DNA from: Actinomycetota bacterium
GTDB taxonomy: Bacteria; Actinomycetota; Actinomycetes; Actinomycetales; Microbacteriaceae
Direction of reading: 5' to 3'
Length of the DNA stretch: 64,000 bases
Assembly (NCBI GenBank): GCA_020160915.1
Contig: JAIUPK010000001.1
Span: forward strand, 279,645-343,644
In this document: positions 1-64,000 of the stretch, in pieces
Layout of the letters: every line of letters begins with the position of its first letter
Position numbering within the stretch: position 1 is the stretch's first letter
Translations under genes and position numbers: made by a program
The notes under the pieces: generated by a model
The model's database searches: none
What the model was told of the DNA's origin: nothing
Seen by the model: only the letters and a program-made list of their open reading frames with translations

Positions 1-303
1 GTCGGCTCCCGCGTTGATACCCACCTCGATGGCCTGCTCCTCGACCGACGCCGACAGCAGCACGATGCGCACATCACCGATCGAGGAGTCGGCGCGAACG
101 GCACGGCAGACGTCGACGCCGCTCATCTCGGGCATCGCTATGTCGAGAATCGCGAGATCCGGGTGGTGGGTGCGGATCGCCTCGAGCGCCTCGGCGCCGT
201 CCGAGGCGACTGCCGCAACGGTCAGCCCCGCCTTCTTGACGGCAATTGTCACCAATTGCCTGATGTCAGCGTCGTCGTCGGCGATGACCACGGTGTGGGT
301 CAT
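1..303 (-). CDS. Response regulator, receiver domain (partial, 3' end outside window)
   Basis: The visible part is 101 codons from ATG at 303; the C-terminus lies beyond base 1. It is a CheY-like receiver: an acidic pocket ADDDAD near residues 8-13, the phospho-acceptor in LDIAMPEMSG (Asp near residue 54) and the switch serine in LLSAS near residue 84. What follows the receiver (output domain or none) cannot be seen. The ATG overlaps the stop of the upstream receiver gene by 4 nt (ATGA), so it is the next gene of the polysaccharide-like operon that starts at 6240. A histidine kinase may lie further downstream, outside this window; that is inference. Confidence 0.9.
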   Translation of the reverse strand, partial: MTHTVVIADDDADIRQLVTIAVKKAGLTVAAVASDGAEALEAIRTHHPDLAILDIAMPEMSGVDVCRAVRADSSIGDVRIVLLSASVEEQAIEVGINAGAD

Positions 304-668
304 GGGATTCTCCCGAGGGTTGTGAGGTCGGCAAGCACCTGGCGCACCTGCGCGCCGGTGAAGGGCTTCGGCAGGATCGCGTCGGCTACGGGGAAGTCCG
401 AGGCGTCGAGCACGGAGGCGACGACGATCGCGCACTCCGGCACGACCTCGCGAAAGCGGGTGATGAGTTCCCAGCCGCCCATGCCGGGGAGCATGAGATC
501 GATCACGGCGAGATCAGGCGGCAGGTCGGCGGCAGCGGACAGTGCCTCCTCACCCGTGCCGACGACGTGCACGGCGCATCCGGCCTTCTCGAAGTACTGG
601 CGCAGCAGACCGGCCTGGTCTGCACTGTCCTCCACGACGAGTACCTGATTCCGATGTGACCCTGTCAT
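300..668 (-). CDS. Stand-alone receiver-domain response regulator
   Basis: 122 residues, just the length of one receiver domain with no DNA-binding output. Key residues are present: acidic pair in VVEDSAD (near 12-13), phospho-acceptor Asp in VIDLMLPGMGG (near 57) and conserved Lys in LPKPFTG (near 103). Such CheY-like single-domain proteins usually act by protein contact or as phosphorelay intermediates. The ATG at 668 was chosen because it overlaps the stop of the small membrane protein gene by 4 nt; an in-frame upstream extension to 743 exists but would overlap that gene. The stop overlaps the next receiver gene's ATG. Confidence 0.9.
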   Translation of the reverse strand: MTGSHRNQVLVVEDSADQAGLLRQYFEKAGCAVHVVGTGEEALSAAADLPPDLAVIDLMLPGMGGWELITRFREVVPECAIVVASVLDASDFPVADAILPKPFTGAQVRQVLADLTTLGRIP

Positions 669-880
669 GCGAAGAACACCTGCCTCACGACGACAAGTGC
701 TGCGACCAGCACCAGGGCCACCACTGCCTTCAGCCACAACCACCGTTCGGATCGACGATCCCTGTCGATCTCCTGCTGGATGAAGACCGCCCCGGGGTTT
801 CGGAGGTCCGTCGGCACCACGACCGCCGCGGCCGAGTGGCGGGGCTCATGGCCTTCCGCGTGCTTCATGGCCATTCTCAT
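665..880 (-). CDS. Small single-span membrane protein, unknown function
   Basis: 71 residues, not recognised as a named family. A polar N-terminal half of about 48 residues is followed by one hydrophobic helix (about residues 49-68, rich in V, A and L) and a short C-terminal tail, so a type II-like single-span membrane protein is likely. The ATG at 880 overlaps the glycosyltransferase stop by 4 nt; in-frame ATGs at 874 and 868 are alternatives. Its place between a membrane glycosyltransferase and receiver proteins suggests an accessory subunit of the synthase. That is inference from context only. Confidence 0.7.
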   Translation of the reverse strand: MRMAMKHAEGHEPRHSAAAVVVPTDLRNPGAVFIQQEIDRDRRSERWLWLKAVVALVLVAALVVVRQVFFA

Positions 881-2373
881 GCGGAGACCCTTCCGGTCTT
901 CTCGGTCTTGTCCCAGGAGGTCTCCGCCCCGCGGAACTCCTTGATGTAGGAGTCGACCGTGATCGCGCAGAGGATCGGTCCGTAACCGACGACGTAGACG
1001 AGGATCGGCGTGAGCACCCGGCCCACGATCGTTCCCTCCACCACCTTGGTCAGCCACCCGCCGAGCATCGACAACGAGATCCAGAAGTAGACGAAGACCG
1101 TCCACCAGAACACCGCGGTGTCGGTGAGCACTATTCCGAACGCCCCCGGCACGATCTCCTCGAACGGCCCGGGGAAGAAGGCCGTGAGCATCACGATCAT
1201 CGAGATGATTCCGGGGAAGAACAACGCCTCGACGAGCGTGCGCCTGCCGATCCCCCAGTCGAGCTGGAGCGAGAGGAAGATCGAGAAAAAGTACGTGCAG
1301 GCGGCCAGCACCCACAGCCCGCGGAACGCGACATTGGCCAAGTCGCTTCCCACGAGCAGGAGGCCGAGGAGGCCCAGTGATGACAGGATCATGACAAGAG
1401 GCAGCAATTGGATGCTGAACCAGGCAAGACCGAAACCCAGCGTTCCCAGACCGTGACCCTTGTTGGGCCGGAACCACATCGCTCGGTAGCGAGCGGTGAT
1501 CTCCACATTGCCGCGAGCCCACCTGAGACGCTGCTTCCACAGCGCTCGCACCGTGCCGGGTTCCTCTGCTAGCACCACGGCGCGGGGATCGAACACCACC
1601 CGTTTGCCTCGCAATTGGGTCTCGAATGTCGTGACGGTGTCCTCGGCGAACCCACTGGTGTCGATCACGCTTCCCATCGCCACGAGATTCTCCCGGGTGT
1701 GCAACTGTGCCCCTCCGGCGAGGCAGGCCTGCGCGCCGAGTACGTTCTGGGCGCGCCGGGCGGCGGCTTGGGCCATCACGTACTCGATGGCGATGAAGCG
1801 AGTGAGGTAGTTCTTGCGGATGCTGCCCTCACGCACGTAGGCGGTCACAGCTCCGACCTCCGGGTCGACAAGATGCCGAGTGAGTTTACGCAGCGAGTCG
1901 GGCGCGTAGATTACGTCGGCGTCGGTGATGAGCACAGCTTCGGCCCAGTCCTCGCCCAGAACGATGTTCAGTCCGTGATTGAGTGTGTGCGCCTTGCCCT
2001 CACCCCCGTGCGACCGCCGAAGGTGGTACACGGCACCCGGGTAGCGTGCGGCCCGATCCTCGACGACGTCGGCCGTGGCATCCGTGCTGGCATCATCGAT
2101 GACGTAGACACGTAGTCGGGCACGCGGGTACTCGAGTGACATGAAACGGTCGATGGTTGCGCCGATCACGGCCTCTTCGTTCCACGCGGGCACGAGAACG
2201 GCAACCCGCGGCAGATAGGGCGCGGACTTGCGATAGTTGTTGATGCTTCCGTGAAAGGGAATCGCCAGGAAAAGCACCAGCGTCGTGATGACCGGCATGG
2301 CCCCCGAGATCACGAGCAGCAGCAGGAACACTGTGAGGATGTTGTAGCCGAGGGTGGCCCAGTCGATGGTCAT
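877..2373 (-). CDS. Processive family-2 glycosyltransferase, PgaC/BcsA-like membrane synthase
   Basis: 498 residues. One or two N-terminal membrane helices (about 8-40), then a GT-A domain with VPAWNEE (62-68), DDASTD (93-98), DAD (151-153), the acceptor acid in FAEDT (244-245) and QRLRW (281-285). Five or so C-terminal membrane helices follow. The D,D,D,QxxRW set is the signature of processive beta-glycan synthases (cellulose, hyaluronan, poly-GlcNAc). The family predicts polymerisation of a UDP-sugar and export through the membrane; the actual sugar cannot be read from sequence. Deacetylase domains encoded upstream would fit a GlcNAc polymer. ATG at 2373 overlaps the PHP gene stop by 4 nt. 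Confidence 0.88.
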   Translation of the reverse strand: MTIDWATLGYNILTVFLLLLVISGAMPVITTLVLFLAIPFHGSINNYRKSAPYLPRVAVLVPAWNEEAVIGATIDRFMSLEYPRARLRVYVIDDASTDATADVVEDRAARYPGAVYHLRRSHGGEGKAHTLNHGLNIVLGEDWAEAVLITDADVIYAPDSLRKLTRHLVDPEVGAVTAYVREGSIRKNYLTRFIAIEYVMAQAAARRAQNVLGAQACLAGGAQLHTRENLVAMGSVIDTSGFAEDTVTTFETQLRGKRVVFDPRAVVLAEEPGTVRALWKQRLRWARGNVEITARYRAMWFRPNKGHGLGTLGFGLAWFSIQLLPLVMILSSLGLLGLLLVGSDLANVAFRGLWVLAACTYFFSIFLSLQLDWGIGRRTLVEALFFPGIISMIVMLTAFFPGPFEEIVPGAFGIVLTDTAVFWWTVFVYFWISLSMLGGWLTKVVEGTIVGRVLTPILVYVVGYGPILCAITVDSYIKEFRGAETSWDKTEKTGRVSA

Positions 2374-3089
2374 CGCCGCGCCTCCGTCAGCATCGCCGGC
2401 ACGCGCTCGTACCGTCCGACCTCCGACGCCTCGTGCGCGTCGGTGGAGGCGACGACCACCGCGCCAGCTGCAAGCGCGACCCCGAGCGAGCGAGGGCCGG
2501 GGCAGCCCCATTTCTCGTTCACCTCGATGAGGGTGGATGTGTCGGCAGCAGTCGAGGCCCAGAGGTCGAGCTGGGCATCCGACAGATCGTCCTCGCTGAG
2601 CCCGATCTTGGGAAGGATCGAGAAGCAGTGCGCGAGCTGGTTTCCCGGCGCTCGCCTCATCGCACCGACGAGGGCACCGACGAGCATGTCGAGCGCATCG
2701 GCGACCGGCAGTCCGTTGTCGAGTCGCTCTCGAACCAGGTGCGGGAGCACCGGTCCGTCGGAGCCGGGGAACTGATGGTCCGCGATGACTATGGCGTCAA
2801 CGCCCTCCAGTGCGGAGGGCACATCCAGAGTCCCTGACGAGTCGAGGATCTTGGCCTCGACTCCCGTCAGCACCGTGAGACCCTCGGGCACCGGCTGTGC
2901 TGCAACGGCGGAGACGAACTCGGGCACCCAGGTCGTGGAGACCCTGACGTGATCGGTCAACCGGATGACACTGAGACCGGCCCTGGCAGCCGCCGCGATG
3001 TTGTCGGCAAGGCTCGAAACGGCATCGTCGGAGAACGTCGAGTGGACGTGATAGTCCCCCGACAGCTCTGGATGCCGTGGCCGGGTCAT
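2370..3089 (-). CDS. PHP-domain metal-dependent hydrolase
   Basis: 239 residues. Metal-binding motifs of the PHP (polymerase and histidinol phosphatase) family are visible: HVHS near residue 14, LTDHV near 46, Glu in TGVEAK, His in IADHQF, and STDAH near 215. Known PHP proteins hydrolyse phosphoesters such as histidinol phosphate or phosphotyrosine on capsule kinases. In this operon a regulatory or precursor phosphatase for the glycan pathway is plausible but unproven. Start ATG at 3089 overlaps the ATP-grasp stop by 4 nt. It shares only the fold with the second PHP gene at 39825-40679. Confidence 0.82.
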   Translation of the reverse strand: MTRPRHPELSGDYHVHSTFSDDAVSSLADNIAAAARAGLSVIRLTDHVRVSTTWVPEFVSAVAAQPVPEGLTVLTGVEAKILDSSGTLDVPSALEGVDAIVIADHQFPGSDGPVLPHLVRERLDNGLPVADALDMLVGALVGAMRRAPGNQLAHCFSILPKIGLSEDDLSDAQLDLWASTAADTSTLIEVNEKWGCPGPRSLGVALAAGAVVVASTDAHEASEVGRYERVPAMLTEARR

Positions 3090-4072
3090 GCGCGACTCTC
3101 TCCCGGCTGCGGGTCGGCCGCGAGCACGATCTCGGCCGGATCCAGGAAGATGTCTTCGAGGAAGCGCACGTTGGCAAGCTCCCGGAACGGCAGTCGCACG
3201 GGCAGCGGGCGACCCAACGCGAGATCCACCGCGAGGGAGGGCATGTCGACGCCGGCCGCGATCGTGAGGGGCATCGCACCCGGGAACCTCGGGTTGACCT
3301 CGAGCAGGGCGGCCACCCCGGCGCTGTCATAACGCAGCTGCACGTTGGCGACCCCCACGAGTCCGATGGCTTCGGCAACCGCGGCAGCCGTCTGCTCCAA
3401 CTCGGTTGAGTGCAGGGTGTAGCCCGCGATGGAAACGCCCGAGTCGACCTTCGTGCGACTGCGGGGAACGGCGGCGATGACCGCCCCGTCAGCTCCCGCG
3501 AGAACATCGACCGAGAACTCGTCACCCGGGAGGTTCTCCTGGATGATCAGCGACTCATCGGGGCCGATCGCCTCGAGGGCGGCGCGGTCCTCGACCAGAC
3601 GCACACCGCGGGAGCCCGCGCCGCTGCGGGGCTTGACGATCACCGGGAAGTCCCAGTGCGACGCGATGGCCTCGGCGGTGAGCAGGGCGGTCGTGGGAAC
3701 CCGCAGCCGACCCTCGCAGCGTTGGGCGAGCATCCACTTGTCGAGGCAGACCTCGAGGGTGTCGATCGAGGGGGCCGCGAGTACGGCCCCGAGCTCGGAT
3801 CGGCGAAGCGCCAGCGGTCGCAGTTCGAAGTCGACGGTCGACACGACCACGTCGATGCCGTCGGAAGCCACCACGTCGCGAACCGAGTCGACGAATCCGT
3901 CGGCGACAGCGGGCGGCACGATCCGTCGTCGATCCGCGGCAACGAGGTAGAGACCGCTCGCCCAGCGATCCATGTCGGCGGCGAACACGTCAATGTCGTC
4001 GCGAGCAAGCAGCGAGCGGATGACGGCCACCCCGGCCGGGCCGCCGGCTCCCGTCACGAGTACACGAGTCAT
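3086..4072 (-). CDS. ATP-grasp domain ligase (CarB-like)
   Basis: 328 residues. An N-terminal Rossmann-like lobe opens with VLVTGAGGPAG, then comes an ATP-grasp core with PVIVKPRSGAGSRGV (about 145-160), a QENLPGDEFSVDVL segment and the Mg-binding LLEVNPRFPG near 268. The CarB-related ATP-grasp group activates a carboxylate with ATP and joins it to an amine or another nucleophile. Members often sit in capsule or sugar-nucleotide clusters. Here it lies directly after two deacetylase genes, so ligation of a carboxylate to a freed amino sugar is an attractive but speculative role. ATG overlaps the upstream fusion gene's stop by 4 nt. Confidence 0.85.
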   Translation of the reverse strand: MTRVLVTGAGGPAGVAVIRSLLARDDIDVFAADMDRWASGLYLVAADRRRIVPPAVADGFVDSVRDVVASDGIDVVVSTVDFELRPLALRRSELGAVLAAPSIDTLEVCLDKWMLAQRCEGRLRVPTTALLTAEAIASHWDFPVIVKPRSGAGSRGVRLVEDRAALEAIGPDESLIIQENLPGDEFSVDVLAGADGAVIAAVPRSRTKVDSGVSIAGYTLHSTELEQTAAAVAEAIGLVGVANVQLRYDSAGVAALLEVNPRFPGAMPLTIAAGVDMPSLAVDLALGRPLPVRLPFRELANVRFLEDIFLDPAEIVLAADPQPGESRA

Positions 4073-5136
4073 CGGCTGCCCTCCCCCGAGCTGGTCTGCG
4101 CCTGCGGACGCTTGCGCACCGGCATGGACATGTCGGCGGTCTCGCGGAGGATCTCGAGCGGCTCGACGCTCTCGCCGGCACCAAATCGCGACCAGTACCG
4201 CGCCGTGGCGAGCACGAACTCGGGGTCAAGATAGTTGCGGATCTGGGACTGCGATGCGAAGCACGACAGCAGAGCGAGCTTCTTCTCGGTGAACCCGTCG
4301 ATCGAGACGAACCGGGTGGGTCTGAAGTCCACTGTTGACGACGGACTCTGAAAGCAGGCGACCGTGTCTACCGAGCGGGTCGCGACGACCGTCGCCTCGT
4401 GAGTGGCGCGGTGGTCTTGGTGGCGATCGTGGATCGAGTGGGTGTAGACGATCGTGGGATTCACCTCGCGCACGACGCGTTCGATGATCTGCACGGTGGG
4501 ACCGGTGTTGGTGATCTCGGTGTCGACCAGGTCTTCGAGGAACAGCCGCGCGCCCAGGAGGTCGGCGGCGGCGAGCGACTCGTGCTGGCGATCTTCGGGC
4601 GAACCACCCCTACCGCCGCGGGAGAGGGTCAGGATCACGACCTGATCGCCCGACGCGCGATGAGAGGCGAGGATGCCGCCGACACCGATCTCGACGTCGT
4701 CGGGATGCGCACCCACGGCGAGAACGTACTCGCGCGGGCGGCCGGGGTTGTGTCGCGCACGACCCTCCTCAGCCAATCGGAGCACCGTCGCCACCAGATG
4801 CCCGGAATCGATCGGCTTGGTGATGAACTCGTCGGCCTGGCCGCGAAGGGCGCTGACCGCGTAGTCGACCGAGACATGCGCCGTCATCACGATAACCGGC
4901 AGATCGGGCCGGTCGGCGCGAAGCACGGCGAGTAGTTCGAGGCCAGTCATGCCCGGCATCTCGATGTCGGTGACCACGACATCGGGATTGAACTGGGCCA
5001 TCGCGCGTTGTGCCTGAGGCGCGTCGCCCACCGCCATCACCACGCACTCGGCTCGTCGCTCCAGGAGGGCGCGGGTGTACTGGGCCACATCGGGATCGTC
5101 GTCGACGACGAGCACCCGATAGGCACCTTCGGACAT
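4069..5136 (-). CDS. Receiver domain fused to PIG-L/LmbE-type deacetylase (copy 2)
   Basis: 355 residues with two domains. Residues 1-125 form a full receiver (VDDDPD near 11-16, phospho-acceptor Asp57 in TDIEMPG, Thr in VMTAH, Lys in ITKPID). Residues 135-345 form a PIG-L deacetylase with AHPDD (143-147) and HQDH (239-242), the zinc-binding set of GlcNAc-amide hydrolases such as MshB and LmbE. Phosphorylation would be expected to control the enzyme directly. The ATG at 5136 sits 6 nt after AGGGGG; a GTG at 5139 is the alternative. The upstream neighbour at 5218-6240 has the same architecture and clearly arose by duplication. Confidence 0.9.
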   Translation of the reverse strand: MSEGAYRVLVVDDDPDVAQYTRALLERRAECVVMAVGDAPQAQRAMAQFNPDVVVTDIEMPGMTGLELLAVLRADRPDLPVIVMTAHVSVDYAVSALRGQADEFITKPIDSGHLVATVLRLAEEGRARHNPGRPREYVLAVGAHPDDVEIGVGGILASHRASGDQVVILTLSRGGRGGSPEDRQHESLAAADLLGARLFLEDLVDTEITNTGPTVQIIERVVREVNPTIVYTHSIHDRHQDHRATHEATVVATRSVDTVACFQSPSSTVDFRPTRFVSIDGFTEKKLALLSCFASQSQIRNYLDPEFVLATARYWSRFGAGESVEPLEILRETADMSMPVRKRPQAQTSSGEGSR

Positions 5137-5217
5137 CACGTTCCCCCTCGTGGTAACTCTAGGGCCGGCTCACCGGCATGGCGCCGCGGCCCAAACTCAG
5201 GCGCTCGGCCGCGCGAT

Positions 5218-6240
5218 TCAGCTGGATCCGGCGACATCTGCCGAGTCGCGGACGATCTCGAGCGGCTCACAGTACGAGCCCTGACCGTATCGGGACCACG
5301 AACGGGCCGTGGCGAGTGCGAAGTCGGGTTCGAGGTAGTCGGGGCGATCCGCGGCGTCGCGGGCGAAGCATCCGAGCATGGCCAGTTTCTTGTCGGTGAA
5401 CCCGTCGATGGTGACGAACCGGTTGGGACGGAACTCGACTGTTGCCGCGGTGCCCTGGAAGCACGCGACCGTGCGTACGTTGGCCGTCGTCACGAGTGTC
5501 GCGTCGTGCACGGCGCGGTGATCCTGGTTGTCGTCGTTCTTGCTGTGCGTGTAGACGATGGTGGGCTTCAGCTCCTCGACCACCTTGCGGATGATCTCAG
5601 CGATCTGCGGCGAGGTCGCCAAAGCGTGGCCGGGAATGTCCTCCAGCACGACCTGGGCACCGATCACGCCGGCGGCCTCCGAACTCTCGGTCCACGCACC
5701 CTGGATGCCGGTGTCGCGCATGCCGCGCGACAGGGTGAGGATCGTGACCGAGTCTCCCGCAGCGGCGTGGGCCGCCAGAATGCCGCCGACCCCGACCTCG
5801 ACATCATCGGGGTGCGCGCCGATCGCGAGCACGACCTGCTTGCGCGGGCCGGATGCCGCGGACTCGCGCGCCTTCGTAGCCAGCCGCGTGACGTGCCCGA
5901 CCAGATCGGCAGACGTCACCGGCTTGGTGAGGAACTCATCGGCCTGACTGCGCAGGGCGGTCACCGCGTAGTCGAGGGAGGCGTGGGCTGTCATGACGAT
6001 GACGGGGATGCCGGGGCGCAGCTCGCGGATCACGCCGATGAGCTCGAGGCCCGAGGCACCGGGCAGCTCGATGTCTGTGATCACCAGATCGGGCACGAAG
6101 TCGAGCACTGCTGCGCCCACCGCTCGCGGATCGGCGATCGTCAGGACGACACAGAGTTCCCGCTTCTCGAGCACCGTCTTGGAGAACAGCGCGACATCAG
6201 GATCGTCTTCGATGACGATGACTCTGAATGGTTCGGACAT
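5218..6240 (-). CDS. Receiver domain fused to PIG-L/LmbE-type deacetylase (copy 1), first gene of operon
   Basis: 340 residues. Receiver at 1-120: EDDPD (11-15), phospho-acceptor Asp56 in TDIELPG, Thr84 in VMTAH, Lys106 in LTKPV. The PIG-L domain follows a short linker: AHPDD at 142-146 and NQDHRAVH later. All catalytic and phosphorylation residues are intact in both copies, so neither looks degraded. ATG at 6240 is preceded by AGAGGGGGT. The 81-bp gap to the second copy contains only that gene's ribosome-binding site, while every later junction in the operon overlaps. The promoter probably lies in 6241-6329. Confidence 0.9.
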   Translation of the reverse strand: MSEPFRVIVIEDDPDVALFSKTVLEKRELCVVLTIADPRAVGAAVLDFVPDLVITDIELPGASGLELIGVIRELRPGIPVIVMTAHASLDYAVTALRSQADEFLTKPVTSADLVGHVTRLATKARESAASGPRKQVVLAIGAHPDDVEVGVGGILAAHAAAGDSVTILTLSRGMRDTGIQGAWTESSEAAGVIGAQVVLEDIPGHALATSPQIAEIIRKVVEELKPTIVYTHSKNDDNQDHRAVHDATLVTTANVRTVACFQGTAATVEFRPNRFVTIDGFTDKKLAMLGCFARDAADRPDYLEPDFALATARSWSRYGQGSYCEPLEIVRDSADVAGSS

Positions 6241-6307
6241 GACCAGACCCCCTCTGGATGCGATGTACCCAACTGTACCCCGATTGGCCTGTCGCGCCCA
6301 TGAGGTG

Positions 6308-6326
6308 TCACCCCCAAACCGGGTGA
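6308..6326 (-). terminator. Short hairpin downstream of the amidohydrolase gene
   Basis: TCACCC and GGGTGA arms with a 7-nt loop lie just after the amidohydrolase stop (6330) and before the first operon gene. There is no clear T tract, so this is a weak terminator candidate only. Confidence 0.35.
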
Positions 6327-6329
6327 TGT

Positions 6330-7124
6330 TTACAGCGGTTTCGTGCCGAATCGCCGCAGTGCGAGGGCCGGATTGATGGCGCGCACCGACGCGATGCGGT
6401 GGGTGTCGATGTGGGCAACCGCAACGCCGTTCTCTTCGCCGATCGTGACGAGCTCGACGCCCATCGGGTCGAGCACCATGCTGTTGCCGACCCCGACCGG
6501 TGGCGCGTGGTCGGCGGCCGCCACGAACACCGTGTTCTCCAGCGCCCGCGCCGTGAGCAGTGTGCGCCAGTGGTGCTCCTTGAGTGGTCCGCGCACCCAT
6601 TCGGCCGGCACCAGAAGCAGGTCGGCACCAGCGTCGACCAGACGACGGCTCACCTCCGGGAAGCGCACGTCGTAGCAGGTCTGCAGGCCCACGGTGAAGC
6701 CCTCCCAGGCGAACGTCTGGGGCTCGTCAATAGGGCCGGGGGTGACCCAGTCCGATTCGCGCTGCCCGAACGCGTCGTACAGATGCATCTTGCGGTACAC
6801 GGCAGCGACGGCCCCGGTCGGGGTGACGGCGACGACCGTGTTGCTGACGTGGGTGGCATCCGCGGTCTCGATGAAGCCGGCGACCAGGTGGATGCCCAGC
6901 CGCCTGGCCACGTCGCCCAACCCGGTCACGAACTCGCCGTCGAGGTGCTGAGCCGCGCGCAGCCAGCCCTCGTCGGGCTCGGGAGTGAAGTAGGACGAGT
7001 ACTCGGGCAGCAGCACGAGGGTTGCGCCGCGGGCCACGGCGACCTCCGCCAGCTCGGCGATGGTGCTCAGGTTGGCCGCGGTGTCGGCGCCGGGCGCGAA
7101 CTGCGTGACCCCGAGACCTGCCAT
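6330..7124 (-). CDS. Carbon-nitrogen hydrolase (nitrilase/omega-amidase superfamily)
   Basis: 264 residues, full length for the family. The Glu-Lys-Cys triad is visible: Glu in LLPEYS near 41, Lys in YRKMHLYD near 109 and Cys in LQTCYDVRFPE near 142. These enzymes hydrolyse amides or nitriles in the cytoplasm; omega-amidase/Nit2-like members act on alpha-ketoglutaramate-type substrates. The substrate cannot be fixed from sequence. The ATG at 7124 shares one base with the nadE stop, so the two are cotranscribed and this gene may contribute to nitrogen or amide salvage alongside NAD synthesis. Confidence 0.88.
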   Translation of the reverse strand: MAGLGVTQFAPGADTAANLSTIAELAEVAVARGATLVLLPEYSSYFTPEPDEGWLRAAQHLDGEFVTGLGDVARRLGIHLVAGFIETADATHVSNTVVAVTPTGAVAAVYRKMHLYDAFGQRESDWVTPGPIDEPQTFAWEGFTVGLQTCYDVRFPEVSRRLVDAGADLLLVPAEWVRGPLKEHHWRTLLTARALENTVFVAAADHAPPVGVGNSMVLDPMGVELVTIGEENGVAVAHIDTHRIASVRAINPALALRRFGTKPL

Positions 7125-7945
7125 CAACGCCACCAGTCGTCGAACATCGTCACCGGCTCGCGCCGCTTGTGCTGGGTGGCCAGGTAGCGCTCCTCGATCG
7201 CGACGGCGACCTCGGGCGCGACCTCCTGACCCTCGAGGTAGTCGTCGATCTGCTGGTAGGTGAGGCCGAGGTTGGCCTCGTCGGTCTGCCCGGGGATGCC
7301 GTCGAGCAGGTCGGCGGTAGGCGCCTTGAGGTAGAGGCGCTCCGGGGCGTCGAGGTGCTGCAGCATCGACCGACCCTGGCGCTTCGTGAGCCCGGAGAGC
7401 GGGAGCAGGTCTGCACCGCCGTCGCCGAACTTGGTGTAGAAGCCCGTGACGGCCTCGGCCGCGTGATCGGTGCCGACGACGAGCAGCGCGTGCTGGCCCG
7501 CGATCGCATACTGGGCGATCATGCGCATGCGCGCCTTCACGTTGCCCTTGGTGAAGTCGAGCAGCGGATCGCCCGTGGCGTCGACATACTCGGCATCCAC
7601 CCCGTCGACGCCGCGCTCGATGTTGAAGGTGATCTCGCGATCGGGGCTGATGAAGTCGAGGGCGAGCTGGGCATCCGCCTCGTCGGCCTGCACCCGGTAG
7701 GGCAGGCGCACGGCGATGAACGTGGCGTCGTTGCCCTCGGACCGAAGCTGCTCGACGGCGAGTTGACACAGTCGTCCGGCGAGCGACGAGTCCTGACCGC
7801 CGCTGATGCCGAGCACGAAGCCCTTCGCGCGGGATGCCGTCAGGTAGTCCTTGAGGAAGCCCACTCGTGCGGCGACCTGTTCGGCCGGATCGATCGAGGG
7901 CACCACGTTGAGGTCGTAGATGATGCGGGCCTGCAGGGGATTCAT
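7124..7945 (-). CDS. nadE: Ammonia-dependent NAD(+) synthetase
   Basis: 273 residues, matching the short ammonia-using NadE of E. coli and Bacillus rather than the glutamine-dependent long form. The P-loop SGGQDSS (near 46-52) binds the pyrophosphate of ATP, and the [20 protein letters not shown] segment near 157-176 is the deamido-NAD/ATP site. It converts nicotinate adenine dinucleotide, ATP and ammonia to NAD. The ATG at 7945 is preceded by TAGATT and 6 nt, suggesting a leaderless transcript. It is the first gene of a two-gene unit with the amidohydrolase. Confidence 0.96.
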
Positions 7946-7951
7946 GACTCG

Positions 7952-7957
7952 AATCTA
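7952..7957 (-). promoter_or_regulatory. Probable -10 element for leaderless nadE
   Basis: TAGATT on the minus strand ends 6 nt before the nadE ATG, so transcription would begin at or next to the start codon. No Shine-Dalgarno sequence can fit. Confidence 0.5.
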
Positions 7958-7973
7958 CCGCCGCTTGGCGGCT

Positions 7974-8042
7974 GGTTGAGTAGCGCGCAAGCGCGTATCG
8001 AAACCATCTAAGGTCTCGATACGCGCTTCGCGCTACTCGACC
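7974..8042. repeat. Head-to-head pair of palindromic repeats (family A), likely terminator
   Basis: Two copies of a unit of the form GGTTGAGTAGCG...CGTATCGAAACC face each other (7974-8005 and 8012-8042). Together they form a stem of about 31 bp with a 6-nt loop. It lies just past the aceB stop on the minus strand and upstream of nadE, so it probably ends the aceA-aceB transcript. The same unit recurs near 10549, 13941 and 45777. Confidence 0.8.
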
Positions 8043-8046
8043 GGCG

Positions 8047-9666
8047 TCAGGCGGCGACGGCCTCCCGCTCGTCCACGAGGTAGCGCGTGTAGGCGGTGAT
8101 CGTGAGGAAGGTCGGGAACTCCTCCTCGAGGGTCACCGAGCGGAACACCTCGGCGGCATCCTGGAACCGGTTACCCGGTGCTCCGCCGGACTGCTCGAGC
8201 GTGCGCTGCAGTTCCTTCTCCACGAGACCGCGGGTGATGAGGGTGCCCTCAGCCGTCGTGACGCGCTGATGCATCCACTGCCAGAGCTGGCCCCGGCTGA
8301 TCTCGGCGGTCGCGGCGTCCTCCATGAGGTTGTCGATGGCGGCAGCCCCAACTCCGCGCAGCCAGCTCTCGATGTAGCGCACAGCGATGGACACGTTCGC
8401 GGCGACCCCGGCATCCGTCACCACACCGTCGATGCGCAGGTCGAGCAGGTCGGCCCCGGTCACGTGCACGTCGTCGCGTAGCCGGTCGAGCTGGTTCGGC
8501 CTGTCGCCCAGCACCGCGTCGAACTCGGCGCGCGCCGTCTCCACCAGATCCGGATGCGCCACCCACGTGCCGTCGAATCCGTCGCCTGCCTCGCGCTTCT
8601 TGTCCGCACTGACCGCCGCCAGTGCGCGCGCGGTCACCTCGGGGTCACGGCGATTGGGGATGAACGCGCTCATGCCTCCGATCGCGTGCGCCCCCCGCTT
8701 GTGGCAGGTGGAGACGAGCAGTTCGGTGTACGCCCGCATGAACGGAACGGTCATCGTGATGCTCGACCGGTCGGGCAGCACGAAACTCGCGCCGCGCCCG
8801 CGGAAGTTCTTGATGATCGAGAAGATGTAGTCCCAGCGGCCGGCGTTGAGGCCGGCGCAGTGGTCGCGCAGCTCGTACAGGATCTCCTCCATCTCGAAGG
8901 CCGCGGGGATCGTCTCGATGAGCACCGTCGCGCGGATGGTGCCGTGCGGGATGCTCAAGGCGTTCTCCGAGAAGGTGAACACGTCATCCCACAGCCGAGC
9001 CTCGAGGTGGTTCTCGAGCTTCGCGATGTAGAAGTACGGCCCGGTGCCGCCGTCGATGAGCGCCTTGGCGTTGTGGAAGAAGTACAGCCCGAAGTCGACG
9101 AGCGACCCCGACGCGGGGGCGCGCAGCCCGGCGCGGTCGGTGTAGCGCAGGTGCTTCTCCACGAGGTGCCAGCCGCGGGGTCGCATCACGATCGTCGGGG
9201 TGGTCTCCCCCAGCCGGTACTGCTTGCCCTCCTCCGAGGTGAAGTCGATCTGACGGCGGATCGCGTCGTGAAGGTTCAGCTGCCCGCCGATCACGTTGGC
9301 CCAGGTCGGGCTCGTGGCATCCTCCTGGTCGGCGAGCCAGACCTTCGCGCCCGAGTTCATGGCGTTGATGGTCATCTTGCGGTCGGTCGGGCCGGTGATC
9401 TCGACGCGGCGGTCCTCGAGACCGGGGCCGGCTCCGGCGACGCGCCACGTGGCATCCTCCCGGATCGCTGCGGTCTCGGACAGGAACTTCAGGTCCCGGC
9501 CGTTCTCGATGTGCTTGCGCTGGTGCATCCGTGCCGCGAGACGATCGTGGCGACGACCGGCGAACTGGTCGTGCAGGCGGGTGAGGAAGGCCAGAGCCTC
9601 CGGGGTCAGGATCTCGTCGAAGCGCTCGTCGTACTCGCCGAGCACCTCGATGCGGGGTGTGGTCAT
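8047..9666 (-). CDS. aceB: Malate synthase A
   Basis: 539 residues, the size of malate synthase A (about 530). Landmarks: the NAMNSGAKVWLADQEDATSP region near 100-120, IVMRPRGW with the catalytic Arg near 160, LIETIPAAFEMEEILYEL and the GRWDYIFSIIKNF stretch near 270. It condenses glyoxylate with acetyl-CoA to give malate, the second step of the glyoxylate shunt. Only 20 bp separate it from aceA, and an AAAGGA ribosome-binding site precedes the ATG at 9666, so the two form an operon. A large palindromic repeat follows the stop. Confidence 0.97.
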   Translation of the reverse strand: MTTPRIEVLGEYDERFDEILTPEALAFLTRLHDQFAGRRHDRLAARMHQRKHIENGRDLKFLSETAAIREDATWRVAGAGPGLEDRRVEITGPTDRKMTINAMNSGAKVWLADQEDATSPTWANVIGGQLNLHDAIRRQIDFTSEEGKQYRLGETTPTIVMRPRGWHLVEKHLRYTDRAGLRAPASGSLVDFGLYFFHNAKALIDGGTGPYFYIAKLENHLEARLWDDVFTFSENALSIPHGTIRATVLIETIPAAFEMEEILYELRDHCAGLNAGRWDYIFSIIKNFRGRGASFVLPDRSSITMTVPFMRAYTELLVSTCHKRGAHAIGGMSAFIPNRRDPEVTARALAAVSADKKREAGDGFDGTWVAHPDLVETARAEFDAVLGDRPNQLDRLRDDVHVTGADLLDLRIDGVVTDAGVAANVSIAVRYIESWLRGVGAAAIDNLMEDAATAEISRGQLWQWMHQRVTTAEGTLITRGLVEKELQRTLEQSGGAPGNRFQDAAEVFRSVTLEEEFPTFLTITAYTRYLVDEREAVAA

Positions 9667-9686
9667 GGTGAAGTCCTTTGGCTCGT

Positions 9687-11006
9687 TTAGTGGAACTGTG
9701 CGGTCTCGGTGCTGCCCACGAGTGCGAGGGTCTCGCTGTCGGGGTTGAGCGCCGTGGCAATGCGGTCGAAGTAGCCCGTGCCGACTTCGCGCTGGTGGCG
9801 CGTCGCCGTGTAGCCGTCCTTCTCGGACGCGAACTCTGCCTCCTGCAACTCGACGTAGGCGCTCATGTGACGCTGCGAGTAGTCGCGAGCGAGCGTGTAC
9901 ATCGAGTGGTTGAGGGCGTGGAACCCCGCGAGGGTGATGAACTGGAACGCGTAGCCCATTGATGCCAGCTCGCGCTGGAACCTCGCGATCGCCGCGTCGT
10001 CGAGGTGGCTCTTCCAGTTGAAGCTCGGGCTGCAGTTGTAGGCGAGCTTCTTGCCGGGGAACTCACGGTGGATCGACTCGGCGAACGTGCGCGCGAGCTC
10101 CAGGTCGGGCTCGGCCGACTCGACCCACAGCAGGTCGGCGTACGGCGCGTACGCGTGGCCGCGGGCGAGCACCGTGTCGATGCCGGGGGTCGTGCGGTAG
10201 AAACCCTCGCTCGTGCGGTCCCCGGTCAGGAACGGCTTGTCGCGGTCGTCGACGTCGCTCGTGATGAGGTCGGCGGCGAGGGAGTCGGTGCGCGCCACGA
10301 TGATCGTGGGGACGCCCGCGACATCCGCCGCCAACCGTGCCGCATTGAGGGTGCGGATGTGCTGGGCCGTCGGGATGAGCACCTTCCCTCCCATGTGCCC
10401 GCACTTCTTCTCGCTCGCCAGCTGGTCCTCCCAGTGCACGCCGGCCGCGCCGGCCTCGATCATCGAGCTCATGAGCTCGTAGGCGTTGAGGGGTCCGCCG
10501 AAGCCGGCCTCGGCGTCGGCGACGATCGGGGCGAGCCAGTCGGTGGATTTCGATACGCCCTGCGGGCTACTCAATCCGCCTTCTTCGAAGGCGATCTGGT
10601 CGGCGCGCAACAGCGCGTTGTTGATGCGCCGCACGACCGCGGGAACGCTGTTGGCCGGGTAGAGGCTCTGGTCGGGGTAGGTCTGGCCGGAGAGGTTCGC
10701 GTCGGCGGCGACCTGCCAGCCGCTCAGGTAGATGGCCTTGAGTCCAGCGCGCACCTGCTGCACTGCCTGGTTGCCGGTGAGGGCGCCGAGCGCGGGCACC
10801 CACTCCTCCTCGTGGATGAGCCGCCAGAGGTTCTCGGCGCCGCGACGGGCGAGGGTGCGCTCCTCGCGGACCGACCCGCGCAGGGCGACGACGTCCTCGG
10901 CCGAGTAGTCGCGCTGGATGCCGTCCCAGCGGGCGTCGGTCTTCCACTCGGTCTCGAGCTCGGCTGCGGTCTGGGTCTGGTCGCCGGGGCGAGTGGGGTT
11001 CGTCAT
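9687..11006 (-). CDS. aceA: Isocitrate lyase, with a repeat-derived insertion
   Basis: 439 residues. The catalytic KKCGH motif is in [17 protein letters not shown] near 205-215, and the active-site loop ANCSPS-type motif appears as YNCSPSFNW near 330. It splits isocitrate into glyoxylate and succinate. Residues 143-155 ([13 protein letters not shown]) are unlike the family here and coincide with a family-A palindromic repeat in the DNA (10549-10574), so the repeat is translated in frame as an extra loop. ATG at 11006 follows AAGGAG at good spacing. It is transcribed divergently from the RamB-like regulator. Confidence 0.97.
10549..10574. repeat. Family-A palindromic repeat inside the aceA reading frame
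   Basis: The core TTCGATACGCCC...GGGCTACTCAA matches the units at 7974-8042 and 13941-13976. It lies in frame in aceA and encodes about ten residues between the conserved RADQIAFEE and [13 protein letters not shown] segments. Confidence 0.8.
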
Positions 11007-11102
11007 CTCTGACTCCTTCGGTTGCTTCGGTGGTTGCTGTGGTGCGGGGTGCTTACTTCGACTCTGCGGCCACGGGAAGGTTTCTTCTCAGGCATTGCGC
11101 CC

Positions 11103-11122
11103 AGAAGATTGGCTATTCTTCT
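11103..11122. promoter_or_regulatory. Inverted repeat in the aceA-ramB intergenic region
   Basis: AGAAGA, an 8-nt spacer, then TCTTCT form a perfect 6-bp palindrome in the 149-bp divergent region. Its position suits an operator for autoregulation or control of aceA. It does not resemble the Corynebacterium RamB site as I remember it, so the assignment is tentative. Confidence 0.35.
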
Positions 11123-11155
11123 GTGAACCCGAAGAACTCGACGAGGAGGTCCGCC

Positions 11156-12628
11156 GTGACCGATCCCGCAGCCGCACTGGCCGCTGAGGATGAGGGCATG
11201 CTCGATTCCCTGACCATCGGCCGGCGCATCCGCCAGTTGCGGTCCGACCGCGGACTGACCCTCGATGACCTCGGCGAAGCGCTCGGGCGCGCGCCCTCCC
11301 AGGTGAGTGTGATCGAGAACGGCAAGCGCGAGCTCAAGCTCGGTGAGGTGCAGAAGCTCGCGCGAATCCTCGGCGTGACCCTCGACGAGCTGCTGAGCCC
11401 CGAAGCCCCATCGAAGCGCGCTGCACTCGAGATCGCCCTCGAGCGAGCCCAGCGCGGGCCGCTCTATTCGTCGCTGTCGCTGCCGGCGCTGCCCGTGCGC
11501 AAGACGCTGAGTGACGAGGCGATCGAAACCATCCTCGGGCTCCACGATGAGCTGCAGAGACTGCACCGGCAGCGCGCGGCGACTCCGGAGGAGGCGCGGC
11601 GCGCCAACACCGAGCTACGGCGGGCGATGCGCAAGCGCAACAACTACTTCGGCGAGCTCGAGGCAACCGCCAAGTCGCTGCTTGAGGCCGTCGGGCATGC
11701 CGGGGGTCCGCTGTCGCAGCGCGTCGCATCCGATCTGGCCTCGCATCTCGGGTTCTCGCTGCACTACGTGCCCGACCTGCCCACGTCCACGCGGAGCGTG
11801 ACCGACCTCAAGAATCACCGCATCTATCTGCCGGTCGGGCAGGCCGCCGGGGCCGACCCGCGCACAACCCTGCTGCAGGCGCTCGCGAGCCACGTGCTCG
11901 GCATCACCGAGCCGAAGGACTACGCCGACTTCCTGCGCCAGCGGGTGGAGACCAACTACCTGGCCGGGGCGCTCATGGTGCCCGAGCAGTCGGCGGTCGA
12001 GTTCCTGACCGCCGCGCGCGACAAACGCGAGCTGTCGGTGGAGGACCTGCGCGACGCGTTCGCGGTCACCTACGAAACTGCCGCGCACCGGTTCACGAAC
12101 CTCGCGACCCAGCACCTCGGCATCCCCGTGCATTTCCTCAAGGTGCACGAGAGCGGCACGCTCTCGAAGGCCTACGAGAACGACAACGTCGCCTTCCCCA
12201 CGGATGCCCTGGGCTCCGTCGAGGGCCAGATCGTGTGTCGCTACTGGAGTGCCCGCCGCGTGTTCGACGTCGATGATCGCTTCAGCCCGTATCACCAGTA
12301 CACGGACAAGCCGTCGGGCACCTACTGGTGCACGTCGCGCATCCAGTCGACCAGTCGTGGCGAGTTCTCGGTGAGCGTGGGCACCCCGTTCGCGCACGTG
12401 AAGTGGTTCCGCGGACGCGACACCCCGAACCGCTCGACGTCAACCTGCCCCGACGAGGGATGCTGCCGCCGCCCGCCGACAGACCTCGCGAGCCGCTGGG
12501 CCCAGCAGTCACTGCCGAGCGCGCGACTCAACAGCTCGCTGCTCGCGGCGATGCCCACCGGCACCTTCCCGGGCGTCGATCAGACCGAGGTCTTCGAGTT
12601 CCTGGAGTCGCACGCGCCGAGTGTCTGA
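11156..12628 (+). CDS. RamB/ScfR-family XRE regulator of acetate and short-chain acyl metabolism
   Basis: 490 residues. An XRE helix-turn-helix lies at about 20-75 (IGRRIRQLRSDRGLTLDDLG...PSQVSVIENGKREL). It is followed by a long IrrE/ImmA-like region in which the metallopeptidase motif is not obvious, and a DUF2083-type C-terminus with the Cys cluster CPDEGCCRRPP near 440. This is the architecture of RamB, the regulator of aceA/aceB in Corynebacterium, and of ScfR proteins. Its divergent position beside aceAB supports the same role. The GTG at 11156 is preceded by GAGGAGGT at 7 nt; the longer frame from 11030 lacks such support. Confidence 0.88.
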   Translation: MTDPAAALAAEDEGMLDSLTIGRRIRQLRSDRGLTLDDLGEALGRAPSQVSVIENGKRELKLGEVQKLARILGVTLDELLSPEAPSKRAALEIALERAQRGPLYSSLSLPALPVRKTLSDEAIETILGLHDELQRLHRQRAATPEEARRANTELRRAMRKRNNYFGELEATAKSLLEAVGHAGGPLSQRVASDLASHLGFSLHYVPDLPTSTRSVTDLKNHRIYLPVGQAAGADPRTTLLQALASHVLGITEPKDYADFLRQRVETNYLAGALMVPEQSAVEFLTAARDKRELSVEDLRDAFAVTYETAAHRFTNLATQHLGIPVHFLKVHESGTLSKAYENDNVAFPTDALGSVEGQIVCRYWSARRVFDVDDRFSPYHQYTDKPSGTYWCTSRIQSTSRGEFSVSVGTPFAHVKWFRGRDTPNRSTSTCPDEGCCRRPPTDLASRWAQQSLPSARLNSSLLAAMPTGTFPGVDQTEVFEFLESHAPSV

Positions 12629-12630
12629 GC

Positions 12631-13623
12631 TCAGGCGAGCGCCGGGATGACCTCGCGCTCGAACAGCTCGACGCTACTGCGGTCGTAGGCCGACTCGGGG
12701 AAGTTGTGAATCGCGTAAGTCATGCCGCGCTTCTTCATGTCGGTGAGGCGCTCGACGACCTGCTCCGGGGTGCCGACGGCCAGGGCATCCGCCGACAGGT
12801 TCTGCGCGCGGAAGGCCTCGGCCCGGTCGGCGCCGATGTACGGGGTGACCCGGGCGACGATTGCCTTGATGCGGTCCTGCACCTCGGCCTCGGTCGCACC
12901 GATCACGGTGTTGTAGTTGGCGGAGCGGGTGATCGCGGTGTAGTCGGTTCCGAGGTCGTCGCAATGCCCCTTGAGCAGGGCGGACTTCGCCTCGAACTCG
13001 TCGGGCGTGCCCGCGAAGTTCGTGTACTGGGCGTACTGCGCCGCGATGCGCAACGTCACCTTCTCGCCGCCGCCGGCGACCCAGATCGGGATGCCACCCT
13101 CCTGCAGGGGCAACGGCCGCACCATCGCACCGTCGACCTGGTAGTACTGCCCGTCGAGGGTCGCGGAGCCCGTGGTCCACGCCTGACGCATGATCTCCAC
13201 ACCCTCGCGCAGGCGGCCGAGCCGCTCCTTCACCTCGGGGAAGCCGTAGCCATACGCCCGCCACTCGTGCTCGTACCAGCCGCCGCCGATGCCCATCTCG
13301 GTGCGTCCGCCCGAGATGATGTCGACCGTGGCAGCGACCTTCGCGAGGTAGGCGGGGTTGCGGTAGCTCATGCACGTGCACATCTGGCCCAGACGAATCC
13401 TCGACGTGGATGCCGCGAACGCCGACATGAGCGTCCACGCCTCGTGAGTGGCCTCCTCGGTCGGCACCGGCACGGTGTGGAAGTGGTCGTACACCCACAG
13501 CGACTCCCAGGGGCCTGCGTCGGCCGCCTGGGCGAGGGACTTCATGGTCGCCCAGTGGTCCTTCGGCTCGATGTCGACAAGATCGTGGCGCCAGCCCTGG
13601 GGGATGAAGATTCCGAATCGCAT
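12631..13623 (-). CDS. Luciferase-like (LLM class) flavin or F420-dependent oxidoreductase
   Basis: 330 residues with the TIM-barrel pattern of bacterial-luciferase relatives: start MRFGIFIPQGW, SLWVYDHF near 41-48, RIRLGQMCTCMSYRNPAYLAK, the GRTEMGIGGGWYEHEW segment near 105-120 and IPIWVAGGGEK near 178. Actinobacterial members of this subgroup are often F420-dependent, and substrates are rarely predictable. It converges on the ramB-like gene with two bases between stops. A TAGGCT hexamer 6 nt upstream of ATG suggests a leaderless message. Confidence 0.88.
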   Translation of the reverse strand: MRFGIFIPQGWRHDLVDIEPKDHWATMKSLAQAADAGPWESLWVYDHFHTVPVPTEEATHEAWTLMSAFAASTSRIRLGQMCTCMSYRNPAYLAKVAATVDIISGGRTEMGIGGGWYEHEWRAYGYGFPEVKERLGRLREGVEIMRQAWTTGSATLDGQYYQVDGAMVRPLPLQEGGIPIWVAGGGEKVTLRIAAQYAQYTNFAGTPDEFEAKSALLKGHCDDLGTDYTAITRSANYNTVIGATEAEVQDRIKAIVARVTPYIGADRAEAFRAQNLSADALAVGTPEQVVERLTDMKKRGMTYAIHNFPESAYDRSSVELFEREVIPALA

Positions 13624-13629
13624 GGTTTC

Positions 13630-13635
13630 AGCCTA
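13630..13635 (-). promoter_or_regulatory. Probable -10 element for the leaderless LLM oxidoreductase gene
   Basis: TAGGCT on the minus strand stands 6 nt before the ATG at 13623, the spacing expected for a transcript starting at the initiation codon. Confidence 0.5.
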
Positions 13636-13648
13636 GGCGGCAGCGAAG

Positions 13649-13674
13649 AAGGCCCGGTCGTAAGACCGAGCCTT
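13649..13674 (-). terminator. Hairpin, diverged duplicate of the tRNA terminator
   Basis: AAGGCCCGGTC and GACCGAGCCTT pair over 11 positions with one G-T wobble and a 4-nt loop. The hairpin plus the following TGGTTGCGGGG repeats, with changes, the sequence at 13783-13825. It looks like the remnant of a tandem duplication of the tRNA 3' end and its terminator. Confidence 0.5.
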
Positions 13675-13774
13675 TATCTTCTGGTTGCGGGGCGTCCCTC
13701 CCGTGCTACCCCAAACGCCGCTGAACGCGGCGCCCGGGGCCCCTCGCCGGGTGGGGCCTGTCTGACTCCTCAGG

Positions 13775-13814
13775 AAATGATGAAGGCCCGGTCGTTGACC
13801 GGGCCTTCATCATT
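13775..13814 (-). terminator. Intrinsic terminator of the tRNA-fMet gene
   Basis: Perfect 18- to 19-bp arms AAATGATGAAGGCCCGGTC / GACCGGGCCTTCATCATTT with a 3-nt loop directly abut the CCA end of the tRNA. The T tract is short (TTT). No open reading frame is visible in 13624-13774. Confidence 0.8.
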
Positions 13815-13891
13815 TGGTTGCGGGGACAGGATTTGAACCTGCGACCTCTGGGTTATGAGCCCAGCGAGCTACCGAGCTGCTCCACCCCGCG
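13815..13891 (-). tRNA. Initiator tRNA-fMet (anticodon CAT)
   Basis: A 77-nt cloverleaf reads on the minus strand from CGCGGGG to CCCCGCA plus encoded ACCA. The anticodon loop CTCATAA gives CAT. Two initiator hallmarks are visible: the 1-72 position is a C-A mismatch, and the anticodon stem is CTGGG/CCCAG with three consecutive G-C pairs. The T arm GGTTCAAATCC is standard. The gene stands alone, with its own terminator at 13775-13814. Confidence 0.95.
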
Positions 13892-13940
13892 TCGTGTTTC
13901 CAGAGTAACACAGGCGCGGGGTGTGGCCGACGGGGTCGCG

Positions 13941-13976
13941 GTTTCGATACGCGGCCCCGCGGGGCCGCTACTCAAC
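13941..13976. repeat. Family-A palindromic repeat downstream of the UPF0182 gene
   Basis: GTTTCGATAC, the perfect palindrome GCGGCCCCGCGGGGCCGC, then TACTCAAC lie just beyond the stop at 13984. The strong GC stem may terminate the UPF0182 message. The remaining 13892-13940 stretch holds no gene. Confidence 0.75.
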
Positions 13977-13983
13977 CAGCGGG

Positions 13984-16911
13984 CTAGCCCAGGGCAGCGA
14001 TCGCTCGGGCCACCGCCTCCTGCATGAGCTTGTCGGCCTCGGCCGCCGCGACGAGGTCGCCGTCCGCATACGCCTGCTGGCGATCGGCCAGGGCGGCCTG
14101 GTAGTCGGCCAAGGCCTGCGTCAGCGCGGCGTTGTCGGTCGGCGTCGTCGGTGTCGTCGGCGTCGTCGGATCCGTGGGTGTGGTCGGGTCCGTCGGGGTG
14201 GGCGGCACGGTGCCGTCACCGGCAGATGCACCCGAGTCGCCGCCGAACAGCGTATCCAGAGCCTGGTCGAGGGAGTCCTCGAAGGCGATCTGGTCACCGA
14301 ACGAGACGAGCACCTTGCGCAGCAGCGGGTAGATCGTTCCCGACGTCGCCTGCACGTAGACCGGCTGCACGTAAAGCAGTCCCCCACCGACCGGCAGCGT
14401 CAGCAGGTTGCCGAGCTTGACCTCGGTCTCACCACGCTGCAGAAGCGCGAGCTGATTGGCCACCGCGGTGTCGGTCTTGAAGTTGGTCTCCACCTGGCCG
14501 GGGCCGGGCACCGTGGTCTGCTTGGGCAGCGTCAGCAGCGTGAGCTTGCCGTAGTTGGGCCCGGCGTCGGAGTCGACTGCGAGGTATCCGGTGAGCACGT
14601 TGCGGCTGGAGTCACCACTCGCGTTCGGGATGTACGTCGAGTACAGGGTGAACGCCGGCTGGTCGGTGCCCGGCACCTGCATCGTCAGGTAGTAGGGCGG
14701 CTGCAGCGTCTGGTTGCCGGTTGCGGCCACCGGGTCGTTGGGCGTGATCCACTGGTCGTCGCTGGAGTAGAACGAGCCCGCGTCGGTCACGTGGTACGAG
14801 CCGAGGATCGCCCGCTGCACCTTGAACAGGTCTGACGGGTAGCGCACGTGGTCGAGCAGCTGCTCGCTCATGTCGCTCATCGGCAGCAGCGTGGTCGGGA
14901 AGACCTTCGACCACGTCTTCAGCACCGGGTCCTTGTCGTCCCACGCGTACAGCTTCACGCTGCCGTCGTAGGCGTCGACAGTGGCCTTCACCGAGTTGCG
15001 GATGTAGTTGATGTCGTCCACCGCGAACGCCGGCGCCGGCGTGTACGTGTCAGCGATCGCGCTCGAGAGCTGCTCCACCTTGGAGTACGGGTAGTTGGCC
15101 CCGGTCGTGTACCCGTCGACGATCCAGACGATGCGGCCGTCGACGATGGCCGGGTAGGTGTCCGCGTCCAGCGTCAGGTAGGGCGCGACCTTGGCGACGC
15201 GATCCTGGGGGTTGCGGTCGTAGAGGATCTGCGAATCGTTGGTCACGGCATCCGACAGGAAGATCTGCTCGGACTGGAACTTGATCGCGTAGATCAGCTT
15301 CGTGAAGATGTTGTCGAGCTTCGGCCCACCGTCGCCGGAGAAGGTCGTCGTCGCGTTCTGGTTGCTGTCCTCGCCACCGGAGGGGTAGTCGAGTTCGATG
15401 TCCTTGGCTCCGGGCGCCCCACCGACGATCGAGTACTCGGGCGACTCCTCACCGAAGTAGACGCGGGGCTCGAAGTCACCCAATTCACCGGTGCTCGGGA
15501 TGCCCGACTCAAGGAACACGGGCTGGCCGTCGGTCGCCCGCTGGTTGCCGTAGGCCGCCACCACGCCGTAGCCGTGGGTGTAGACGACGGTGTCGTTGTA
15601 CCAGGAGCGGGAGTCGCCCAGGCCGGCCTGGTTGAGCTCGCGCACCGCGATCACGGTGTCCTGGGTCTTGCCCTCGATCGTGTAACGGTCCACATCCAGG
15701 TGGTTGGCGAACTGGTAGTACTGCTTGAACTGCTCGAGCTGCGCGAACGCCTGCGGCGCGATGGCGGGGTCGAGGATGCGGATGTTGGCCGTCGTCTCGG
15801 CGTCGAGACGCAGCGCGCCCGGCTCGGCATCGGTCTTCGCGCTGTACGGCACCTCCTGCACCCCGTCGACTCCGTAGGCCGCCCGGGTCGCCGCGATATT
15901 GCGTTCGATGTAGGGCGCCTCATAGGTGCGAGCGCTCGGCTCGACCTGGAATCGCTGCACGATCCACGGGTAGATGCTTCCGACGACGAGACCGCTCACC
16001 AGCAGCAGCGCGGTGCCGATGATCGGCAGGCGCCAGCGACCGATGATGGCCGTGACGATGAAGAGCACAGCGACGAGAGCGGCGATGCCCGCCAGGATCG
16101 CGCGGCCGGGGATCGTCGCGTTCGCCTCGGTGTAGCCGGCACCCGTGTTGAGGAAGCCTTGGCTCGTGTTGTACAGCGTGGCGTACTGGTCGAGCCAGAG
16201 GCTCACCGCCTGGAGCACGAGATAGAGGGCTGCGGTGATGGCGAGCTGGATGCGCGCCGAACGCGAGATGCGCACCTCGCGACCGCTGAACCGGATCGCC
16301 CCGTAGAGGTAGCTGGTGGCAAGCGCCGCGAGACCCGCGATGAGAACGACCGCCGACGCGAAGCCGACGACACCCTGCCAGAGCGGCAGGTCGTAGAAGT
16401 AGAACGACAGGTCGAGACCGAACTGCGGGTCGGTCTCACCGAACTCGGTCCTGTTGAGCCACTGCCACACGAGCGGCCAGCGTGTCGCGGTGGAGATTCC
16501 CGCGAAGACTCCGAGCACCACCGGGATGCCGAACATCGCCAGACGACGCAGCGGCTCGATGACCTGCTGGTAGCGATCCAGTTGCGAGTTGAGCTTGGCG
16601 TAGACAGGGCGCGCGCGGAAGGCGAGTTCGATGCTCGCCCACACGGGAACGGCCATGCCGAAGAATCCGACGAAGAACATGATCGCGCCGGCGATCCACT
16701 GCGTGGTCAGCACGTTGAGGTATCCGAGCTGGTCGAACCACAGCACATCGGTGTAGAGGTTGGCCACGACGAAGAAGGCGATCACGACAACCGCGATCAC
16801 GATGGCCGTGATCGTGAGGGTGACCCTCGTCCGGTTGGCGGGCGCGTTGGACGTTCCGGACGCTGCGGTGCTTGACACGAGGTTCTCCATGCTGTTGGGG
16901 ACTGCGCCCAT
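13984..16911 (-). CDS. UPF0182 family large membrane protein
   Basis: 975 residues, near the usual size of this actinobacterial family. After a short N-terminus come seven or so hydrophobic helices in roughly the first 320 residues. A long extracytoplasmic domain follows (landmarks YTHGYGVVAAYGNQ and the EVPYSAKTDAE region). The end is a low-complexity TPTDPTTPT segment (about 905-925) and a helical, Ala/Gln-rich tail. The function of the family is unknown. The start is uncertain: ATG at 16911 or at 16890, neither with a clear ribosome-binding site. It lies at the same position relative to ylbL and DUF2342 as in mycobacteria. Confidence 0.93.
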   Translation of the reverse strand: MGAVPNSMENLVSSTAASGTSNAPANRTRVTLTITAIVIAVVVIAFFVVANLYTDVLWFDQLGYLNVLTTQWIAGAIMFFVGFFGMAVPVWASIELAFRARPVYAKLNSQLDRYQQVIEPLRRLAMFGIPVVLGVFAGISTATRWPLVWQWLNRTEFGETDPQFGLDLSFYFYDLPLWQGVVGFASAVVLIAGLAALATSYLYGAIRFSGREVRISRSARIQLAITAALYLVLQAVSLWLDQYATLYNTSQGFLNTGAGYTEANATIPGRAILAGIAALVAVLFIVTAIIGRWRLPIIGTALLLVSGLVVGSIYPWIVQRFQVEPSARTYEAPYIERNIAATRAAYGVDGVQEVPYSAKTDAEPGALRLDAETTANIRILDPAIAPQAFAQLEQFKQYYQFANHLDVDRYTIEGKTQDTVIAVRELNQAGLGDSRSWYNDTVVYTHGYGVVAAYGNQRATDGQPVFLESGIPSTGELGDFEPRVYFGEESPEYSIVGGAPGAKDIELDYPSGGEDSNQNATTTFSGDGGPKLDNIFTKLIYAIKFQSEQIFLSDAVTNDSQILYDRNPQDRVAKVAPYLTLDADTYPAIVDGRIVWIVDGYTTGANYPYSKVEQLSSAIADTYTPAPAFAVDDINYIRNSVKATVDAYDGSVKLYAWDDKDPVLKTWSKVFPTTLLPMSDMSEQLLDHVRYPSDLFKVQRAILGSYHVTDAGSFYSSDDQWITPNDPVAATGNQTLQPPYYLTMQVPGTDQPAFTLYSTYIPNASGDSSRNVLTGYLAVDSDAGPNYGKLTLLTLPKQTTVPGPGQVETNFKTDTAVANQLALLQRGETEVKLGNLLTLPVGGGLLYVQPVYVQATSGTIYPLLRKVLVSFGDQIAFEDSLDQALDTLFGGDSGASAGDGTVPPTPTDPTTPTDPTTPTTPTTPTDNAALTQALADYQAALADRQQAYADGDLVAAAEADKLMQEAVARAIAALG
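14139..14206. repeat. Low-complexity GTC/GGT-rich repeat in the UPF0182 gene
   Basis: Near-tandem short units such as GTCGGCGTCGTCGG encode the Pro-Thr-Asp repeat linker near the C-terminus of the UPF0182 protein. The tract could vary in length by slippage. Confidence 0.6.
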
Positions 16912-16945
16912 CTTAAGGGCCGAACCTGCTAAGTCGCCCGAAAGC

Positions 16946-18103
16946 TCACTTCGTGGGGCAGGTGGGCAGCCCCGCTGTTGATCCGTCCCCGCGGATCGCG
17001 GCGAGCGCCGTCATGGCGTCGTCCAGGGTGGTGACCGATAGCACGGTGAGTCCGCTCGGGATGTGCCCGGTCACTTCATCGCAGTTCGATGACGGCGCCA
17101 GGAACCAGTCGGCACCAGCATTCTTGGCGCCCCACATCTTCTGACGGATGCCGCCAATCGGCCCGACCTCGCCCGTCGAGCTGATCGTGCCGGTGCCCGC
17201 GACCGACTCCCCACCGTTGAGCGAGCCCGGCGTGAGCTTGTCCACGATGCCGAGGGCGAACATCATGCCCGCGCTCGGCCCTCCGACGTTCTCCAGCTGG
17301 ATGGTGACGGTGAACGGGAAGTCGTAATCGCTCGCCACCACGATCCCCAGGATCGGTACCGGGTTGTCGCCGGCGCTGAGCTCCGGGTTGATGCGCAGGG
17401 TCGTCGACACTCCGGCGCGCAGCACGGCCACCTCCGCCGGCTGGCTCACGCCGTTGTCGGCGATCGCGGCACGGAGGCCCGTGACATCCGGGAATGTCAC
17501 CCCGTTGACCGTCTGGATGACGTCACCGACCTCGAGGAGCCCGTCGGATGGGCCACCAGCCTGCACCTCGGCGACACTGAGCGTGCTCGGCACCTCGTTG
17601 CCCAGGTAGGTGAGAGCGGCGGCGATGGCCTCCTTCTGGGAGTTGGCCATGTCGACCTTGCCCTGCTCGGTGGACTGCTCAGAGGTCACGCCGGGAGGGT
17701 AGATCTCCTCGACCGGCACGATGGCCCGGCTCGGATCGAGGTAGGCCGTGGCCACATCGAGCCAGTTCGGCAGGCTGTCGGGGCTTCCGAGAACGCGCAC
17801 CGTGAGCATGTCGAGCGAGCCCTCGGTGGGGAAGGTCTCCTCCATCGGGATCTGGATCATGGGGACCTCATCGCCGTTGACGGTGACGTCACCGAGCACG
17901 TCGTAGACGGGGCCGGGCTGCTCGATCACATAGGGCGCGGGCAGGAGCGCGACGATGACGGCGCCGACGAGCGCGACGATCAGCAAGGACCACCCGAGCC
18001 ATCCACTGGCACGACGACGTGCTGGCGGATCAGGGTCGAGATCGGTGAACAGGGTCAGAGCGATCCTCCGGGGTCTGGAGAGGCGTCGGGTGGGGCTGCC
18101 CAT
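16946..18103 (-). CDS. YlbL-type PDZ and Lon-like (S16) membrane protease
   Basis: 385 residues. One N-terminal membrane helix (about 35-58), a PDZ domain in the middle (LEVGDVIQTVNGVTFPDVTGLR, about 200-225), then a Lon-type protease domain. The catalytic Ser is in NVGGPSAGMMFALG (about 283-296) and the Lys partner in IGGIRQKMWGAKNAGADWF near 325-345. Such anchored proteases act on the outer face of the membrane; relatives are involved in cell-division checkpoints in Bacillus (YlbL). The ATG at 18103 removes a long antisense-derived extension. It is followed 34 bp later by the UPF0182 gene. Confidence 0.9.
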   Translation of the reverse strand: MGSPTRRLSRPRRIALTLFTDLDPDPPARRRASGWLGWSLLIVALVGAVIVALLPAPYVIEQPGPVYDVLGDVTVNGDEVPMIQIPMEETFPTEGSLDMLTVRVLGSPDSLPNWLDVATAYLDPSRAIVPVEEIYPPGVTSEQSTEQGKVDMANSQKEAIAAALTYLGNEVPSTLSVAEVQAGGPSDGLLEVGDVIQTVNGVTFPDVTGLRAAIADNGVSQPAEVAVLRAGVSTTLRINPELSAGDNPVPILGIVVASDYDFPFTVTIQLENVGGPSAGMMFALGIVDKLTPGSLNGGESVAGTGTISSTGEVGPIGGIRQKMWGAKNAGADWFLAPSSNCDEVTGHIPSGLTVLSVTTLDDAMTALAAIRGDGSTAGLPTCPTK

Positions 18104-18175
18104 CTGTTCGCCACAGGCGCACAGCCACGAGCCCCAGCCTAGGTGAAAAGTCAGCATCGCCGACCACGCAGCGGC

Positions 18176-18181
18176 TAGCGT
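18176..18181 (+). promoter_or_regulatory. Probable -10 element for the leaderless DUF2342 gene
   Basis: TAGCGT is followed by 7 nt and the ATG at 18189. No purine-rich ribosome-binding site lies between them. Confidence 0.5.
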
Positions 18182-18188
18182 AGTTTTC

Positions 18189-19535
18189 ATGCCTGACGAT
18201 TCGCCGGAAGACGACCGGGACAACCCCGAGGACGAGTTCCGCGACATGCTCCGCGACTTCCTCGCGGGAAACACGAGCATCGACCCGGCCAAGCTCGCGG
18301 GCGCTGCCGGACTGCCCAACGATCCCGAGATGGTCGCCCAGCTGATCAGCCAGTTGCAGAGCGCGCTGGCCAACAGCGGCGACGGAATCAACTGGGGTCT
18401 CGCGCTCGAACAGGCGCGCGGCATCGCCGGGCGCACCACGGTCGTGTCCCTGCCCGCCGAACGCTCGCAGCTCGAGCAGGCGTTGCACGTGGCATCCCTC
18501 TGGCTCGATGAGGTGACCGAGATCTCGCCACTCGCGACCGAACCTCGACTGATGAGCCGGCAGGAGTGGGTGGCAGCGACGATGCCGGTGTGGACCCAGC
18601 TCGCCGAGCCCGTGGCCAACTCGATCGCCAACTCCCTCACCGAGGTGCTCACGCAGAGCGCCGGCGAGGAGCTCGACGACATGATCAAGGGCGCGAGCCA
18701 GATGATGCGCAACGTCGGCGGCACCCTGTTCGCGATGCAGCTCGGTCAGGTCGTGGGCCAACTGTCGAGCGAGGTCGTCTCGGGAGGCGACATCGGCATC
18801 CCGCTCATGGAGACCGACCAGGCCGCGCTCATCCCCCAGAACGCGATCGCGTTCGGGGCCGGCCTCGACATTCCCATCGACCAGGTCGAGCTGTACCTGG
18901 CGGTGCGTGAGCTCGCCCACGCCCGCCTGTTCAAGCACGCCAAGTGGCTGCGCCTGCAGTTGCTCACCTCGATCACCGAGTTCGCCCGGGGCATCCACAT
19001 CGATACCGAGCGCCTCGAGCAGCTCGCTAGCGACTTCGACCCCAACAATCCCGAGGAGCTGCGCGAGGCCATGACCAGCGGCGCGCTCATCCCGCCGAAG
19101 TCGCCCGAGCAACTCGCTGCACTCGAGCGGCTGGAGACCATGCTCGCGCTCATCGAGGGCTGGGTCGACGTCGTCACGGCGCAGGCCACCACCCGCCTTC
19201 CGTCGAGCGCTGCCATCGCCGAGACTGTGCGGCGGCGGCGTGCCTCGGGCGGGCCGGCCGAGTCCGCGTTCGCCACCCTGGTGGGCCTGGAGCTGCGTCC
19301 GCGCCGCCTGCGTGAGGCCGCAGCGATGTGGCAGCAGGTGACGGATGCCGTCGGCAATTCCGCGCGCGACGAACTGTGGTCGCACCCCGACCTCGTACCC
19401 CAGGGTGAGGACATCGACGACCCGAGCGCACTCATCGCCCGCATCACTGCCACCGAGGTGCAACCCGACGACATCGACCGCGCGATCGAGGATCTGCTTG
19501 GCGACGACACCACGGATCGCCCGCACGAGGACTGA
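18189..19535 (+). CDS. DUF2342 protein (zinc metalloprotease-like family)
   Basis: 448 residues. An acidic N-terminus is followed by the family's conserved helical core, with VRELAHARLFKHAKWLR near 238-254. That is the segment corresponding to the HExxH-like helix of the family, but here it reads REL-AH rather than a full HExxH, so catalytic activity is doubtful from sequence alone. The family is restricted to Actinobacteria and is sometimes labelled as F420-biosynthesis associated; its role is not established. It is divergent from ylbL, as in other actinobacteria. Confidence 0.85.
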   Translation: MPDDSPEDDRDNPEDEFRDMLRDFLAGNTSIDPAKLAGAAGLPNDPEMVAQLISQLQSALANSGDGINWGLALEQARGIAGRTTVVSLPAERSQLEQALHVASLWLDEVTEISPLATEPRLMSRQEWVAATMPVWTQLAEPVANSIANSLTEVLTQSAGEELDDMIKGASQMMRNVGGTLFAMQLGQVVGQLSSEVVSGGDIGIPLMETDQAALIPQNAIAFGAGLDIPIDQVELYLAVRELAHARLFKHAKWLRLQLLTSITEFARGIHIDTERLEQLASDFDPNNPEELREAMTSGALIPPKSPEQLAALERLETMLALIEGWVDVVTAQATTRLPSSAAIAETVRRRRASGGPAESAFATLVGLELRPRRLREAAAMWQQVTDAVGNSARDELWSHPDLVPQGEDIDDPSALIARITATEVQPDDIDRAIEDLLGDDTTDRPHED

Positions 19536-19587
19536 ACCTGTGGAACGCTGGCTCGCGGCGAGGTCGTGAACCGGCACCCTTGAGCGC

Positions 19588-20463
19588 ATGATCCTGAAGC
19601 TCGACCCTCGGTATCCGGTCGTCTGGCGAAGCCCGTCGAGCGTGCAGGTCGGCATCGATCCGCCCGTGGTGGTGGTCGAGGGTCTCACGAGCGGTCAGGA
19701 GCGTCTGCTGGCCGCACTCGGCCCGGGAGTGAGCGACGCGGGCATCGGGATCGTCACGCGGGAGGCACCGGCCCAGGCCCGCGAGCTGCTCGATGTTCTG
19801 GCGCCGGCACTGCTGCCGCCGCCCGGGCCCGCGGCCGAACCGCTGGTCGTCGCCCTCTCCGGCACCGGTCCGCTGGCCGATGAGCTCGCGCGTATCCTCG
19901 CGGGCAGCGGTGTTCACGTGCTCACCAGCCCGCGGGCGGAGGCCCTCGTCGACGAGGGCGCCGACGTGGCCGTCGCGGTCGCACACTACGTGCTGGCGCC
20001 CGAGCTCCACGCGGTGTGGTTGCGGCGTGACGTGCCCCACCTTCCGATCGTGTTCAGCGACTCCGCCGTGAGGATCGGCCCGATCGTCGAGCCGGGCACC
20101 GGGCCATGCCTGCGCTGCCTGGAGCTGCACCACCGCGACCGCGACATCGCGTGGCCCGCCATCGCGACACAGCTGGTGGGGCGACGGGGAGCCGCGGAAT
20201 CCGCCCTGCTCGCGAGCGAGGGCGCGGCGGCCGCGGCGCGCCTCATCCTCGATCGGCTCGCAGAGGGTGCGCGCGCGTCATCCGTGTCGCTGCGCATCGA
20301 CGCCGACACCGGCGAGCGCACCCACACGACGTGGCGCCAGCACCCCGACTGCGGATGCCGCGGCATCGAGCACCTCGGTGCCGTCACCGCTCGAGGTCGC
20401 TCAGGAATCGACTGGGCTGCCGCTGCGCGGAACGGCCGGGGGCCGGGCTCGCCGACCAGCTGA
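19588..20463 (+). CDS. Cyclodehydratase-like (ThiF/TOMM E1-related) zinc protein, stand-alone
   Basis: 291 residues. The N-terminal part resembles the leader-peptide-binding lobe of thiazole/oxazole cyclodehydratase C proteins, followed by a Rossmann-like region (PLVVALSGTGPLADELA near 90). Zinc-type cysteines appear in PCLRCLELHHRD near 173-184 and HPDCGCRG near 250. No YcaO, dehydrogenase or precursor peptide gene lies nearby, so a RiPP pathway is not supported. The gene is a conserved neighbour of uvrD2 in actinobacteria. Its last 80 bp overlap the uvrD2-like gene tail to tail. Confidence 0.75.
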   Translation: MILKLDPRYPVVWRSPSSVQVGIDPPVVVVEGLTSGQERLLAALGPGVSDAGIGIVTREAPAQARELLDVLAPALLPPPGPAAEPLVVALSGTGPLADELARILAGSGVHVLTSPRAEALVDEGADVAVAVAHYVLAPELHAVWLRRDVPHLPIVFSDSAVRIGPIVEPGTGPCLRCLELHHRDRDIAWPAIATQLVGRRGAAESALLASEGAAAAARLILDRLAEGARASSVSLRIDADTGERTHTTWRQHPDCGCRGIEHLGAVTARGRSGIDWAAAARNGRGPGSPTS

Positions 20464-22060
20464 GTCCGAGTCGACGACGGGCGCGAGTGACCCCCACGTA
20501 CAGCAGTCGGCGTTCCTCCTCGACGGCGGCGGGATCCTTCGCGTAGCTGATCGGCAGCAGACCCTCGCTGAGCCCGACAAGGTGCACGCTCTCCCACTCG
20601 AGGCCCTTCGCCGAATGCAGGGTGGCCAGGGTGACAGCGGACAGCACCGGCTCGTGCTGACCCGCCTGACGCTCGAACAGCTCGTCGACGAACTGCTTGA
20701 GCGTCGTGCCCGGCACGGCCGCCTCGGCGAGCTGCATGAGGGCGTTCAGTGACTCCCACCGATCCCGCACGGCGCCGCGCAGTTCGGGCGGTTCCTGCGA
20801 CCAACCGATGGAGCGCAGCACGTCGCTGACGGTCTTGAAGAGGGGTTCGATCGAGGTCGTTACGGTCGCACCACGCAGAAGCATGAGCGCCTCCTTCACC
20901 TCCCGCTGGTCGAAGAACCGGGTAGCACCGCGCACCATGCAGGGCACCCCGGCATCGTCCAGCGCTGTCTCGATCGCCTGCGACTGCACGTTGATGCGGT
21001 AGAGAACGGCGATCTGCTCCGGGGGGATGCCCGACGCGATCTCCTCGGCGATGGCCGCCGCCACCGCCCGCGCCTCTGAGCTGTCGCTGTCGTAGGTGTT
21101 CACGGTCGGCCGCGGTCCCGTCAGCTCGGATGCCGCGGTCAAGCTGAGCGCGCCCGGCCGGCCGCGCATGAGACGGTTGGCAGCATCGATGATCGGCGGC
21201 GCCGACCGGTAGTTCTGCTCCAGCCGCAGCACCACAGCGTTCTCGTGCTCCGCCGCGAAGCCGAGGAGGTACTCCGGACTCGCCCCCGCGAACGAGTAGA
21301 TCGTCTGACTGGCGTCGCCGACGACGCACAGGTCGTCGCGGTCACCGAGCCAGAGTTCGAGCAGGTCATGCTGCAGGGGCGACACGTCCTGATACTCGTC
21401 GACCACGAAGAACCGATACTGCTCGCGCACCTGCTGTGCCACCCGAGGCTCCGCCTCGATCATTCCTGCTGCGGCCAGGAGCACATCCTCGAAGTCGAGC
21501 TGACGGCGCTCGTCTTTGAGGTCCTCGTAGGCACGCTGAAGGTCGACCATGCGATCCATGGGCAGCGAGGTGGGCAACGTGCGGGGTCGGGTGGCGTACT
21601 GTTCCACGCTCAGACGCGAGGTCTTTCGCCACTCAACCTCGGCGGCGGCATCCCGCAGCGTCGCTGTGTCGAGTTTGAGTTTCAGGCCGTCGGCGGCGTG
21701 GGCGATCAGGCGCGCCTTGCTGTCGAGCAGCCGGGGCATGGTGCCGCCGATCACCTGGGGCCAGAAGAAGTTCAGCTGGGCCAGTGCGGAGGCGTGGAAC
21801 GTGCGGGCCGCGACACCGCGAGCGCCTAGTGCGCGCAGTCGTCCTCGCAGTTCGCCGGCGGCACGCGCGGTGAAGGTGAGGGCCATCACCCGTCCGGGTG
21901 GATAGACGCCGGTTGCGACGCCGTAGGCGATGCGGTGGGTGATCGCCCGTGTCTTGCCCGTGCCCGCACCGGCGAGGAGGCAGACCGGCCCCAGCAGCGC
22001 TTCGGCCGCGACCCGCTGTTGGTCGTCGAGTCCGTCGAGCAGAGCTGCGGGTGTGGTCAC
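20384..22060 (-). CDS. uvrD2: UvrD2-like superfamily-1 DNA helicase
   Basis: 558 residues. Walker A GAGTGKT near 34-40, motif II VVDEYQDVSPLQ, GDASQTIYSFAGA, RLEQNYRS and the late SAKGLEWESVHLVG and YVGVTRARRRLGLSW motifs are all present, so the ATPase and helicase core looks complete. It unwinds DNA 3' to 5' in repair. Mycobacterial UvrD2 carries an extra C-terminal HRDC and tetracysteine region, which is absent here. The GTG start at 22060 overlaps the nudC stop (GTGA). The 3' end overlaps the cyclodehydratase-like gene on the other strand. Confidence 0.92.
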   Translation of the reverse strand: MTTPAALLDGLDDQQRVAAEALLGPVCLLAGAGTGKTRAITHRIAYGVATGVYPPGRVMALTFTARAAGELRGRLRALGARGVAARTFHASALAQLNFFWPQVIGGTMPRLLDSKARLIAHAADGLKLKLDTATLRDAAAEVEWRKTSRLSVEQYATRPRTLPTSLPMDRMVDLQRAYEDLKDERRQLDFEDVLLAAAGMIEAEPRVAQQVREQYRFFVVDEYQDVSPLQHDLLELWLGDRDDLCVVGDASQTIYSFAGASPEYLLGFAAEHENAVVLRLEQNYRSAPPIIDAANRLMRGRPGALSLTAASELTGPRPTVNTYDSDSSEARAVAAAIAEEIASGIPPEQIAVLYRINVQSQAIETALDDAGVPCMVRGATRFFDQREVKEALMLLRGATVTTSIEPLFKTVSDVLRSIGWSQEPPELRGAVRDRWESLNALMQLAEAAVPGTTLKQFVDELFERQAGQHEPVLSAVTLATLHSAKGLEWESVHLVGLSEGLLPISYAKDPAAVEEERRLLYVGVTRARRRLGLSWSASPAPGRSAQRQPSRFLSDLER

Positions 22061-22986
22061 CGCTGGCCGTCGTCGATGCTCGAGCCGTACCAGTGCTCCA
22101 CGATCGCCCGCGCAATCGACGTCGGGCCGGGCAGACGGATCTCGTCGAGGGCCATGGCCAGCTCGGCGCGCGAGAACCACCGCAGGTCGAGGATCTCGGT
22201 GCCGTCGGGTGTGGCCGCACCGGTGAAGCCGTCCTCCACGCGCGCGGTGAAACCCACCATCAGGGACGCGGGGAAGGGCCACGGCTGGCTGCCCAGGTAC
22301 ACCGGGTCGACGACGCGCAGGCCCGACTCCTCGTGCACCTCACGCATGACGGCGCTCTCGAGGGACTCCCCCGGCTCGACGAACCCCGCGAGCAGCGAGT
22401 AGCGATTGCTCTCCCAGAGGGCGTTCGACCCGAGCAGAATCCGGTCATCGGCGTCGGTCACGCCCACGATGATCGCGGGGTCGGTGCGCGGAAAGACCTC
22501 GCCGCCCGACACGGGGTCGCGGCGCACCCAGCCGCCCTTCTCGGACACCGTCGGTTCGCCGGTGCGCGGCGAGAAGCGGTGCGAGGTGTGCCAGTTCAGG
22601 ATGCCTAGGGCCTCAGTGAGCATGCCGGCATCGCGGTCGCTCAGGCGGCTGCCGACCTGGCGCAGGTTCGCCCAGTCCGACTCGGCAAGGTGGCCGGCAT
22701 CGTCCAGCTCGACGGCCACGATGGGTGTTCCCGCCGGCTCGGGACTCGTCGTCGAGGTGGACGTACCGAGGTAGACCCGTTCGCTGAAGTGCGGTACAGC
22801 ATCCACCGGCAGCAGCGCGAGCGAGTCGGGCGTCGCCAGCAGGGCCGAGCCCTGGAAGATCGGCAGGATGCGCGTGGCCGGGTTCGCCCACAACTCGTCG
22901 AACAGGGCGGGGCGCTCCCGACCCAGGTGGTCCCGATCCAGCTCGAAACGCGACAGCGGGAGCCTCGAGAGGAAGGACTGTGACAT
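22057..22986 (-). CDS. nudC: NAD(+)/NADH diphosphatase, Nudix family, zinc ribbon degenerate
   Basis: 309 residues. The Nudix box is GFVEPGESLESAVMREVHEESG, interrupted here as GFVEPGE-SLE-REVHEE, near 195-217. The NudC signature SQPWPFPASL follows near 230 and distinguishes it from other Nudix enzymes. It cleaves NADH to NMNH and AMP and can remove NAD caps from RNA in E. coli. The four zinc-ribbon Cys of classic NudC are missing: the corresponding segment reads HRFSPRTGEPT. Coupled to uvrD2 by a 4-nt overlap. Confidence 0.93.
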   Translation of the reverse strand: MSQSFLSRLPLSRFELDRDHLGRERPALFDELWANPATRILPIFQGSALLATPDSLALLPVDAVPHFSERVYLGTSTSTTSPEPAGTPIVAVELDDAGHLAESDWANLRQVGSRLSDRDAGMLTEALGILNWHTSHRFSPRTGEPTVSEKGGWVRRDPVSGGEVFPRTDPAIIVGVTDADDRILLGSNALWESNRYSLLAGFVEPGESLESAVMREVHEESGLRVVDPVYLGSQPWPFPASLMVGFTARVEDGFTGAATPDGTEILDLRWFSRAELAMALDEIRLPGPTSIARAIVEHWYGSSIDDGQR

Positions 22987-23041
22987 GGATGCGACCCCGT
23001 GAAGATGCGTGGCGTGCGGCGGATGCGAGGCGTAGCCGACC

Positions 23042-23047
23042 TACCCT
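23042..23047 (+). promoter_or_regulatory. Probable -10 element for the leaderless phosphotransferase-like gene
   Basis: TACCCT ends 7 nt before the ATG at 23055. The same TACCCT-N6-GTG arrangement precedes the DUF3107 gene. Confidence 0.5.
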
Positions 23048-23054
23048 TAGCGGT

Positions 23055-24056
23055 ATGGCCAGATCTCATCTCACTCTAGCCGCGCTCGCGACATCCGCAG
23101 TCCCGGGCCTTGACATCGCCGCGGCCGCGAGCTTCGGGGCCGGACAGGGCAGCGACTTCGACGCGGCGATCATCACCGGCAGAGACGGTCGGCACTGGAT
23201 CATCCGGGTTCCGCGTAATCCGAGGGCTGAGGCGGAGCAGTCCGCCGACCTTGTCGCCCTTCGGGCACTGAGCACCGGCGTGCGCACCCGACTGCCGTTC
23301 GCCGTCTCCGCCTTCGCCGGTCAGGTGCCGGTCGACAGCACCCGCGGCATCGTCTACGAGTTCGTCTACGGCACGAAGACCCCGCTCGACTCCTACACCG
23401 CGGGTCCGGATTCGCTCGCGGCATCCGTCGGTCGGGCAATCGCGGCGATCCACGGCCTGCCGACGAGTTTCGTGGCCGACGCCGGACTGCCGGTCATGAC
23501 GGCTGGCGAGTGCCTGCGTTCCTGCGTGACAGTGATGGACCGTGCCGCCGCGACCGGTCTCGTGCCCGCCGCCCTGCTGGGCCGCTGGGAGCGGGCGGCC
23601 GAGGATGCCAAGCTCTGGCAGTTCCAGCCGACGGTCATCAACGGCTCGCTCGCCGCTGACTCCTTCCTGCAGCAGGACGGCAGCGTCACCGGCGTGCTCG
23701 GCTGGCAGGATCTGCGGGTCGGTGACCCGGCCCGGGACATGCAGTGGCTGCTCGGTTCGCACAGCGACGCCGTCATCGACAGCGCGTTCGACGCCTACTC
23801 CCGGCTGCGGGGCGCCAGCGACCGTCAGCTCAAGCAGCGCGCAACGCTCTACGCGGAACTCGAGGTGGCCAAGTGGCTGCTGCACGGCACCGAGACGCGC
23901 AGCACCGAGATCGTCGATGACGCGGTCGAGATGCTCACCGCTCTCGCCGACAATCTGCGCAACGACGTCATGAACCCGATCGGCGCACAGACCATGCCGA
24001 CGATGGCCGTCGACGAGGTCGAGGCGTTCCTCGACCGCAACGAACGCGCCGTCTAG
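23055..24056 (+). CDS. Aminoglycoside-phosphotransferase-fold protein, likely catalytically dead
   Basis: 333 residues with the APH/choline-kinase fold pattern: WIIRVPRN near 54, YEFVYGTKTP and a helical C-lobe. The catalytic loop normally HGDxxxxN reads INGSLAADS (near 196-204), losing His, Asp and Asn. The Mg-binding IDW reads LGWQDLRVGDPARD (near 215), losing Asp. A pseudokinase with a binding or scaffold role is the simplest reading. The ATG at 23055 was preferred over an upstream frame start because a TACCCT promoter element sits 7 nt before it. It is divergent from nudC. Confidence 0.8.
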   Translation: MARSHLTLAALATSAVPGLDIAAAASFGAGQGSDFDAAIITGRDGRHWIIRVPRNPRAEAEQSADLVALRALSTGVRTRLPFAVSAFAGQVPVDSTRGIVYEFVYGTKTPLDSYTAGPDSLAASVGRAIAAIHGLPTSFVADAGLPVMTAGECLRSCVTVMDRAAATGLVPAALLGRWERAAEDAKLWQFQPTVINGSLAADSFLQQDGSVTGVLGWQDLRVGDPARDMQWLLGSHSDAVIDSAFDAYSRLRGASDRQLKQRATLYAELEVAKWLLHGTETRSTEIVDDAVEMLTALADNLRNDVMNPIGAQTMPTMAVDEVEAFLDRNERAV

Positions 24057-24090
24057 GCAGAAGGCCCTCCGACTCGAGCGCGCCGTCTAG
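24041..24090. repeat. Short direct duplication at the 3' ends of two convergent genes
   Basis: CGAACGCGCCGTCTAG (24041-24056) and CGAGCGCGCCGTCTAG (24075-24090) are 16-bp copies with one mismatch, 34 bp apart. The first ends the phosphotransferase-like gene and the second touches the MFS stop codon. Confidence 0.55.
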
Positions 24091-25418
24091 CTCGAGCGCG
24101 GAACGATCGCGATCCAGCGACCGCGGCGCGGCGTGACGCGCATCTTCAGGCGACCCGAGCGGGCCAGCAGTAGCGCGATCGCCACGGCCGCAACGGCGGG
24201 CACTGCCCCCGCGACGACGAGCGCATTCTTGGGGCCGATCTGCTCGGCGATGAAGCCCATCAGCGGGCCGCCGATCGCTTGGCCGCCCACGATCACCATC
24301 GCCCAGAACGCCATCACGCGACCTCGGATCGCCAGGTTCGAGGAGAACTGCATCATGGTCTCTCCCGCGGTCATGAGCATCAGGCGGGTCAGGCCTACGC
24401 CCACGAGGAGCGCGAGAAAGACGGGGTAGAACGGCGCGAGGCCGAGCAACGTCATCGCGAGCCCGTAGAGGAGTGCGCTGAAGATGATCGTGCGCAGCCG
24501 AAGACTCGACCGACGGGCGGATGCGAGTGCCCCGGTCAGCGCTCCGACTGCGGCAAGCGAGTTGTACAGCCCGTACCCGGTGGCGCCGGTGCCGTACACG
24601 GAGTCGGCGACGCCTGCGAGGAGGGCGGGCATGGGCATCCCGAAGATGGCGACGACGCCGACGATCACGAGCGTCCAGAACAGGCTGGGCTTGCCCATGA
24701 TGTAGCGCACCGCCTCCCTCACCTGTCCCTTCGTATTCGGTGCCCGGGGCGCGGGATGCAGGTCTGCCGAGCGGATCGCGAGCAGCAGCACGATGCCGAT
24801 CGCCGCGGCGACCACGTTGACTCCGATCGCCCACCCCGATCCGACGGCCACGATCAGCAGGCCACTCAGGGCGGGGCCGACGAGTGCGCCGAGGTGGAAG
24901 ATCGACGCGTTCACGCTGATGGCATTGCGCAGGTGACGAGCCCCGACCATCTCGGTGATGAAGACGGAGCGGGCCGGACCGTCGAAGACCTGGGCAATGC
25001 CGACCGCCAGCACCAGCGCATAGACGGTGAGCAGTTGCGCATGGCCCGTGATCGCGAGGATCGCGAGCACGAGGTTGAGCAGCCCGCCGACGGCCTGGCA
25101 GACCAGCATGACGGCACGCTTGGAGAAGCGGTCGGCGATGACCCCGGCGTGCGCGCCGAGCACCAGCGTCGGCAGGAACTGCAAGGCGATCGTCAGGCCG
25201 ACCAGCGCCACGCTGCCGGTCAGCTCGAGCACCAGCCAGTCGACGGCGATGCGCTGCATCCAACCCGCTGTGTTCGAGATGAGTTGGGCGACGACGTACA
25301 GGCGGTAGTTGTGCAACCGTAGCGCGCTGAAGGTGTCGCGCCATGCTGGCCGCTGCATCGCGACGGCGATCGGCATCGTCGCGGGATCGGTCACCCTACG
25401 ACGATAGTCTCGGGGCAT
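24087..25418 (-). CDS. MFS transporter (probable exporter, EntS-like subgroup)
   Basis: 443 residues with about twelve hydrophobic helices and a central basic loop near residue 200. The N-terminal stretch FSALRLHNYRLYVVAQLISNTAGWMQRIAVDWL (given in pieces: FSALRLHNYRLY, then NTAGWMQRIAVDW) and the ADRFSKRAVM loop are typical of the EntS/DHA3-like exporters. Substrate unknown. The start is either ATG at 25418 or GTG at 25394. It is divergent from a LysR gene, which probably controls it. This pair is not part of the conserved gene order around it. Confidence 0.85.
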   Translation of the reverse strand: MPRDYRRRVTDPATMPIAVAMQRPAWRDTFSALRLHNYRLYVVAQLISNTAGWMQRIAVDWLVLELTGSVALVGLTIALQFLPTLVLGAHAGVIADRFSKRAVMLVCQAVGGLLNLVLAILAITGHAQLLTVYALVLAVGIAQVFDGPARSVFITEMVGARHLRNAISVNASIFHLGALVGPALSGLLIVAVGSGWAIGVNVVAAAIGIVLLLAIRSADLHPAPRAPNTKGQVREAVRYIMGKPSLFWTLVIVGVVAIFGMPMPALLAGVADSVYGTGATGYGLYNSLAAVGALTGALASARRSSLRLRTIIFSALLYGLAMTLLGLAPFYPVFLALLVGVGLTRLMLMTAGETMMQFSSNLAIRGRVMAFWAMVIVGGQAIGGPLMGFIAEQIGPKNALVVAGAVPAVAAVAIALLLARSGRLKMRVTPRRGRWIAIVPRSS

Positions 25419-25426
25419 TCATGCGA

Positions 25427-25452
25427 TGGGATAATTGGCTCAATAAGTCCCA
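25427..25452. promoter_or_regulatory. Putative LysR operator between MFS and LysR genes
   Basis: An AT-rich imperfect inverted repeat with TGGGA and TCCCA ends occupies the 63-bp divergent region. It stands out against GC-rich surroundings and is the natural site for the divergent LysR protein. Confidence 0.45.
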
Positions 25453-25481
25453 TAGCGAAACGTAATGAGAGGTGGCTGGCC

Positions 25482-26330
25482 GTGTTCGATCCGGTGCTGC
25501 TGCGCAGCTTCGTCGCCGTCGCCGAGACGCTGAGTTTCACCCAGTCGGCCCACCAGCTGAGCCTCAGCCAACCGACGGTGAGCCAGCACATCCGCAAGCT
25601 GGAGCTCGCCGCCGGGCGCAATCTGGTGACCCGCGACACTCGATCGGTGGCGCTCACCGACAACGGCGAGGCGATGCTGGGATTCGCCCGAACGATCCTC
25701 GCCGCGCAGGACCAGGCTCAGAGCTACTTCACCGGATCGGCGATGCGGGGGCGCCTGCGCTTCGGGTCGGCCGATGACCTCGCCCTCACGCAGTTGCCGG
25801 GCATCCTGCGGGACTTCCGGCAGCTCTACCCGCAGATCAATCTGGAGTTGACGGTCAGCCAGAGCCCCACACTGCTGCGTCGGCTCGCCGCCGGAGCCCT
25901 CGATCTCGTATTCATCAAGCAGGACCCGGGCAGCACCGAGGGCCGCCTGGTGCGGCGCGACCGCATGGTGTGGCTGGGCCACCGCAGCATGACCCTCGAC
26001 CGGGACGCCCCAGTGCCGCTGATCGCCTACCAGGCGCCGAGCCTCAGTCGCATGTACGCGATCCGCTCCCTGGAATCCGTCGGCCGCATGTGGCGCATCA
26101 CCTGCAACGTGAAGGAGGTCAACGGAGTGCTCGCGGCAGTGCGAGCCGGCATCGGGATCGCGGTGTTCCCGCAGTCGCTGATCCCCCCGGACCTGGCGCA
26201 GGTCTCCGCTAACTACGAGCTTCCCGAACTCGGCGATGTCGACTTCTCGCTCCTCGACAACCCGAGCGCGCCCCGCGGTCCGATCGATGCGCTGACCGCC
26301 GCCATCATGAGCAGACCGGTGCACCAGTAG
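25482..26330 (+). CDS. LysR-family transcriptional regulator
   Basis: 282 residues. N-terminal winged helix-turn-helix (LLRSFVAVAETLSFTQSAHQ ... LSQPTVSQHIRKLE, residues 6-45), then a periplasmic-binding-protein-like effector domain with the GIGIAVFPQSLI segment near 222. The GTG start has GAGAGGTGG upstream. Being divergent from the MFS exporter gene, it probably activates or represses that gene in response to the exported compound; the ligand is unknown. Confidence 0.9.
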   Translation: MFDPVLLRSFVAVAETLSFTQSAHQLSLSQPTVSQHIRKLELAAGRNLVTRDTRSVALTDNGEAMLGFARTILAAQDQAQSYFTGSAMRGRLRFGSADDLALTQLPGILRDFRQLYPQINLELTVSQSPTLLRRLAAGALDLVFIKQDPGSTEGRLVRRDRMVWLGHRSMTLDRDAPVPLIAYQAPSLSRMYAIRSLESVGRMWRITCNVKEVNGVLAAVRAGIGIAVFPQSLIPPDLAQVSANYELPELGDVDFSLLDNPSAPRGPIDALTAAIMSRPVHQ

Positions 26331-26356
26331 CCTCTGCGGCAGGTCGAGCGCCGAGG

Positions 26357-27145
26357 TCAGGGCTTCATCGTCTGCTCGAGCAGGTTCTGGAACGGCTCGG
26401 GCGGCACACTGACGAAGCCGGAGTACGGGTGATCCATCGCCGCCGTCACGAAGATCAGGAGCGCCACGAACACGGCGATGAGGCCGGACATGATCAGGTG
26501 CACGCGCAGGTTGCGCGCTTCGACGAGCGCAAGCATCAACGCGTTCAGCGCGGCACCCACAGCGACGAGCACCCACAGCAGCGGCGGCAGGGCGAGCTTT
26601 GTCTCGTCCAGCCGGGCGCGGCGCGCTTCGATGAAGTCGAAGAACAGGCCCACGGTCTGGTTGTGCAGGGCCTGTCCCCCGGTGGTAGCGGGTTCGTAGG
26701 TGAACAGGATCGACTGGATGGAATCGACCTGAGCGTTGCCTGCCGCCGGGATGATGTCGCGGCCCTGAAGGGGCCAATCCACGGAGATGACGTTCTGCGT
26801 GTACAGCCGCAGTTGCTCCTGCAGATCGGGGCCGACGGGCGGTGGGTACGACGAGACCGCGCGGTACAGGGTTCCGAGCGACGATGCCTCGTCGAGCACG
26901 ACGCCGCTGACGCGCTGGAAGTTCTCGTAGACCGACACCGCGATGAGAGCCAACAGGATGCCGTAGAAGATCCCATAGGACTGCATCGCGTACCCGAGTA
27001 CCCGGTCCCACTCCTCGTGGTTGGCCGACACCCGCTTCACCCAAGGACGCACCGCGAGCAGGATCGCCCACGAGAACGCGAGGAAGAGGAGCACGAACGT
27101 GGGCAGCGCGACCCAGATCGGACCGTCGTAGAAGAAGAAGTTCAC
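26357..27145 (-). CDS. DUF4239 membrane protein
   Basis: 262 residues. Two N-terminal hydrophobic helices (about 10-32 and 55-75), a conserved ENFQRVSGVVLDEASSLGTLYRAV region near 73-97, an extracytoplasmic helical part and two C-terminal helices (about 190-235). This matches the DUF4239 family of bacterial inner-membrane proteins of unknown function. GTG start at 27145 follows GGGAGG. It lies between the LysR gene and adnB and is not part of the conserved core order. Confidence 0.8.
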   Translation of the reverse strand: MNFFFYDGPIWVALPTFVLLFLAFSWAILLAVRPWVKRVSANHEEWDRVLGYAMQSYGIFYGILLALIAVSVYENFQRVSGVVLDEASSLGTLYRAVSSYPPPVGPDLQEQLRLYTQNVISVDWPLQGRDIIPAAGNAQVDSIQSILFTYEPATTGGQALHNQTVGLFFDFIEARRARLDETKLALPPLLWVLVAVGAALNALMLALVEARNLRVHLIMSGLIAVFVALLIFVTAAMDHPYSGFVSVPPEPFQNLLEQTMKP

Positions 27146-27172
27146 CCGCGCCTCCCGTCTCCGTGTACCGCG

Positions 27173-30100
27173 CTATGCCAGCGCGGCTCGCCATCGTTCG
27201 AGCAATTCGGACTCATCGTAGATGTGATCGGGCCGGATCACGCGATTGTCGGCAACGAAGTAGAAGACCGCGTCGATGAGGTCGGGATCGATGCCGCGCC
27301 ACTTCGAGTAGGCGAGACGGTAGAGGGCGAGCTGGAGCTGCTTCTGCTCAAGATCCGCGGCATCCTTCGGCGCCTTGCCGGTCTTCCAGTCGACGACCTC
27401 GAAGCGCCCGTCGAGCTCGTAGACGGCGTCGATCTTGCAGATGATGATGCGGCCGTCGAAGGGCAGGTGGATCTCCCGCTCCACTTCGACCGGCCGCCGC
27501 GCCGCCCACGGGCTGGCCTCGAAGGTGGCCTTGAGGCGGTCGAGGTCAGCGTCGGTGAGGGTGTCTCCGGCGTCGATCTCGCCGGGCGCGGCATCCAGCT
27601 CGTCGGCACCGACCGACGCGGCGGCAAGCTGCTCGGCGTCTCCGCCGGGACCGAACCGGTTCTCCACCCAGGAGTGGAAGAGGGTGCCGAGTTGGGTGGC
27701 CCGGTAGGGCTGCTCCGGCATCGGGCGCCGCAACCCCGAGGCAACCGCGTCAGGCTCGCTCACGTAGTCCTTGAATCGGGACGCCGGCACGCGGGTGGGA
27801 ACCTCGACGGGTTCCGGGGCACCGAGCCGACGGCGACGCTCCTCGAGGAGCAGTTCGAGATCGTCGGTCCATGGTCCGACGATCGCCGGGTCAGTGCCGC
27901 GCACCGCCTCTGCGGCCCTCTCGACCGCTTCACGACGCCGGCCCAGTGGGTCCATCGGCCAGATGATGCGCTCGAGGTCGTCGCCCATCGGGTTCTCATC
28001 GGACGCAGGACCCGCGGGCAGCTCCAGGCCCAGCTCGGTGAGGTAGACACTCGGCACGCGCGGCTTGGCCTGCGTGGCCCAGAACGACCCGCTCAGCAAC
28101 AGCCCGTGCCGGGCGCGGGTGACCGCGACGTAGGCCAGCCGCCGCTCCTCGGCCAGCAGGTGCTCGCGCACCCGACCGCCGAACGCCTTCTGCTCGTCAA
28201 CCAGATCCTTGCGGGTGGTCTGGGACTCCCAGGCGAAGACGGGCAGCTCGGCGGCATCCCCGCGGAAGGTCCACGGCAGTTGACCGAAGGCGAGCCAGCC
28301 GAGGTAACCGCCCTCGACGGGGCGGCCGGGCAGCTCGTCGTCGACGAGGCGCGGCACGACCACGTGATCCCACTCGAGGCCCTTGGCGCCATGAATGGTG
28401 AGCACCTGCACCGTTCCGGGTTCCGGATCCTCGGGGCGCGGGGAGAGATCCTCGCGCTGCTCGGCCTCGCGCAACCAGGACAGGAAGCCGCCGAGGGTGG
28501 CCACCTCCTCGAGTGCGAGGTAGTTGCCGACCGCATCGAAGAACGCCTCGAAGGTGGATGCACCCAGCGGCCGGTAGTCATTGGCCGAGACCTCGATGTC
28601 GAGCTGAAGTTCCTGGAGCACGAAGGCGACGAGGTCGGGCAGGTCGAGGCCGCCGCGCGAGCGTAGCCGGGCGATGAGCCTGCCCGCGTCGCGCAACCGA
28701 TCGAGTCCCTCGGGCGTGAAGTTCGCGAGGGCGGTGTGGCCCTCGCGTGCGGTCGACAGGAAGTCGAGGGCATCCACGATCGACCCGCCCTCGCCTTCGG
28801 CGACCGAGGCCTTCAGTGCCTGCGCGAGTTCGTCGTCGTATCGATGTTGCGCGTAGTCGCGATCCCGCAGCCACGCCGCGAGACGGTGCAGCGCCCAGAG
28901 GTCTTGCACCCCGACCCGCCAGCGCGAACCCGCGAGCAGACGAACCAGTTCGAGGCCAGCGGACGGGTCGTTCATCACGGTGAGCGCGCACACCAGGTCG
29001 GCGACCTCGGGCTCGGCCAGAAGCCCCCCGATTCCGAGCACGTGGAACTTCACCCCGTGGCGGCGCATCGCCTCGAGGAAGAAGCCCTGGGTCTTGCGGG
29101 TGCGGAAGAGCATCGCCGCGGCGGGTGGCGTGCCGCGCACGTCGAGCCTGGCCTTGAGCCAGCGGGCAGCGGCATCCGCCTCGTCGGCGACCGTCTCGAG
29201 AAACTCGACGTCGACCGGCAGGTCGCTGGCGGTCGGGCTCGCGTCGAGACGATCGACCTGTACTTTCGCACTGGCGACGAACGGCGCCACGATCGTGTTG
29301 GCGACGTCGAGGATGCGCCGACCGTTGCGCCAGCTCGTCGACAGCGCGAAGCGCGTGTCGGTCGCCCCGAACGCGGTCGCGAAGTCGTCGAGGTTGGAGG
29401 CGCTCGCCCCGCGCCAGCCGTAGATGGACTGGTTGGGGTCGCCGACCGCCATCACCGGATGCCCGGCGAACAGTTGCGCAAGCAGCCGAGCCTGCACGAC
29501 CGAGGTGTCCTGGTACTCGTCGAGCAGCACGACACGGAACCGATCCCGCTCGATCTCGGCGACTCGCGGCTGGCGGCGCAGGATCTCGAGGGCCAGAGCC
29601 ACCTGGTCGGAGTACTCCACCAGCCCGCGCCGCACCTTCGCGTCGCCGTACTCGGCGGCGAGGTCGACGAGCACGTCGAGCGCGCCGACGGTCTCGGCCC
29701 AGCCGTCGACCTGGGCGTAGGCGCCGCGACCCCCCGGGGGCAGGTCGACGATTCGGGCGAACCGTCGCGCGAACTCCTGCACCTCGGCGGGCACCGCGAC
29801 GTTCTCCGCGAGGGAGCGCGAGATCGCGAGCGTGGCCTTGGTGACGGGGTCGAGATTCTTGCCGATGTCGGCGAGCCGGTCATCCTTGGTTCTGATCACC
29901 GTCGTGCGAGCCAACTGCCAGGCGGCCGCCTCGCCGAGAACGGCGCCGTCGCTCTCGCGGCCGAGAGCCGCGGCATTGTCGCGGTAGAGGGTGTTCGCGT
30001 ACGAGTTGTAGGTGGCCACGGTGGGGGCGTCGAACGGGTCATAGCCCTCGCCGAGCAGGCCCACCCGCGCGAGGTCGGCGATGCGCTCCCGGATGCGCAG

Positions 30101-30343
30101 GGCGAGTTCGCCTGCCGCCTTGCGCGTGAAGGTGAGTCCGAGAATCTGGCTCGGGTCGACCATGCGGTTGGCGAGGAGCCACAGCACCCGGCCGGCCATG
30201 GTCTCGGTCTTGCCGCTGCCAGCACCCGCCACGACGAGGGCCGGGGCCAGCGGCGACTCGATCACGGCGCGCTGTTGTGCCGTCGGCCGGGGCCGCCCGA
30301 GGGCATCCGCGATCTGGTCGGCGTTGATCGTCGGCTCAGTCAC
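27173..30343 (-). CDS. adnB: AdnB-like helicase-nuclease subunit
   Basis: 1056 residues. N-terminal UvrD-type motor: GAGSGKT near 42, TFTRKAAGELALR, LDEYQDTSVVQ, GDPNQSIYGWRGAS, STSWRNG, TIHGAKGLEWDHVVVP and AYVAVTRARHGL. The C-terminal RecB-type nuclease has VDWKTGKAP near 985 and QLQLALYRLAY. Mycobacterial AdnAB, the heterodimer that processes double-strand breaks, has a motor and a nuclease in each subunit with AdnB the main motor. The same order (adnA then adnB) is seen here. GTG start overlaps the end of adnA by 8 nt. Confidence 0.9.
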   Translation of the reverse strand: MTEPTINADQIADALGRPRPTAQQRAVIESPLAPALVVAGAGSGKTETMAGRVLWLLANRMVDPSQILGLTFTRKAAGELALRIRERIADLARVGLLGEGYDPFDAPTVATYNSYANTLYRDNAAALGRESDGAVLGEAAAWQLARTTVIRTKDDRLADIGKNLDPVTKATLAISRSLAENVAVPAEVQEFARRFARIVDLPPGGRGAYAQVDGWAETVGALDVLVDLAAEYGDAKVRRGLVEYSDQVALALEILRRQPRVAEIERDRFRVVLLDEYQDTSVVQARLLAQLFAGHPVMAVGDPNQSIYGWRGASASNLDDFATAFGATDTRFALSTSWRNGRRILDVANTIVAPFVASAKVQVDRLDASPTASDLPVDVEFLETVADEADAAARWLKARLDVRGTPPAAAMLFRTRKTQGFFLEAMRRHGVKFHVLGIGGLLAEPEVADLVCALTVMNDPSAGLELVRLLAGSRWRVGVQDLWALHRLAAWLRDRDYAQHRYDDELAQALKASVAEGEGGSIVDALDFLSTAREGHTALANFTPEGLDRLRDAGRLIARLRSRGGLDLPDLVAFVLQELQLDIEVSANDYRPLGASTFEAFFDAVGNYLALEEVATLGGFLSWLREAEQREDLSPRPEDPEPGTVQVLTIHGAKGLEWDHVVVPRLVDDELPGRPVEGGYLGWLAFGQLPWTFRGDAAELPVFAWESQTTRKDLVDEQKAFGGRVREHLLAEERRLAYVAVTRARHGLLLSGSFWATQAKPRVPSVYLTELGLELPAGPASDENPMGDDLERIIWPMDPLGRRREAVERAAEAVRGTDPAIVGPWTDDLELLLEERRRRLGAPEPVEVPTRVPASRFKDYVSEPDAVASGLRRPMPEQPYRATQLGTLFHSWVENRFGPGGDAEQLAAASVGADELDAAPGEIDAGDTLTDADLDRLKATFEASPWAARRPVEVEREIHLPFDGRIIICKIDAVYELDGRFEVVDWKTGKAPKDAADLEQKQLQLALYRLAYSKWRGIDPDLIDAVFYFVADNRVIRPDHIYDESELLERWRAALA

Positions 30344-33300
30344 TGGACACCGCCCGCACTCGCTGCAGCCTCAACCGCGACGGGTCGCCACGACCGTAGA
30401 TCGGCAGCTCGGCCTCACCCGCGAATTCGGCCGCCGCGATCAGCGCCGCCGCCGAACGCACCCGCTCGCGGAAGGCCTCCAGCTGATCGGCGTCGAGCGG
30501 AGCCTGATGGGCCTCGCGGTAGAGCTTCGAGCCGATGCCCTGCTTGACGAAGAGCAGCTTGGCTCCGCCCTGTCGGTGCCCGTCGTGGCCGGCCAGCGGC
30601 TCGTCGAGGATGCCCTCCGTGTAGGCGAGTTGGTATGCCGCGAGCTGCGGATGCTCGTCGATGGTCGACTGGGTCGTGATCGGCGTGCCCGTCTTCAAGT
30701 CAACGATGACGACCTCGCCCGTCGGTGAGATCTCGACGCGGTCGATCGAACCGCTGAGCTTCGCGTTATCGACCTCGAGCGTGAAGCGGCTCTCGGCGCC
30801 CACGAGGGTCTTGCCCTCGCGCTGGAAGTCCTGCAGGTACTCGGCGAGCGCCGTCGTGAATCCCTTCGCGATGCGTCGCTGGCGCTCGGCGAGCCAGGGC
30901 GCCTCGAACAGCAACTCGCTCCAGCGCTGCTCCACCGCCGCCCACAGGGCCTCCTGGGTGGGCTCGGGGGCCGTCTCCATCGCCCAGTGCACGATCGTGC
31001 CGACGTTGGCGATCACGCCCGAGTCGGAGCCCGCGATCTTCTCAAGGAACCAGTCGAGCGGGCTGTCGAGCAGCTTCTCGATCGCCGACGGCGAGACCGG
31101 CACCTGCTCGCCCTCGAACAGCGGCCCGGTGGAGCTGGGCTGCCTGAGGCCGTGCCAGTCGTCCGGGTCGGCGCCGGGCACCGACTCGACCGCGAGCGCG
31201 GCGAGGGATGCCGCGGCCTCCCCCGCGCGCTGCCCCGCCACGAGCATCCGGCGCAGCTTGCCCACCTGCGCCCGCAGCGACAGCGGGGTGGCGGTCGGAT
31301 CGAGCGTCTCGGTGCCCGCCGGGGCCAAGCCGAGGAACACGCTCGAGGCCTCGTCGTCGTTGGCGACGGCAGCGAGGATGACCCGGGTGCGTGCCCGGGA
31401 TACGGCAAGCGCGAACAGTCGCAGCTCGTCGCCGAGCACCTGCTTGCGCTCGTCGACCGCAGTTGACTCCACGCCTGTCACGATGCGAACGAGATCCTGC
31501 GGAGCCAGAAGCGAGCCGCGCAGCCTCAGGTTGGGCCACGCGCCATCCTGCAGGCCACCCACGACGACCGTGTCGAACTCGAGGCCGACAGTTCCCGCGG
31601 GCGTGGTGACGAGCACGGCGTCGTCGAAAGCCCGCGGCGACAGTGTGTCCTCGGGCACCTCCGCGTCGAGCACCTCGTCGAGGTAGAGCGACGGCCCCTT
31701 GTCGGGCCGGAGCTCGACGAACCGCTTCGCGGAGGTGAACAACGCCACGATTCCGTCGAGGTTGCGGTTCGCCTCGGCAGCGGTGATGCCCGCACCGAGC
31801 GCCTGGTCGTGCCAGCTGCGGGCGAGGCCGCTGCGATCCCACGCGGTCCACAGCAGCTCCTCGATGGAGCCGTCGCTCGCCCCGAGACGGGCGATGGTCT
31901 CGGCGAGGCGCTCGGCGGCCCGGGCGACCCGATGATCGATCGAGGCGAGCCTGCCGGGAGCGGCCAGCGCCTCGGCTACGAGCTCGTCTCCCGGGCGGTT
32001 GCCGCCGCCAGCGACCTCCTCGGCGCGCAGCGCGATGCGCAGACGGCGAAGCGCCAGCGCGTCAAGCCCACCGAACGGGCCGAGAAGGAGCTCGGTCGCC
32101 ACAGCCGGCGTGAGAGGCTCACGACCGACCCCCACCGACACCAGCCGCAGCAGACTGCGGGCGGCGAAGTCCTCGCGCAGCGCCGTGCCCGCAGCGGTGG
32201 TGCGCGCCGGAACCTCGGCCATCGCGAGAGCGCGCACGACCGGCGCCAGCTGGGCGCCGCTGCGCACCACGACAACCATCTGCGACCACGGAACACCGCG
32301 GTGCAGGTGCGCCTCACGAAGAGCGCGAGCCACCGTCGACCACTCGCGCGCGGGGCTGGGCGCCTGCACGAGGGCGACCGGCACGGCGACATCGGCGCCC
32401 GCGCCGATCGCGGCGCGCTGCCTGCCCGCGGCGGCCGTGCCGATGCGGGCCGTGACGGACGAGGTGAACGCCCGAAGGGCGGCACCCTGACGGTGACTCG
32501 TCGAGAGCGTGAGCGTGGTGAGCTCCGGCAGGGCCAAGACGGTGGCCAGGCGGCCGAGGGCGTCGGGCTCGCCGCCGCGGAAAGCGTTGGCTGCGACATC
32601 CGGATCACCGAAGGCGATCACCGCGATGCCCCGGGCGGCCAGCGAGCGCAGCAGGGCCAGGGTGGTCTCGGTCGCCTCCTGCAGATCGTCGACGACAACC
32701 AGTCGCAGGGCCGAGGCCCGCTCCCCCAACTCGCCGCGCTCGACGGCCGCGACCGCGTAACGGGTGAGCTCGGCCTGATCGAAGCGCGTCTCGGAGCGGT
32801 AGGAGAGAACCTGCGTGTACTCCTCGATCAGCTGCGCTGCGGCCACCCACTCTGGATGCCCGTGCGCGCCGCCCAGGCGGCGCAGTTGCGCGACATCCAC
32901 GTCGTACTCCGTGGCCCGGGTCATCAGCTCACGTAACTCGGTGCGGAAGGTGCGCAGCCTCCGCACCTCGGGACCGAGATGCTCGGGCCAGCGCGGGCCG
33001 GACCCCTCCTCGAGGTGGCCCTCCATGAGGGAGGCGAGCTCGACGTCCTGCTCGGCACCGCTGACCAGCCGCGGTGGCAGCGCCCCAGCGGTGCGGGCAG
33101 CATCGCGAACGATCTCGAAAGCAAGCGAGTTGACCGACCGCGCCATCGGCCCCGTCGTCGGCACGCCGAGACGCAGGGCGATGGCGTCGCGCAGGCGGGT
33201 GGCCGTGGCGCGGGAGGTCGTGAGCGCGAGAACCGCGTCGGCACCCCAGCCCCTGGCGAGCACGCGGTCTGCGACGACCTCGATGAGCGCGGTGGTCTTG

Positions 33301-33428
33301 CCGGTGCCGGGAGCACCGAGAACGGCGGCGGATGCGTCATCCGGGAGGTCGATGACGTAGCGCTGTGACGGGTCCATCGAGACCGGCGGTGCCGTGGAGC
33401 GGCCGCGGGCGAATCCCATCATCGTCAC
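30336..33428 (-). CDS. adnA: AdnA-like helicase-nuclease subunit
   Basis: 1030 residues. Walker A GAPGTGKT near 38-45 and a recognisable but diverged UvrD motor (VVDDLQEATETTLALLR instead of DEYQD). The C-terminal PD-(D/E)XK nuclease has VEISPTGEVVIVDLKTGTP near 925 and QLAAYQLAY. Divergence of the motor fits AdnA, whose ATPase is reported to be secondary in mycobacteria. With AdnB it would resect DNA ends, taking the place of RecBCD. Starts possible at GTG 33428, ATG 33422 or ATG 33419; none has a strong ribosome-binding site. Confidence 0.88.
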   Translation of the reverse strand: MTMMGFARGRSTAPPVSMDPSQRYVIDLPDDASAAVLGAPGTGKTTALIEVVADRVLARGWGADAVLALTTSRATATRLRDAIALRLGVPTTGPMARSVNSLAFEIVRDAARTAGALPPRLVSGAEQDVELASLMEGHLEEGSGPRWPEHLGPEVRRLRTFRTELRELMTRATEYDVDVAQLRRLGGAHGHPEWVAAAQLIEEYTQVLSYRSETRFDQAELTRYAVAAVERGELGERASALRLVVVDDLQEATETTLALLRSLAARGIAVIAFGDPDVAANAFRGGEPDALGRLATVLALPELTTLTLSTSHRQGAALRAFTSSVTARIGTAAAGRQRAAIGAGADVAVPVALVQAPSPAREWSTVARALREAHLHRGVPWSQMVVVVRSGAQLAPVVRALAMAEVPARTTAAGTALREDFAARSLLRLVSVGVGREPLTPAVATELLLGPFGGLDALALRRLRIALRAEEVAGGGNRPGDELVAEALAAPGRLASIDHRVARAAERLAETIARLGASDGSIEELLWTAWDRSGLARSWHDQALGAGITAAEANRNLDGIVALFTSAKRFVELRPDKGPSLYLDEVLDAEVPEDTLSPRAFDDAVLVTTPAGTVGLEFDTVVVGGLQDGAWPNLRLRGSLLAPQDLVRIVTGVESTAVDERKQVLGDELRLFALAVSRARTRVILAAVANDDEASSVFLGLAPAGTETLDPTATPLSLRAQVGKLRRMLVAGQRAGEAAASLAALAVESVPGADPDDWHGLRQPSSTGPLFEGEQVPVSPSAIEKLLDSPLDWFLEKIAGSDSGVIANVGTIVHWAMETAPEPTQEALWAAVEQRWSELLFEAPWLAERQRRIAKGFTTALAEYLQDFQREGKTLVGAESRFTLEVDNAKLSGSIDRVEISPTGEVVIVDLKTGTPITTQSTIDEHPQLAAYQLAYTEGILDEPLAGHDGHRQGGAKLLFVKQGIGSKLYREAHQAPLDADQLEAFRERVRSAAALIAAAEFAGEAELPIYGRGDPSRLRLQRVRAVSSD

Positions 33429-33490
33429 GGGTCAACGGTAGCGGCGTGCGCTGACAGAGAACGCAAGGAATCGCCTCCCGAGTTCTGTCG

Positions 33491-33496
33491 TACCCT
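33491..33496 (+). promoter_or_regulatory. Probable -10 element for the leaderless DUF3107 gene
   Basis: TACCCT is followed by 6 nt and GTG at 33503. Confidence 0.5.
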
Positions 33497-33502
33497 AAGC
33501 CT

Positions 33503-33727
33503 GTGGACATTCGTATCGGCATTGCCAACAGCCCCCGTGAGATCAACTTCGAGTCGTCGCAGAGCTCCGCGGAGATCGAGAAGATCGTCGCCACCGCTCT
33601 CGACACGGATGCCAAGTTCGTGAGCCTGAAGGACGACAAGGGCAAGCTCTACATCGTTCCCACCGCAGCTCTCGCCTACCTGGAGGTGGGCTCCGAGGAG
33701 TCCCGCCGCATCGGCTTCGTCGCCTGA
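33503..33727 (+). CDS. DUF3107 small protein
   Basis: 74 residues, start GTG. It is a compact conserved actinobacterial protein (mycobacterial counterpart TB9.4/Rv3208A) of unknown function, with landmarks IANSPREI near 7-14 and YIVPTAALAYLE near 49. The GTG start is supported by a TACCCT element 6 nt upstream. It is followed 16 bp later by a small membrane protein gene, and it sits at the expected place near the ferritin-like and DEAD-box genes. Confidence 0.9.
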   Translation: MDIRIGIANSPREINFESSQSSAEIEKIVATALDTDAKFVSLKDDKGKLYIVPTAALAYLEVGSEESRRIGFVA

Positions 33728-33743
33728 CCGAGAGGATCGACGC

Positions 33744-34040
33744 ATGGAACTGCTCTTCGTCACCGTGATCGGCGCCGGCATCGGCCTCATCGTGCGCTAC
33801 GTGCTGCCGAGCCGGGGCACCTACGGTGTGCTTCTCGTTCCCGCGATCAGCGCGGCGGCAACCGCCATCACCTGGGTGGCCCTGCTGTGGGCCGGCCAGA
33901 CGTTCGACGGAACGTGGATCTGGGTGGCCAGCCTCGCAGCAGCCGTCGCCGCGGGAATCGCCGCCGCCGTCATTCTTCCCCGCCAGCGCGTTGACGCGGA
34001 TGCCCGTCTGTTCGCCCAGCTCTCAGGCGGTAAGGCCTAA
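33744..34040 (+). CDS. Small integral membrane protein, unknown function
   Basis: 98 residues with three hydrophobic helices (about 3-20, 27-47 and 55-78) and a short polar tail ending FAQLSGGKA. GAGAGGA precedes the ATG. It is probably cotranscribed with the DUF3107 gene. The last 18 nt, including the stop codon, form the left copy of the direct repeat that bounds the 34.0-35.6 kb insertion. No family was recognised. Confidence 0.75.
   Translation: MELLFVTVIGAGIGLIVRYVLPSRGTYGVLLVPAISAAATAITWVALLWAGQTFDGTWIWVASLAAAVAAGIAAAVILPRQRVDADARLFAQLSGGKA
34022..34039. repeat. Left copy of 18-bp direct repeat bounding an inserted segment
   Basis: CTCAGGCGGTAAGGCCTA is repeated exactly at 35631-35648, 1609 bp away; the match extends to 22 bp with one mismatch. 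It spans the 3' end of the small membrane protein gene and includes the stop of the methyltransferase gene. Confidence 0.85.
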
Positions 34041-34957
34041 CCCACGGATCGCGCCACTGGGAGCCCGGGCACCCAGCACCGCACCGTATTTCGGTACCGG
34101 CGATAGGGATCACCGAACCGCGCTTCGAGGTCCGCTTCTTCGTGCGGTCGCACGGCGTAGTTCCACAGGAGTGACCCCAACAAGGCGTAGGCGACGACGA
34201 GCCAGGACGAGAGCATCAGGCCGACGGCTACCCCCTGCACGATGCCGGAGACGGCCATGGGGTTGCGAACGAATCGGTACGGGCCGGCCACGACTAGTAG
34301 TCGAGGCATGGCGGCAGGCAGCGGGGTTCCCTTCCCGAGCGTGGACATCGCAGCGGCCGACCAGATCCCCAGTGCACTGGCAAATACGAAGATGACCGCG
34401 CCCACTAGGGGCACCCCCACTGGCAGCGTGATCGCGAGGCCCCATCGATGTTCGAGCCATCGGATGATGATCGGCGCGACCCCGAGGAAGAACCCCCAGA
34501 AGAGCACGATCTGGACCGCCGCCGCGACTGCATGACGCAGCGCTGAGCCGTCAGGGCGCGCAAGCCGGAATGCGAACGGGCCCAGGAGGATCCACTGCGT
34601 GGGAATCAGTCCGAAGACGATCAGAGCGAGGGCCGCGACAGAGCCGCCTGCCGCGGCTGCCATTGCCAGCACGCCCCAGCCAGCCTGGCCGGTCACTGTC
34701 GCATATCCAGCGAGCGCCACCGCGACGAGTACCGTCCAACCGGTGGCGATGAAAGCCGCGATCCGGATGCCAGCAGCCGCCAAGCCGGAGGCGAGCACGA
34801 AGAGCGGAACATCGAACAGTGCCACGAAGACCGGATCGAGTTGACCCAGAGTCACGTGCCTCACCCACGGCGAGGCGAACACCAGTACCCACCAGGCAGC
34901 ACCAGCCAGCGCTTGCGCAGCGAAGTAGGTGCGGCCCCACAGGACGGGCCGGGTCAC
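34037..34957 (-). CDS. Isoprenylcysteine carboxyl-methyltransferase-like membrane protein
   Basis: 306 residues with about eight hydrophobic helices. The C-terminal quarter shows the ICMT/PEMT signature: GPYRFVRNP near 225-233, then WNYAVRPHEEADLEARFGDPYRRY (split as WNYAVRPHEEADL and FGDPYRRYRNTV) near 262-287, which binds S-adenosylmethionine. In bacteria such proteins methylate small lipids or unknown substrates; prenyl-cysteine methylation is not expected. It overlaps the vapC gene by 4 nt and forms with vapBC the inserted 1.6-kb segment. Confidence 0.82.
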   Translation of the reverse strand: MTRPVLWGRTYFAAQALAGAAWWVLVFASPWVRHVTLGQLDPVFVALFDVPLFVLASGLAAAGIRIAAFIATGWTVLVAVALAGYATVTGQAGWGVLAMAAAAGGSVAALALIVFGLIPTQWILLGPFAFRLARPDGSALRHAVAAAVQIVLFWGFFLGVAPIIIRWLEHRWGLAITLPVGVPLVGAVIFVFASALGIWSAAAMSTLGKGTPLPAAMPRLLVVAGPYRFVRNPMAVSGIVQGVAVGLMLSSWLVVAYALLGSLLWNYAVRPHEEADLEARFGDPYRRYRNTVRCWVPGLPVARSVG

Positions 34958-35346
34958 TGCTCCACCACTGCCCGCGCCACGCCCGCCCGCGCCGCGGCCG
35001 CGGCGAGTCCCTCGTCAAGCGTCATGACACTGGCGGAGTGACCGATCGCCGCGTGCAGGACTACGGCATCGGGCATCCGTATGCCGTAGGCGCTTCGCAC
35101 GCGTGCTATCTCCGCCGCATCGGTGGGGGCCAGCGGGAGGATTCGCACGCCGATCCGCGTGACAGCGGCGAGTGCTGCATCCTGCACGCCCGCTGCAGTC
35201 GGATGCACGAGTGCCTCGGCGAGGGTGAGCACGGGGCAGGCGAAACCGTCGAACGAGTTCGACTCGAGCAGGTCGACGCACAGCCCGTGATGCACATCCC
35301 GATCATCGAGGAAGGCGATGATGACGTTCGCGTCGAGGACGATCAC
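34954..35346 (-). CDS. PIN-domain toxin, VapC-like
   Basis: 130 residues. Acidic residues of the PIN ribonuclease site are visible: Asp in IVLDANVIIAF (residue 5), Glu in LTLAEALVHP near 44, and Asp in GIRMPDAVVLHAA near 93 and MTLDEGL near 111. VapC toxins cleave tRNA or rRNA. The GTG at 35346 overlaps the antitoxin stop (GTGA), supporting coupled translation; a GTG nine bases upstream is the alternative. The pair lies in the segment bounded by direct repeats. Confidence 0.85.
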   Translation of the reverse strand: MIVLDANVIIAFLDDRDVHHGLCVDLLESNSFDGFACPVLTLAEALVHPTAAGVQDAALAAVTRIGVRILPLAPTDAAEIARVRSAYGIRMPDAVVLHAAIGHSASVMTLDEGLAAAAARAGVARAVVEQ

Positions 35347-35591
35347 TCGGGCCACTCGGCGCGCAGGGCTGACGCGGCATTCGTCGGGTACACGCCGCTC
35401 ACCGCGCCGGCGGATGCCCGCACGACCGCCCGACGATCGACCGCCACCGCGCTGTGGCCAGCCTCGACCAGTCGGCGCAACAACTCCGCTCGGTCGTGCC
35501 GCAGGTCGGGCCACACCAGGGCCGCATCGTCGAGAGCCGCGGCGATTGCCGGGGTCTCGGTGATGCTGTGGCGAGCGCGGACGGTGGGCAC
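35343..35591 (-). CDS. VapB-like antitoxin
   Basis: 82 residues, GTG start, placed directly upstream of the PIN toxin with a 4-nt overlap. The N-terminus (ARHSITETPAIAAALDDAA) and helical segment AELLRRLVEAG resemble ribbon-helix-helix or short DNA-binding antitoxins, but the family is not certain. A TACACT element 6 nt before the GTG indicates a leaderless start. The region upstream carries two 13-bp direct repeats that could be its own binding sites. The longer frame from 35615 would read through that promoter and is less likely. Confidence 0.75.
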   Translation of the reverse strand: MPTVRARHSITETPAIAAALDDAALVWPDLRHDRAELLRRLVEAGHSAVAVDRRAVVRASAGAVSGVYPTNAASALRAEWPE

Positions 35592-35596
35592 GACCG

Positions 35597-35628
35597 AAGT
35601 GTAGCACCGCCGCACAAGTGCAGCACCG
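35597..35628 (-). promoter_or_regulatory. Promoter and tandem operator of the vapBC pair
   Basis: Minus-strand TACACT (35598-35603) lies 6 nt before the GTG start. Two direct repeats AAGTG(T/C)AGCACCG occupy 35597-35609 and 35616-35628 on the plus strand, 19 bp apart and overlapping the -10 element. This is a typical layout for autorepression by an antitoxin complex. Confidence 0.55.
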
Positions 35629-35630
35629 AG

Positions 35631-35648
35631 CTCAGGCGGTAAGGCCTA
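35631..35648. repeat. Right copy of 18-bp direct repeat bounding an inserted segment
   Basis: An exact copy of CTCAGGCGGTAAGGCCTA at 34022-34039. It encodes the last residues and stop of the ferritin-like gene on the minus strand. Confidence 0.85.
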
Positions 35649-36348
35649 GCCCGTCCATGCGCCGCGTGTGTGCGGCGATCAGTTCGGTGAACACCGGCTC
35701 GACCCGGGCCTCGTCCGACTGGTGGTTCTCGGTGAAGGTGAGGGCCGAGCGCGCGACGAGCATCGTGTCGCCGACCAGTCGCCGACCCCACATGGCGAGG
35801 CGGGATGCCAGCCGAGGGTTGGCATCGATGGCCTGCTGCAGTTGCTGGGCGAGAATGTCCTCGGCCGAGGTCGACTGGTAGATGTCGGTGATGCGCTTGG
35901 CCGCATCTGCTGGCAGGCCCGCCGCCAACCGCACGAAGAAGTCGTCGAGGAAGCCAGCGCACAGGTAGCAGGTCATCAGGGTCTCGAACCAGTCGGCGCC
36001 GTGAGTCCAGCGCTCGAACTGGTCGACCTCGGCGGTGTACGGCTCCATCGCCTCGGCGACCGAACCCCCCGCACGCACGATCTCGTCGGCGAGCGCCCGA
36101 TGCTTCGCGATCGACAGCTCTGCTGCACGACCGATCGCTGCCTTTGCCGCCGTCGTCGGGGCGGCGGAGATCGCCCGGGACAGGTTCTCGAAGAGCGTCA
36201 ACTGCACGTATGCGGCCCGGCCGAGGAACTCCGTGAGCGGGGGTGTGAACTCGACGAGGTCGACCTTGGTGGTGACGATGTCCTCAGAACGAGACCGGAG
36301 TCGAGGTACCTCGATGCGCCGGGATGCACGCGAGAACCAGTTAGCCAC
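35632..36348 (-). CDS. Ferritin-like fold protein
   Basis: 238 residues, largely helical. Helices such as FLGRAAYVQLTLFENLSRA (about 41-59) and ADWFETLMTCYLCAGFLDDFF (in parts, about 118-138) match the actinobacterial ferritin-like family found next to DEAD-box helicase genes (mycobacterial Rv3210c). Related proteins include tRNA hydroxylase MiaE, but a full set of diiron ligands is not obvious to me. It is divergent from the DEAD-box gene. The stop codon lies inside the right direct repeat. Confidence 0.82.
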   Translation of the reverse strand: MANWFSRASRRIEVPRLRSRSEDIVTTKVDLVEFTPPLTEFLGRAAYVQLTLFENLSRAISAAPTTAAKAAIGRAAELSIAKHRALADEIVRAGGSVAEAMEPYTAEVDQFERWTHGADWFETLMTCYLCAGFLDDFFVRLAAGLPADAAKRITDIYQSTSAEDILAQQLQQAIDANPRLASRLAMWGRRLVGDTMLVARSALTFTENHQSDEARVEPVFTELIAAHTRRMDGLGLTA

Positions 36349-36405
36349 GGGGCAAGCTTACGGGAGGCTCGATGCGCCTGCGGGGAAACCGCCGCCGCGA
36401 CCGGC

Positions 36406-36411
36406 TAAACT
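36406..36411 (+). promoter_or_regulatory. Probable -10 element of the DEAD-box helicase transcript
   Basis: TAAACT lies 6 nt before the ATG of the 29-codon leader frame at 36418. Transcription would therefore start at that ATG, leaving an 86-nt leader before the helicase GTG. Confidence 0.5.
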
Positions 36412-36417
36412 GTGCAC

Positions 36418-36507
36418 ATGCCCTCCGTTCTGGCGAGGGCTCTGCGCCCCAGGAAACAAGCGGGCGTACTCACGCACCTCTTTCCGTTAGGGCATACATC
36501 ACTGTGA
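36418..36507 (+). CDS. Leaderless 29-residue upstream reading frame coupled to the helicase gene
   Basis: ATG at 36418 opens a 29-residue frame (begins MPSVLARALRPRK, ends LFPLGHTSL) whose TGA at 36505-36507 overlaps the helicase start GTG at 36504. The promoter hexamer 6 nt upstream would make the ATG the 5' end of the message. This is the arrangement of a leader peptide whose translation delivers ribosomes to the downstream start. The peptide is basic and has no recognised family. Its ends ATGCCCT and AGGGCAT can also pair, so a structured leader is an alternative. Confidence 0.5.
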   Translation: MPSVLARALRPRKQAGVLTHLFPLGHTSL

Positions 36508-37934
36508 CATTCGCAGATCTGGGCATCGAACAAGACATGGTCGACGCTCTCGCGACCAAGGGCATCATCGAGCCCTTCCCCATCCAGGAGCAGACCATCC
36601 CCATGGGCCTCTCCGGCCAGGACATCATCGGCCAGGCCAAGACCGGCACGGGCAAGACCCTCGGCTTCGGGCTGCCCCTGCTGCAGTCGCTCGGCACGGA
36701 TCCCGAGCCCGGCGTGAAGGCCCTCGTGGTGGTTCCCACCCGGGAGCTGTGCGTGCAGGTTGCCGAGGACCTCGTGCTCGCGGCATCCAATCGCAGCACC
36801 AAGATCGCCGCGATCTATGGCGGCAAGGCCTACGAGGGGCAGGTCGAGGAGCTCAAGGCCGGCGCGCAGGTCGTCGTCGGTACGCCCGGTCGCCTGCTCG
36901 ACCTTGCGAGCCAGCGCCTGCTGAGCCTCAAGGACGTCAAGGTCATGGTTCTCGACGAGGCCGACAAGATGCTCGACCTCGGGTTCCTGAGCGACATCGA
37001 GAAGTTGTTCTCGCAGACCAGCCCCACCCGCCACACCATGCTGTTCTCGGCGACGATGCCCGGCCCGATCGTGGCTCTGGCCCGCCGCTTCATGAACCGG
37101 CCGATCCACATCCGTGCGACCGACCCCGACGAGGGTCTGACGCAGGCCAACATCAAGCACATCGTCTACCGCGCCCACAACCTGGACAAGGACGAGGTCA
37201 TTGCGCGCATCCTTCAGTCCGAGGGTCGCGGCAAGACCGTCGTGTTCACGCGCACCAAGCGCGCAGCCGCCAAGCTCGTCGAGGAGCTCAACGACCGCGG
37301 ATTCAACGCCGCCGCCGTGCACGGTGACCTCAACCAGGAGCAGCGCGAGCGCGCCATGGCCGCCTTCAAGGCCGGCAAGAAAGACATCCTCATCGCCACG
37401 GATGTCGCGGCTCGCGGCATCGACGTCAACGATGTGACCCACGTCATCAACCACACCATCCCCGACGATCACGACACCTACCTGCACCGCGCGGGCCGCA
37501 CGGGACGCGCGGGCAAGACCGGCATCGCGGTCACGTTCGTCGACTGGGACGACATGCACAAGTGGTCGCTGATCAACCGGGCGCTCGACATGGGCATCCC
37601 GGAGCCGACCGAGACGTACTCGTCGAGTCCGCACCTGTTCACCGATCTCGACATCCCCGAGGGCACGAAGGGCCGCTTGCCTGGTACCCACTCGACCAAG
37701 GTCGTGGCACCGCCCGCTGGCCGCGATGGTGGCGGGCGTGGCGGTCGCGATGGCGGACGCGGCGGTCAGTCGCGTCAGGGTGGCCAGTCGCGCGAGGGCG
37801 GCCAGTCGCGGCCCAGCACCTCGCAGTCCGCGGACGGTTCGACCGAACCGCGGGCCGAAGGCTCGCGCCCGCCGCGCTCGCGCAACCGCACGCGCACGCG
37901 CACGCGTCGACCGGGTACTCCGCCGGCGGCCTAG
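36504..37934 (+). CDS. DEAD-box ATP-dependent RNA helicase
   Basis: 476 residues. All core motifs are visible: Q motif FADLGI...PFPIQEQTIP, AKTGTGKT near 50-57, PTREL, TPGRLLDL, VLDEADKMLD, SATMPG, ARGIDV and HRAGRTGRAG near 330. The tail from about 400 is Gly/Arg/Gln/Ser-rich with repeated GGQSR-like units and a basic end, suited to RNA binding. It is the RhlE/CsdA-type helicase of the conserved actinobacterial locus. GTG at 36504 is inferred from the family start and from the overlap with the leader frame. Confidence 0.93.
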   Translation: MTFADLGIEQDMVDALATKGIIEPFPIQEQTIPMGLSGQDIIGQAKTGTGKTLGFGLPLLQSLGTDPEPGVKALVVVPTRELCVQVAEDLVLAASNRSTKIAAIYGGKAYEGQVEELKAGAQVVVGTPGRLLDLASQRLLSLKDVKVMVLDEADKMLDLGFLSDIEKLFSQTSPTRHTMLFSATMPGPIVALARRFMNRPIHIRATDPDEGLTQANIKHIVYRAHNLDKDEVIARILQSEGRGKTVVFTRTKRAAAKLVEELNDRGFNAAAVHGDLNQEQRERAMAAFKAGKKDILIATDVAARGIDVNDVTHVINHTIPDDHDTYLHRAGRTGRAGKTGIAVTFVDWDDMHKWSLINRALDMGIPEPTETYSSSPHLFTDLDIPEGTKGRLPGTHSTKVVAPPAGRDGGGRGGRDGGRGGQSRQGGQSREGGQSRPSTSQSADGSTEPRAEGSRPPRSRNRTRTRTRRPGTPPAA

Positions 37935-38013
37935 ACCACGCAATCGAGCCGACCCAACTCGGGTGAACTCGGCCGCGTGACATCGGAACCCGGCGAGCGC
38001 CATACTTGCCTAC

Positions 38014-38481
38014 ATGAGCAATACTTCCGATGCCTTGATACTGTCCCGGCCACTGTACGGCGCTAACTTTGGTCAGGCGGTGGGCCGCTTCTTCAGGAAG
38101 TACGCGACCTTCACCGGACGCGCGAGCCGCAGCGAGTTCTGGTGGGTCAGACTGTTCCTGGTAGTGCTCTCGGTGGTGGTAGCCCTACCTGCATCCCTCA
38201 TCGTCGGGTTGACCTCCGAACGCCGCTTCAACGGCACACTCGTGTACAGCCCAGTCGGCATCGCCGCCACCGTTGTGGCGATACTCATTGCTGTCGCGCT
38301 GCTCATACCGGAGGTCGCGCTGACCGTGCGTCGACTGCACGACGCGAACTACTCGGGCTGGTACTACCTGCTCGGCCTCGTGCCGTCGGTCGGCGGGATC
38401 ATCATCCTGATCCTGACCCTGTCGTCCTCCCGACCCGAGGGAGTTCGGTTCGACAAAGAAAGAGCAACTGCGCCGTTGTGA
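38014..38481 (+). CDS. DUF805 membrane protein
   Basis: 155 residues. The DUF805 pattern is clear: FTGRASRSEFWWVRLF near 31-46 and VRRLHDANYSGWYYLLGLVPSVGGII (in parts) near 105-130, with about four hydrophobic helices. The family is widespread in bacterial membranes and of unknown function. A short RFDKERATAPL tail follows. It stands alone between the helicase gene and two lipoprotein genes. Confidence 0.88.
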   Translation: MSNTSDALILSRPLYGANFGQAVGRFFRKYATFTGRASRSEFWWVRLFLVVLSVVVALPASLIVGLTSERRFNGTLVYSPVGIAATVVAILIAVALLIPEVALTVRRLHDANYSGWYYLLGLVPSVGGIIILILTLSSSRPEGVRFDKERATAPL

Positions 38482-38543
38482 GTTGTCAACCCGCCTTGGG
38501 CTCACACTCGTCGTGATGGCACAGTGACTTCAGGGAGGCCCCA

Positions 38544-39131
38544 ATGATCCACGTGAGTCGCACACCCCGGGTGGCGGCCGCGCTGGCCGCCGTGGCGTTG
38601 CTGGCCGGCTGCTCTGCCGCGTCTAGCGACACCGCGCCGGACCCCGATGCTGTCGACCCAGTACCCCCGGCGATAGACGACGTGAGTGATTGCCTCACGG
38701 GAGCGCCGTGGTCGCTGAACCTGTCCGACTACGCCGACCAGGCGCAGACCTACATGGTCGGTCTCGGTATCCCCATCAGCGAGTTCTCGATGTCGGGCAG
38801 CCAGACCGTGCAGTTCACCGATGGCGGGCTGATGTCGGTGCTCACTGACGTGACCTCGGCGGGCACCCTCGATGTGCCCGGGGTCGGACCATTCCCTCTC
38901 AACGTGCACTCCGATCTCGGCGGAAGCGGCGACTGGTCCCTCGACGACTCGGGCATGATGACGATTCAGAACTGGGCGTCGCTGGGCTCATCTGAAGCCG
39001 ATCCCACCACGGGTGCGGAAGTTCCCGTACTCGACTTCAGCACCATCGACGCCGTCGGCGTGACCTGCCAGCCAGGCCTGCTGTCGCTGACGGCACCGGA
39101 CTCACCGTTCGTGCCCCTGTTCACCCGCTGA
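38544..39131 (+). CDS. Putative lipoprotein, paralogue of the next gene
   Basis: 195 residues. Signal peptide with lipobox LLAGC near 19-23, so the mature protein would be lipid-anchored outside the membrane. A Pro/Asp-rich linker precedes a beta-rich domain containing WSLNLSDYADQ and SGSQTVQFTDGGLMSVLTDV (in parts). No known family was recognised. The domain aligns by eye with the neighbour at 39235-39810, including a paired Cys near the start of the domain (DDVSDC) and one near the end (GVTCQPG). Confidence 0.75.
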   Translation: MIHVSRTPRVAAALAAVALLAGCSAASSDTAPDPDAVDPVPPAIDDVSDCLTGAPWSLNLSDYADQAQTYMVGLGIPISEFSMSGSQTVQFTDGGLMSVLTDVTSAGTLDVPGVGPFPLNVHSDLGGSGDWSLDDSGMMTIQNWASLGSSEADPTTGAEVPVLDFSTIDAVGVTCQPGLLSLTAPDSPFVPLFTR

Positions 39132-39234
39132 CGCACGAGCCTTCGCCCGCGAATTGTGGCGAGCTCGCGCCCTGTGAGCAAACGACTCGAACGGGGGCTT
39201 GTCCGGCGCGCTGGGAAACTGGGATAAAGCTCTC

Positions 39235-39810
39235 ATGACGACATCCCCATCGAGCGGGCTAGCCGCCCTGGCTCTGGCGACAGTGTTTCTTGCGGGGTGC
39301 AGCGCCACTGCGCCAGCGACCCCACCTGATCCAGCCGGAAGCGCGGGCGGCAATTCACCCGCCGAGCCCTGCATCGTCGGCGTGTGGGATCTCGATGTCG
39401 GAGACTACGAAGCGCAGTCGATCCTCTACATCAACTCGCTCGCGGTACCGATGGAGGACTTCACCCTCACCGGCAGCCAGACACTCAGCGTGACCGCCGA
39501 TGGTCTCTTCCGACTCGACACCAACATCACCACCGCAGGAAACATGGTCATCGACTCCTACATGCGGGCGTACACGACGACTACAACCGGGCTCTCCACC
39601 GCGGAGTGGAGCCCTGGCGAGAGCGGGACCATCGAACTGGCTGATTGGGTGGACGATCTGGAGACCACGGGCGATGCCCCGGAGGACAGTGGTCTCGGCG
39701 GCGGCGTCGGGTTCGGAAGCATCCCGACGGTGAACATGACCTGCGAGGGAGATGGACTGACTCTGAGCGGCCTCGACCTCCCGCTGGACTCACATTGGAC
39801 CCGTCAGTAA
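39235..39810 (+). CDS. Putative lipoprotein, paralogue of the previous gene
   Basis: 191 residues from ATG at 39235. Lipobox LAGC near 20-23, then the same layout as the upstream gene: a first Cys in AEPCIVGVWDLDVGDYEAQ, a central SGSQT-like SLTGSQTLSV-type motif (LTGSQTLSVTADGLF) and a second Cys in VNMTCEGDG. The two proteins are clearly homologous but diverged, implying an old tandem duplication. Function unknown; a surface binding domain is possible. An in-frame upstream start at 39199 would spoil the signal peptide. Confidence 0.75.
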   Translation: MTTSPSSGLAALALATVFLAGCSATAPATPPDPAGSAGGNSPAEPCIVGVWDLDVGDYEAQSILYINSLAVPMEDFTLTGSQTLSVTADGLFRLDTNITTAGNMVIDSYMRAYTTTTTGLSTAEWSPGESGTIELADWVDDLETTGDAPEDSGLGGGVGFGSIPTVNMTCEGDGLTLSGLDLPLDSHWTRQ

Positions 39811-39824
39811 CCCGAAGATCCTGC

Positions 39825-40679
39825 TCAGCCCACGAACGGCGCCGAGCCTGTGCCGCGCGCGACCAGCTTCGCGAGTACCTCGGGGCTCGTCGTGTTCTCG
39901 GCGAGCCGGTTCGGCTTGCCCTCGCCGTGGTAGTCGCTGGATCCGGTGAGCTCGAGGCCGAACTTCTTCGCCAGTGTCCGCAGCCGCACCTTGCCCTCGA
40001 CGGTGTTGTCGCGGTGATCGAGTTCCAGGCCGAACAGGCCCACATCGACGAGTTGGCGGATGACAGTGTCATCCATGGGCCGGTACTTGTTGCTGGTGAC
40101 CGGATGCGCCAGCACGGCCACCCCGCCGGCCGCGACAATCGTGCGCACCCCTTCGACGGGCGACGGCGCGTAGTACTTCACGTAGTAGCCGCCGCGCCAG
40201 TGCAGGATCGACTCGAACGCCGCCGTGCGGTTGGGCACGAAGCCCTTGCGCACGAGCGCGTCGGCGATGTGGGGGCGACCGAGGGTCGTGCCGTCTGACG
40301 ACTCGGCGAGCACGTCGTCCCAGGTGAGGTCGTAGTCGGCCGCGATGCGCTCGACGATCTGCTCGGCCCGGTGCAGGCGGCCGTCGCGAATGCGGGCCGT
40401 TTCTGCGACGATGTCGCCGTTGTTGGGGTCGAAGAGGTAGGCCAGCACGTGCACGCTCGCCGGCCCCCAGTTGGTGCTGAGCTCCATGCCCGGGATGACC
40501 GTGAGCCCGGTTCCCGCGGCAGCCGCGAACGCTTCGTGCCAGCCTGCAGTGGAGTCGTGATCGGTCAGCGCGACGGTTCCCAGACCCGCCTCCACGGCGG
40601 CGCGCACCAGCTGCGTCGGCGTCTCGGTGCCGTCCGAAACCGAACTGTGCGTGTGCAGGTCGATCGGGCCGTCGGACAT
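39825..40679 (-). CDS. PHP-domain phosphoesterase
   Basis: 284 residues. Motifs: DLHTHSSVSDG near 7-17, LTDHDSTAGW near 38-47, GMELST near 66, HIADALVRKGF, VLAHPVTSN near 190 and SSDYHGEGKPN near 253. This is the RNase AM/YciV-like subgroup of PHP enzymes, which hydrolyse 3',5'-nucleoside bisphosphates or trim RNA 5' ends in other bacteria. The ATG follows GAGGG. Only 32 bp separate it from the divergent nuclease-like gene, so both promoters overlap. Confidence 0.88.
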   Translation of the reverse strand: MSDGPIDLHTHSSVSDGTETPTQLVRAAVEAGLGTVALTDHDSTAGWHEAFAAAAGTGLTVIPGMELSTNWGPASVHVLAYLFDPNNGDIVAETARIRDGRLHRAEQIVERIAADYDLTWDDVLAESSDGTTLGRPHIADALVRKGFVPNRTAAFESILHWRGGYYVKYYAPSPVEGVRTIVAAGGVAVLAHPVTSNKYRPMDDTVIRQLVDVGLFGLELDHRDNTVEGKVRLRTLAKKFGLELTGSSDYHGEGKPNRLAENTTSPEVLAKLVARGTGSAPFVG

Positions 40680-40711
40680 CCCTCAAGACTATTGGTCTAA
40701 ACTTCGGCAGG

Positions 40712-41725
40712 ATGTTTGCCCGCCTGCTGCCCGCCCTCGTGACCGTGGGCATCGCCATCACCACTCTGGTGCTCGCCTGGCCCCAACTGTTCGGCGTCGC
40801 GCGCGCGCCGGTCGTCGCTCAGGTCGTCGCGCTGCGAGGGCTGGGCATCGTCGTCGCCCTCGTGCTCGTCGTCACGTTCACCCTGTTCGCGCTGCTGGCG
40901 CCGGCCGCCCGCCGCTTTCTGGCGTCACTTGCCGTTGTGCTGCTCGCGTTCTGTGCGATCAACGCCGCGGTGCTGGCGACGCGCGGATTCGGCAACATGG
41001 CCTTCGAAACGGCGAACGATGCGACGGTCACGGTGCTCTCGTGGAACACCCTCGGGGATGCTCCGGGGTCGGCGGTGATCGCCGGCCTCGCGCTCGAGTC
41101 CGGGGCCGACGTGGTGGCCCTGCCGGAGACGACGCGGGCCACGGGTGAGGAGGTCGCTGCGCTCATGGCTGAGGCCGGGCATCCGATGCAGGTTCTGACG
41201 GTCGCGTACGACGAGGTCTCGAAGGCCCGCTCGACGACCCTGCTGATCGGCAACGATTTGGGCGACTATGACGTGGATGACACGGTGCCCACCACCGCCC
41301 AGCTGCCGTCGATCCTCGCGACACCGGCAGATGGCTCGGGTCCGACGATCATCGCCGTGCACACGCTCGCCCCCATCCCGCCGATGATGGCCGCGTGGGA
41401 GAGCGACCTGCGGTGGGCGGCGTCGGCCTGCTCGGGCGACAACGTGATCATGGCGGGCGACTTCAACGCGACGCTCGACCACTTCGGCGGGCTGCTGCAC
41501 GCCGAAGGGGCAACCCTGGGCAACTGCGCCGACGCCGCTCTCGCCACCGACAACGCCGCCGTCGGCACCTGGCCGACGATGCTGCCCGCGCTTATCGGTG
41601 CGCCCATCGACCACGTTCTGGCGACACCGAACTGGCGCGTCAGCGGCATGCGGGTGATCGCCTCGCACGACGGCTACGGAAGCGACCACCGGCCGATCCT
41701 CGTGCAGTTGTCGCCCGCGGGGTGA
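40712..41725 (+). CDS. Endonuclease/exonuclease/phosphatase-fold membrane protein
   Basis: 337 residues. Three hydrophobic helices at about 5-85, then an EEP domain with LSWNTLG near 109, LPETTR near 136, MAGDFNATLDHFG near 248 and the terminal YGSDHRPILVQL near 322. The Mg-dependent phosphodiesterase or phosphatase site therefore looks complete and would face outward if the helices are a normal anchor. Substrates in this group range from DNA to lipid headgroups. Related actinobacterial proteins are common and uncharacterised. It is followed 10 bp later by the aminopeptidase gene. Confidence 0.86.
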   Translation: MFARLLPALVTVGIAITTLVLAWPQLFGVARAPVVAQVVALRGLGIVVALVLVVTFTLFALLAPAARRFLASLAVVLLAFCAINAAVLATRGFGNMAFETANDATVTVLSWNTLGDAPGSAVIAGLALESGADVVALPETTRATGEEVAALMAEAGHPMQVLTVAYDEVSKARSTTLLIGNDLGDYDVDDTVPTTAQLPSILATPADGSGPTIIAVHTLAPIPPMMAAWESDLRWAASACSGDNVIMAGDFNATLDHFGGLLHAEGATLGNCADAALATDNAAVGTWPTMLPALIGAPIDHVLATPNWRVSGMRVIASHDGYGSDHRPILVQLSPAG

Positions 41726-41735
41726 GAATGGTGTC

Positions 41736-43220
41736 ATGGCAGAATCCACGACTCCGGCCCCCCGCGCGACCTCGAACCGCTCCACCACCCCGGTGAGCGA
41801 GACCTTCGCGCAGTACATCGCCTCGCAGTGGGCGGAGCGGCCGGATGTGCTGCCCTCGCCCCGCGAGCAGGCGTCCTACGCCGCAGAGCGCCGTTCGCGC
41901 ATCTCGGCGATGCATCCGGGCAAGCGCCTCGTCGTCCCGGCGGGCGGGGCCAAGACCCGCTCGAATGACACGGACTACGCGTATCGCGCACACTCCGCCT
42001 TCGCGTGGCTCACCGGGTGGGGCTCCGACTCGGTCGCCGGCAGCGTGCTTGTGCTGGAGCCGACTGCCGACGGCCACGACGCCACCCTCTACTTCCGTGA
42101 GGCGGCCGGCCGCGACACCGACGAGTTCTACGCCAACCCCGAGATCGGCGAGTTCTGGACCGGCCCGCGCCCCTCGCTCGAGCACGTCGCCGCCGACCTG
42201 GGGCTCACCACTCGCACCCTCGCTGCGCTCAGCGATGTGCTCGACGCGACGGATGCCGCGACCCTCGTCGTGCGCGACGCCGACCGCGACCTGACCGACC
42301 AGATCGACGGCCGCCGCCTGGTCACTGCCGAGTCGGCGGACACCGAGACTCTCGACACCTCCGGCGACGCCGAACTCGCGCGCGACCTCAGTGAGCTGCG
42401 CCTCGTCAAGGACGAGTTCGAGCTCGCCGAGATGCGCGCCGCGGTCGCCGCCACCAAGCTCGGCTTCGACGACGTGATCGGCGACCTGTCCACGATCGTC
42501 GCGCACGAGCGCGGGGAGCGCCTCGTCGAGGGCACGTTCAACCGGCGTGCGCGGGCCGAGGGCAACACCGTGGGTTACGACACGATCGCGGCATCCGGAC
42601 CGCACGCCTGCATTCTGCACTGGACCCGCAACGACGGCCCCGTCGTGCCGGGTGACCTGATCCTCATCGACGCGGGAATCGAACTCGACAGCTACTACAC
42701 CGCCGACATCACCCGCACGCTGCCCGTCAGCGGCACCTTCTCGCCCGTGCAGCGCCGCGTCTACGAGGCTGTGCGCGAAGCAGCGGATGCCGCGTTCGCG
42801 ATCGTCCGGCCCGGCATCAAGTTCCGCGAGATCCACGCCGCCGCCATGCAGGTCATCGCGGCGCGCACCGCCGAGTGGGGACTGCTGCCGGTCACCGCCG
42901 AGGAATCGCTCGAGCCCGACCACCAGTACCACCGCCGCTACATGGTGCACGGCACCAGCCATCACCTGGGTCTCGACGTGCACGACTGCGCTGCGGCCCG
43001 GCGCGAGCTCTACCTCGACGGCACCCTCGAGCCGGGCATGGTGTTCACGATCGAGCCCGGGCTCTACTTCCAGCCCGACGACCTGAGCGTTCCCGAGGAG
43101 TACCGCGGCATCGGCGTGCGCATCGAGGACAACATCCTCGTGACCGCAACCGGCGCGGAGAACCTGTCGATCGGCATCCCGCGCACCGCGGACGACGTGG
43201 AGGCGTGGCTCTCGCGGTAG
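41736..43220 (+). CDS. pepP: Xaa-Pro aminopeptidase (M24B)
   Basis: 494 residues, the size of aminopeptidase P. N-terminal creatinase-type domain, then the pita-bread catalytic domain. Metal ligands are visible: Asp in LILIDAGIELDSYYTADITRT (in parts, two Asp), His in GTSHHLGLDVHD near 408, Glu in FTIEPGLYF and Glu in GVRIEDNILVT. It releases N-terminal residues next to proline using Mn2+. The ATG is only 10 bp from the upstream stop, so the two genes probably share a transcript. Confidence 0.94.
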   Translation: MAESTTPAPRATSNRSTTPVSETFAQYIASQWAERPDVLPSPREQASYAAERRSRISAMHPGKRLVVPAGGAKTRSNDTDYAYRAHSAFAWLTGWGSDSVAGSVLVLEPTADGHDATLYFREAAGRDTDEFYANPEIGEFWTGPRPSLEHVAADLGLTTRTLAALSDVLDATDAATLVVRDADRDLTDQIDGRRLVTAESADTETLDTSGDAELARDLSELRLVKDEFELAEMRAAVAATKLGFDDVIGDLSTIVAHERGERLVEGTFNRRARAEGNTVGYDTIAASGPHACILHWTRNDGPVVPGDLILIDAGIELDSYYTADITRTLPVSGTFSPVQRRVYEAVREAADAAFAIVRPGIKFREIHAAAMQVIAARTAEWGLLPVTAEESLEPDHQYHRRYMVHGTSHHLGLDVHDCAAARRELYLDGTLEPGMVFTIEPGLYFQPDDLSVPEEYRGIGVRIEDNILVTATGAENLSIGIPRTADDVEAWLSR

Positions 43221-43241
43221 CTACTGCCCGTCGCCAGGATT

Positions 43242-43402
43242 TCCGCGCACAACTGCGGAGATTCTCGCGACACTCCGTCGTGGGGTGCGTGCGGCACGGC
43301 GTGTCGTCGGATCGTCCGCAGTTGCGCGCGGATGCACGCAACTCGCTCGACGCGCGGAGTCGCACGTGCGCGCGACGGGGTGTCGCGCGCAATCCGTGCA
43401 TC
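43242..43402. repeat. Two adjacent large inverted repeats in an intergenic region
   Basis: TCCGCGCACAACTGCGGA (43242-43259) faces TCCGCAGTTGCGCGCGGA (43315-43332) with one mismatch over 18 bp. Directly after it, GATGCACG (43331-43338) faces CGTGCATC (43395-43402). The gap 43221-43463 between convergent genes holds no convincing gene. It could be a tandem terminator, a small mobile palindromic element or a structured RNA. Confidence 0.6.
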
Positions 43403-43463
43403 GCAGCACGGCCTGCGGCGGCGCGGGCACCCGCGGCGGCACCCCCTACCCAGGCGCCCCGAC

Positions 43464-43961
43464 CTACTCCGCCGGATGCTCCGCGAGGGTCTGCTGCGCC
43501 TTGGCCGTCAGCTCCGGGTCGATGATGATCTGGTAGTTGCTCGCGATCACCTGGTGGGTCGAGGTGAAGTCGCGACGACGACGGTTGATCGCGTAGGTCA
43601 CGATGCCGAAGATCATGCCGAAACCGGCTCCGATGATGAGCGCGGCGCCCACGAGGGTGAGGGATTGGGTGGAGACCGGCCCGAAGATGGTCAGCAGGAG
43701 GCCGAAGAACAGGCCGAGCCAGGCCCCGCTCGCGGCACCGGCGAGGGCAGCACGACCGTAGGTGAGCTTGCCTGTCACGCGCTCGACCGTCTTGAGGTCA
43801 TTGCCGATGATCGAGAGCTGCTTGACGTCGAACTCCGCCTTGCTCAGCCGATCGACGACCGACGATGCCTCGGGGTACGTGTCGTAGGTGCCGAGTACGT
43901 CGCCCTTGGGCAGGCTCGGGGCGGGCACGCCTCTGCGGCCGAGTGTGGAAGGGTTGCTCAC
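43464..43961 (-). CDS. General-stress-type membrane protein
   Basis: 165 residues. The N-terminal GTYDTYPEASSVVDRLSKAEF region (about 24-44, shown without its ends: TYPEASSVVDRL) resembles the general stress protein 17M domain. It is followed by two Gly/Ala-rich hydrophobic helices (about 70-92 and 98-120) with glycine-zipper character and a polar tail. GTG start at 43961. It is divergent from the MgtE-N gene, as a comparable membrane protein gene is in mycobacteria. Function unknown. Confidence 0.78.
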   Translation of the reverse strand: MSNPSTLGRRGVPAPSLPKGDVLGTYDTYPEASSVVDRLSKAEFDVKQLSIIGNDLKTVERVTGKLTYGRAALAGAASGAWLGLFFGLLLTIFGPVSTQSLTLVGAALIIGAGFGMIFGIVTYAINRRRRDFTSTHQVIASNYQIIIDPELTAKAQQTLAEHPAE

Positions 43962-43984
43962 GAACCCATTGTTCCACGCGGGGG

Positions 43985-43990
43985 TAGGGT
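43985..43990 (+). promoter_or_regulatory. Probable -10 element for the leaderless MgtE-N gene
   Basis: TAGGGT is followed by 7 nt and GTG at 43998. Confidence 0.45.
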
Positions 43991-43997
43991 TTTACCC

Positions 43998-45293
43998 GTG
44001 AGCACGACCAGAGTCTTCGCCGCCCGATTGGTCGGGTGCTCCGTTTTCGACCCCAACGGCGACCGGGTCGGCAAGGTTCGCGACGTGCTCGTGGTGTACC
44101 GCACGACCGGCGGGCCGCGCGTGGTGGGAATGGTTCTTGAGGTTCCGGGCAAGCGACGCGTGTTCCTGTCGATCGGGCGGGTCACCAGCATCGGTTCGAG
44201 TCAGATCATCGCCACTGGCCTCATCAACCTGCGCCGTTTCGAACAGCGCGGCGGCGAGGTGCGGGTCATCGCCGAGATGCTGGGCCGCAAGGTGCGCCTG
44301 CGCGACGGCTCCGGCCACGCCAACATCGAGGATGTCGCGATCGAAGAGGTCGGTCTCGGTGATTGGGAGATCAGCCAGGTGTTCCTGCGCCGCCCGAAGA
44401 CCGGCGGCTCGCCCTTCTCCAAGGGCGCAACTGTTTTCGCCAACTGGAACGACCTGATCGAGGATGCCCCGGCCGGAGAATCGCAGTCCGCGACCCAGCT
44501 CGTGGCCAGCTACGCCGACATGCTTCCCGCCGACCTGGCCAGCGCGATGCTCGACCTGCCCGAGCAGCGCATGCTCGAGGTCGCCGAGGAGCTGAGCGAT
44601 GACCGTCTCGCCGATGTGCTCGAGGAGATGCCCGAAGACGAGCAGGTCGACATCCTGAACCAGCTCGATGACGACCGCGCGGCCGACGTGCTAGACCAGA
44701 TGCAGCCGGATGACGCGGCAGACCTCATCGCGCACCTGAGCGACGAGCGCGGCGAGGCGCTCCTGGAGCTCATGGAGCCCGAGGAGGCGGACGACGTGCG
44801 CTTCCTGCTGTCCTACGCCCCGGACACCGCGGGCGGTCTCATGACCACCGAACCGATCATCGTGTCGGCGGATGCCACGGTCGCCGAGGGTCTCGCGCTG
44901 ATCCGCCGCCACGAGCTCGCGCCCGCCCTCGGCGCCGCCATCTGCGTGACCCTCCCGCCCTACGAGCCACCGACCGGCCGGTTCCTCGGCATGGTGCACT
45001 TCCAGCGCATGCTGCGCTACCCGCCCAACGAACGCCTCGGCACGTTGCTCGACCAGAGCTTGGAGCCCGTACAGGCCAACACGAGCGCGGCCGAAGTCTC
45101 GCGCATCCTTGCCAGCTACAACCTCGTCTCGGTTCCCGTCGTTGACGAGAACCACCGCCTGGTCGGGGTGGTGACCATTGACGATGTCCTCGACTATCTG
45201 CTGCCGGATGACTGGCGAAGTACCACCGACGATCAGCCCAGCAAACCGCAGCAGCCTGTGAAGGGAAGGAGGACACCCAGTGGCACGCGCTAA
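43998..45293 (+). CDS. Soluble MgtE-N/CBS protein with PRC-barrel N-terminus
   Basis: 431 residues. A PRC-barrel-like domain (VFDPNGDRVGKVRDVLVVY, about 15-35) is followed by a second similar segment, an MgtE N-terminal superhelix (LPADLASAMLDLPEQRM onward, about 175-275, with many paired acidic residues) and two CBS domains (GLMTTEPIIV near 282; VPVVDENHRLVGVVTIDDVLDYL, in parts, near 385). The transmembrane channel domain of MgtE is absent, so it cannot carry Mg2+ itself. It is probably a Mg or nucleotide sensor. It overlaps the DUF1003 gene by 14 nt. Confidence 0.88.
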   Translation: MSTTRVFAARLVGCSVFDPNGDRVGKVRDVLVVYRTTGGPRVVGMVLEVPGKRRVFLSIGRVTSIGSSQIIATGLINLRRFEQRGGEVRVIAEMLGRKVRLRDGSGHANIEDVAIEEVGLGDWEISQVFLRRPKTGGSPFSKGATVFANWNDLIEDAPAGESQSATQLVASYADMLPADLASAMLDLPEQRMLEVAEELSDDRLADVLEEMPEDEQVDILNQLDDDRAADVLDQMQPDDAADLIAHLSDERGEALLELMEPEEADDVRFLLSYAPDTAGGLMTTEPIIVSADATVAEGLALIRRHELAPALGAAICVTLPPYEPPTGRFLGMVHFQRMLRYPPNERLGTLLDQSLEPVQANTSAAEVSRILASYNLVSVPVVDENHRLVGVVTIDDVLDYLLPDDWRSTTDDQPSKPQQPVKGRRTPSGTR

Positions 45294-45786
45294 CACCCGT
45301 AACGACACGCGACTCGACTCACCGAAGGGTCTGCGCACCAACTTCCCGCTGTTCCAGAGCCGCGACCGCATGGGCCGATTCTCCGAGGCGTTCGCCCGCG
45401 CGATGGGTACGCCGTGGTTCCTCGTCGGCATGACCGTCGTCGTGGTCGTGTGGCTGACTTACAACACGCTCGCGCCCGAGGAGGCGCAGTTCGACCCGCG
45501 CCTGACCAACTTCACGCTGCTGACGCTGATTCTCTCGTTGCAGGCCTCGTACGCGGCTCCGATGATCCTGCTCGCGCAGAACCGTCAGGACGACCGCGAC
45601 CGCGTGCAGATCGAACAGGACCGTCAGCGCGCCGAGCGCAACCTCAACGACACCGAGTACCTCGCCCGCGAGGTGGTCTCGCTGCGCCTGGCCGTGAAAG
45701 ATCTCGCCAGCAAAGACTTCATCCGTGCCGAGCTGAGGGCCCTGCTGGAGGAGCTCGAGAAGGACAAGGACAAGCCGGTTGAGTAG
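45280..45786 (+). CDS. DUF1003 membrane protein
   Basis: 168 residues. Two hydrophobic helices (about 45-62 and 78-98) with the DUF1003 landmarks WFLVGMTVVVVVWLTYNTL (in parts) and QASYAAPMILLAQNRQDDRDR (in parts), then an acidic coiled-coil-like tail. GTG start lies inside the end of the MgtE-N gene, so translation is coupled and the two products may work together at the membrane. Its TAG stop falls inside a family-A repeat, which may have truncated or altered the original C-terminus. Confidence 0.88.
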   Translation: MARANTRNDTRLDSPKGLRTNFPLFQSRDRMGRFSEAFARAMGTPWFLVGMTVVVVVWLTYNTLAPEEAQFDPRLTNFTLLTLILSLQASYAAPMILLAQNRQDDRDRVQIEQDRQRAERNLNDTEYLAREVVSLRLAVKDLASKDFIRAELRALLEELEKDKDKPVE

Positions 45787-45860
45787 CGACCGTAGGTCGC
45801 GTATCGAAACCAGCGGCGATTCTGGTTCCGATACGACCGACTTCGTCGCTCCACTCAACC
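45777..45860. repeat. Head-to-head pair of family-A repeats across a gene junction
   Basis: Unit 1 (45777-45811) has GGTTGAGTAGCG...CGTATCGAAACC and unit 2 (45824-45860) is its diverged inverse ending CACTCAACC. The pair contains the DUF1003 stop codon and the TTG start plus first codons of the mrp gene. Confidence 0.8.
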
Positions 45861-46963
45861 AGCGCATCCGCGAGTCCCTCTCCCGCGTGATCGACCCCGA
45901 GCTGCGGCGGCCGGTCACCGAGCTGGACATGATCGGTGCGGTGTCCGTCGACGAGGCGGGCGCGGCATCCGTCGACCTGAAGTTGACGATCGTCGGATGC
46001 CCGGCCGCCGACACGATCGAACGTGACGTGCGTGCGGCCGTCGCCGGCACGGCCGGGGTCACCGCGGTGGCGCTCAGCGTCGGTGTGATGTCGCGCGAGG
46101 AACGTGAGGCGCTCACCGACAAACTGCGCGGCGGCCGGCCGAAGGCGCTCCAGTTCGGCCCGGACTCCCTGACCCGCATCTACGCGATCACGAGCGGCAA
46201 GGGCGGCGTCGGCAAGTCGACACTCACTGCCAACCTCGGCGTCGCCCTGGCCGCGCGGGGGCTGTCGGTGGGCATCGTGGATGCCGACGTGTTCGGCTTC
46301 TCGATCCCTGGGCTGCTCGGGGTGGCCGGGGTGAAGCCCACCAAGGTGGGCGAGATGATCCTCCCGCCGGTCGCGCACGACGTGAAGGTGATCTCGATCG
46401 GCATGTTCGTCGACGGTTCGCAGGCGGTCAGCTGGCGCGGGCCCATGCTGCACCGCACGATCCAGCAGTTTCTCACCGATGTGTTCTTCGGCGACCTCGA
46501 CGTGCTGCTCATCGACCTGCCGCCCGGAACGGGCGACGTCGCGATCAGCCTGGGGCAGCTGCTACCGCAGGCCGAGGTGATCGTGGTGACTACCCCGCAG
46601 GCGGCAGCGGCCGAGGTGGCCGAGCGCAGTGCACTCGTGGCCCGTCAGACCGGCCAGAGCGTGATCGGTGTGGTCGAGAACATGGCGGGGCTGGTGCAGC
46701 CCGACGGCAGCGTTCTCGAGCTGTTCGGCTCGGGCGGTGGGGCGGATGCCGCGGCGCGGCTGAGTTCGCCAGAAGCGCACGTGCCCCTGCTCGCCTCGAT
46801 CCCCCTGAGCGTCGCCCTCCGCGAGGGCGGGGACGCGGGGCAGCCCGTGGTGCTGAGCGACCCCGAGGATGCTGCGGCGCGCGTCATCCTGTCGCTGGCG
46901 GATCAGCTGGCCACGCGTGAACGCGGGCTGGCGGGGCGCAAGCTGGGGCTCAGCCCGCGCTGA
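45779..46963 (+). CDS. Mrp/ApbC-type Fe-S cluster carrier ATPase
   Basis: 394 residues. An MIP18-like N-terminal domain begins around RESLSRVIDPELRRPVTELD (residues 31-50), then a P-loop TSGKGGVGKSTLTANLG near 137-153, DADVFGFS and IDLPPGTGD near 240. Mrp proteins load or carry Fe-S clusters. The only in-frame start that keeps the conserved N-terminus is TTG at 45779; the next, GTG near 45889, would cut the first helix. The first 27 or so residues are therefore encoded by the palindromic repeat and have no counterpart in the family. Confidence 0.92.
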   Translation: MSSDRRSRIETSGDSGSDTTDFVAPLNQRIRESLSRVIDPELRRPVTELDMIGAVSVDEAGAASVDLKLTIVGCPAADTIERDVRAAVAGTAGVTAVALSVGVMSREEREALTDKLRGGRPKALQFGPDSLTRIYAITSGKGGVGKSTLTANLGVALAARGLSVGIVDADVFGFSIPGLLGVAGVKPTKVGEMILPPVAHDVKVISIGMFVDGSQAVSWRGPMLHRTIQQFLTDVFFGDLDVLLIDLPPGTGDVAISLGQLLPQAEVIVVTTPQAAAAEVAERSALVARQTGQSVIGVVENMAGLVQPDGSVLELFGSGGGADAAARLSSPEAHVPLLASIPLSVALREGGDAGQPVVLSDPEDAAARVILSLADQLATRERGLAGRKLGLSPR

Positions 46964-46969
46964 CGCCCC

Positions 46970-47040
46970 GGTGATCGAGCAAAGTCGAGATCAGCCCGAC
47001 CGGTGATCGAGCGAAGTCGAGATCTCGACAGGCTCGATCA
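46970..47040. repeat. Family-B palindromic repeat cluster
   Basis: Two direct copies of GGTGATCGAGC(A/G)AAGTCGAG (from 46970 and 47002) are followed by the inverse GATCTCGACAGGCTCGATCA (47021-47040). The cluster lies between the mrp stop and the small membrane protein gene. A related copy is at 49273-49310. Confidence 0.7.
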
Positions 47041-47049
47041 GCGATGAGT

Positions 47050-47154
47050 TCAGCGGGTCGGCACGCGGCGGTAACCGTCGCGGATGACGAGAACGATGGA
47101 GCCGGCGATGCCGGCGAGGGAGAGGGCTGCGAGAACGATGAGATCGGGAGACAT
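47050..47154 (-). CDS. 34-residue single-helix membrane protein
   Basis: ATG at 47154 opens a 34-codon frame. It begins MSPDLIVLAALSLAGIAG, continues with a hydrophobic stretch to about residue 23 and ends with the basic tail RDGYRRVPTR. Composition and layout fit a real single-span micro-protein rather than chance. It is divergent from the LysR gene, and its promoter must share the 71-bp interval. Function unknown. Confidence 0.6.
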   Translation of the reverse strand: MSPDLIVLAALSLAGIAGSIVLVIRDGYRRVPTR

Positions 47155-47213
47155 GTGTCAATTCAAGCCGTGACAACCATGTAGAACAAGCTCACCTTTC
47201 TAAAGTAACTATG

Positions 47214-47219
47214 TAGGCT
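47214..47219 (+). promoter_or_regulatory. Probable -10 element for the leaderless LysR gene
   Basis: TAGGCT is followed by 6 nt and ATG at 47226, in an AT-rich interval that stands out from its surroundings. Confidence 0.5.
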
Positions 47220-47225
47220 ATCTTC

Positions 47226-48140
47226 ATGGATATCCGCCGCCTCGAGCTGCTCAGAGAGCTCGCCGACCGCGGCAGTGTCACGGCGGTCGCGGCGGCGACG
47301 CACCGAACTGCATCCGCTGTTTCGCAGCAGTTGAAGATCCTCGAGCGCGAGGCCGGCGTGCCGCTGACCGAGCGTGCAGGCCGCGGCATCGCTCTCACCT
47401 CAGCGGGCCGCGCGCTGGCCCGCACCGCGACGGAGGTTGCCACTGCGATCGAGCGCGCCGAGGCGCTGTGGGAGGAGTTCCGCGCCCAGCCGCGCGGTGA
47501 GGTGTCGCTGGTGATCTTCCCGACCGGCGGTCAGATGCTGCTGCCGGGGTTGCTGACCACGGTCGACGGGATGCCCGGACTCACCCTCCACGCCGGCGAC
47601 CTCGACTCGACCGTCGGCGACATCGCCGACCTCACGGCCGACTACGACGTCGTCGTCGCCGACTCCCCCGGCGTGCTCCCCGGCTGGTCGGAGCGCGGCC
47701 TCGCTGTCGTGCAGCTCATGCGCGAGCCGCTCGACATCGCCCTGCCCGAGGGCCATCCCCTCGGGGCCCGTTCCTCACTCTCCCCTGCCGATCTCGCCGA
47801 CCAGACCTGGATCGGCACGCCCGAGGGCCTCCCCTTCGACCGCATCCTTCGACGCATCGAGGGGGCGAACGGCACCCCCGCGCGCATCGCACAGCGGTTT
47901 GCCGACAACGGCATCGTCGAGTCGCTCGTCGCCGCCGGCCACGGCATCGCGATCCTGCCGCGCTACACGACCCGAGATCGGGAGAACGGGCTCATCACAC
48001 GCCCGCTCACCGGAGTGCGGGCATCCCGGCTCATCTCCGTGCTCATGCGTCCCGACCGCGCCGAGCGGCCCTCGGTGCGCGCCGTCGTCACCGCGCTGCG
48101 CGACGAGGCAGCCCGCTTCGAGGCGCAGCACACCGGCTGA
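47226..48140 (+). CDS. LysR-family transcriptional regulator
   Basis: 304 residues. Helix-turn-helix at 3-45 (RRLELLRELADRGSVTAVAA, TASAVSQQLKILE), then the effector-binding domain with GHGIAILPRYTT near 237. It is divergent from the 34-residue membrane protein gene and converges on the decarboxylase gene (19-bp gap). Its target cannot be named with confidence: the divergent micro-protein transcript is the direct candidate, and the decarboxylase operon is another. Confidence 0.9.
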   Translation: MDIRRLELLRELADRGSVTAVAAATHRTASAVSQQLKILEREAGVPLTERAGRGIALTSAGRALARTATEVATAIERAEALWEEFRAQPRGEVSLVIFPTGGQMLLPGLLTTVDGMPGLTLHAGDLDSTVGDIADLTADYDVVVADSPGVLPGWSERGLAVVQLMREPLDIALPEGHPLGARSSLSPADLADQTWIGTPEGLPFDRILRRIEGANGTPARIAQRFADNGIVESLVAAGHGIAILPRYTTRDRENGLITRPLTGVRASRLISVLMRPDRAERPSVRAVVTALRDEAARFEAQHTG

Positions 48141-48159
48141 CGGGATGCCGCGGCGCGCG

Positions 48160-49653
48160 CTACTCGAACGTGCGGGCGATGAGTTCCGTGAGCAGCCGCT
48201 GGGTGAGGGGGGCGGGCAGGGCCTCCACGAGTGCGATGAATGGCGCCATGCGATCGGGCAGCCCGCCGCCTGCCGACACGAGCCCGATCGACTGAAGGAT
48301 GCCGAAGGCGGTCGCTGCGTCGAGGGGCGCATCAAGCGGGGCGGCCGCGAGCCCCGGAGGCAGTGACGCGAGGACCTGCTCCGAGGAGACGCCGGGAACG
48401 CCCCGTACCTCGTCGGCCGCCGTGACGAGCGCCGCCGACAGCTCGGGCAGCACCGACTCGGTGACCGGCGTGATCGTCAGGTGCGTCGTACGCGGCAGCG
48501 TGGTTCCGTCGGGTTGGGTGAGTCCGGGCTGGAGCTGCAGGTGCCACCCGTGCGCACGAGCCTGGTCGGCCCAGTGGTGGGGGTCCACCTGCTGGTCGGC
48601 GGGAGCCGTGGCATCCGTGGCCACCGCCAGGAGCGGGCCCACGGGCGAACCGACGACTCGCAGTCCAGGGATGGTCTCGACGAGCTCGACGAGCGCCGTG
48701 GTCGACCGGTGGCAGGATGCCGCGAGCTCGGCGAACCCCTCGCGCCCGAGCGCGCGCGTGATCGCCCACGCCGCGGCAAGCGCGCCCGCCGACTTGCTGC
48801 CGAGAATCGTCGGGTTCACGACGGGGTAGCCCGGCCACCGGGTGGTCGCGAAGTACTGCGCACGGTGGCGATCACGACCGCGCGTGAGCAGCACTGAGAC
48901 GCCCTTGGGCGCGTAGCCGAACTTGTGGAAGTCCGCGCTGATGCTGGTGACGCCCGGCACGCGGAAGTCCCACTCAGGCAGGTCGGGCCAGAACGGCAGC
49001 ACGAGTCCGCCGATGCACGCGTCGACGTGGCAGGCGATGCCACGCTCGGCGGCGGCGGCCGCCACCTGCGCGATGGGGTCGAGAGCCGCGTGCGGGTAGC
49101 TCGGCGCAGAGACGACGACGAGCGCGACATCCGCGCCCATGCGCTCGATGAGCACGTCGGCGTCGACTCGGCCGTCGGCCAGCACGGGAACGAGATCGAG
49201 CTCGAGCCCGAAGTAGTGCGCGGCCTTCTGGAACGCCGCGTGCACGGTGACCGGCGCCAGCAGCCGCGGTCTGGTGGTCGAGCCTGTCGAGACCGGAGAG
49301 CCGGTCGAGCCCGCACCCGCCGCCCACACATCCCGCGCCGTCTTGACCGCGAGCAGGCAACTCTCCGTGCCACCCGTGGTGACGCTGCCCACCACGTCGT
49401 CATCACCGTTGAGCAGGTCGCGGGCGAACGCCACCACCTCGCGCTCCATGACCGCGACCGACGTGAACGTCGTCGGGTCGAGCCCGTTGACGGGCTGCAC
49501 CGCGCGGATCGCGGATGCCGCGAGTTCGTCGAGCTCGGCGAGACCCGAGTCGTAGACGTAGCTGAGCACGTGACCGCCGTGGGTCGGCGCATCCGCGGCC
49601 CGCAGCTCGTCGAGGCGGGCCAGGATCGCGAACGGGTCCTCGGCGAACCTCAT
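48160..49653 (-). CDS. PLP-dependent decarboxylase/lyase (group II, S1P-lyase-like)
   Basis: 497 residues. The PLP region shows GGTESCLLAVK near 94, APSYPHAALDP, HVDACIGG near 235 and the PLP lysine in SADFHKFGYAPKG near 262. This fits the glutamate-decarboxylase/sphingosine-phosphate-lyase branch; the substrate is not readable. Residues 113-129 (Ser/Thr/Gly-rich, GSTGSPVSTGSTTRP) break the family pattern and coincide with a family-B repeat. The ATG at 49653 overlaps the transporter stop by 4 nt. Confidence 0.85.
   Translation of the reverse strand: MRFAEDPFAILARLDELRAADAPTHGGHVLSYVYDSGLAELDELAASAIRAVQPVNGLDPTTFTSVAVMEREVVAFARDLLNGDDDVVGSVTTGGTESCLLAVKTARDVWAAGAGSTGSPVSTGSTTRPRLLAPVTVHAAFQKAAHYFGLELDLVPVLADGRVDADVLIERMGADVALVVVSAPSYPHAALDPIAQVAAAAAERGIACHVDACIGGLVLPFWPDLPEWDFRVPGVTSISADFHKFGYAPKGVSVLLTRGRDRHRAQYFATTRWPGYPVVNPTILGSKSAGALAAAWAITRALGREGFAELAASCHRSTTALVELVETIPGLRVVGSPVGPLLAVATDATAPADQQVDPHHWADQARAHGWHLQLQPGLTQPDGTTLPRTTHLTITPVTESVLPELSAALVTAADEVRGVPGVSSEQVLASLPPGLAAAPLDAPLDAATAFGILQSIGLVSAGGGLPDRMAPFIALVEALPAPLTQRLLTELIARTFE
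49273..49310. repeat. Family-B palindromic repeat inside the decarboxylase reading frame
   Basis: GGTGGTCGAGCCTGTCGAGA continues into CCGG...CCGGTCGAGCC, resembling the repeat cluster at 46970-47040. It lies in frame and encodes a Ser/Gly/Thr-rich loop. Confidence 0.65.
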
Positions 49654-50987
49654 GCTGCCACGTCGATGTCTGCCTTGCGCAGCGGATAGCGCGCGAACGA
49701 GATGAGCGAAGCCGCGATGATCGCCGCTGGCACGACGCTGAAGCTCAGCACGATTCCCACGATGGCCGAACCCGGCTGCACGACCACCTGGTTGCCCACC
49801 GATTCGAGGTAACCGGATGCCGCGAGCACGATGGTCAGCACCGTCGCCCCCAACGCCATCCCGGTCGTCTCCCCCGCCGTCCACACGCCGCCGAAGGTGC
49901 CGGCGCTGCCCTGGCCGTGGGTGCCTGCGTCGTGCGAGATCACGTCGGGCAGCATGGACATCGGCAGGGACTGCATGCCCGCGTATCCCGCTCCGGCGAG
50001 CGCGACCGGTGCGTACAGCCAGGCGCCGGGGAACCAGATGAGCAGGGTCATCGAGAGGGCCGCGATGCCGAACAGGGCCGATGCCAGGATGAAGGTGCGC
50101 TCCTTGCCGATTCGCCTCGAGACGATCGCCCACAGCGGTGCGAAGAGGATCGCCGGCGCGATGAGCGAGAGGAACAGGATCGTCACACCGGTGTCGAGCA
50201 CCCAGCGGGCGACATACTGCGCGCCGGCGAGCATGAGTCCCGTTGCGAGCCCCTGCAGCAGGAAGGTGAACAGCAGCGCGCGGAACGGCTGGCTGCGGCG
50301 CAGCGCGTGCAGGCCCTTGCGATAGTTGTCGGCGACCGAGAATTGCGGAACCTCGGTCGGCGCGCCCTTGCGAGCGACGAACGAGCTGACGAACATGCCG
50401 AGGCCGATCACCAGGCCCGCGACGATCGCCATCACGAGATAGCCGAGGTGCTCGTCGTCGAACGAGTCGCGGATCTCCGGCGCCCCGGCACCGAACAGCA
50501 GGATAGCGATCGTGAGCACGACCACCCGCGCCGAGATCAGGCGAGTGCGCTCGTCATAGCCGCTGGCCAGTTCGGCGGGCAGAGCGATATACGGCACCTG
50601 GAACAGGCTGAACGCGGTGGCCGTGATCGTGAAGGCCAGAAGCACCCAGATGCCTGCGACGACCGGTCCGACCGACGCCGGAACGGCGAAGGTCAGCACG
50701 AAGAAGACCGGGAGCGCGATCGCTCCCGCGAGCATGTAGGGGCGGCGCGAACCGTGCTTGGCGAGGCTGCGGTCGCTGCGCGCGCCGATGACGGGATCGA
50801 TGATGACATCCCACACCTTGGCGATCGTCACGAGCACGCCGGCGGCGAGCGCGGCGATGCCGAGGGTGTCCGTCAGGTAGAACACCAGGACGAGTCCGGG
50901 CAGCGTTCCGAAGCCTCCCGTGCCCAGCGAACCGATGGCATAGGTGGCAATGGTCTTACGGGTGAGCACCCGCTCCGATGCGGTCAT
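49650..50987 (-). CDS. GPH-type (MelB-like, MFS_2) transporter
   Basis: 445 residues with about twelve hydrophobic helices. The loop DVIIDPVIGARSDRSLAKHGSRRPY (in parts: DPVIGARSDR and HGSRRPYML) near 60-85 is the glycoside-pentoside-hexuronide symporter signature. Members take up sugars, glycosides or sometimes amines with cations. It is the first gene of a two-gene unit with the PLP decarboxylase, so its cargo is probably related to that substrate. Divergent from the aldehyde dehydrogenase gene. Confidence 0.88.
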   Translation of the reverse strand: MTASERVLTRKTIATYAIGSLGTGGFGTLPGLVLVFYLTDTLGIAALAAGVLVTIAKVWDVIIDPVIGARSDRSLAKHGSRRPYMLAGAIALPVFFVLTFAVPASVGPVVAGIWVLLAFTITATAFSLFQVPYIALPAELASGYDERTRLISARVVVLTIAILLFGAGAPEIRDSFDDEHLGYLVMAIVAGLVIGLGMFVSSFVARKGAPTEVPQFSVADNYRKGLHALRRSQPFRALLFTFLLQGLATGLMLAGAQYVARWVLDTGVTILFLSLIAPAILFAPLWAIVSRRIGKERTFILASALFGIAALSMTLLIWFPGAWLYAPVALAGAGYAGMQSLPMSMLPDVISHDAGTHGQGSAGTFGGVWTAGETTGMALGATVLTIVLAASGYLESVGNQVVVQPGSAIVGIVLSFSVVPAAIIAASLISFARYPLRKADIDVAA

Positions 50988-51013
50988 CTGCCGAGTGTAA
51001 CGGCACCCGAGCG

Positions 51014-51019
51014 TAGGCT
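51014..51019 (+). promoter_or_regulatory. Probable -10 element for the leaderless aldehyde dehydrogenase gene
   Basis: TAGGCT is followed by 6 nt and ATG at 51026. Confidence 0.5.
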
Positions 51020-51025
51020 GTCGTC

Positions 51026-52585
51026 ATGTCCGAAACCACGATCTCCCGGTCGCTCAGCGTCGAGTTCGGCCCACTCACGAGCGACCTCACCACGACGACC
51101 GGCGCCACCGCTACCGTCATCGCACCCTTCACCGGCGAGGTGCTGCACGAGCTGCCGCTGTCGAGTGCCAGTGACGTGGCGGATGCCGCGGCATCCGCCC
51201 GCGCCGCCGCCGTCGCCTGGCGTGCCGCCGGTCACGCTCACCGCCGCGCGGTGCTGCTGAAGGCCCACGACCTGCTGCTGGAGCGCAGGGACGACCTGCT
51301 CGACATCCTGCAGACGGAGACCGGCAAGACCCGCGGACAGGCCTTCGAGGAGGTCTTCCAGGGGGCGAACGTCGCTCGCTACTACGCGGTCAAGGCTCGC
51401 GGCATCCTCGCCCGGCACCGCCGCCGCGCGACGATCCCCGTCATCATGCAGACCCGCGTCAGCTACAAGCCCAAGGGCCTCATCGGCGTCATCACGCCCT
51501 GGAACTACCCGCTGTCGCTCTCGCTCATGGACGTCGTGCCGGCCCTCGCCGCCGGCAACGGGGTCGTGCAGAAGGCCGACAACCAGGGCGCCCTGTCGAT
51601 CCTCGCCTCGCGCCGCGCGTTCATCGAAGCCGGCGTGCCCGCCGCGCTCTGGGCCGTGGTTGCCGGCCCCGGTGACGAGGTCGGCAATGCGGTCGTGGAT
51701 GCCGCCGACTACGTCTGCTTCACCGGCTCCACCCCCACGGGTACGAAGGTCGGCGAGCGCGCGGCGAAGGCCCTCCACGGCGCCTCGCTGGAGCTGGGTG
51801 GCAAGAACCCCCTCATCGTGCTCGACGACGTGGTGCCCGCGAAGGCCGCAGCCGGCGCCGTCTACGGCTGCTTCTCGTCGATGGGCCAGTTGTGCGTATC
51901 GATCGAGCGCATCTACGTCGACCGGAAGGTCGCCGACGAGTTCACGTCCGCCTTCGCGGCACGCGTCTCGAGCCTGGCCCAGGGCTCGGCCCTCGACTTC
52001 TCCACGGATGTCGGTTCCCTCACCTCGGCCGCCCAGCTCGAGCGTGTCACGGCTCACGTCGACGACGCCGTCGCCAAGGGGGCGACGGTGCTCGCCGGAG
52101 GCAAGCCCCGCCCCGACCTCGGCCCGTACTTCTACGAGCCCACCGTGCTCACCGGCGTCACCAGAGAGATGGCGTGCTTCGCGAACGAGACCTTCGGTCC
52201 GGTCGTCGCGATCCAGGTCGTGGAGAACGAGGCCGAGGCGGTGGCGGCGGCCAATGCCACCGAGTTCGGGCTCAACGCATCCATCTTCAGCGGCTCACGT
52301 CGCCGGGCGCGCGCTCTCGCCGAGCAGATCGATGCGGGAAGCGTGAACATCAACGAGGGCTATCGCGCGAGCTTCGGCAGCGTGGATGCTCCGATGGGAG
52401 GCATGAAGCACTCCGGCCTCGGGCGCCGCAACGGTCCCGAGGGGCTGCTGCGATTCGTCGAGGCCCGCACGGTGTCCGAGTCGACGGGCATCCTCGCGCT
52501 GCCGCGCACGGGTGCGCAGTGGCAGCGGCTCGCTCCGCTGATGCTGCTCGTGCTGCGCGTGCTGAAGGGTGTGCGGCGGGGCTAG
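51026..52585 (+). CDS. gabD2: Succinate-semialdehyde dehydrogenase (GabD2-like)
   Basis: 519 residues. Aldehyde dehydrogenase landmarks: ITPWNYPLSLSL near 155, FTGSTPTG near 233, catalytic Glu in LELGGKNPLIV near 255, and catalytic Cys in MGQLCVSIERIYV near 289. Overall pattern fits the succinic semialdehyde dehydrogenase subgroup of actinobacteria (mycobacterial GabD2), which oxidises succinic semialdehyde to succinate with NADP. It is divergent from the transporter-decarboxylase pair, which could feed it a gamma-amino acid or related semialdehyde. That link is inference. Confidence 0.88.
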   Translation: MSETTISRSLSVEFGPLTSDLTTTTGATATVIAPFTGEVLHELPLSSASDVADAAASARAAAVAWRAAGHAHRRAVLLKAHDLLLERRDDLLDILQTETGKTRGQAFEEVFQGANVARYYAVKARGILARHRRRATIPVIMQTRVSYKPKGLIGVITPWNYPLSLSLMDVVPALAAGNGVVQKADNQGALSILASRRAFIEAGVPAALWAVVAGPGDEVGNAVVDAADYVCFTGSTPTGTKVGERAAKALHGASLELGGKNPLIVLDDVVPAKAAAGAVYGCFSSMGQLCVSIERIYVDRKVADEFTSAFAARVSSLAQGSALDFSTDVGSLTSAAQLERVTAHVDDAVAKGATVLAGGKPRPDLGPYFYEPTVLTGVTREMACFANETFGPVVAIQVVENEAEAVAAANATEFGLNASIFSGSRRRARALAEQIDAGSVNINEGYRASFGSVDAPMGGMKHSGLGRRNGPEGLLRFVEARTVSESTGILALPRTGAQWQRLAPLMLLVLRVLKGVRRG

Positions 52586-52588
52586 CGT

Positions 52589-52948
52589 CTAGGTCGCCTC
52601 AGCGTCGAACGGCGCCGCCTTGCCCTCAGCGAGCCGGCGCTGGCGCTGGGCGTAGGCCGACTCGATCGGCGGCTTGACCGTCGGTGCGGGCTCATCGTCG
52701 ATCAGGGCCTCGCGGATGATGCGGCGCGGGTCGTACTGGCGAGGGTCGAGCTTCTTCCAGTCGATGTCGTCGAAGTCGGGCCCCATCTCCTCGCGCATGC
52801 GATCCTTGGCGCCATTGGCCATGTCGCGGAGATTGCGGACGAGGCGCGCGAGCTGGGAGGCGTAGTACGGCAGACGTTCGGGTCCGAGCAGGAAGACAGC
52901 GATGATGCCGAGCACCAGCAGCTTGTCGAAGGTCAGACCGAAGGACAC
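52589..52948 (-). CDS. tatB: Sec-independent protein translocase subunit TatB
   Basis: 119 residues. One N-terminal membrane helix (about 8-22) with the Glu-Arg-Leu hinge in FLLGPERLPYYASQLARLVR (residues 19-38), an amphipathic helix, then a long charged tail. This is the TatA/B fold, and the length and position beside mrp-type genes fit TatB. It forms the signal-peptide receptor of the twin-arginine export system with TatC (not in this window). Start GTG at 52948; 3' end is 4 bp from the gabD2 stop. Confidence 0.9.
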   Translation of the reverse strand: MSFGLTFDKLLVLGIIAVFLLGPERLPYYASQLARLVRNLRDMANGAKDRMREEMGPDFDDIDWKKLDPRQYDPRRIIREALIDDEPAPTVKPPIESAYAQRQRRLAEGKAAPFDAEAT

Positions 52949-53023
52949 TCGTTCAGGATAGCCGCCGCCACCTGAGACACACGTCTACAGTGGAGAGCGA
53001 ACCGAGGAGCGCTGGTAAGTCAC

Positions 53024-53656
53024 GTGTCAGACAAGCAACTGAGCTGGAAGTACGCGGAGGAATTCGTCATCGAACGCGATGACATCGCCCTCGCGCGCCA
53101 GCACTCGCTCGAGCTCGGCGTCGAACCGATCACCGCCTCGATGGGGGCGCAGCTCGCGGTTCTTGCGGCCGCGACTGCGGCCACGAGCATCATCGAGGTC
53201 GGCACGGGCGTCGGTGTGAGTGGACTCTGGCTGATGTCCGGAGCGCCCGACGCGGTGCTCACCACGATCGACATCGAGCTCGACCACCAGACCGTGGCAC
53301 GCAAGGCGTTCCTGGATGCGGGCGTGCCTGCCAAGCAGGTGCGCCTGATCGGGGGTAGAGCATCCGAGGTTCTGCCTCGCATGAATGAGTCGAGCTACGA
53401 CCTCGTGTTCATCGACGCCGACCCCGGCTCGGTGATCGAGTACGTCGAACACGGCCTGCGTCTGGTGCGCAAGGGCGGCACGGTGCTGGTGGCCCATGCG
53501 CTGTGGCGCGGCAGGGTCGCCGATCCTGCCCAACGGGATGACACTGTCGCGAGTTTCCGGCTGTTGCTCAGCGAGATCGCCAAGTCCGACGCCGTTCTCA
53601 GCGCCCTCTCCCCGGTGGGGGACGGACTGCTCCAGCTGACGAAGGTCAGCGACTAG
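53024..53656 (+). CDS. Class I SAM-dependent O-methyltransferase
   Basis: 210 residues, GTG start. SAM-binding motif EVGTGVGVSGLWL near 56-68, DIELDHQ near 84-90 and the metal/catalytic DLVFIDADP near 126-134 match the catechol-O-methyltransferase-like family 3. Mycobacterial Rv1220c is the positional counterpart. The substrate is unknown. GAGGAGCG lies 14-20 nt upstream. It is divergent from tatB. Confidence 0.9.
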   Translation: MSDKQLSWKYAEEFVIERDDIALARQHSLELGVEPITASMGAQLAVLAAATAATSIIEVGTGVGVSGLWLMSGAPDAVLTTIDIELDHQTVARKAFLDAGVPAKQVRLIGGRASEVLPRMNESSYDLVFIDADPGSVIEYVEHGLRLVRKGGTVLVAHALWRGRVADPAQRDDTVASFRLLLSEIAKSDAVLSALSPVGDGLLQLTKVSD

Positions 53657-53676
53657 CTCAGGCGCCGATTCTGCGA

Positions 53677-53850
53677 CTACGCGGTCGCGACGACTCCGGC
53701 GAGCGCGTCGTGCAGTTCCTTGGCCTCGGCATCGTTGACTGACACGACCAGACGGCCGCCGCCCTCCAGCGGTACGCGCACGATGATCAGGCGGCCTTCC
53801 TTGACAGCCTCCATGGGCCCGTCACCGGTCCTCGGTTTCATGGCTGCCAT
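53677..53850 (-). CDS. DUF3117 small protein
   Basis: 57 residues, starting MAAMKPRTGDGPMEAVKEG, with a conserved IIVRVPLEGGGRLVVSV strand pair and a helix ending LAGVVATA. This is the short actinobacterial DUF3117 family (mycobacterial Rv1211), function unknown. AAAGGGG stands 7 nt before the ATG. A GATAAT -10 element (53895-53900) and a GCTGTG/CACAGC hairpin (53869-53888) lie in its 5' region. Confidence 0.9.
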   Translation of the reverse strand: MAAMKPRTGDGPMEAVKEGRLIIVRVPLEGGGRLVVSVNDAEAKELHDALAGVVATA

Positions 53851-53868
53851 CAGATACCCCTTTCGCGC

Positions 53869-53900
53869 GCTGTGACGAAAAACACAGCATCTCTATTATC
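53869..53900 (-). promoter_or_regulatory. Promoter and leader hairpin of the DUF3117 gene
   Basis: On the minus strand GATAAT (53895-53900) is a good -10 element. The leader contains GCTGTG...CACAGC arms (53869-53888) with an 8-nt A/T-rich loop, just upstream of the ribosome-binding site, so it may influence translation. Confidence 0.45.
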
Positions 53901-53943
53901 GTTCATTCCTCGGCTACCGGAAAACCGCGAGCAGGTTAACAGA

Positions 53944-55161
53944 TCACGGCGGGGTCCAGTCGTAGCCGTCAACCCACCAGCCGATGTGGATCCAGCCCCA
54001 CTGTCCGGCGATGAACAACAGCACGATTCCGACCCGGTACCAGATCGCACGCGGTACGGCGAATGCCCCGAGCGCGGGGAACATCGGCACCAGCAGTCGG
54101 AACGTGCTGGACTGGGGGAAGAACACCGCGAGAAGGTAGAGCGCGTAGCTGGCGAGCCAGAACCGCAGGTCCGGCCCGAGCCGCCTTGCCCACGGTGTGA
54201 ACAGGAACGCGAAGAAGCCGACCACGATGAGGCCGAGGATCACCAGCAGCAGCGGCAGCGGCATCCCGAACCACGGTGCCCAGAAGCCGGCGGCCTGCAG
54301 CCACGGCGTGAACGGCACCAGGTCGACGTAGCCGATGTAGGCCGAGCGCCAGGCGAGCTCCGTGTCGGTGTACGCGGTCGGCGAGCCCGTCAGAGCCCAA
54401 GCGATGAGAATCCATGCGACCCCCATGACGGCACTGAACAGACCGACGGCGACGGATGCCACGCGCTCCCCCACCGGGTACGGGTCACGGGCCCGCACGC
54501 ACCACCGGTAGATCACGTGCATGAGCATCGCGAGGGCGAAGGCGAGCCCGCTGGGTCGTGTCAGGGCCATCACGGCGATGACGGGCAGCATCAGCCAGTA
54601 CCGGCGCTGGAGCAGCAGGTAGAGCGCGAGCGCGAGCAGGAACGCGTGCATCGACTCCGCGTAGGCCACCTGAAGGATCGGCGACAGCGGCGCGAAGCAG
54701 AACAGCACCACGGCGAACAGGGCGGTGCTGCCGGGAAGCACCCGGGCCATGAGCTTGTAGAAGACCAGCGCGGTGCCGAGCGCGAAGCCGACCGAGACGA
54801 TCACGGCGGCCACCGGGAAGTCGGTCCAGGTGAGGAACATCACGAGGCGCACGACTGCGGGATACCCGGGCATGAAGGCCCACGCGCTCTCGCCCACGTT
54901 GCCGGTGTCAGTGAGGGGCAACTCGGTCGGGTAGCCGACGGCCGCGATGATGTAGTACCAGTGGCCGTCCCAGATGGCCGCGAAGTCGAAGTAGTTGGGG
55001 CTCGCGCCGGTCCACGCGTTGGTCGGCTGAATCGCGGCGTATGCGAGCAACAGGCTGGTCGTGACGACCCGCGACACCACGAAGATCACGATGACCTTCA
55101 CCCACCACGGCGTCAGCCGATAGCGCACCCTCAGGGTCGTGCTCAGCCGTTCGTCAGCCAC
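53944..55161 (-). CDS. Polytopic mannosyltransferase-like (PIG-V/GT-C type) membrane protein
   Basis: 405 residues from GTG 55161, with about ten hydrophobic helices. The first loop carries [21 protein letters not shown] (in parts: [10 protein letters not shown]) near 65, the acidic residue in a WDxxWY context being typical of GT-C enzymes using polyprenyl-phosphate sugars. [14 protein letters not shown] near 208 also resembles PIG-V-like mannosyltransferases. The GTG has AGGG 8 nt upstream; an earlier GTG at 55182 is possible. It overlaps dapE by 19 nt or more. Confidence 0.75.
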
Positions 55162-56228
55162 GCCCGCAGCCCTCGCTCGCACTCCACGATCTCCCGAGCA
55201 TCCACACGCTCGTCGTCGGCGTGGGCCTTCAGCGGGTCACCGGGGCCGTAGTTGACGGCCGGGATGCCGAGGGCCGAGAAGCGCGCGACATCGGTCCAGC
55301 CGTACTTGGGGCTCGCCACCCCGCCGACCGCGGCGAGGAAGTCCTGGGCCAGGGGCGCGTCCAGCCCGGGCCGCGCCCCTGCGGCGAGGTCGGTGACCTC
55401 GATGTCGTAGCCGGCGAAGACGTCGTGGAGGTGGTCGATCGCGTCATCCGCAGACCGGCTCGGGGCGAAGCGGTAGTTGACGCTGACGACGGCCTCGTCG
55501 GGGATGACGTTGCCCGCCACCCCGCCCGAGATGCCCACGGCGTTGAGTCCCTCGCGGTACACCAACCCGTCGACCTCGATCTCGGCCGGCACGTAGGCGG
55601 CGAGGATGGCGAGCACGGGCGCCGCATCGTGGATGGCGTTGTGACCGACCCACGACCGGGCGCTGTGCGCACGCACGCCGTGCAGTCGGATGTCGACGCG
55701 TGCCGTGCCGTTGCATCCGCCCTCGACGGTCGCACTGGTCGGTTCGCCGAGCACCGCGAAGTCACCCGCGAGCAGGTCGGGACGGTTCGCGGCGAGTCGC
55801 CCGAGTCCGTTGAGGTGGCTGGCGACCTCCTCGTGGTCGTACCAGATCCAGGTGATGTCGACGCTCGGCTCGGTCAGCTCGGCGGCGAGCTTGAGTGCAA
55901 CGGCCACCCCCGCCTTCATGTCCACGGTGCCGCGACCCACCAGGAAGTCGCCGTCGACCCGCACCGGAAGGTTGGCATTGACGGGCACGGTGTCGATGTG
56001 TCCGGCGATGAGCACACGCCGTTCACGCCCCAGCGAGGTGCGCGCGACCACCGCGTCACCGTCACGGATCAGCTCCAGATGAGCCAATCCGGCGAGACTC
56101 GCCTCGATCGCATCGGCGATCCCCCGCTCGTTACCAGACACCGACTCGATGTCGCACAGCTGGCGGGTGAGCTCGACGACCGAGCCCGCGAGATCGAGCA
56201 CGGGCAGGGTGGGGTCGGTGACAGGCAC
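55143..56228 (-). CDS. dapE: Succinyl-diaminopimelate desuccinylase
   Basis: 361 residues. M20 peptidase-family zinc site: His in [11 protein letters not shown] near 76, Asp in [13 protein letters not shown] near 105, Glu-Glu in YDHEEVAS near 135 and Glu in [13 protein letters not shown] near 160. It removes succinate from N-succinyl-L,L-diaminopimelate in lysine and peptidoglycan synthesis. GTG start at 56228 is only 27 bp from the divergent dapD start and is preceded by TAAACT at 6 nt, so it is probably leaderless. Confidence 0.95.
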
Positions 56229-56234
56229 CTAGTC

Positions 56235-56248
56235 AGTTTAAGTACTCT
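56235..56248. promoter_or_regulatory. Back-to-back -10 elements of the divergent dapE and dapD genes
   Basis: Minus-strand TAAACT (56235-56240) lies 6 nt before the dapE GTG, and plus-strand TACTCT (56243-56248) lies 7 nt before the dapD ATG. Each promoter's -35 region must fall inside the other gene. Confidence 0.5.
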
Positions 56249-56255
56249 AGGAAAC

Positions 56256-57194
56256 ATGACCTCACGCGCAGCTTGGGGCTACGGCCTGGCGACCGTGGCC
56301 GGCGACGGCACCGTGCTCGACACCTGGTACCCCGAGCCGCACCTGGGCGTGCGCCCCGCGAGCGCGGATCCGTACATCGCGCCCGCCGAGTTCGAGAAGC
56401 TCGAGGGTGCCGACGAGCGGCGCAATGTGACCCTGCGCTTCGTCACAGTCGAGATCGACCTGGATGAGGCGCCCGCCTCCACCAGCGATGCCTACCTTCG
56501 ACTGCACCTGCTCAGCCACCTGCTCGTGCAGCCCAACACGCTCAACCTCGACGGGCTGTTCGGGCACCTCCCGATCGTCGTGTGGACCAACGCCGGCCCC
56601 ATCCACCCGACCGACTTCGCCCGGATGCGCCCGCAACTGCAGCGCGCCGGGATCGCCGCCCACGGCATCGACAAGTTCCCACGCCTGCTCGACTACGTCT
56701 CGCCCGACCGTGTGCGCATCGCCGACGCGTCCCGGGTGCGGCTCGGCGCACACCTGGCTCCGGGCACCACCGTGATGCACGAGGGGTTCGTCAACTTCAA
56801 CGCGGGCACGCTCGGCACGTCAATGGTCGAGGGCCGCGTGTCACAGGGCGTCGTCGTCGGCGACGGAGCAGATATCGGCGGGGGCGCATCCATCATGGGC
56901 ACCCTCTCCGGCGGCGGCACCCAGCGAGTGTCGATCGGCGCACGCGCGCTGCTCGGGGCGAACTCGGGCGTCGGAATCGCCATCGGCGACGACTCGGTGG
57001 TCGAGGCCGGTCTCTACGTCACGGCCGGCACCAAGGTGACCGTGCTGGGCACCGGTGAGCCTCGTACCGTCAAGGCCGTCGAGCTCAGCGGGGTCGCCGG
57101 ACTGCTGTTCCGCCGCAACTCCCTGACCGGCGCCGTCGAGGTGCTCCAGCGTGACGGCACGGGCGTCACGCTCAACACCGCGCTCCACGCGTGA
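56256..57194 (+). CDS. dapD: 2,3,4,5-tetrahydropyridine-2,6-dicarboxylate N-succinyltransferase
   Basis: 312 residues, the length of actinobacterial DapD. The C-terminal half shows the hexapeptide left-handed beta-helix ([52 protein letters not shown], each given in part), with the catalytic-site [10 protein letters not shown] near 175. It transfers succinate from succinyl-CoA to tetrahydrodipicolinate. ATG at 56256 was chosen from family start and promoter spacing. The stop overlaps the next gene's GTG. Confidence 0.95.
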
Positions 57195-57610
57195 AACGGG
57201 CGACGTTACTTCTCGCCCTTTGCCTGACCGCCTGTGCGCCGACCTCCGACGCGACCGTTGCCGACACGACGATCGCCGGGCGGTTCACCCCCGAGCATCC
57301 GGTGACGCTGACCAACCTCACGCTCGCGGACGGTCGATACCAGGTCTCGTACTCTCTCACGATCTACGCAGCCGACCGCGGGGTGCCCCGCACCCGGCTC
57401 ACCTGCAGCGTCGTCGACGTCAGCGGGCGGCTGTCCGACCTACCGGGGCTGGTGAGGGGCGTTCCCAGCAACCAGTGGGTGACAGTCGCAGCGACCGATG
57501 TCTTCGAGCTCCCCGACCTCACCATGGGCATCCGCTGCTATCCCGACCGCGAGGCTGACCTCACGGTGGTGGTGCGCGACGTGGTGCTGGCCGCGGAGCC
57601 GACCGGCTAG
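57191..57610 (+). CDS. Small secreted lipoprotein-like protein
   Basis: 139 residues. A short signal peptide with lipobox LTAC (about 12-15) precedes a beta-rich domain containing two Cys (TRLTCSVVD near 71, GIRCYPD near 113). The GTG start overlaps the dapD stop (GTGA), so it is cotranslated with dapD. No family was recognised and no link to lysine synthesis is evident. It converges with the next gene with 4 nt of overlap. Confidence 0.7.
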
Positions 57611-58194
57611 CGCTCGCGGTTCTCGAGGTCGGCGAGGTCACCGAGCAGGGCCAGCATCCGGCCGCCCCTCTCCCGGTCGTAGTCGGGGTCGTGGCCTCGA
57701 GACGACAGGCGTGCCCGTGCCGTGATGGATGCCGCGATCTCCTCCCAGGCCTCGTGCCGGGCCCGATCGACCAGCTCGCCGCAGAACTCGGCATCGCCTC
57801 CGAGCTCGCGCAGGCGCGTCGCCAGTCGCTCCGAGACCTCGGCACGCTTGGCGAGTATGTCGGTGTCGACCGACCGGTAGTCGTCGTGGTGGCGCGGTTG
57901 ACCGTCGCGGGCAGCGGCGAGGCGCCCCACCTCGCGCACCCGAGCCGCGTCGGCCTCCTTCTCCATCGCGAGGTTCTCGAGTTCCTCGCGCACGGCTGCC
58001 ATGACGCGCTCGTGCGAGTAGTCGGCGTGGTCACGTGCCGATCGCAGGATGATCAGGTTCTTGACGGCGAGACGAACGGCAGCAGACGCGATCAGAACGC
58101 CGTCGTCGACCATCTCCTCGATCGTCGCCTCACGCTGCGCGGGAGCGACGTAGGTTCCGAGAGTGAAACGCCTACGTCGAGGGAACCACTTCAC
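57607..58194 (-). CDS. Hypothetical charged helical protein
   Basis: 195 residues, GTG start, rich in Ala, Arg and Glu with long predicted helices (for example SHERVMAAVREELENLAMEKEA, in part). It has no membrane segment and no recognised motif. It starts 12 bp after the citrate synthase stop and is therefore the second gene of that transcript. The high density of paired charges suggests a cytoplasmic coiled-coil or helical bundle. Function unknown. Confidence 0.7.
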   Translation of the reverse strand: MKWFPRRRRFTLGTYVAPAQREATIEEMVDDGVLIASAAVRLAVKNLIILRSARDHADYSHERVMAAVREELENLAMEKEADAARVREVGRLAAARDGQPRHHDDYRSVDTDILAKRAEVSERLATRLRELGGDAEFCGELVDRARHEAWEEIAASITARARLSSRGHDPDYDRERGGRMLALLGDLADLENRER

Positions 58195-58206
58195 GGGCCA
58201 CCACCA

Positions 58207-59502
<1,296 letters not shown>

Positions 59503-59580
59503 GCTTACAGCTTATAAGCACGCGCTCGCCACTGTCGTTAGTGCTAAACGCGGGCAAATCCTGTTGGAGGAACCCGACAG

Positions 59581-60687
59581 TCAGACGTAGAGCTCGAGGC
59601 GGGCCGCTGCGTCGGCGATCGCGGCATCCGGGGCCGTCAGGGCGATGCGCACGTGCCGCGGCGGCTGCTCCCCGTAGAAGGAACCGGGCACGACGAGGAT
59701 ACCGAGCTCGGCGAACTCGGCCACGGTCGCCCAGGAGTCCTCGCCCTTCGTCGCCCACAGGTAGAGTCCGGCCGCGCTCTCGTCGATGCGGAAACCGGCG
59801 GCCTCGAGGGCGGGTGCCAGGGTCGCGCGACGGGCTCGGTAGCGCTCCTTCTGCTCGGCCACGTGGGTCTCATCGGCGAGGGCCGCGATCATCGCCGCCT
59901 GCACCGGCGCCGGCGGGATCAGCCCCGCGTGCTTGCGCACCGCGAGGAGCTCATCGATCAGGTCGCTGCATCCGGCCACGAAGGCCGTACGGTAGCCGGC
60001 GAGGTTCGACTGCTTGCTGAGCGAGTAGACGGCCAGCACCGAGTTGCGCTGCCCCGCGATCACGCGCGGGTCAAGGATCGAGGGGGTCGGCTCGGCGCCC
60101 TGCCAGTTGAGCTCGGCGTAGCATTCGTCGCTGGCGACGACAGCTCCGAGCTCGCGGGCGCGAGCGACAGCGGCCTTCAACTCGTCGACGTCGAGCACCC
60201 GCCCGTCAGGGTTGCCCGGGCTGTTGAGCCAGACCAGCCGGGTGTTCTGGGGCCAGTCGGCCGGGTCATCGGATGCCACGGCCGTCGCCCCCACGAGGGC
60301 GGCACCGATCGCGTACGTCGGGTACGCCACGGTGGGGTGCACCACGACGTCGCCGCGCCCGAGCCCCAGCATCAGGGGCATCAGGGCGACGAGTTCCTTC
60401 GAGCCGATCGTGGGCAGCACGTTCGCGACCGAGAGATCGTCGACTCCCCGCCGACGCGCGAACCAGTCCACGATCGCTTCGCGCAGCGCGGGGCTTCCCG
60501 ACGTCTGAGGGTAGGCATGGGCATCCGTGGCAGCCGCGAGCGCATGACGGATCGGCTCGGGGGTCGGGTCAACGGGCGAGCCGACGGAGAGGTCGATGAA
60601 CCCGTCGGGGTGCGCCCGCGCACGCTCAGCGAACGGGGCCAGCGAATCCCACGGGAAGTCGGGAAGCTTCAGCGGCGTGCGGGCCAC
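59581..60687 (-). CDS. dapC: Succinyldiaminopimelate transaminase
   Basis: 368 residues, fold-type I aminotransferase. N-terminal DLSVGSPVDPTPEPIRHAL (in part), NSPGNPDGRVLDVDEL near 155, SDECYAEL near 187 and the PLP lysine in VYSLSKQSNLAGYR near 225. The association with ferredoxin and mshB-like genes matches mycobacterial dapC (Rv1178 next to fdxC). It makes N-succinyl-L,L-diaminopimelate, the DapE substrate. GTG start directly abuts the ferredoxin stop. Confidence 0.92.
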   Translation of the reverse strand: MARTPLKLPDFPWDSLAPFAERARAHPDGFIDLSVGSPVDPTPEPIRHALAAATDAHAYPQTSGSPALREAIVDWFARRRGVDDLSVANVLPTIGSKELVALMPLMLGLGRGDVVVHPTVAYPTYAIGAALVGATAVASDDPADWPQNTRLVWLNSPGNPDGRVLDVDELKAAVARARELGAVVASDECYAELNWQGAEPTPSILDPRVIAGQRNSVLAVYSLSKQSNLAGYRTAFVAGCSDLIDELLAVRKHAGLIPPAPVQAAMIAALADETHVAEQKERYRARRATLAPALEAAGFRIDESAAGLYLWATKGEDSWATVAEFAELGILVVPGSFYGEQPPRHVRIALTAPDAAIADAAARLELYV

Positions 60688-61014
60688 TCAGCCCTCGCCG
60701 CCGCCCGCGGGCAGAGCTGCGATGAGCGGGTGGTCCTTCTTCAGGACGCCCACCTTGGATGCGCCACCGGGCGAGCCGAGGTCGTCGAAGAACTCCACGT
60801 TGGCCTTGTAGTAGTCGGCCCATTTGCCGGGCAGATCGTCTTCGTAGTAGATCGCCTCAACCGGGCAGACCGGTTCGCATGCACCGCAGTCGACGCATTC
60901 GTCGGGCTGGATGTAGAGCATGCGCTCGCCCTCGTAGATGCAGTCGACCGGGCATTCGTCGATGCACGCGCGATCCTTGAGATCGACACAGGGCTGGGCG
61001 ATGACGTACGTCAC
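60688..61014 (-). CDS. fdxA: Seven-iron ferredoxin
   Basis: 108 residues. Cys pattern for one 3Fe-4S and one 4Fe-4S cluster: [21 protein letters not shown] (in part) near 9-28 and [20 protein letters not shown] (20 residues) near 40-59. Low-potential electron carrier, positional counterpart of mycobacterial FdxC. GTG start overlaps the upstream deacetylase stop (GTGA), and the stop abuts dapC, so the three genes are one transcript. Confidence 0.95.
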
Positions 61015-62159
61015 TTCTGATCAGGACCTTCCGCGGCAGGGATTCCTATCTTACCGCGACGCCAGCGTCCGTCTTGCGGCCACGCCAGCACCACGCCCGC
61101 GATGACGACCGGAGCGATCAGGAAGACGTAGCCGACGACGTCGTCAGGCACCAGCACAGAACCACCGGCCGAACCGAGCGAGAGCAGCAGGATCGCACCG
61201 AGCAGACCGACTGCTGCGCAGGCAGCGACGACCCTGCTCTCGAATACCAGGCTGAGTCCCGTCAGCAGCGCCGCCGTGATCACCACCGTCGCGACGATGC
61301 CCCAGGGCACCGTTACTCCGAGTACGTCAACCGTTGCCCGGTGCGCGACCGTGAGCACACTTCCCGCGAAGGCACCGATCACCAGGCCGAGAACGCTCGA
61401 CCCGATCCGCGACGGCAGGCTCATCGACGAGAATGCCCGGGCCGGGCGGAGCCGGTCGAAGCGCTCGGGTTCGCCCAGCGGCCGCGGCTCGCCCGAGGAG
61501 AGCGAGTAGGTATCGCCCTGCACCAGCACCTGGGTGCGGTGCGCCGCCAACGCGGCAGCCTTGCGCTCAGCCGCTGCGGGATCGTTCACGACCACCGCCG
61601 CCCTGCTCCTGGGGGTGATCACGTAGAACGGAACGCCGATCACCTCAGCCGCCGTGCGGGTCGCCTCGTGGGCGCGTACATGGTCGGGATGCCCATAGCC
61701 GCCGTCTGCGGCATAGCTCACCACTACGTCGGGCTCGACGTCGATGAGCACGGCAGCAATGTCGGCGGCAACCTCGCCCGCGTCCGCCGCCGTCAGCGAA
61801 TCGGGGTCGAGGATGCCGCTGGCCTGCGCACCTCGCCTGCCCCAGCTCATCCCGGAGTCGACGTACCGCCGCGGCTCACGCCCCTGCCAGCGAGCGTCGG
61901 GATTGCCCAGGATGCGGTGGTCGGTGACACCGAGAATCCGCAACGCCTCGGCCAGTTCGGCTTCGCGCGCGCTGCCGAGCTGCTCGGGCGCGTCGGCCAG
62001 ATGCTGGAGGTCGTCGGGGATCACCTCGCCGCGTTCGCCTCGCGTGAGGGTGAGCACTGTCACTGCGGCACCGCGATCGATCAGCGTGGCGATCGTCGCC
62101 CCGGTCGAGATGGACTCGTCGTCGGGATGCGCGTGAACAAAGAGCACTCGCTCGGTCAC
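61011..62159 (-). CDS. mshB: MshB-like GlcNAc-inositol deacetylase with C-terminal membrane domain
   Basis: 382 residues. PIG-L domain in the first 270: AHPDDES near 10-16, [18 protein letters not shown] and [11 protein letters not shown] near 155 match mycothiol deacetylase MshB, which removes acetate from GlcNAc-inositol. Known MshB is about 300 residues and soluble; here about 110 further residues contain four hydrophobic helices ([17 protein letters not shown] start, [20 protein letters not shown], in part, end). GTG at 62159 keeps the family N-terminus. First gene of the fdxA-dapC transcript. Confidence 0.85.
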
Positions 62160-62222
62160 CTGACTACCCCTCAATTTCTCGCCGGGTAGACAGGATACGT
62201 CCTCCGGGCTAGGGTCGATAGG

Positions 62223-62241
62223 TAAGGTTAGCCTAACCAAC
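62223..62241. promoter_or_regulatory. IdeR/DtxR-type iron box upstream of efeU
   Basis: TAAGGTTAGCCTAACCAAC has the core AGGTTAGCCTAACC, matching the DtxR-family consensus TTAGGTTAGSCTAACCTAA in 16 or so of 19 positions. It lies 23 bp upstream of efeU and would repress the operon when iron is sufficient. Confidence 0.8.
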
Positions 62242-62263
62242 CCCAAATCTCACGAAAGCTCAC

Positions 62264-63112
62264 GTGCTCGCCAACTTCCTGATCGGCCTCCGCGAGGGCC
62301 TCGAGGCCGCGCTCGTCGTCGGCATTCTCGTCGCCTACCTGCGCAAGATCGGCCGTGACGATGTGCTCCCCCGCATCTGGCTGGGCGTCGGGCTCGCAGT
62401 GGCGCTCTCCCTCGCCATCGGGGCGGCCCTGACCTTCGGCACCTACGGCCTGTCGTTCCAGGCGCAGGAACTCATCGGCGGCATCCTGTCGATCGTCGCC
62501 ACGGGCTTCGTCACCTGGATGGTGTTCTGGATGCTCCGCGCGGCCCGCGGACTGTCGCGCGAGTTGCGCAGCGACGTCGATTCGCACCTCGCCGGCGCCG
62601 GCTGGGGACTCGTGCTCGTGGCATTCCTCGCCGTCGGCCGGGAGGGCATTGAGACCGCCCTGTTCATCTGGGCCGCCGTGCAGGCCAGCGGCTCAACCGC
62701 CCTGCCCCTGGCGGGTGCCGCTCTGGGAATCGTCGTCGCTGTCGTGCTGGGGTATCTGATCTACCGCGGCGTGCTGTCCATCAACCTCAGCAAGTTCTTC
62801 ACCTACACGGGTGCGATCCTCATCGTGGTCGCCGCGGGGGTGATCGCCTACGGCGTGCATGACCTGCAGGAGGCGGGAGTGCTCCCGGGCATCAACTCGC
62901 TGGCGTTCGACGTGACAGCGGCCGTGCCGCCCGACAGCTGGTACGGCACCCTGCTCAAGGGCACGCTCAACTTCTCCCCCGCGACCACCTGGCTGGAGGC
63001 GATCGTGTGGGTCGCCTATGTCGTGCCGGTCATGACGATCTTCCTCCTCAAGTCCCGCCAGCGCCCCGCGGCGCCGGTCGCACCCACCCCCGAAACCGCT
63101 GGAGCCCGATGA
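62264..63112 (+). CDS. efeU: EfeU/FTR1 family iron permease
   Basis: 282 residues with seven hydrophobic helices. The two iron-permease motifs REGLEA (residues 9-14) and REGIETALF near 126-134 are present. It imports iron, probably ferric iron delivered by EfeO and EfeB. GTG start at 62264. An IdeR-type box lies just upstream, and the stop overlaps the efeO ATG, so iron-regulated cotranscription is expected. Confidence 0.94.
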
Positions 63113-64000
63113 TCCCCCGTTCCGCCCCCACCACTGTGAGCCTCAGCGCTTTGGGTCTTGCCGCGCTGGTCGCGCTCACCGGATGCGTGCCGAACGCGAC
63201 ATCCGCCGCGGGGTCGACCCAGCTGACGGTCGACTCGAGTGCAGACGCGTGCACCGTGTCGGCGGCCGAGGCTCCGAGCGGCACGATCTCGTTCGTTGTG
63301 ACCAACTCGGGCGATCAGGTGACCGAGTTCTACCTGCTCGCCGGCGATGGCCTGCGCATCGTGGGTGAGGCCGAGAACATCGGTCCGGGCATCTCCCGCA
63401 CCCTCGTGGTGCAGGTGAGCCCCGGGGACTATTTCACCGTCTGCAAGCCGGGCATGGCTGGCGCGGGCGTCGGCAAAGCGGCCTTCACAGTGATCGACTC
63501 CGGAAACCCTCTCGCGCTCGGCGACGACCTCACCGCCCAGATCGACACCGCCAACGCCAACTACAAGTCGTACGTCAAGGATCAGGTCGAGAACCTCGTC
63601 ACGGGCACCGAGGCGTTCGCCGCCGCCTACATCGCCGGCGATGATGACGCTGCACGCGCCCTGTACGCGCCGACCCGGGTCTTCTGGGAGCGCATCGAGA
63701 CCGTGGCCGAATCGTTCGGCGACCTCGACCCCCGCATGGACCTGCGCGAGGCCGACCTCGAAGAAGGTCAGGACTGGACCGGCTGGCACGCCATCGAGAA
63801 GGATCTGTGGCCCGCCGAGGCCGAACCCGGCTTCCAGCCCTACGACCAGACCAAGCGCGAGGCACTGGCCACCCAGCTCGTCGATGACACCCACACCCTG
63901 TACGCCGACGTGCAGCAACTCGAGTTCACACTCGCGCAGCAGACCAACGGCGCGATCGGGCTGCTCGACGAGGTCGCCAGCGGCAAGGTCACAGGCGAGG
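63109..64000 (+). CDS. efeO: EfeO iron-binding lipoprotein (partial, runs off the window)
   Basis: 297 codons are visible from ATG at 63109, which overlaps the efeU stop (ATGA). A signal peptide with lipobox ALTGC (near 22-26) is followed by a cupredoxin-like domain ([20 protein letters not shown], in part, to YFTVCKPGM near 115) and the start of the M75/imelysin domain with its metal motif [10 protein letters not shown] near 225-234. EfeO binds iron and copper outside the membrane and passes iron to EfeU. The C-terminal end lies beyond 64000. Confidence 0.93.

Follow-up and report, generated by a model that had tools for sequence, protein, structure and literature searches.

Two-component control of bacterial glycans is usually thought to be transcriptional or to work through c-di-GMP. 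The pga operons contain a GT2 synthase, a small membrane partner, a deacetylase and, in Gram-negatives, a TPR protein; the pga/ica deacetylase is an exported enzyme of CE4 type. Receivers attached to metabolic enzymes are also known, including receiver–BcsA-like GT2 fusions in methanogens, according to the available text of PMC5847659. The metal motif of PIG-L/LmbE proteins is HXD1D2 + H, as described in the available text of PMC4101496. For the capsule of Campylobacter jejuni, the available text of PMC11800379 describes an ATP-grasp domain that ligates serinol-P or ethanolamine-P, with a phosphatase then removing the phosphate.

The locus presented here lies at the start of a 64,000-nucleotide stretch of a Microbacteriaceae contig (the whole of the analysed DNA, termed the window), and no description of this system was found in the open-access literature searched. 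The locus resembles pga/ica operons in pairing a membrane GT2 with a small membrane protein and in having a deacetylase and, in Gram-negatives, a TPR protein, but the deacetylase of the window is a receiver-fused PIG-L protein, ATP-grasp, PHP and kinase genes are extra, and the GT2 scores well short of the PgaC/IcaA cut-off. As in the enzymatic-output response regulators, one of which carries a glycan-type glycosyltransferase (PMC5847659, available text), the receiver is fused to an enzyme and not to a DNA-binding domain; here, however, that enzyme is a PIG-L amino-sugar deacetylase, and the kinase and a four-enzyme pathway share its operon. MshB and BshB have the same domain and the same HXD1D2 + H metal site (PMC4101496, available text), whereas the window proteins also carry a receiver and score under the BshB1 cut-off. 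The amidoligase Cj1438C and the phosphatase Cj1435 of C. jejuni resemble this system in that an ATP-grasp ligase, a phosphatase and a GT2 jointly add an amide-linked group to a surface glycan, but Cj1438C belongs to the TupA-like ATP-grasp enzymes and its target is the carboxylate of a sugar, not a sugar amine, and neither a deacetylase nor two-component control is described in the available text (PMC11800379).

Gene Organisation

On the minus strand, from position 6240 to 1, eight genes follow one another with seven junctions, one of them a gap of 81 bp and the other six 4-base ATGA overlaps; the gene coordinates bear out the six overlaps that the sequence-only reading had reported. The histidine kinase that it had suggested looking for beyond base 1 is present: a ninth gene, just outside the window, is joined to that of receiver b by a further 4-base overlap, giving a nine-gene run with overlaps at seven of eight junctions. 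The eight-gene run is real, and the operon is longer than first noted. The genes are as follows.

5218..6240, minus strand: RR-PIGL1, receiver and PIG-L deacetylase fusion, 340 aa (Pfam Response_reg and PIG-L)
4069..5136, minus strand: RR-PIGL2, receiver and PIG-L deacetylase fusion, 355 aa (Pfam Response_reg and PIG-L)
3086..4072, minus strand: ATP-grasp ligase, 328 aa (Pfam ATP-grasp families)
2370..3089, minus strand: PHP-domain hydrolase, probably a phosphatase, 239 aa (Pfam PHP)
877..2373, minus strand: membrane GT2 synthase with DD/DxD/ED/QxxRW, 498 aa (Pfam GT2 families)
665..880, minus strand: one-helix membrane protein, 71 aa, without a Pfam match
300..668, minus strand: stand-alone receiver a, 122 aa (Pfam Response_reg)
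1..303, continuing to window position -71, minus strand: stand-alone receiver b, 124 aa (Pfam Response_reg)
Window -1837..-68 (L003:11808-13577), same run, outside the window: membrane PAS histidine kinase, 589 aa (Pfam)

Pfam assignments are matches above the curated cut-offs. The catalytic and phospho-acceptor residues of the operon proteins are intact. The reading favoured here, with the balance even for and against it, is a two-component system whose direct output would be an N-deacetylase that acts on amino sugars for glycan synthesis; the freed amine would be re-acylated by the ATP-grasp ligase together with the phosphatase.

Conservation of the Gene Order

Related loci were collected by a contig scan from which the best 80 were taken, so that the distribution is a lower bound. 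Counts for the fusion clade refer to 62 fetched loci, excluding the copies of the window itself, two repeats (L071 and L090, repeating L040 and L049) and the truncated L092; their genes were called with our own simple gene caller. In 30 of the 62, mostly from Actinomycetota, the receiver-PIG-L, ATP-grasp, PHP and GT2 genes are consecutive on one strand. The recurrence of the order in other genomes, which the sequence-only reading had left to be searched for, is more than would be expected by chance. Variants in Pseudomonadota have a TPR protein and, where PHP is absent, usually a histidine phosphatase; the TPR assignment was found in all six cluster proteins tested, and by eye the C-terminal half of these proteins reads as a beta-barrel. 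Distance correlations of 0.81–0.84 for PIG-L, ATP-grasp and GT2 were obtained without a control protein and carry little weight.

ATP-Grasp Ligase and Phosphatase

Six Pfam families match the ATP-grasp protein (ATPgrasp_Ter, ATP-grasp_3, CPSase_L_D2, ATP-grasp_4, Dala_Dala_lig_C and PylC-like_N), TupA not being among the six. Its best NCBIfam matches are of PRK12767 type, under the equivalog cut-offs, and the best match of solved structure is 2pn1. The adjoining PHP gene encodes a protein with the conserved residues H14, H16, H47, E78, H105, H154, D217 and H219.

An ATP-grasp gene is present in 52 of the 62 listed fusion loci. It is accompanied by PHP in 37 of these and by a histidine phosphatase match instead in seven (one match being weak; Pfam confirmed five of five tested), giving one or the other in 44 of 52. 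For the remaining eight no phosphatase is visible; two of these loci lie at the end of a contig. Among 12 receiver-less relative loci, eight have a HAD-type gene together with a UDP-GlcNAc 2-epimerase by motif, of which family searches confirm three and one, respectively. The sequence-only reading assigned PHP no function; its replacement by unrelated phosphatases suggests that PHP is itself a phosphatase. Comparison across the loci supports placing the phosphatase in a single pathway with the ATP-grasp ligase, PIG-L and GT2.

Receiver-PIG-L Fusions

The receiver of RR-PIGL2 has the phospho-acceptor D57, T85 and K107 as well as the acidic residues, and its PIG-L part has the metal motif H144-P-D146-D147 + H242; the counterparts of both sets are intact in RR-PIGL1. 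Response_reg scores of the two window fusions are 85.5 and 103 bits (Pfam). Identification of the fusions as mycothiol or bacillithiol deacetylases was rejected: their BshB1 scores are 58.3 and 92 bits against a cut-off of 182.5, MshB is absent from the best 25 of 86 and of 102 matched NCBIfam families for the two proteins, and the window carries a separate MshB-like gene at 61011-62159. A search of plasmids gave three matches; these fell wholly or almost wholly within the PIG-L part, and each covered less than 80% of the query.

In the tree, the fusion clade forms one side of a branch with support 100/99, and RR-PIGL1 sits within it in a smaller clade (100/100) with fusions of short operons. 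The other four members of that clade lie beside receivers and a kinase, without ATP-grasp, PHP or GT2, so that part of the system serves a different purpose. Five genomes (G008, G022, G037, G044 and G262) retain both a fusion and a kinase, and no GT2 or ATP-grasp of these families was found in them at E <= 1e-30, indicating that the fusion does not always take part in polymer making; three more (G407, G408 and G409) gave no GT2 at E <= 1e-20. These cases favour an alternative in which two units adjoin: a kinase and receiver-PIG-L unit would modify a different substrate, either of the envelope or a small molecule, through RR-PIGL1, and would also serve the glycan pathway of four enzymes through RR-PIGL2. 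Both window fusions, however, belong to the same run of genes, in which one kinase is visible, and the enzymes accompany most of the listed fusion loci, as counted above for ATP-grasp, making two separate units an unlikely arrangement. Of the original proposal of a single amino-sugar polymer operon, the joint occurrence of the four enzymes holds, while the short operons and the five genomes just described do not fit it; the polymer and its acyl group are inferred.

GT2 Synthase and One-Helix Protein

All four motifs of the GT2, described beforehand as an intact D,D,D,QxxRW set, could be located: DD at 93-94, DxD at 151-153, ED at 244-245 and QxxRW at 281-285. With its membrane helices, these mark it as a putative processive membrane GT2. 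Its best NCBIfam model is the PgaC/IcaA polymer synthase, at 123.6 bits, far below the cut-off of 422.3. The GT2 subfamily (E <= 1e-100) was found in seven of 60 family genomes, all seven within the 11 that have the full fusion, and, with up to five or up to four candidates scored per genome, in six of 345 class genomes. Five of those six also have the fusion, and the sixth has an operon of receiver-less PIG-L, ATP-grasp, PHP and GT2. Many related clusters have a small protein resembling the one-helix protein after GT2 (or PHP), 32 of 41 by a tally that leaves out L094, where the GT2 is truncated; the proteins after GT2 in L093 and L095 have no Pfam match.

The product might instead be a glycolipid or a small amino-sugar compound, the GT2 making a short or single linkage and no polymer. 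PIG-L enzymes do act on small glycosides, for example GlcNAc-inositol and GlcNAc-malate (PMC4101496, available text), and no separate export gene was recognised in the listed Actinomycetota clusters, where few neighbours were family-searched. Such a product appears quite improbable, given that the GT2 scores best against a polymer synthase model, even if far below its cut-off, that QxxRW is intact, and that the Pseudomonadota clusters have TPR proteins with a barrel-like C-terminus. The GT2 gene is absent from the cluster but present elsewhere in the genome in G055, L052 and L084; the neighbours of displaced GT2 genes, read from the gene starts, gave no hint of a polymer. In L142, an ATP-grasp gene adjoins the displaced GT2.

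Kinase and Receivers

None of the operon's receiver proteins has a DNA-binding match in Pfam, which fits a direct enzymatic output. The gene overlap makes the kinase and the last receiver candidate partners. Comparative support for control through the receiver phosphate comes from the pattern of residue loss: the 48 loci whose fetched stretch includes a kinase (at least 100 bits to our own kinase profile) all retain the five key receiver residues, and of the 14 loci that lack one there, eight have lost at least one of these residues, these being raw locus counts uncorrected for kinship in which the eight altered cases represent three groups. The acidic pair was scored at positions 12-13. The 14 include two that reach a contig end near the fusion (L080 and L085), one partly fetched (L044) and two with weak kinase matches (L082 and L086, 38 and 66 bits). 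D57 is retained in seven of the eight altered receivers, being lost in L095 only, so the loss is partial; the PIG-L motif is intact in all eight. The idea that deacetylation is under direct phospho-control gains from the lack of a DNA-binding match and from receivers that decay only where no kinase is in the fetched stretch, next to an intact PIG-L; the effect of phosphorylation on the enzyme is what we infer from these patterns. An OmpR-type regulator adjoins the cluster in L078, L096 and L058, suggesting that transcriptional control may also occur.

It is very improbable that the RR-PIGL1-type PIG-L part is no longer an enzyme and has a sugar-binding or protein-binding output instead: the Asp proposed as general base (PMC4101496, available text) is lost in the short-operon relatives L039 (HPSD) and L041 (HPND), and the end branches of the RR-PIGL1 group are rather long (0.18–0.37 against a median of 0.16), but the full motif is kept in 59 of 62 listed fusions and is intact in both window copies.

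Proposed Mechanism

For the two-component system with a deacetylase output, the substrates, the order of steps, the re-acylation and the polymer are proposed as follows. The membrane PAS histidine kinase would phosphorylate the PIG-L fusions on their receiver part, and the stand-alone receivers may act as phosphate sinks or relays. Phosphorylation of the receiver would switch a cytoplasmic zinc-type N-deacetylase, which would deacetylate an N-acetyl amino sugar, either in a precursor of the glycan or in the growing chain, and so free its amine. To this amine the ATP-grasp ligase would join a carboxylic or amino acid, probably phosphorylated; the PHP phosphatase would then take off the phosphate, and the membrane GT2, together with the one-helix protein, would build and export the glycan. 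The C. jejuni capsule pathway offers a precedent for ligation followed by removal of a phosphate.

More tentatively, and with some doubt, the locus may represent a widespread form of glycan tailoring, in which a phospho-switched, receiver-fused N-deacetylase is followed by re-acylation with a phosphorylated acid by ATP-grasp and trimming by a PHP, histidine or HAD phosphatase, so that a signal leads to the exchange of N-acyl groups and no new transcription is needed. That three unrelated phosphatases occur next to related ligases points to a single chemical step common to several bacterial phyla. Phosphorylation of the enzyme, in place of gene switching, may in this way let a cell tune the sugars on its surface; if true, a conserved kinase-to-deacetylase fusion would put the charge and acylation of the sugar under direct phospho-control.

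Upstream Nitrilase Gene

A nitrilase gene lies just upstream (6330-7124), and its homologues adjoin the operon in a further 13 distinct loci; in L037, one of these, a 96-aa gene call separates the two. The nitrilase was not accepted as a certain component of the system. Its gene occurs in 47 of 60 family genomes and the product resembles deaminated glutathione amidase, below the cut-off of that family, so that a shared chromosomal position explains the adjacency at least equally well.

Gene run and conserved residues

Nine minus-strand genes run from position 6240 through base 1 of the window to 1.8 kb below it (negative positions lie below base 1):

5218-6240, minus, RR-PIGL1, receiver + PIG-L deacetylase fusion (Pfam)
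4069-5136, minus, RR-PIGL2, receiver + PIG-L fusion (Pfam)
3086-4072, minus, ATP-grasp (Pfam)
2370-3089, minus, PHP (Pfam)
877-2373, minus, GT2 (Pfam)
665-880, minus, one-helix protein, without Pfam match
300-668, minus, receiver a (Pfam)
-71 to 303, minus, receiver b (Pfam)
-1837 to -68, minus, histidine kinase, 589 aa (Pfam PAS, HisKA, HATPase)

The first junction is an 81 bp gap and the remaining seven are 4-base overlaps. The eight-gene run described in the sequence-only reading is present in full, with its one gap and six overlaps, and the histidine kinase sought beyond base 1 was found there, overlapping receiver b by 4 bases. Five hydrophobic stretches occur in the N-terminal part of the kinase (simple hydropathy rule), and no DNA-binding domain was matched by Pfam in any of the operon's receiver proteins.

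Across 20 aligned fusions, the receiver residues D57 (phospho-acceptor), T85 and K107 and the PIG-L residues H144, D147, D241 and H242 (RR-PIGL2 numbering) are invariant. GT2 keeps DD, DxD, ED and QxxRW, and the His, Glu and Asp residues that would be expected to bind metal are retained in PHP.

A nitrilase-family gene (deaminated glutathione amidase-like; 6330-7124, minus strand) lies 89 bp upstream of RR-PIGL1. Homologues occur at 13 further distinct loci, next to the fusion on its upstream side or next to the kinase on its downstream side, yet this gene is widespread among family genomes (47/60). A few kb past the kinase, at L003:1841-9052 on the window's own contig, is a teichoic-acid- or capsule-like group, labelled from sequence reading as a nucleotidyltransferase, an ABC transporter pair, glycosyltransferases and a CDP-alcohol transferase. 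The window also has a separate MshB-like PIG-L gene (61011-62159, minus strand; 175.8 bits, below the cut-off of 224.35), so the fusions are probably dispensable for mycothiol synthesis.

Distribution and joint occurrence

Of 60 genomes sampled from the family, 11 carry a full-length fusion, counting that of the window, and 14 have any match at E ≤ 1e-20. Of 345 class genomes, 9 match at E ≤ 1e-50, again counting the window's. A scan of named genomes gave at least 80 loci. Carriers among the matches listed, several of them metagenome assemblies, include Leifsonia, Glaciihabitans, Microbacterium, Leucobacter, Cellulomonas, Blastococcus and Thermoleophilia, the Pseudomonadota Legionella, Marinicella, Burkholderiales and Rhodospirillales, and one Myxococcales genome.

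The gene order was recovered in other genomes. At locus L113 the genes from RR-PIGL2 through the kinase stand in the same order as in the window, every junction being a 4-base overlap. Among the matches listed, ATP-grasp is present at 52 of the 62 fusion-clade loci, and PIG-L, ATP-grasp, PHP and GT2 are consecutive on one strand at 30. The one-helix protein begins near the GT2 stop at 32 of 41 listed loci with a called GT2 of the window subfamily, a tally that omits L045-L047 and L073 (divergent GT2) and L094 (truncated). One cluster (L072:11981-15002) has two such GT2 genes in tandem.

In the family sample, seven genomes have a GT2 of this subfamily (E ≤ 1e-100), and all seven belong to the 11 that carry the fusion. 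In the class sample, five of six genomes with this GT2 have the fusion; the sixth (G217) has a receiver-less PIG-L followed by ATP-grasp, PHP and GT2. In G055, L052 and L084 the GT2 is absent from the cluster but present elsewhere in the genome. Comparison thus supports a single pathway for the four enzymes. The genes form a genuine and conserved deacetylase system that is probably phospho-controlled and linked to a glycan pathway.

Receivers joined to metabolic enzymes are already known, and include receiver-BcsA-like fusions (PMC5847659); the partner there is BcsA-like in one case, whereas in the window it is PIG-L. Neither receiver-PIG-L fusions nor the gene set as a whole turned up in the open-licence PMC papers searched, although response-regulator censuses of 2006 and 2010 may list the fusion. 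By term search, receiver and response regulator are absent from an LmbE review (PMC4101496), as are PIG-L and LmbE from PMC5847659 and PMC9239204.

Fusions without the synthase

RR-PIGL1 groups with the fusions of L066, L040, L041 and L065 (tree support 100/100), whose operons consist of fusion, receivers and kinase(s), without any pathway enzyme. Neither GT2 nor ATP-grasp was found at E ≤ 1e-30 in G008, G022 (87% complete), G037, G044 and G262, nor GT2 at E ≤ 1e-20 in G407, G408 and G409. Such fusion-bearing genomes and operons argue that the fusion is useful independently of the synthase, and that the job of the second paralogue, RR-PIGL1, is different or wider. These cases speak against the simple form of the proposal that the operon makes an N-acylated amino-sugar polymer. 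The proposed general-base Asp is lost in two short-operon members (L039 and L041).

At L040:9392-16000, several same-type histidine kinases stand in tandem after a short fusion operon; L071, on the same contig, shows four kinase genes. A protein at L042:7801-9285 has a receiver of the RR-PIGL1 type (56% identical over 121 residues) with a different enzyme output, a SpoIIE phosphatase domain.

Probable control through the receiver

Five key receiver residues were scored (the acidic pair, D57, T/S85 and K107). Among the matches listed, the 48 fusion-clade loci whose fetched stretch contains a kinase (≥100 bits) all keep the five, and 8 of the 14 whose stretch contains none have lost at least one (Fisher 8.9e-7, kinship not corrected). 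The altered receivers form three groups (Legionella; Alphaproteobacteria; Occultella and Serinicoccus). The PIG-L motif is intact in all eight, suggesting that the enzyme is retained as the switch begins to decay. Of all the evidence, this pattern speaks most strongly for the kinase acting through the receiver, which is probable. Direct phospho-control of deacetylation, as first proposed, is favoured to that extent, but the loss is partial: D57 is missing only in L095, and in two Legionella proteins and the alphaproteobacterial L089 one acidic-pair residue is the sole loss. The most degenerate receivers (L093:8749-9897 and L095:8890-10053), on intact PIG-L and with no kinase in view in either cluster, are apparently natural losses of the switch.

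Phosphatase slot and possible export

Among the matches listed, PHP is present at 37 of the 52 fusion-clade loci with ATP-grasp; seven have no PHP and a histidine phosphatase match instead (weak in L047, 33.5 bits; 5/5 tested match PF00300), and eight have neither in the fetched stretch, of which L080 and L085 reach the contig end. At 8 of 12 receiver-less PIG-L loci with ATP-grasp and GT2 (L097-L101, L104, L107 and L126), motifs indicate a HAD-type gene and a UDP-GlcNAc 2-epimerase; L120 has the epimerase without the HAD-type gene, and L105, L106 and L115 have neither by motif. Family searches confirmed HAD in three receiver-less loci and the epimerase above cut-off in one. That three unrelated phosphatase folds adjoin related ligases suggests that these loci have a dephosphorylation step in common. 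In Campylobacter jejuni (PMC11800379), serinol-P or ethanolamine-P is the substrate of an ATP-grasp domain, after which Cj1435 hydrolyses the phosphoryl group; in the window, ATP-grasp and PHP lie side by side. By this analogy we infer that ATP-grasp would ligate a phosphorylated acid.

In Pseudomonadota, a TPR protein accompanies GT2 and the fusion (6/6 tested match TPR families); its C-terminal half is outer-membrane-barrel-like by eye, with one weak DUF2490 match below cut-off. A GH81 gene adjoins GT2 in L. drozanskii, and a GH16 match follows it in L079. These neighbours point to an exported glycan, though not to which one.

Exosortase-like genes occur in L126 and L099, both among the eight receiver-less clusters with HAD and epimerase, and some of the eight combine such a gene with a small protein next to PIG-L whose start is signal-like. 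Such clusters may possibly attach glycans to exosortase substrates. In L105, L106 and L115, hydrophobic membrane-anchor-like N-terminal stretches (by eye) replace the receiver on PIG-L, adjoining ATP-grasp and GT2, and in L105 and L115 two-component genes are present as separate genes.
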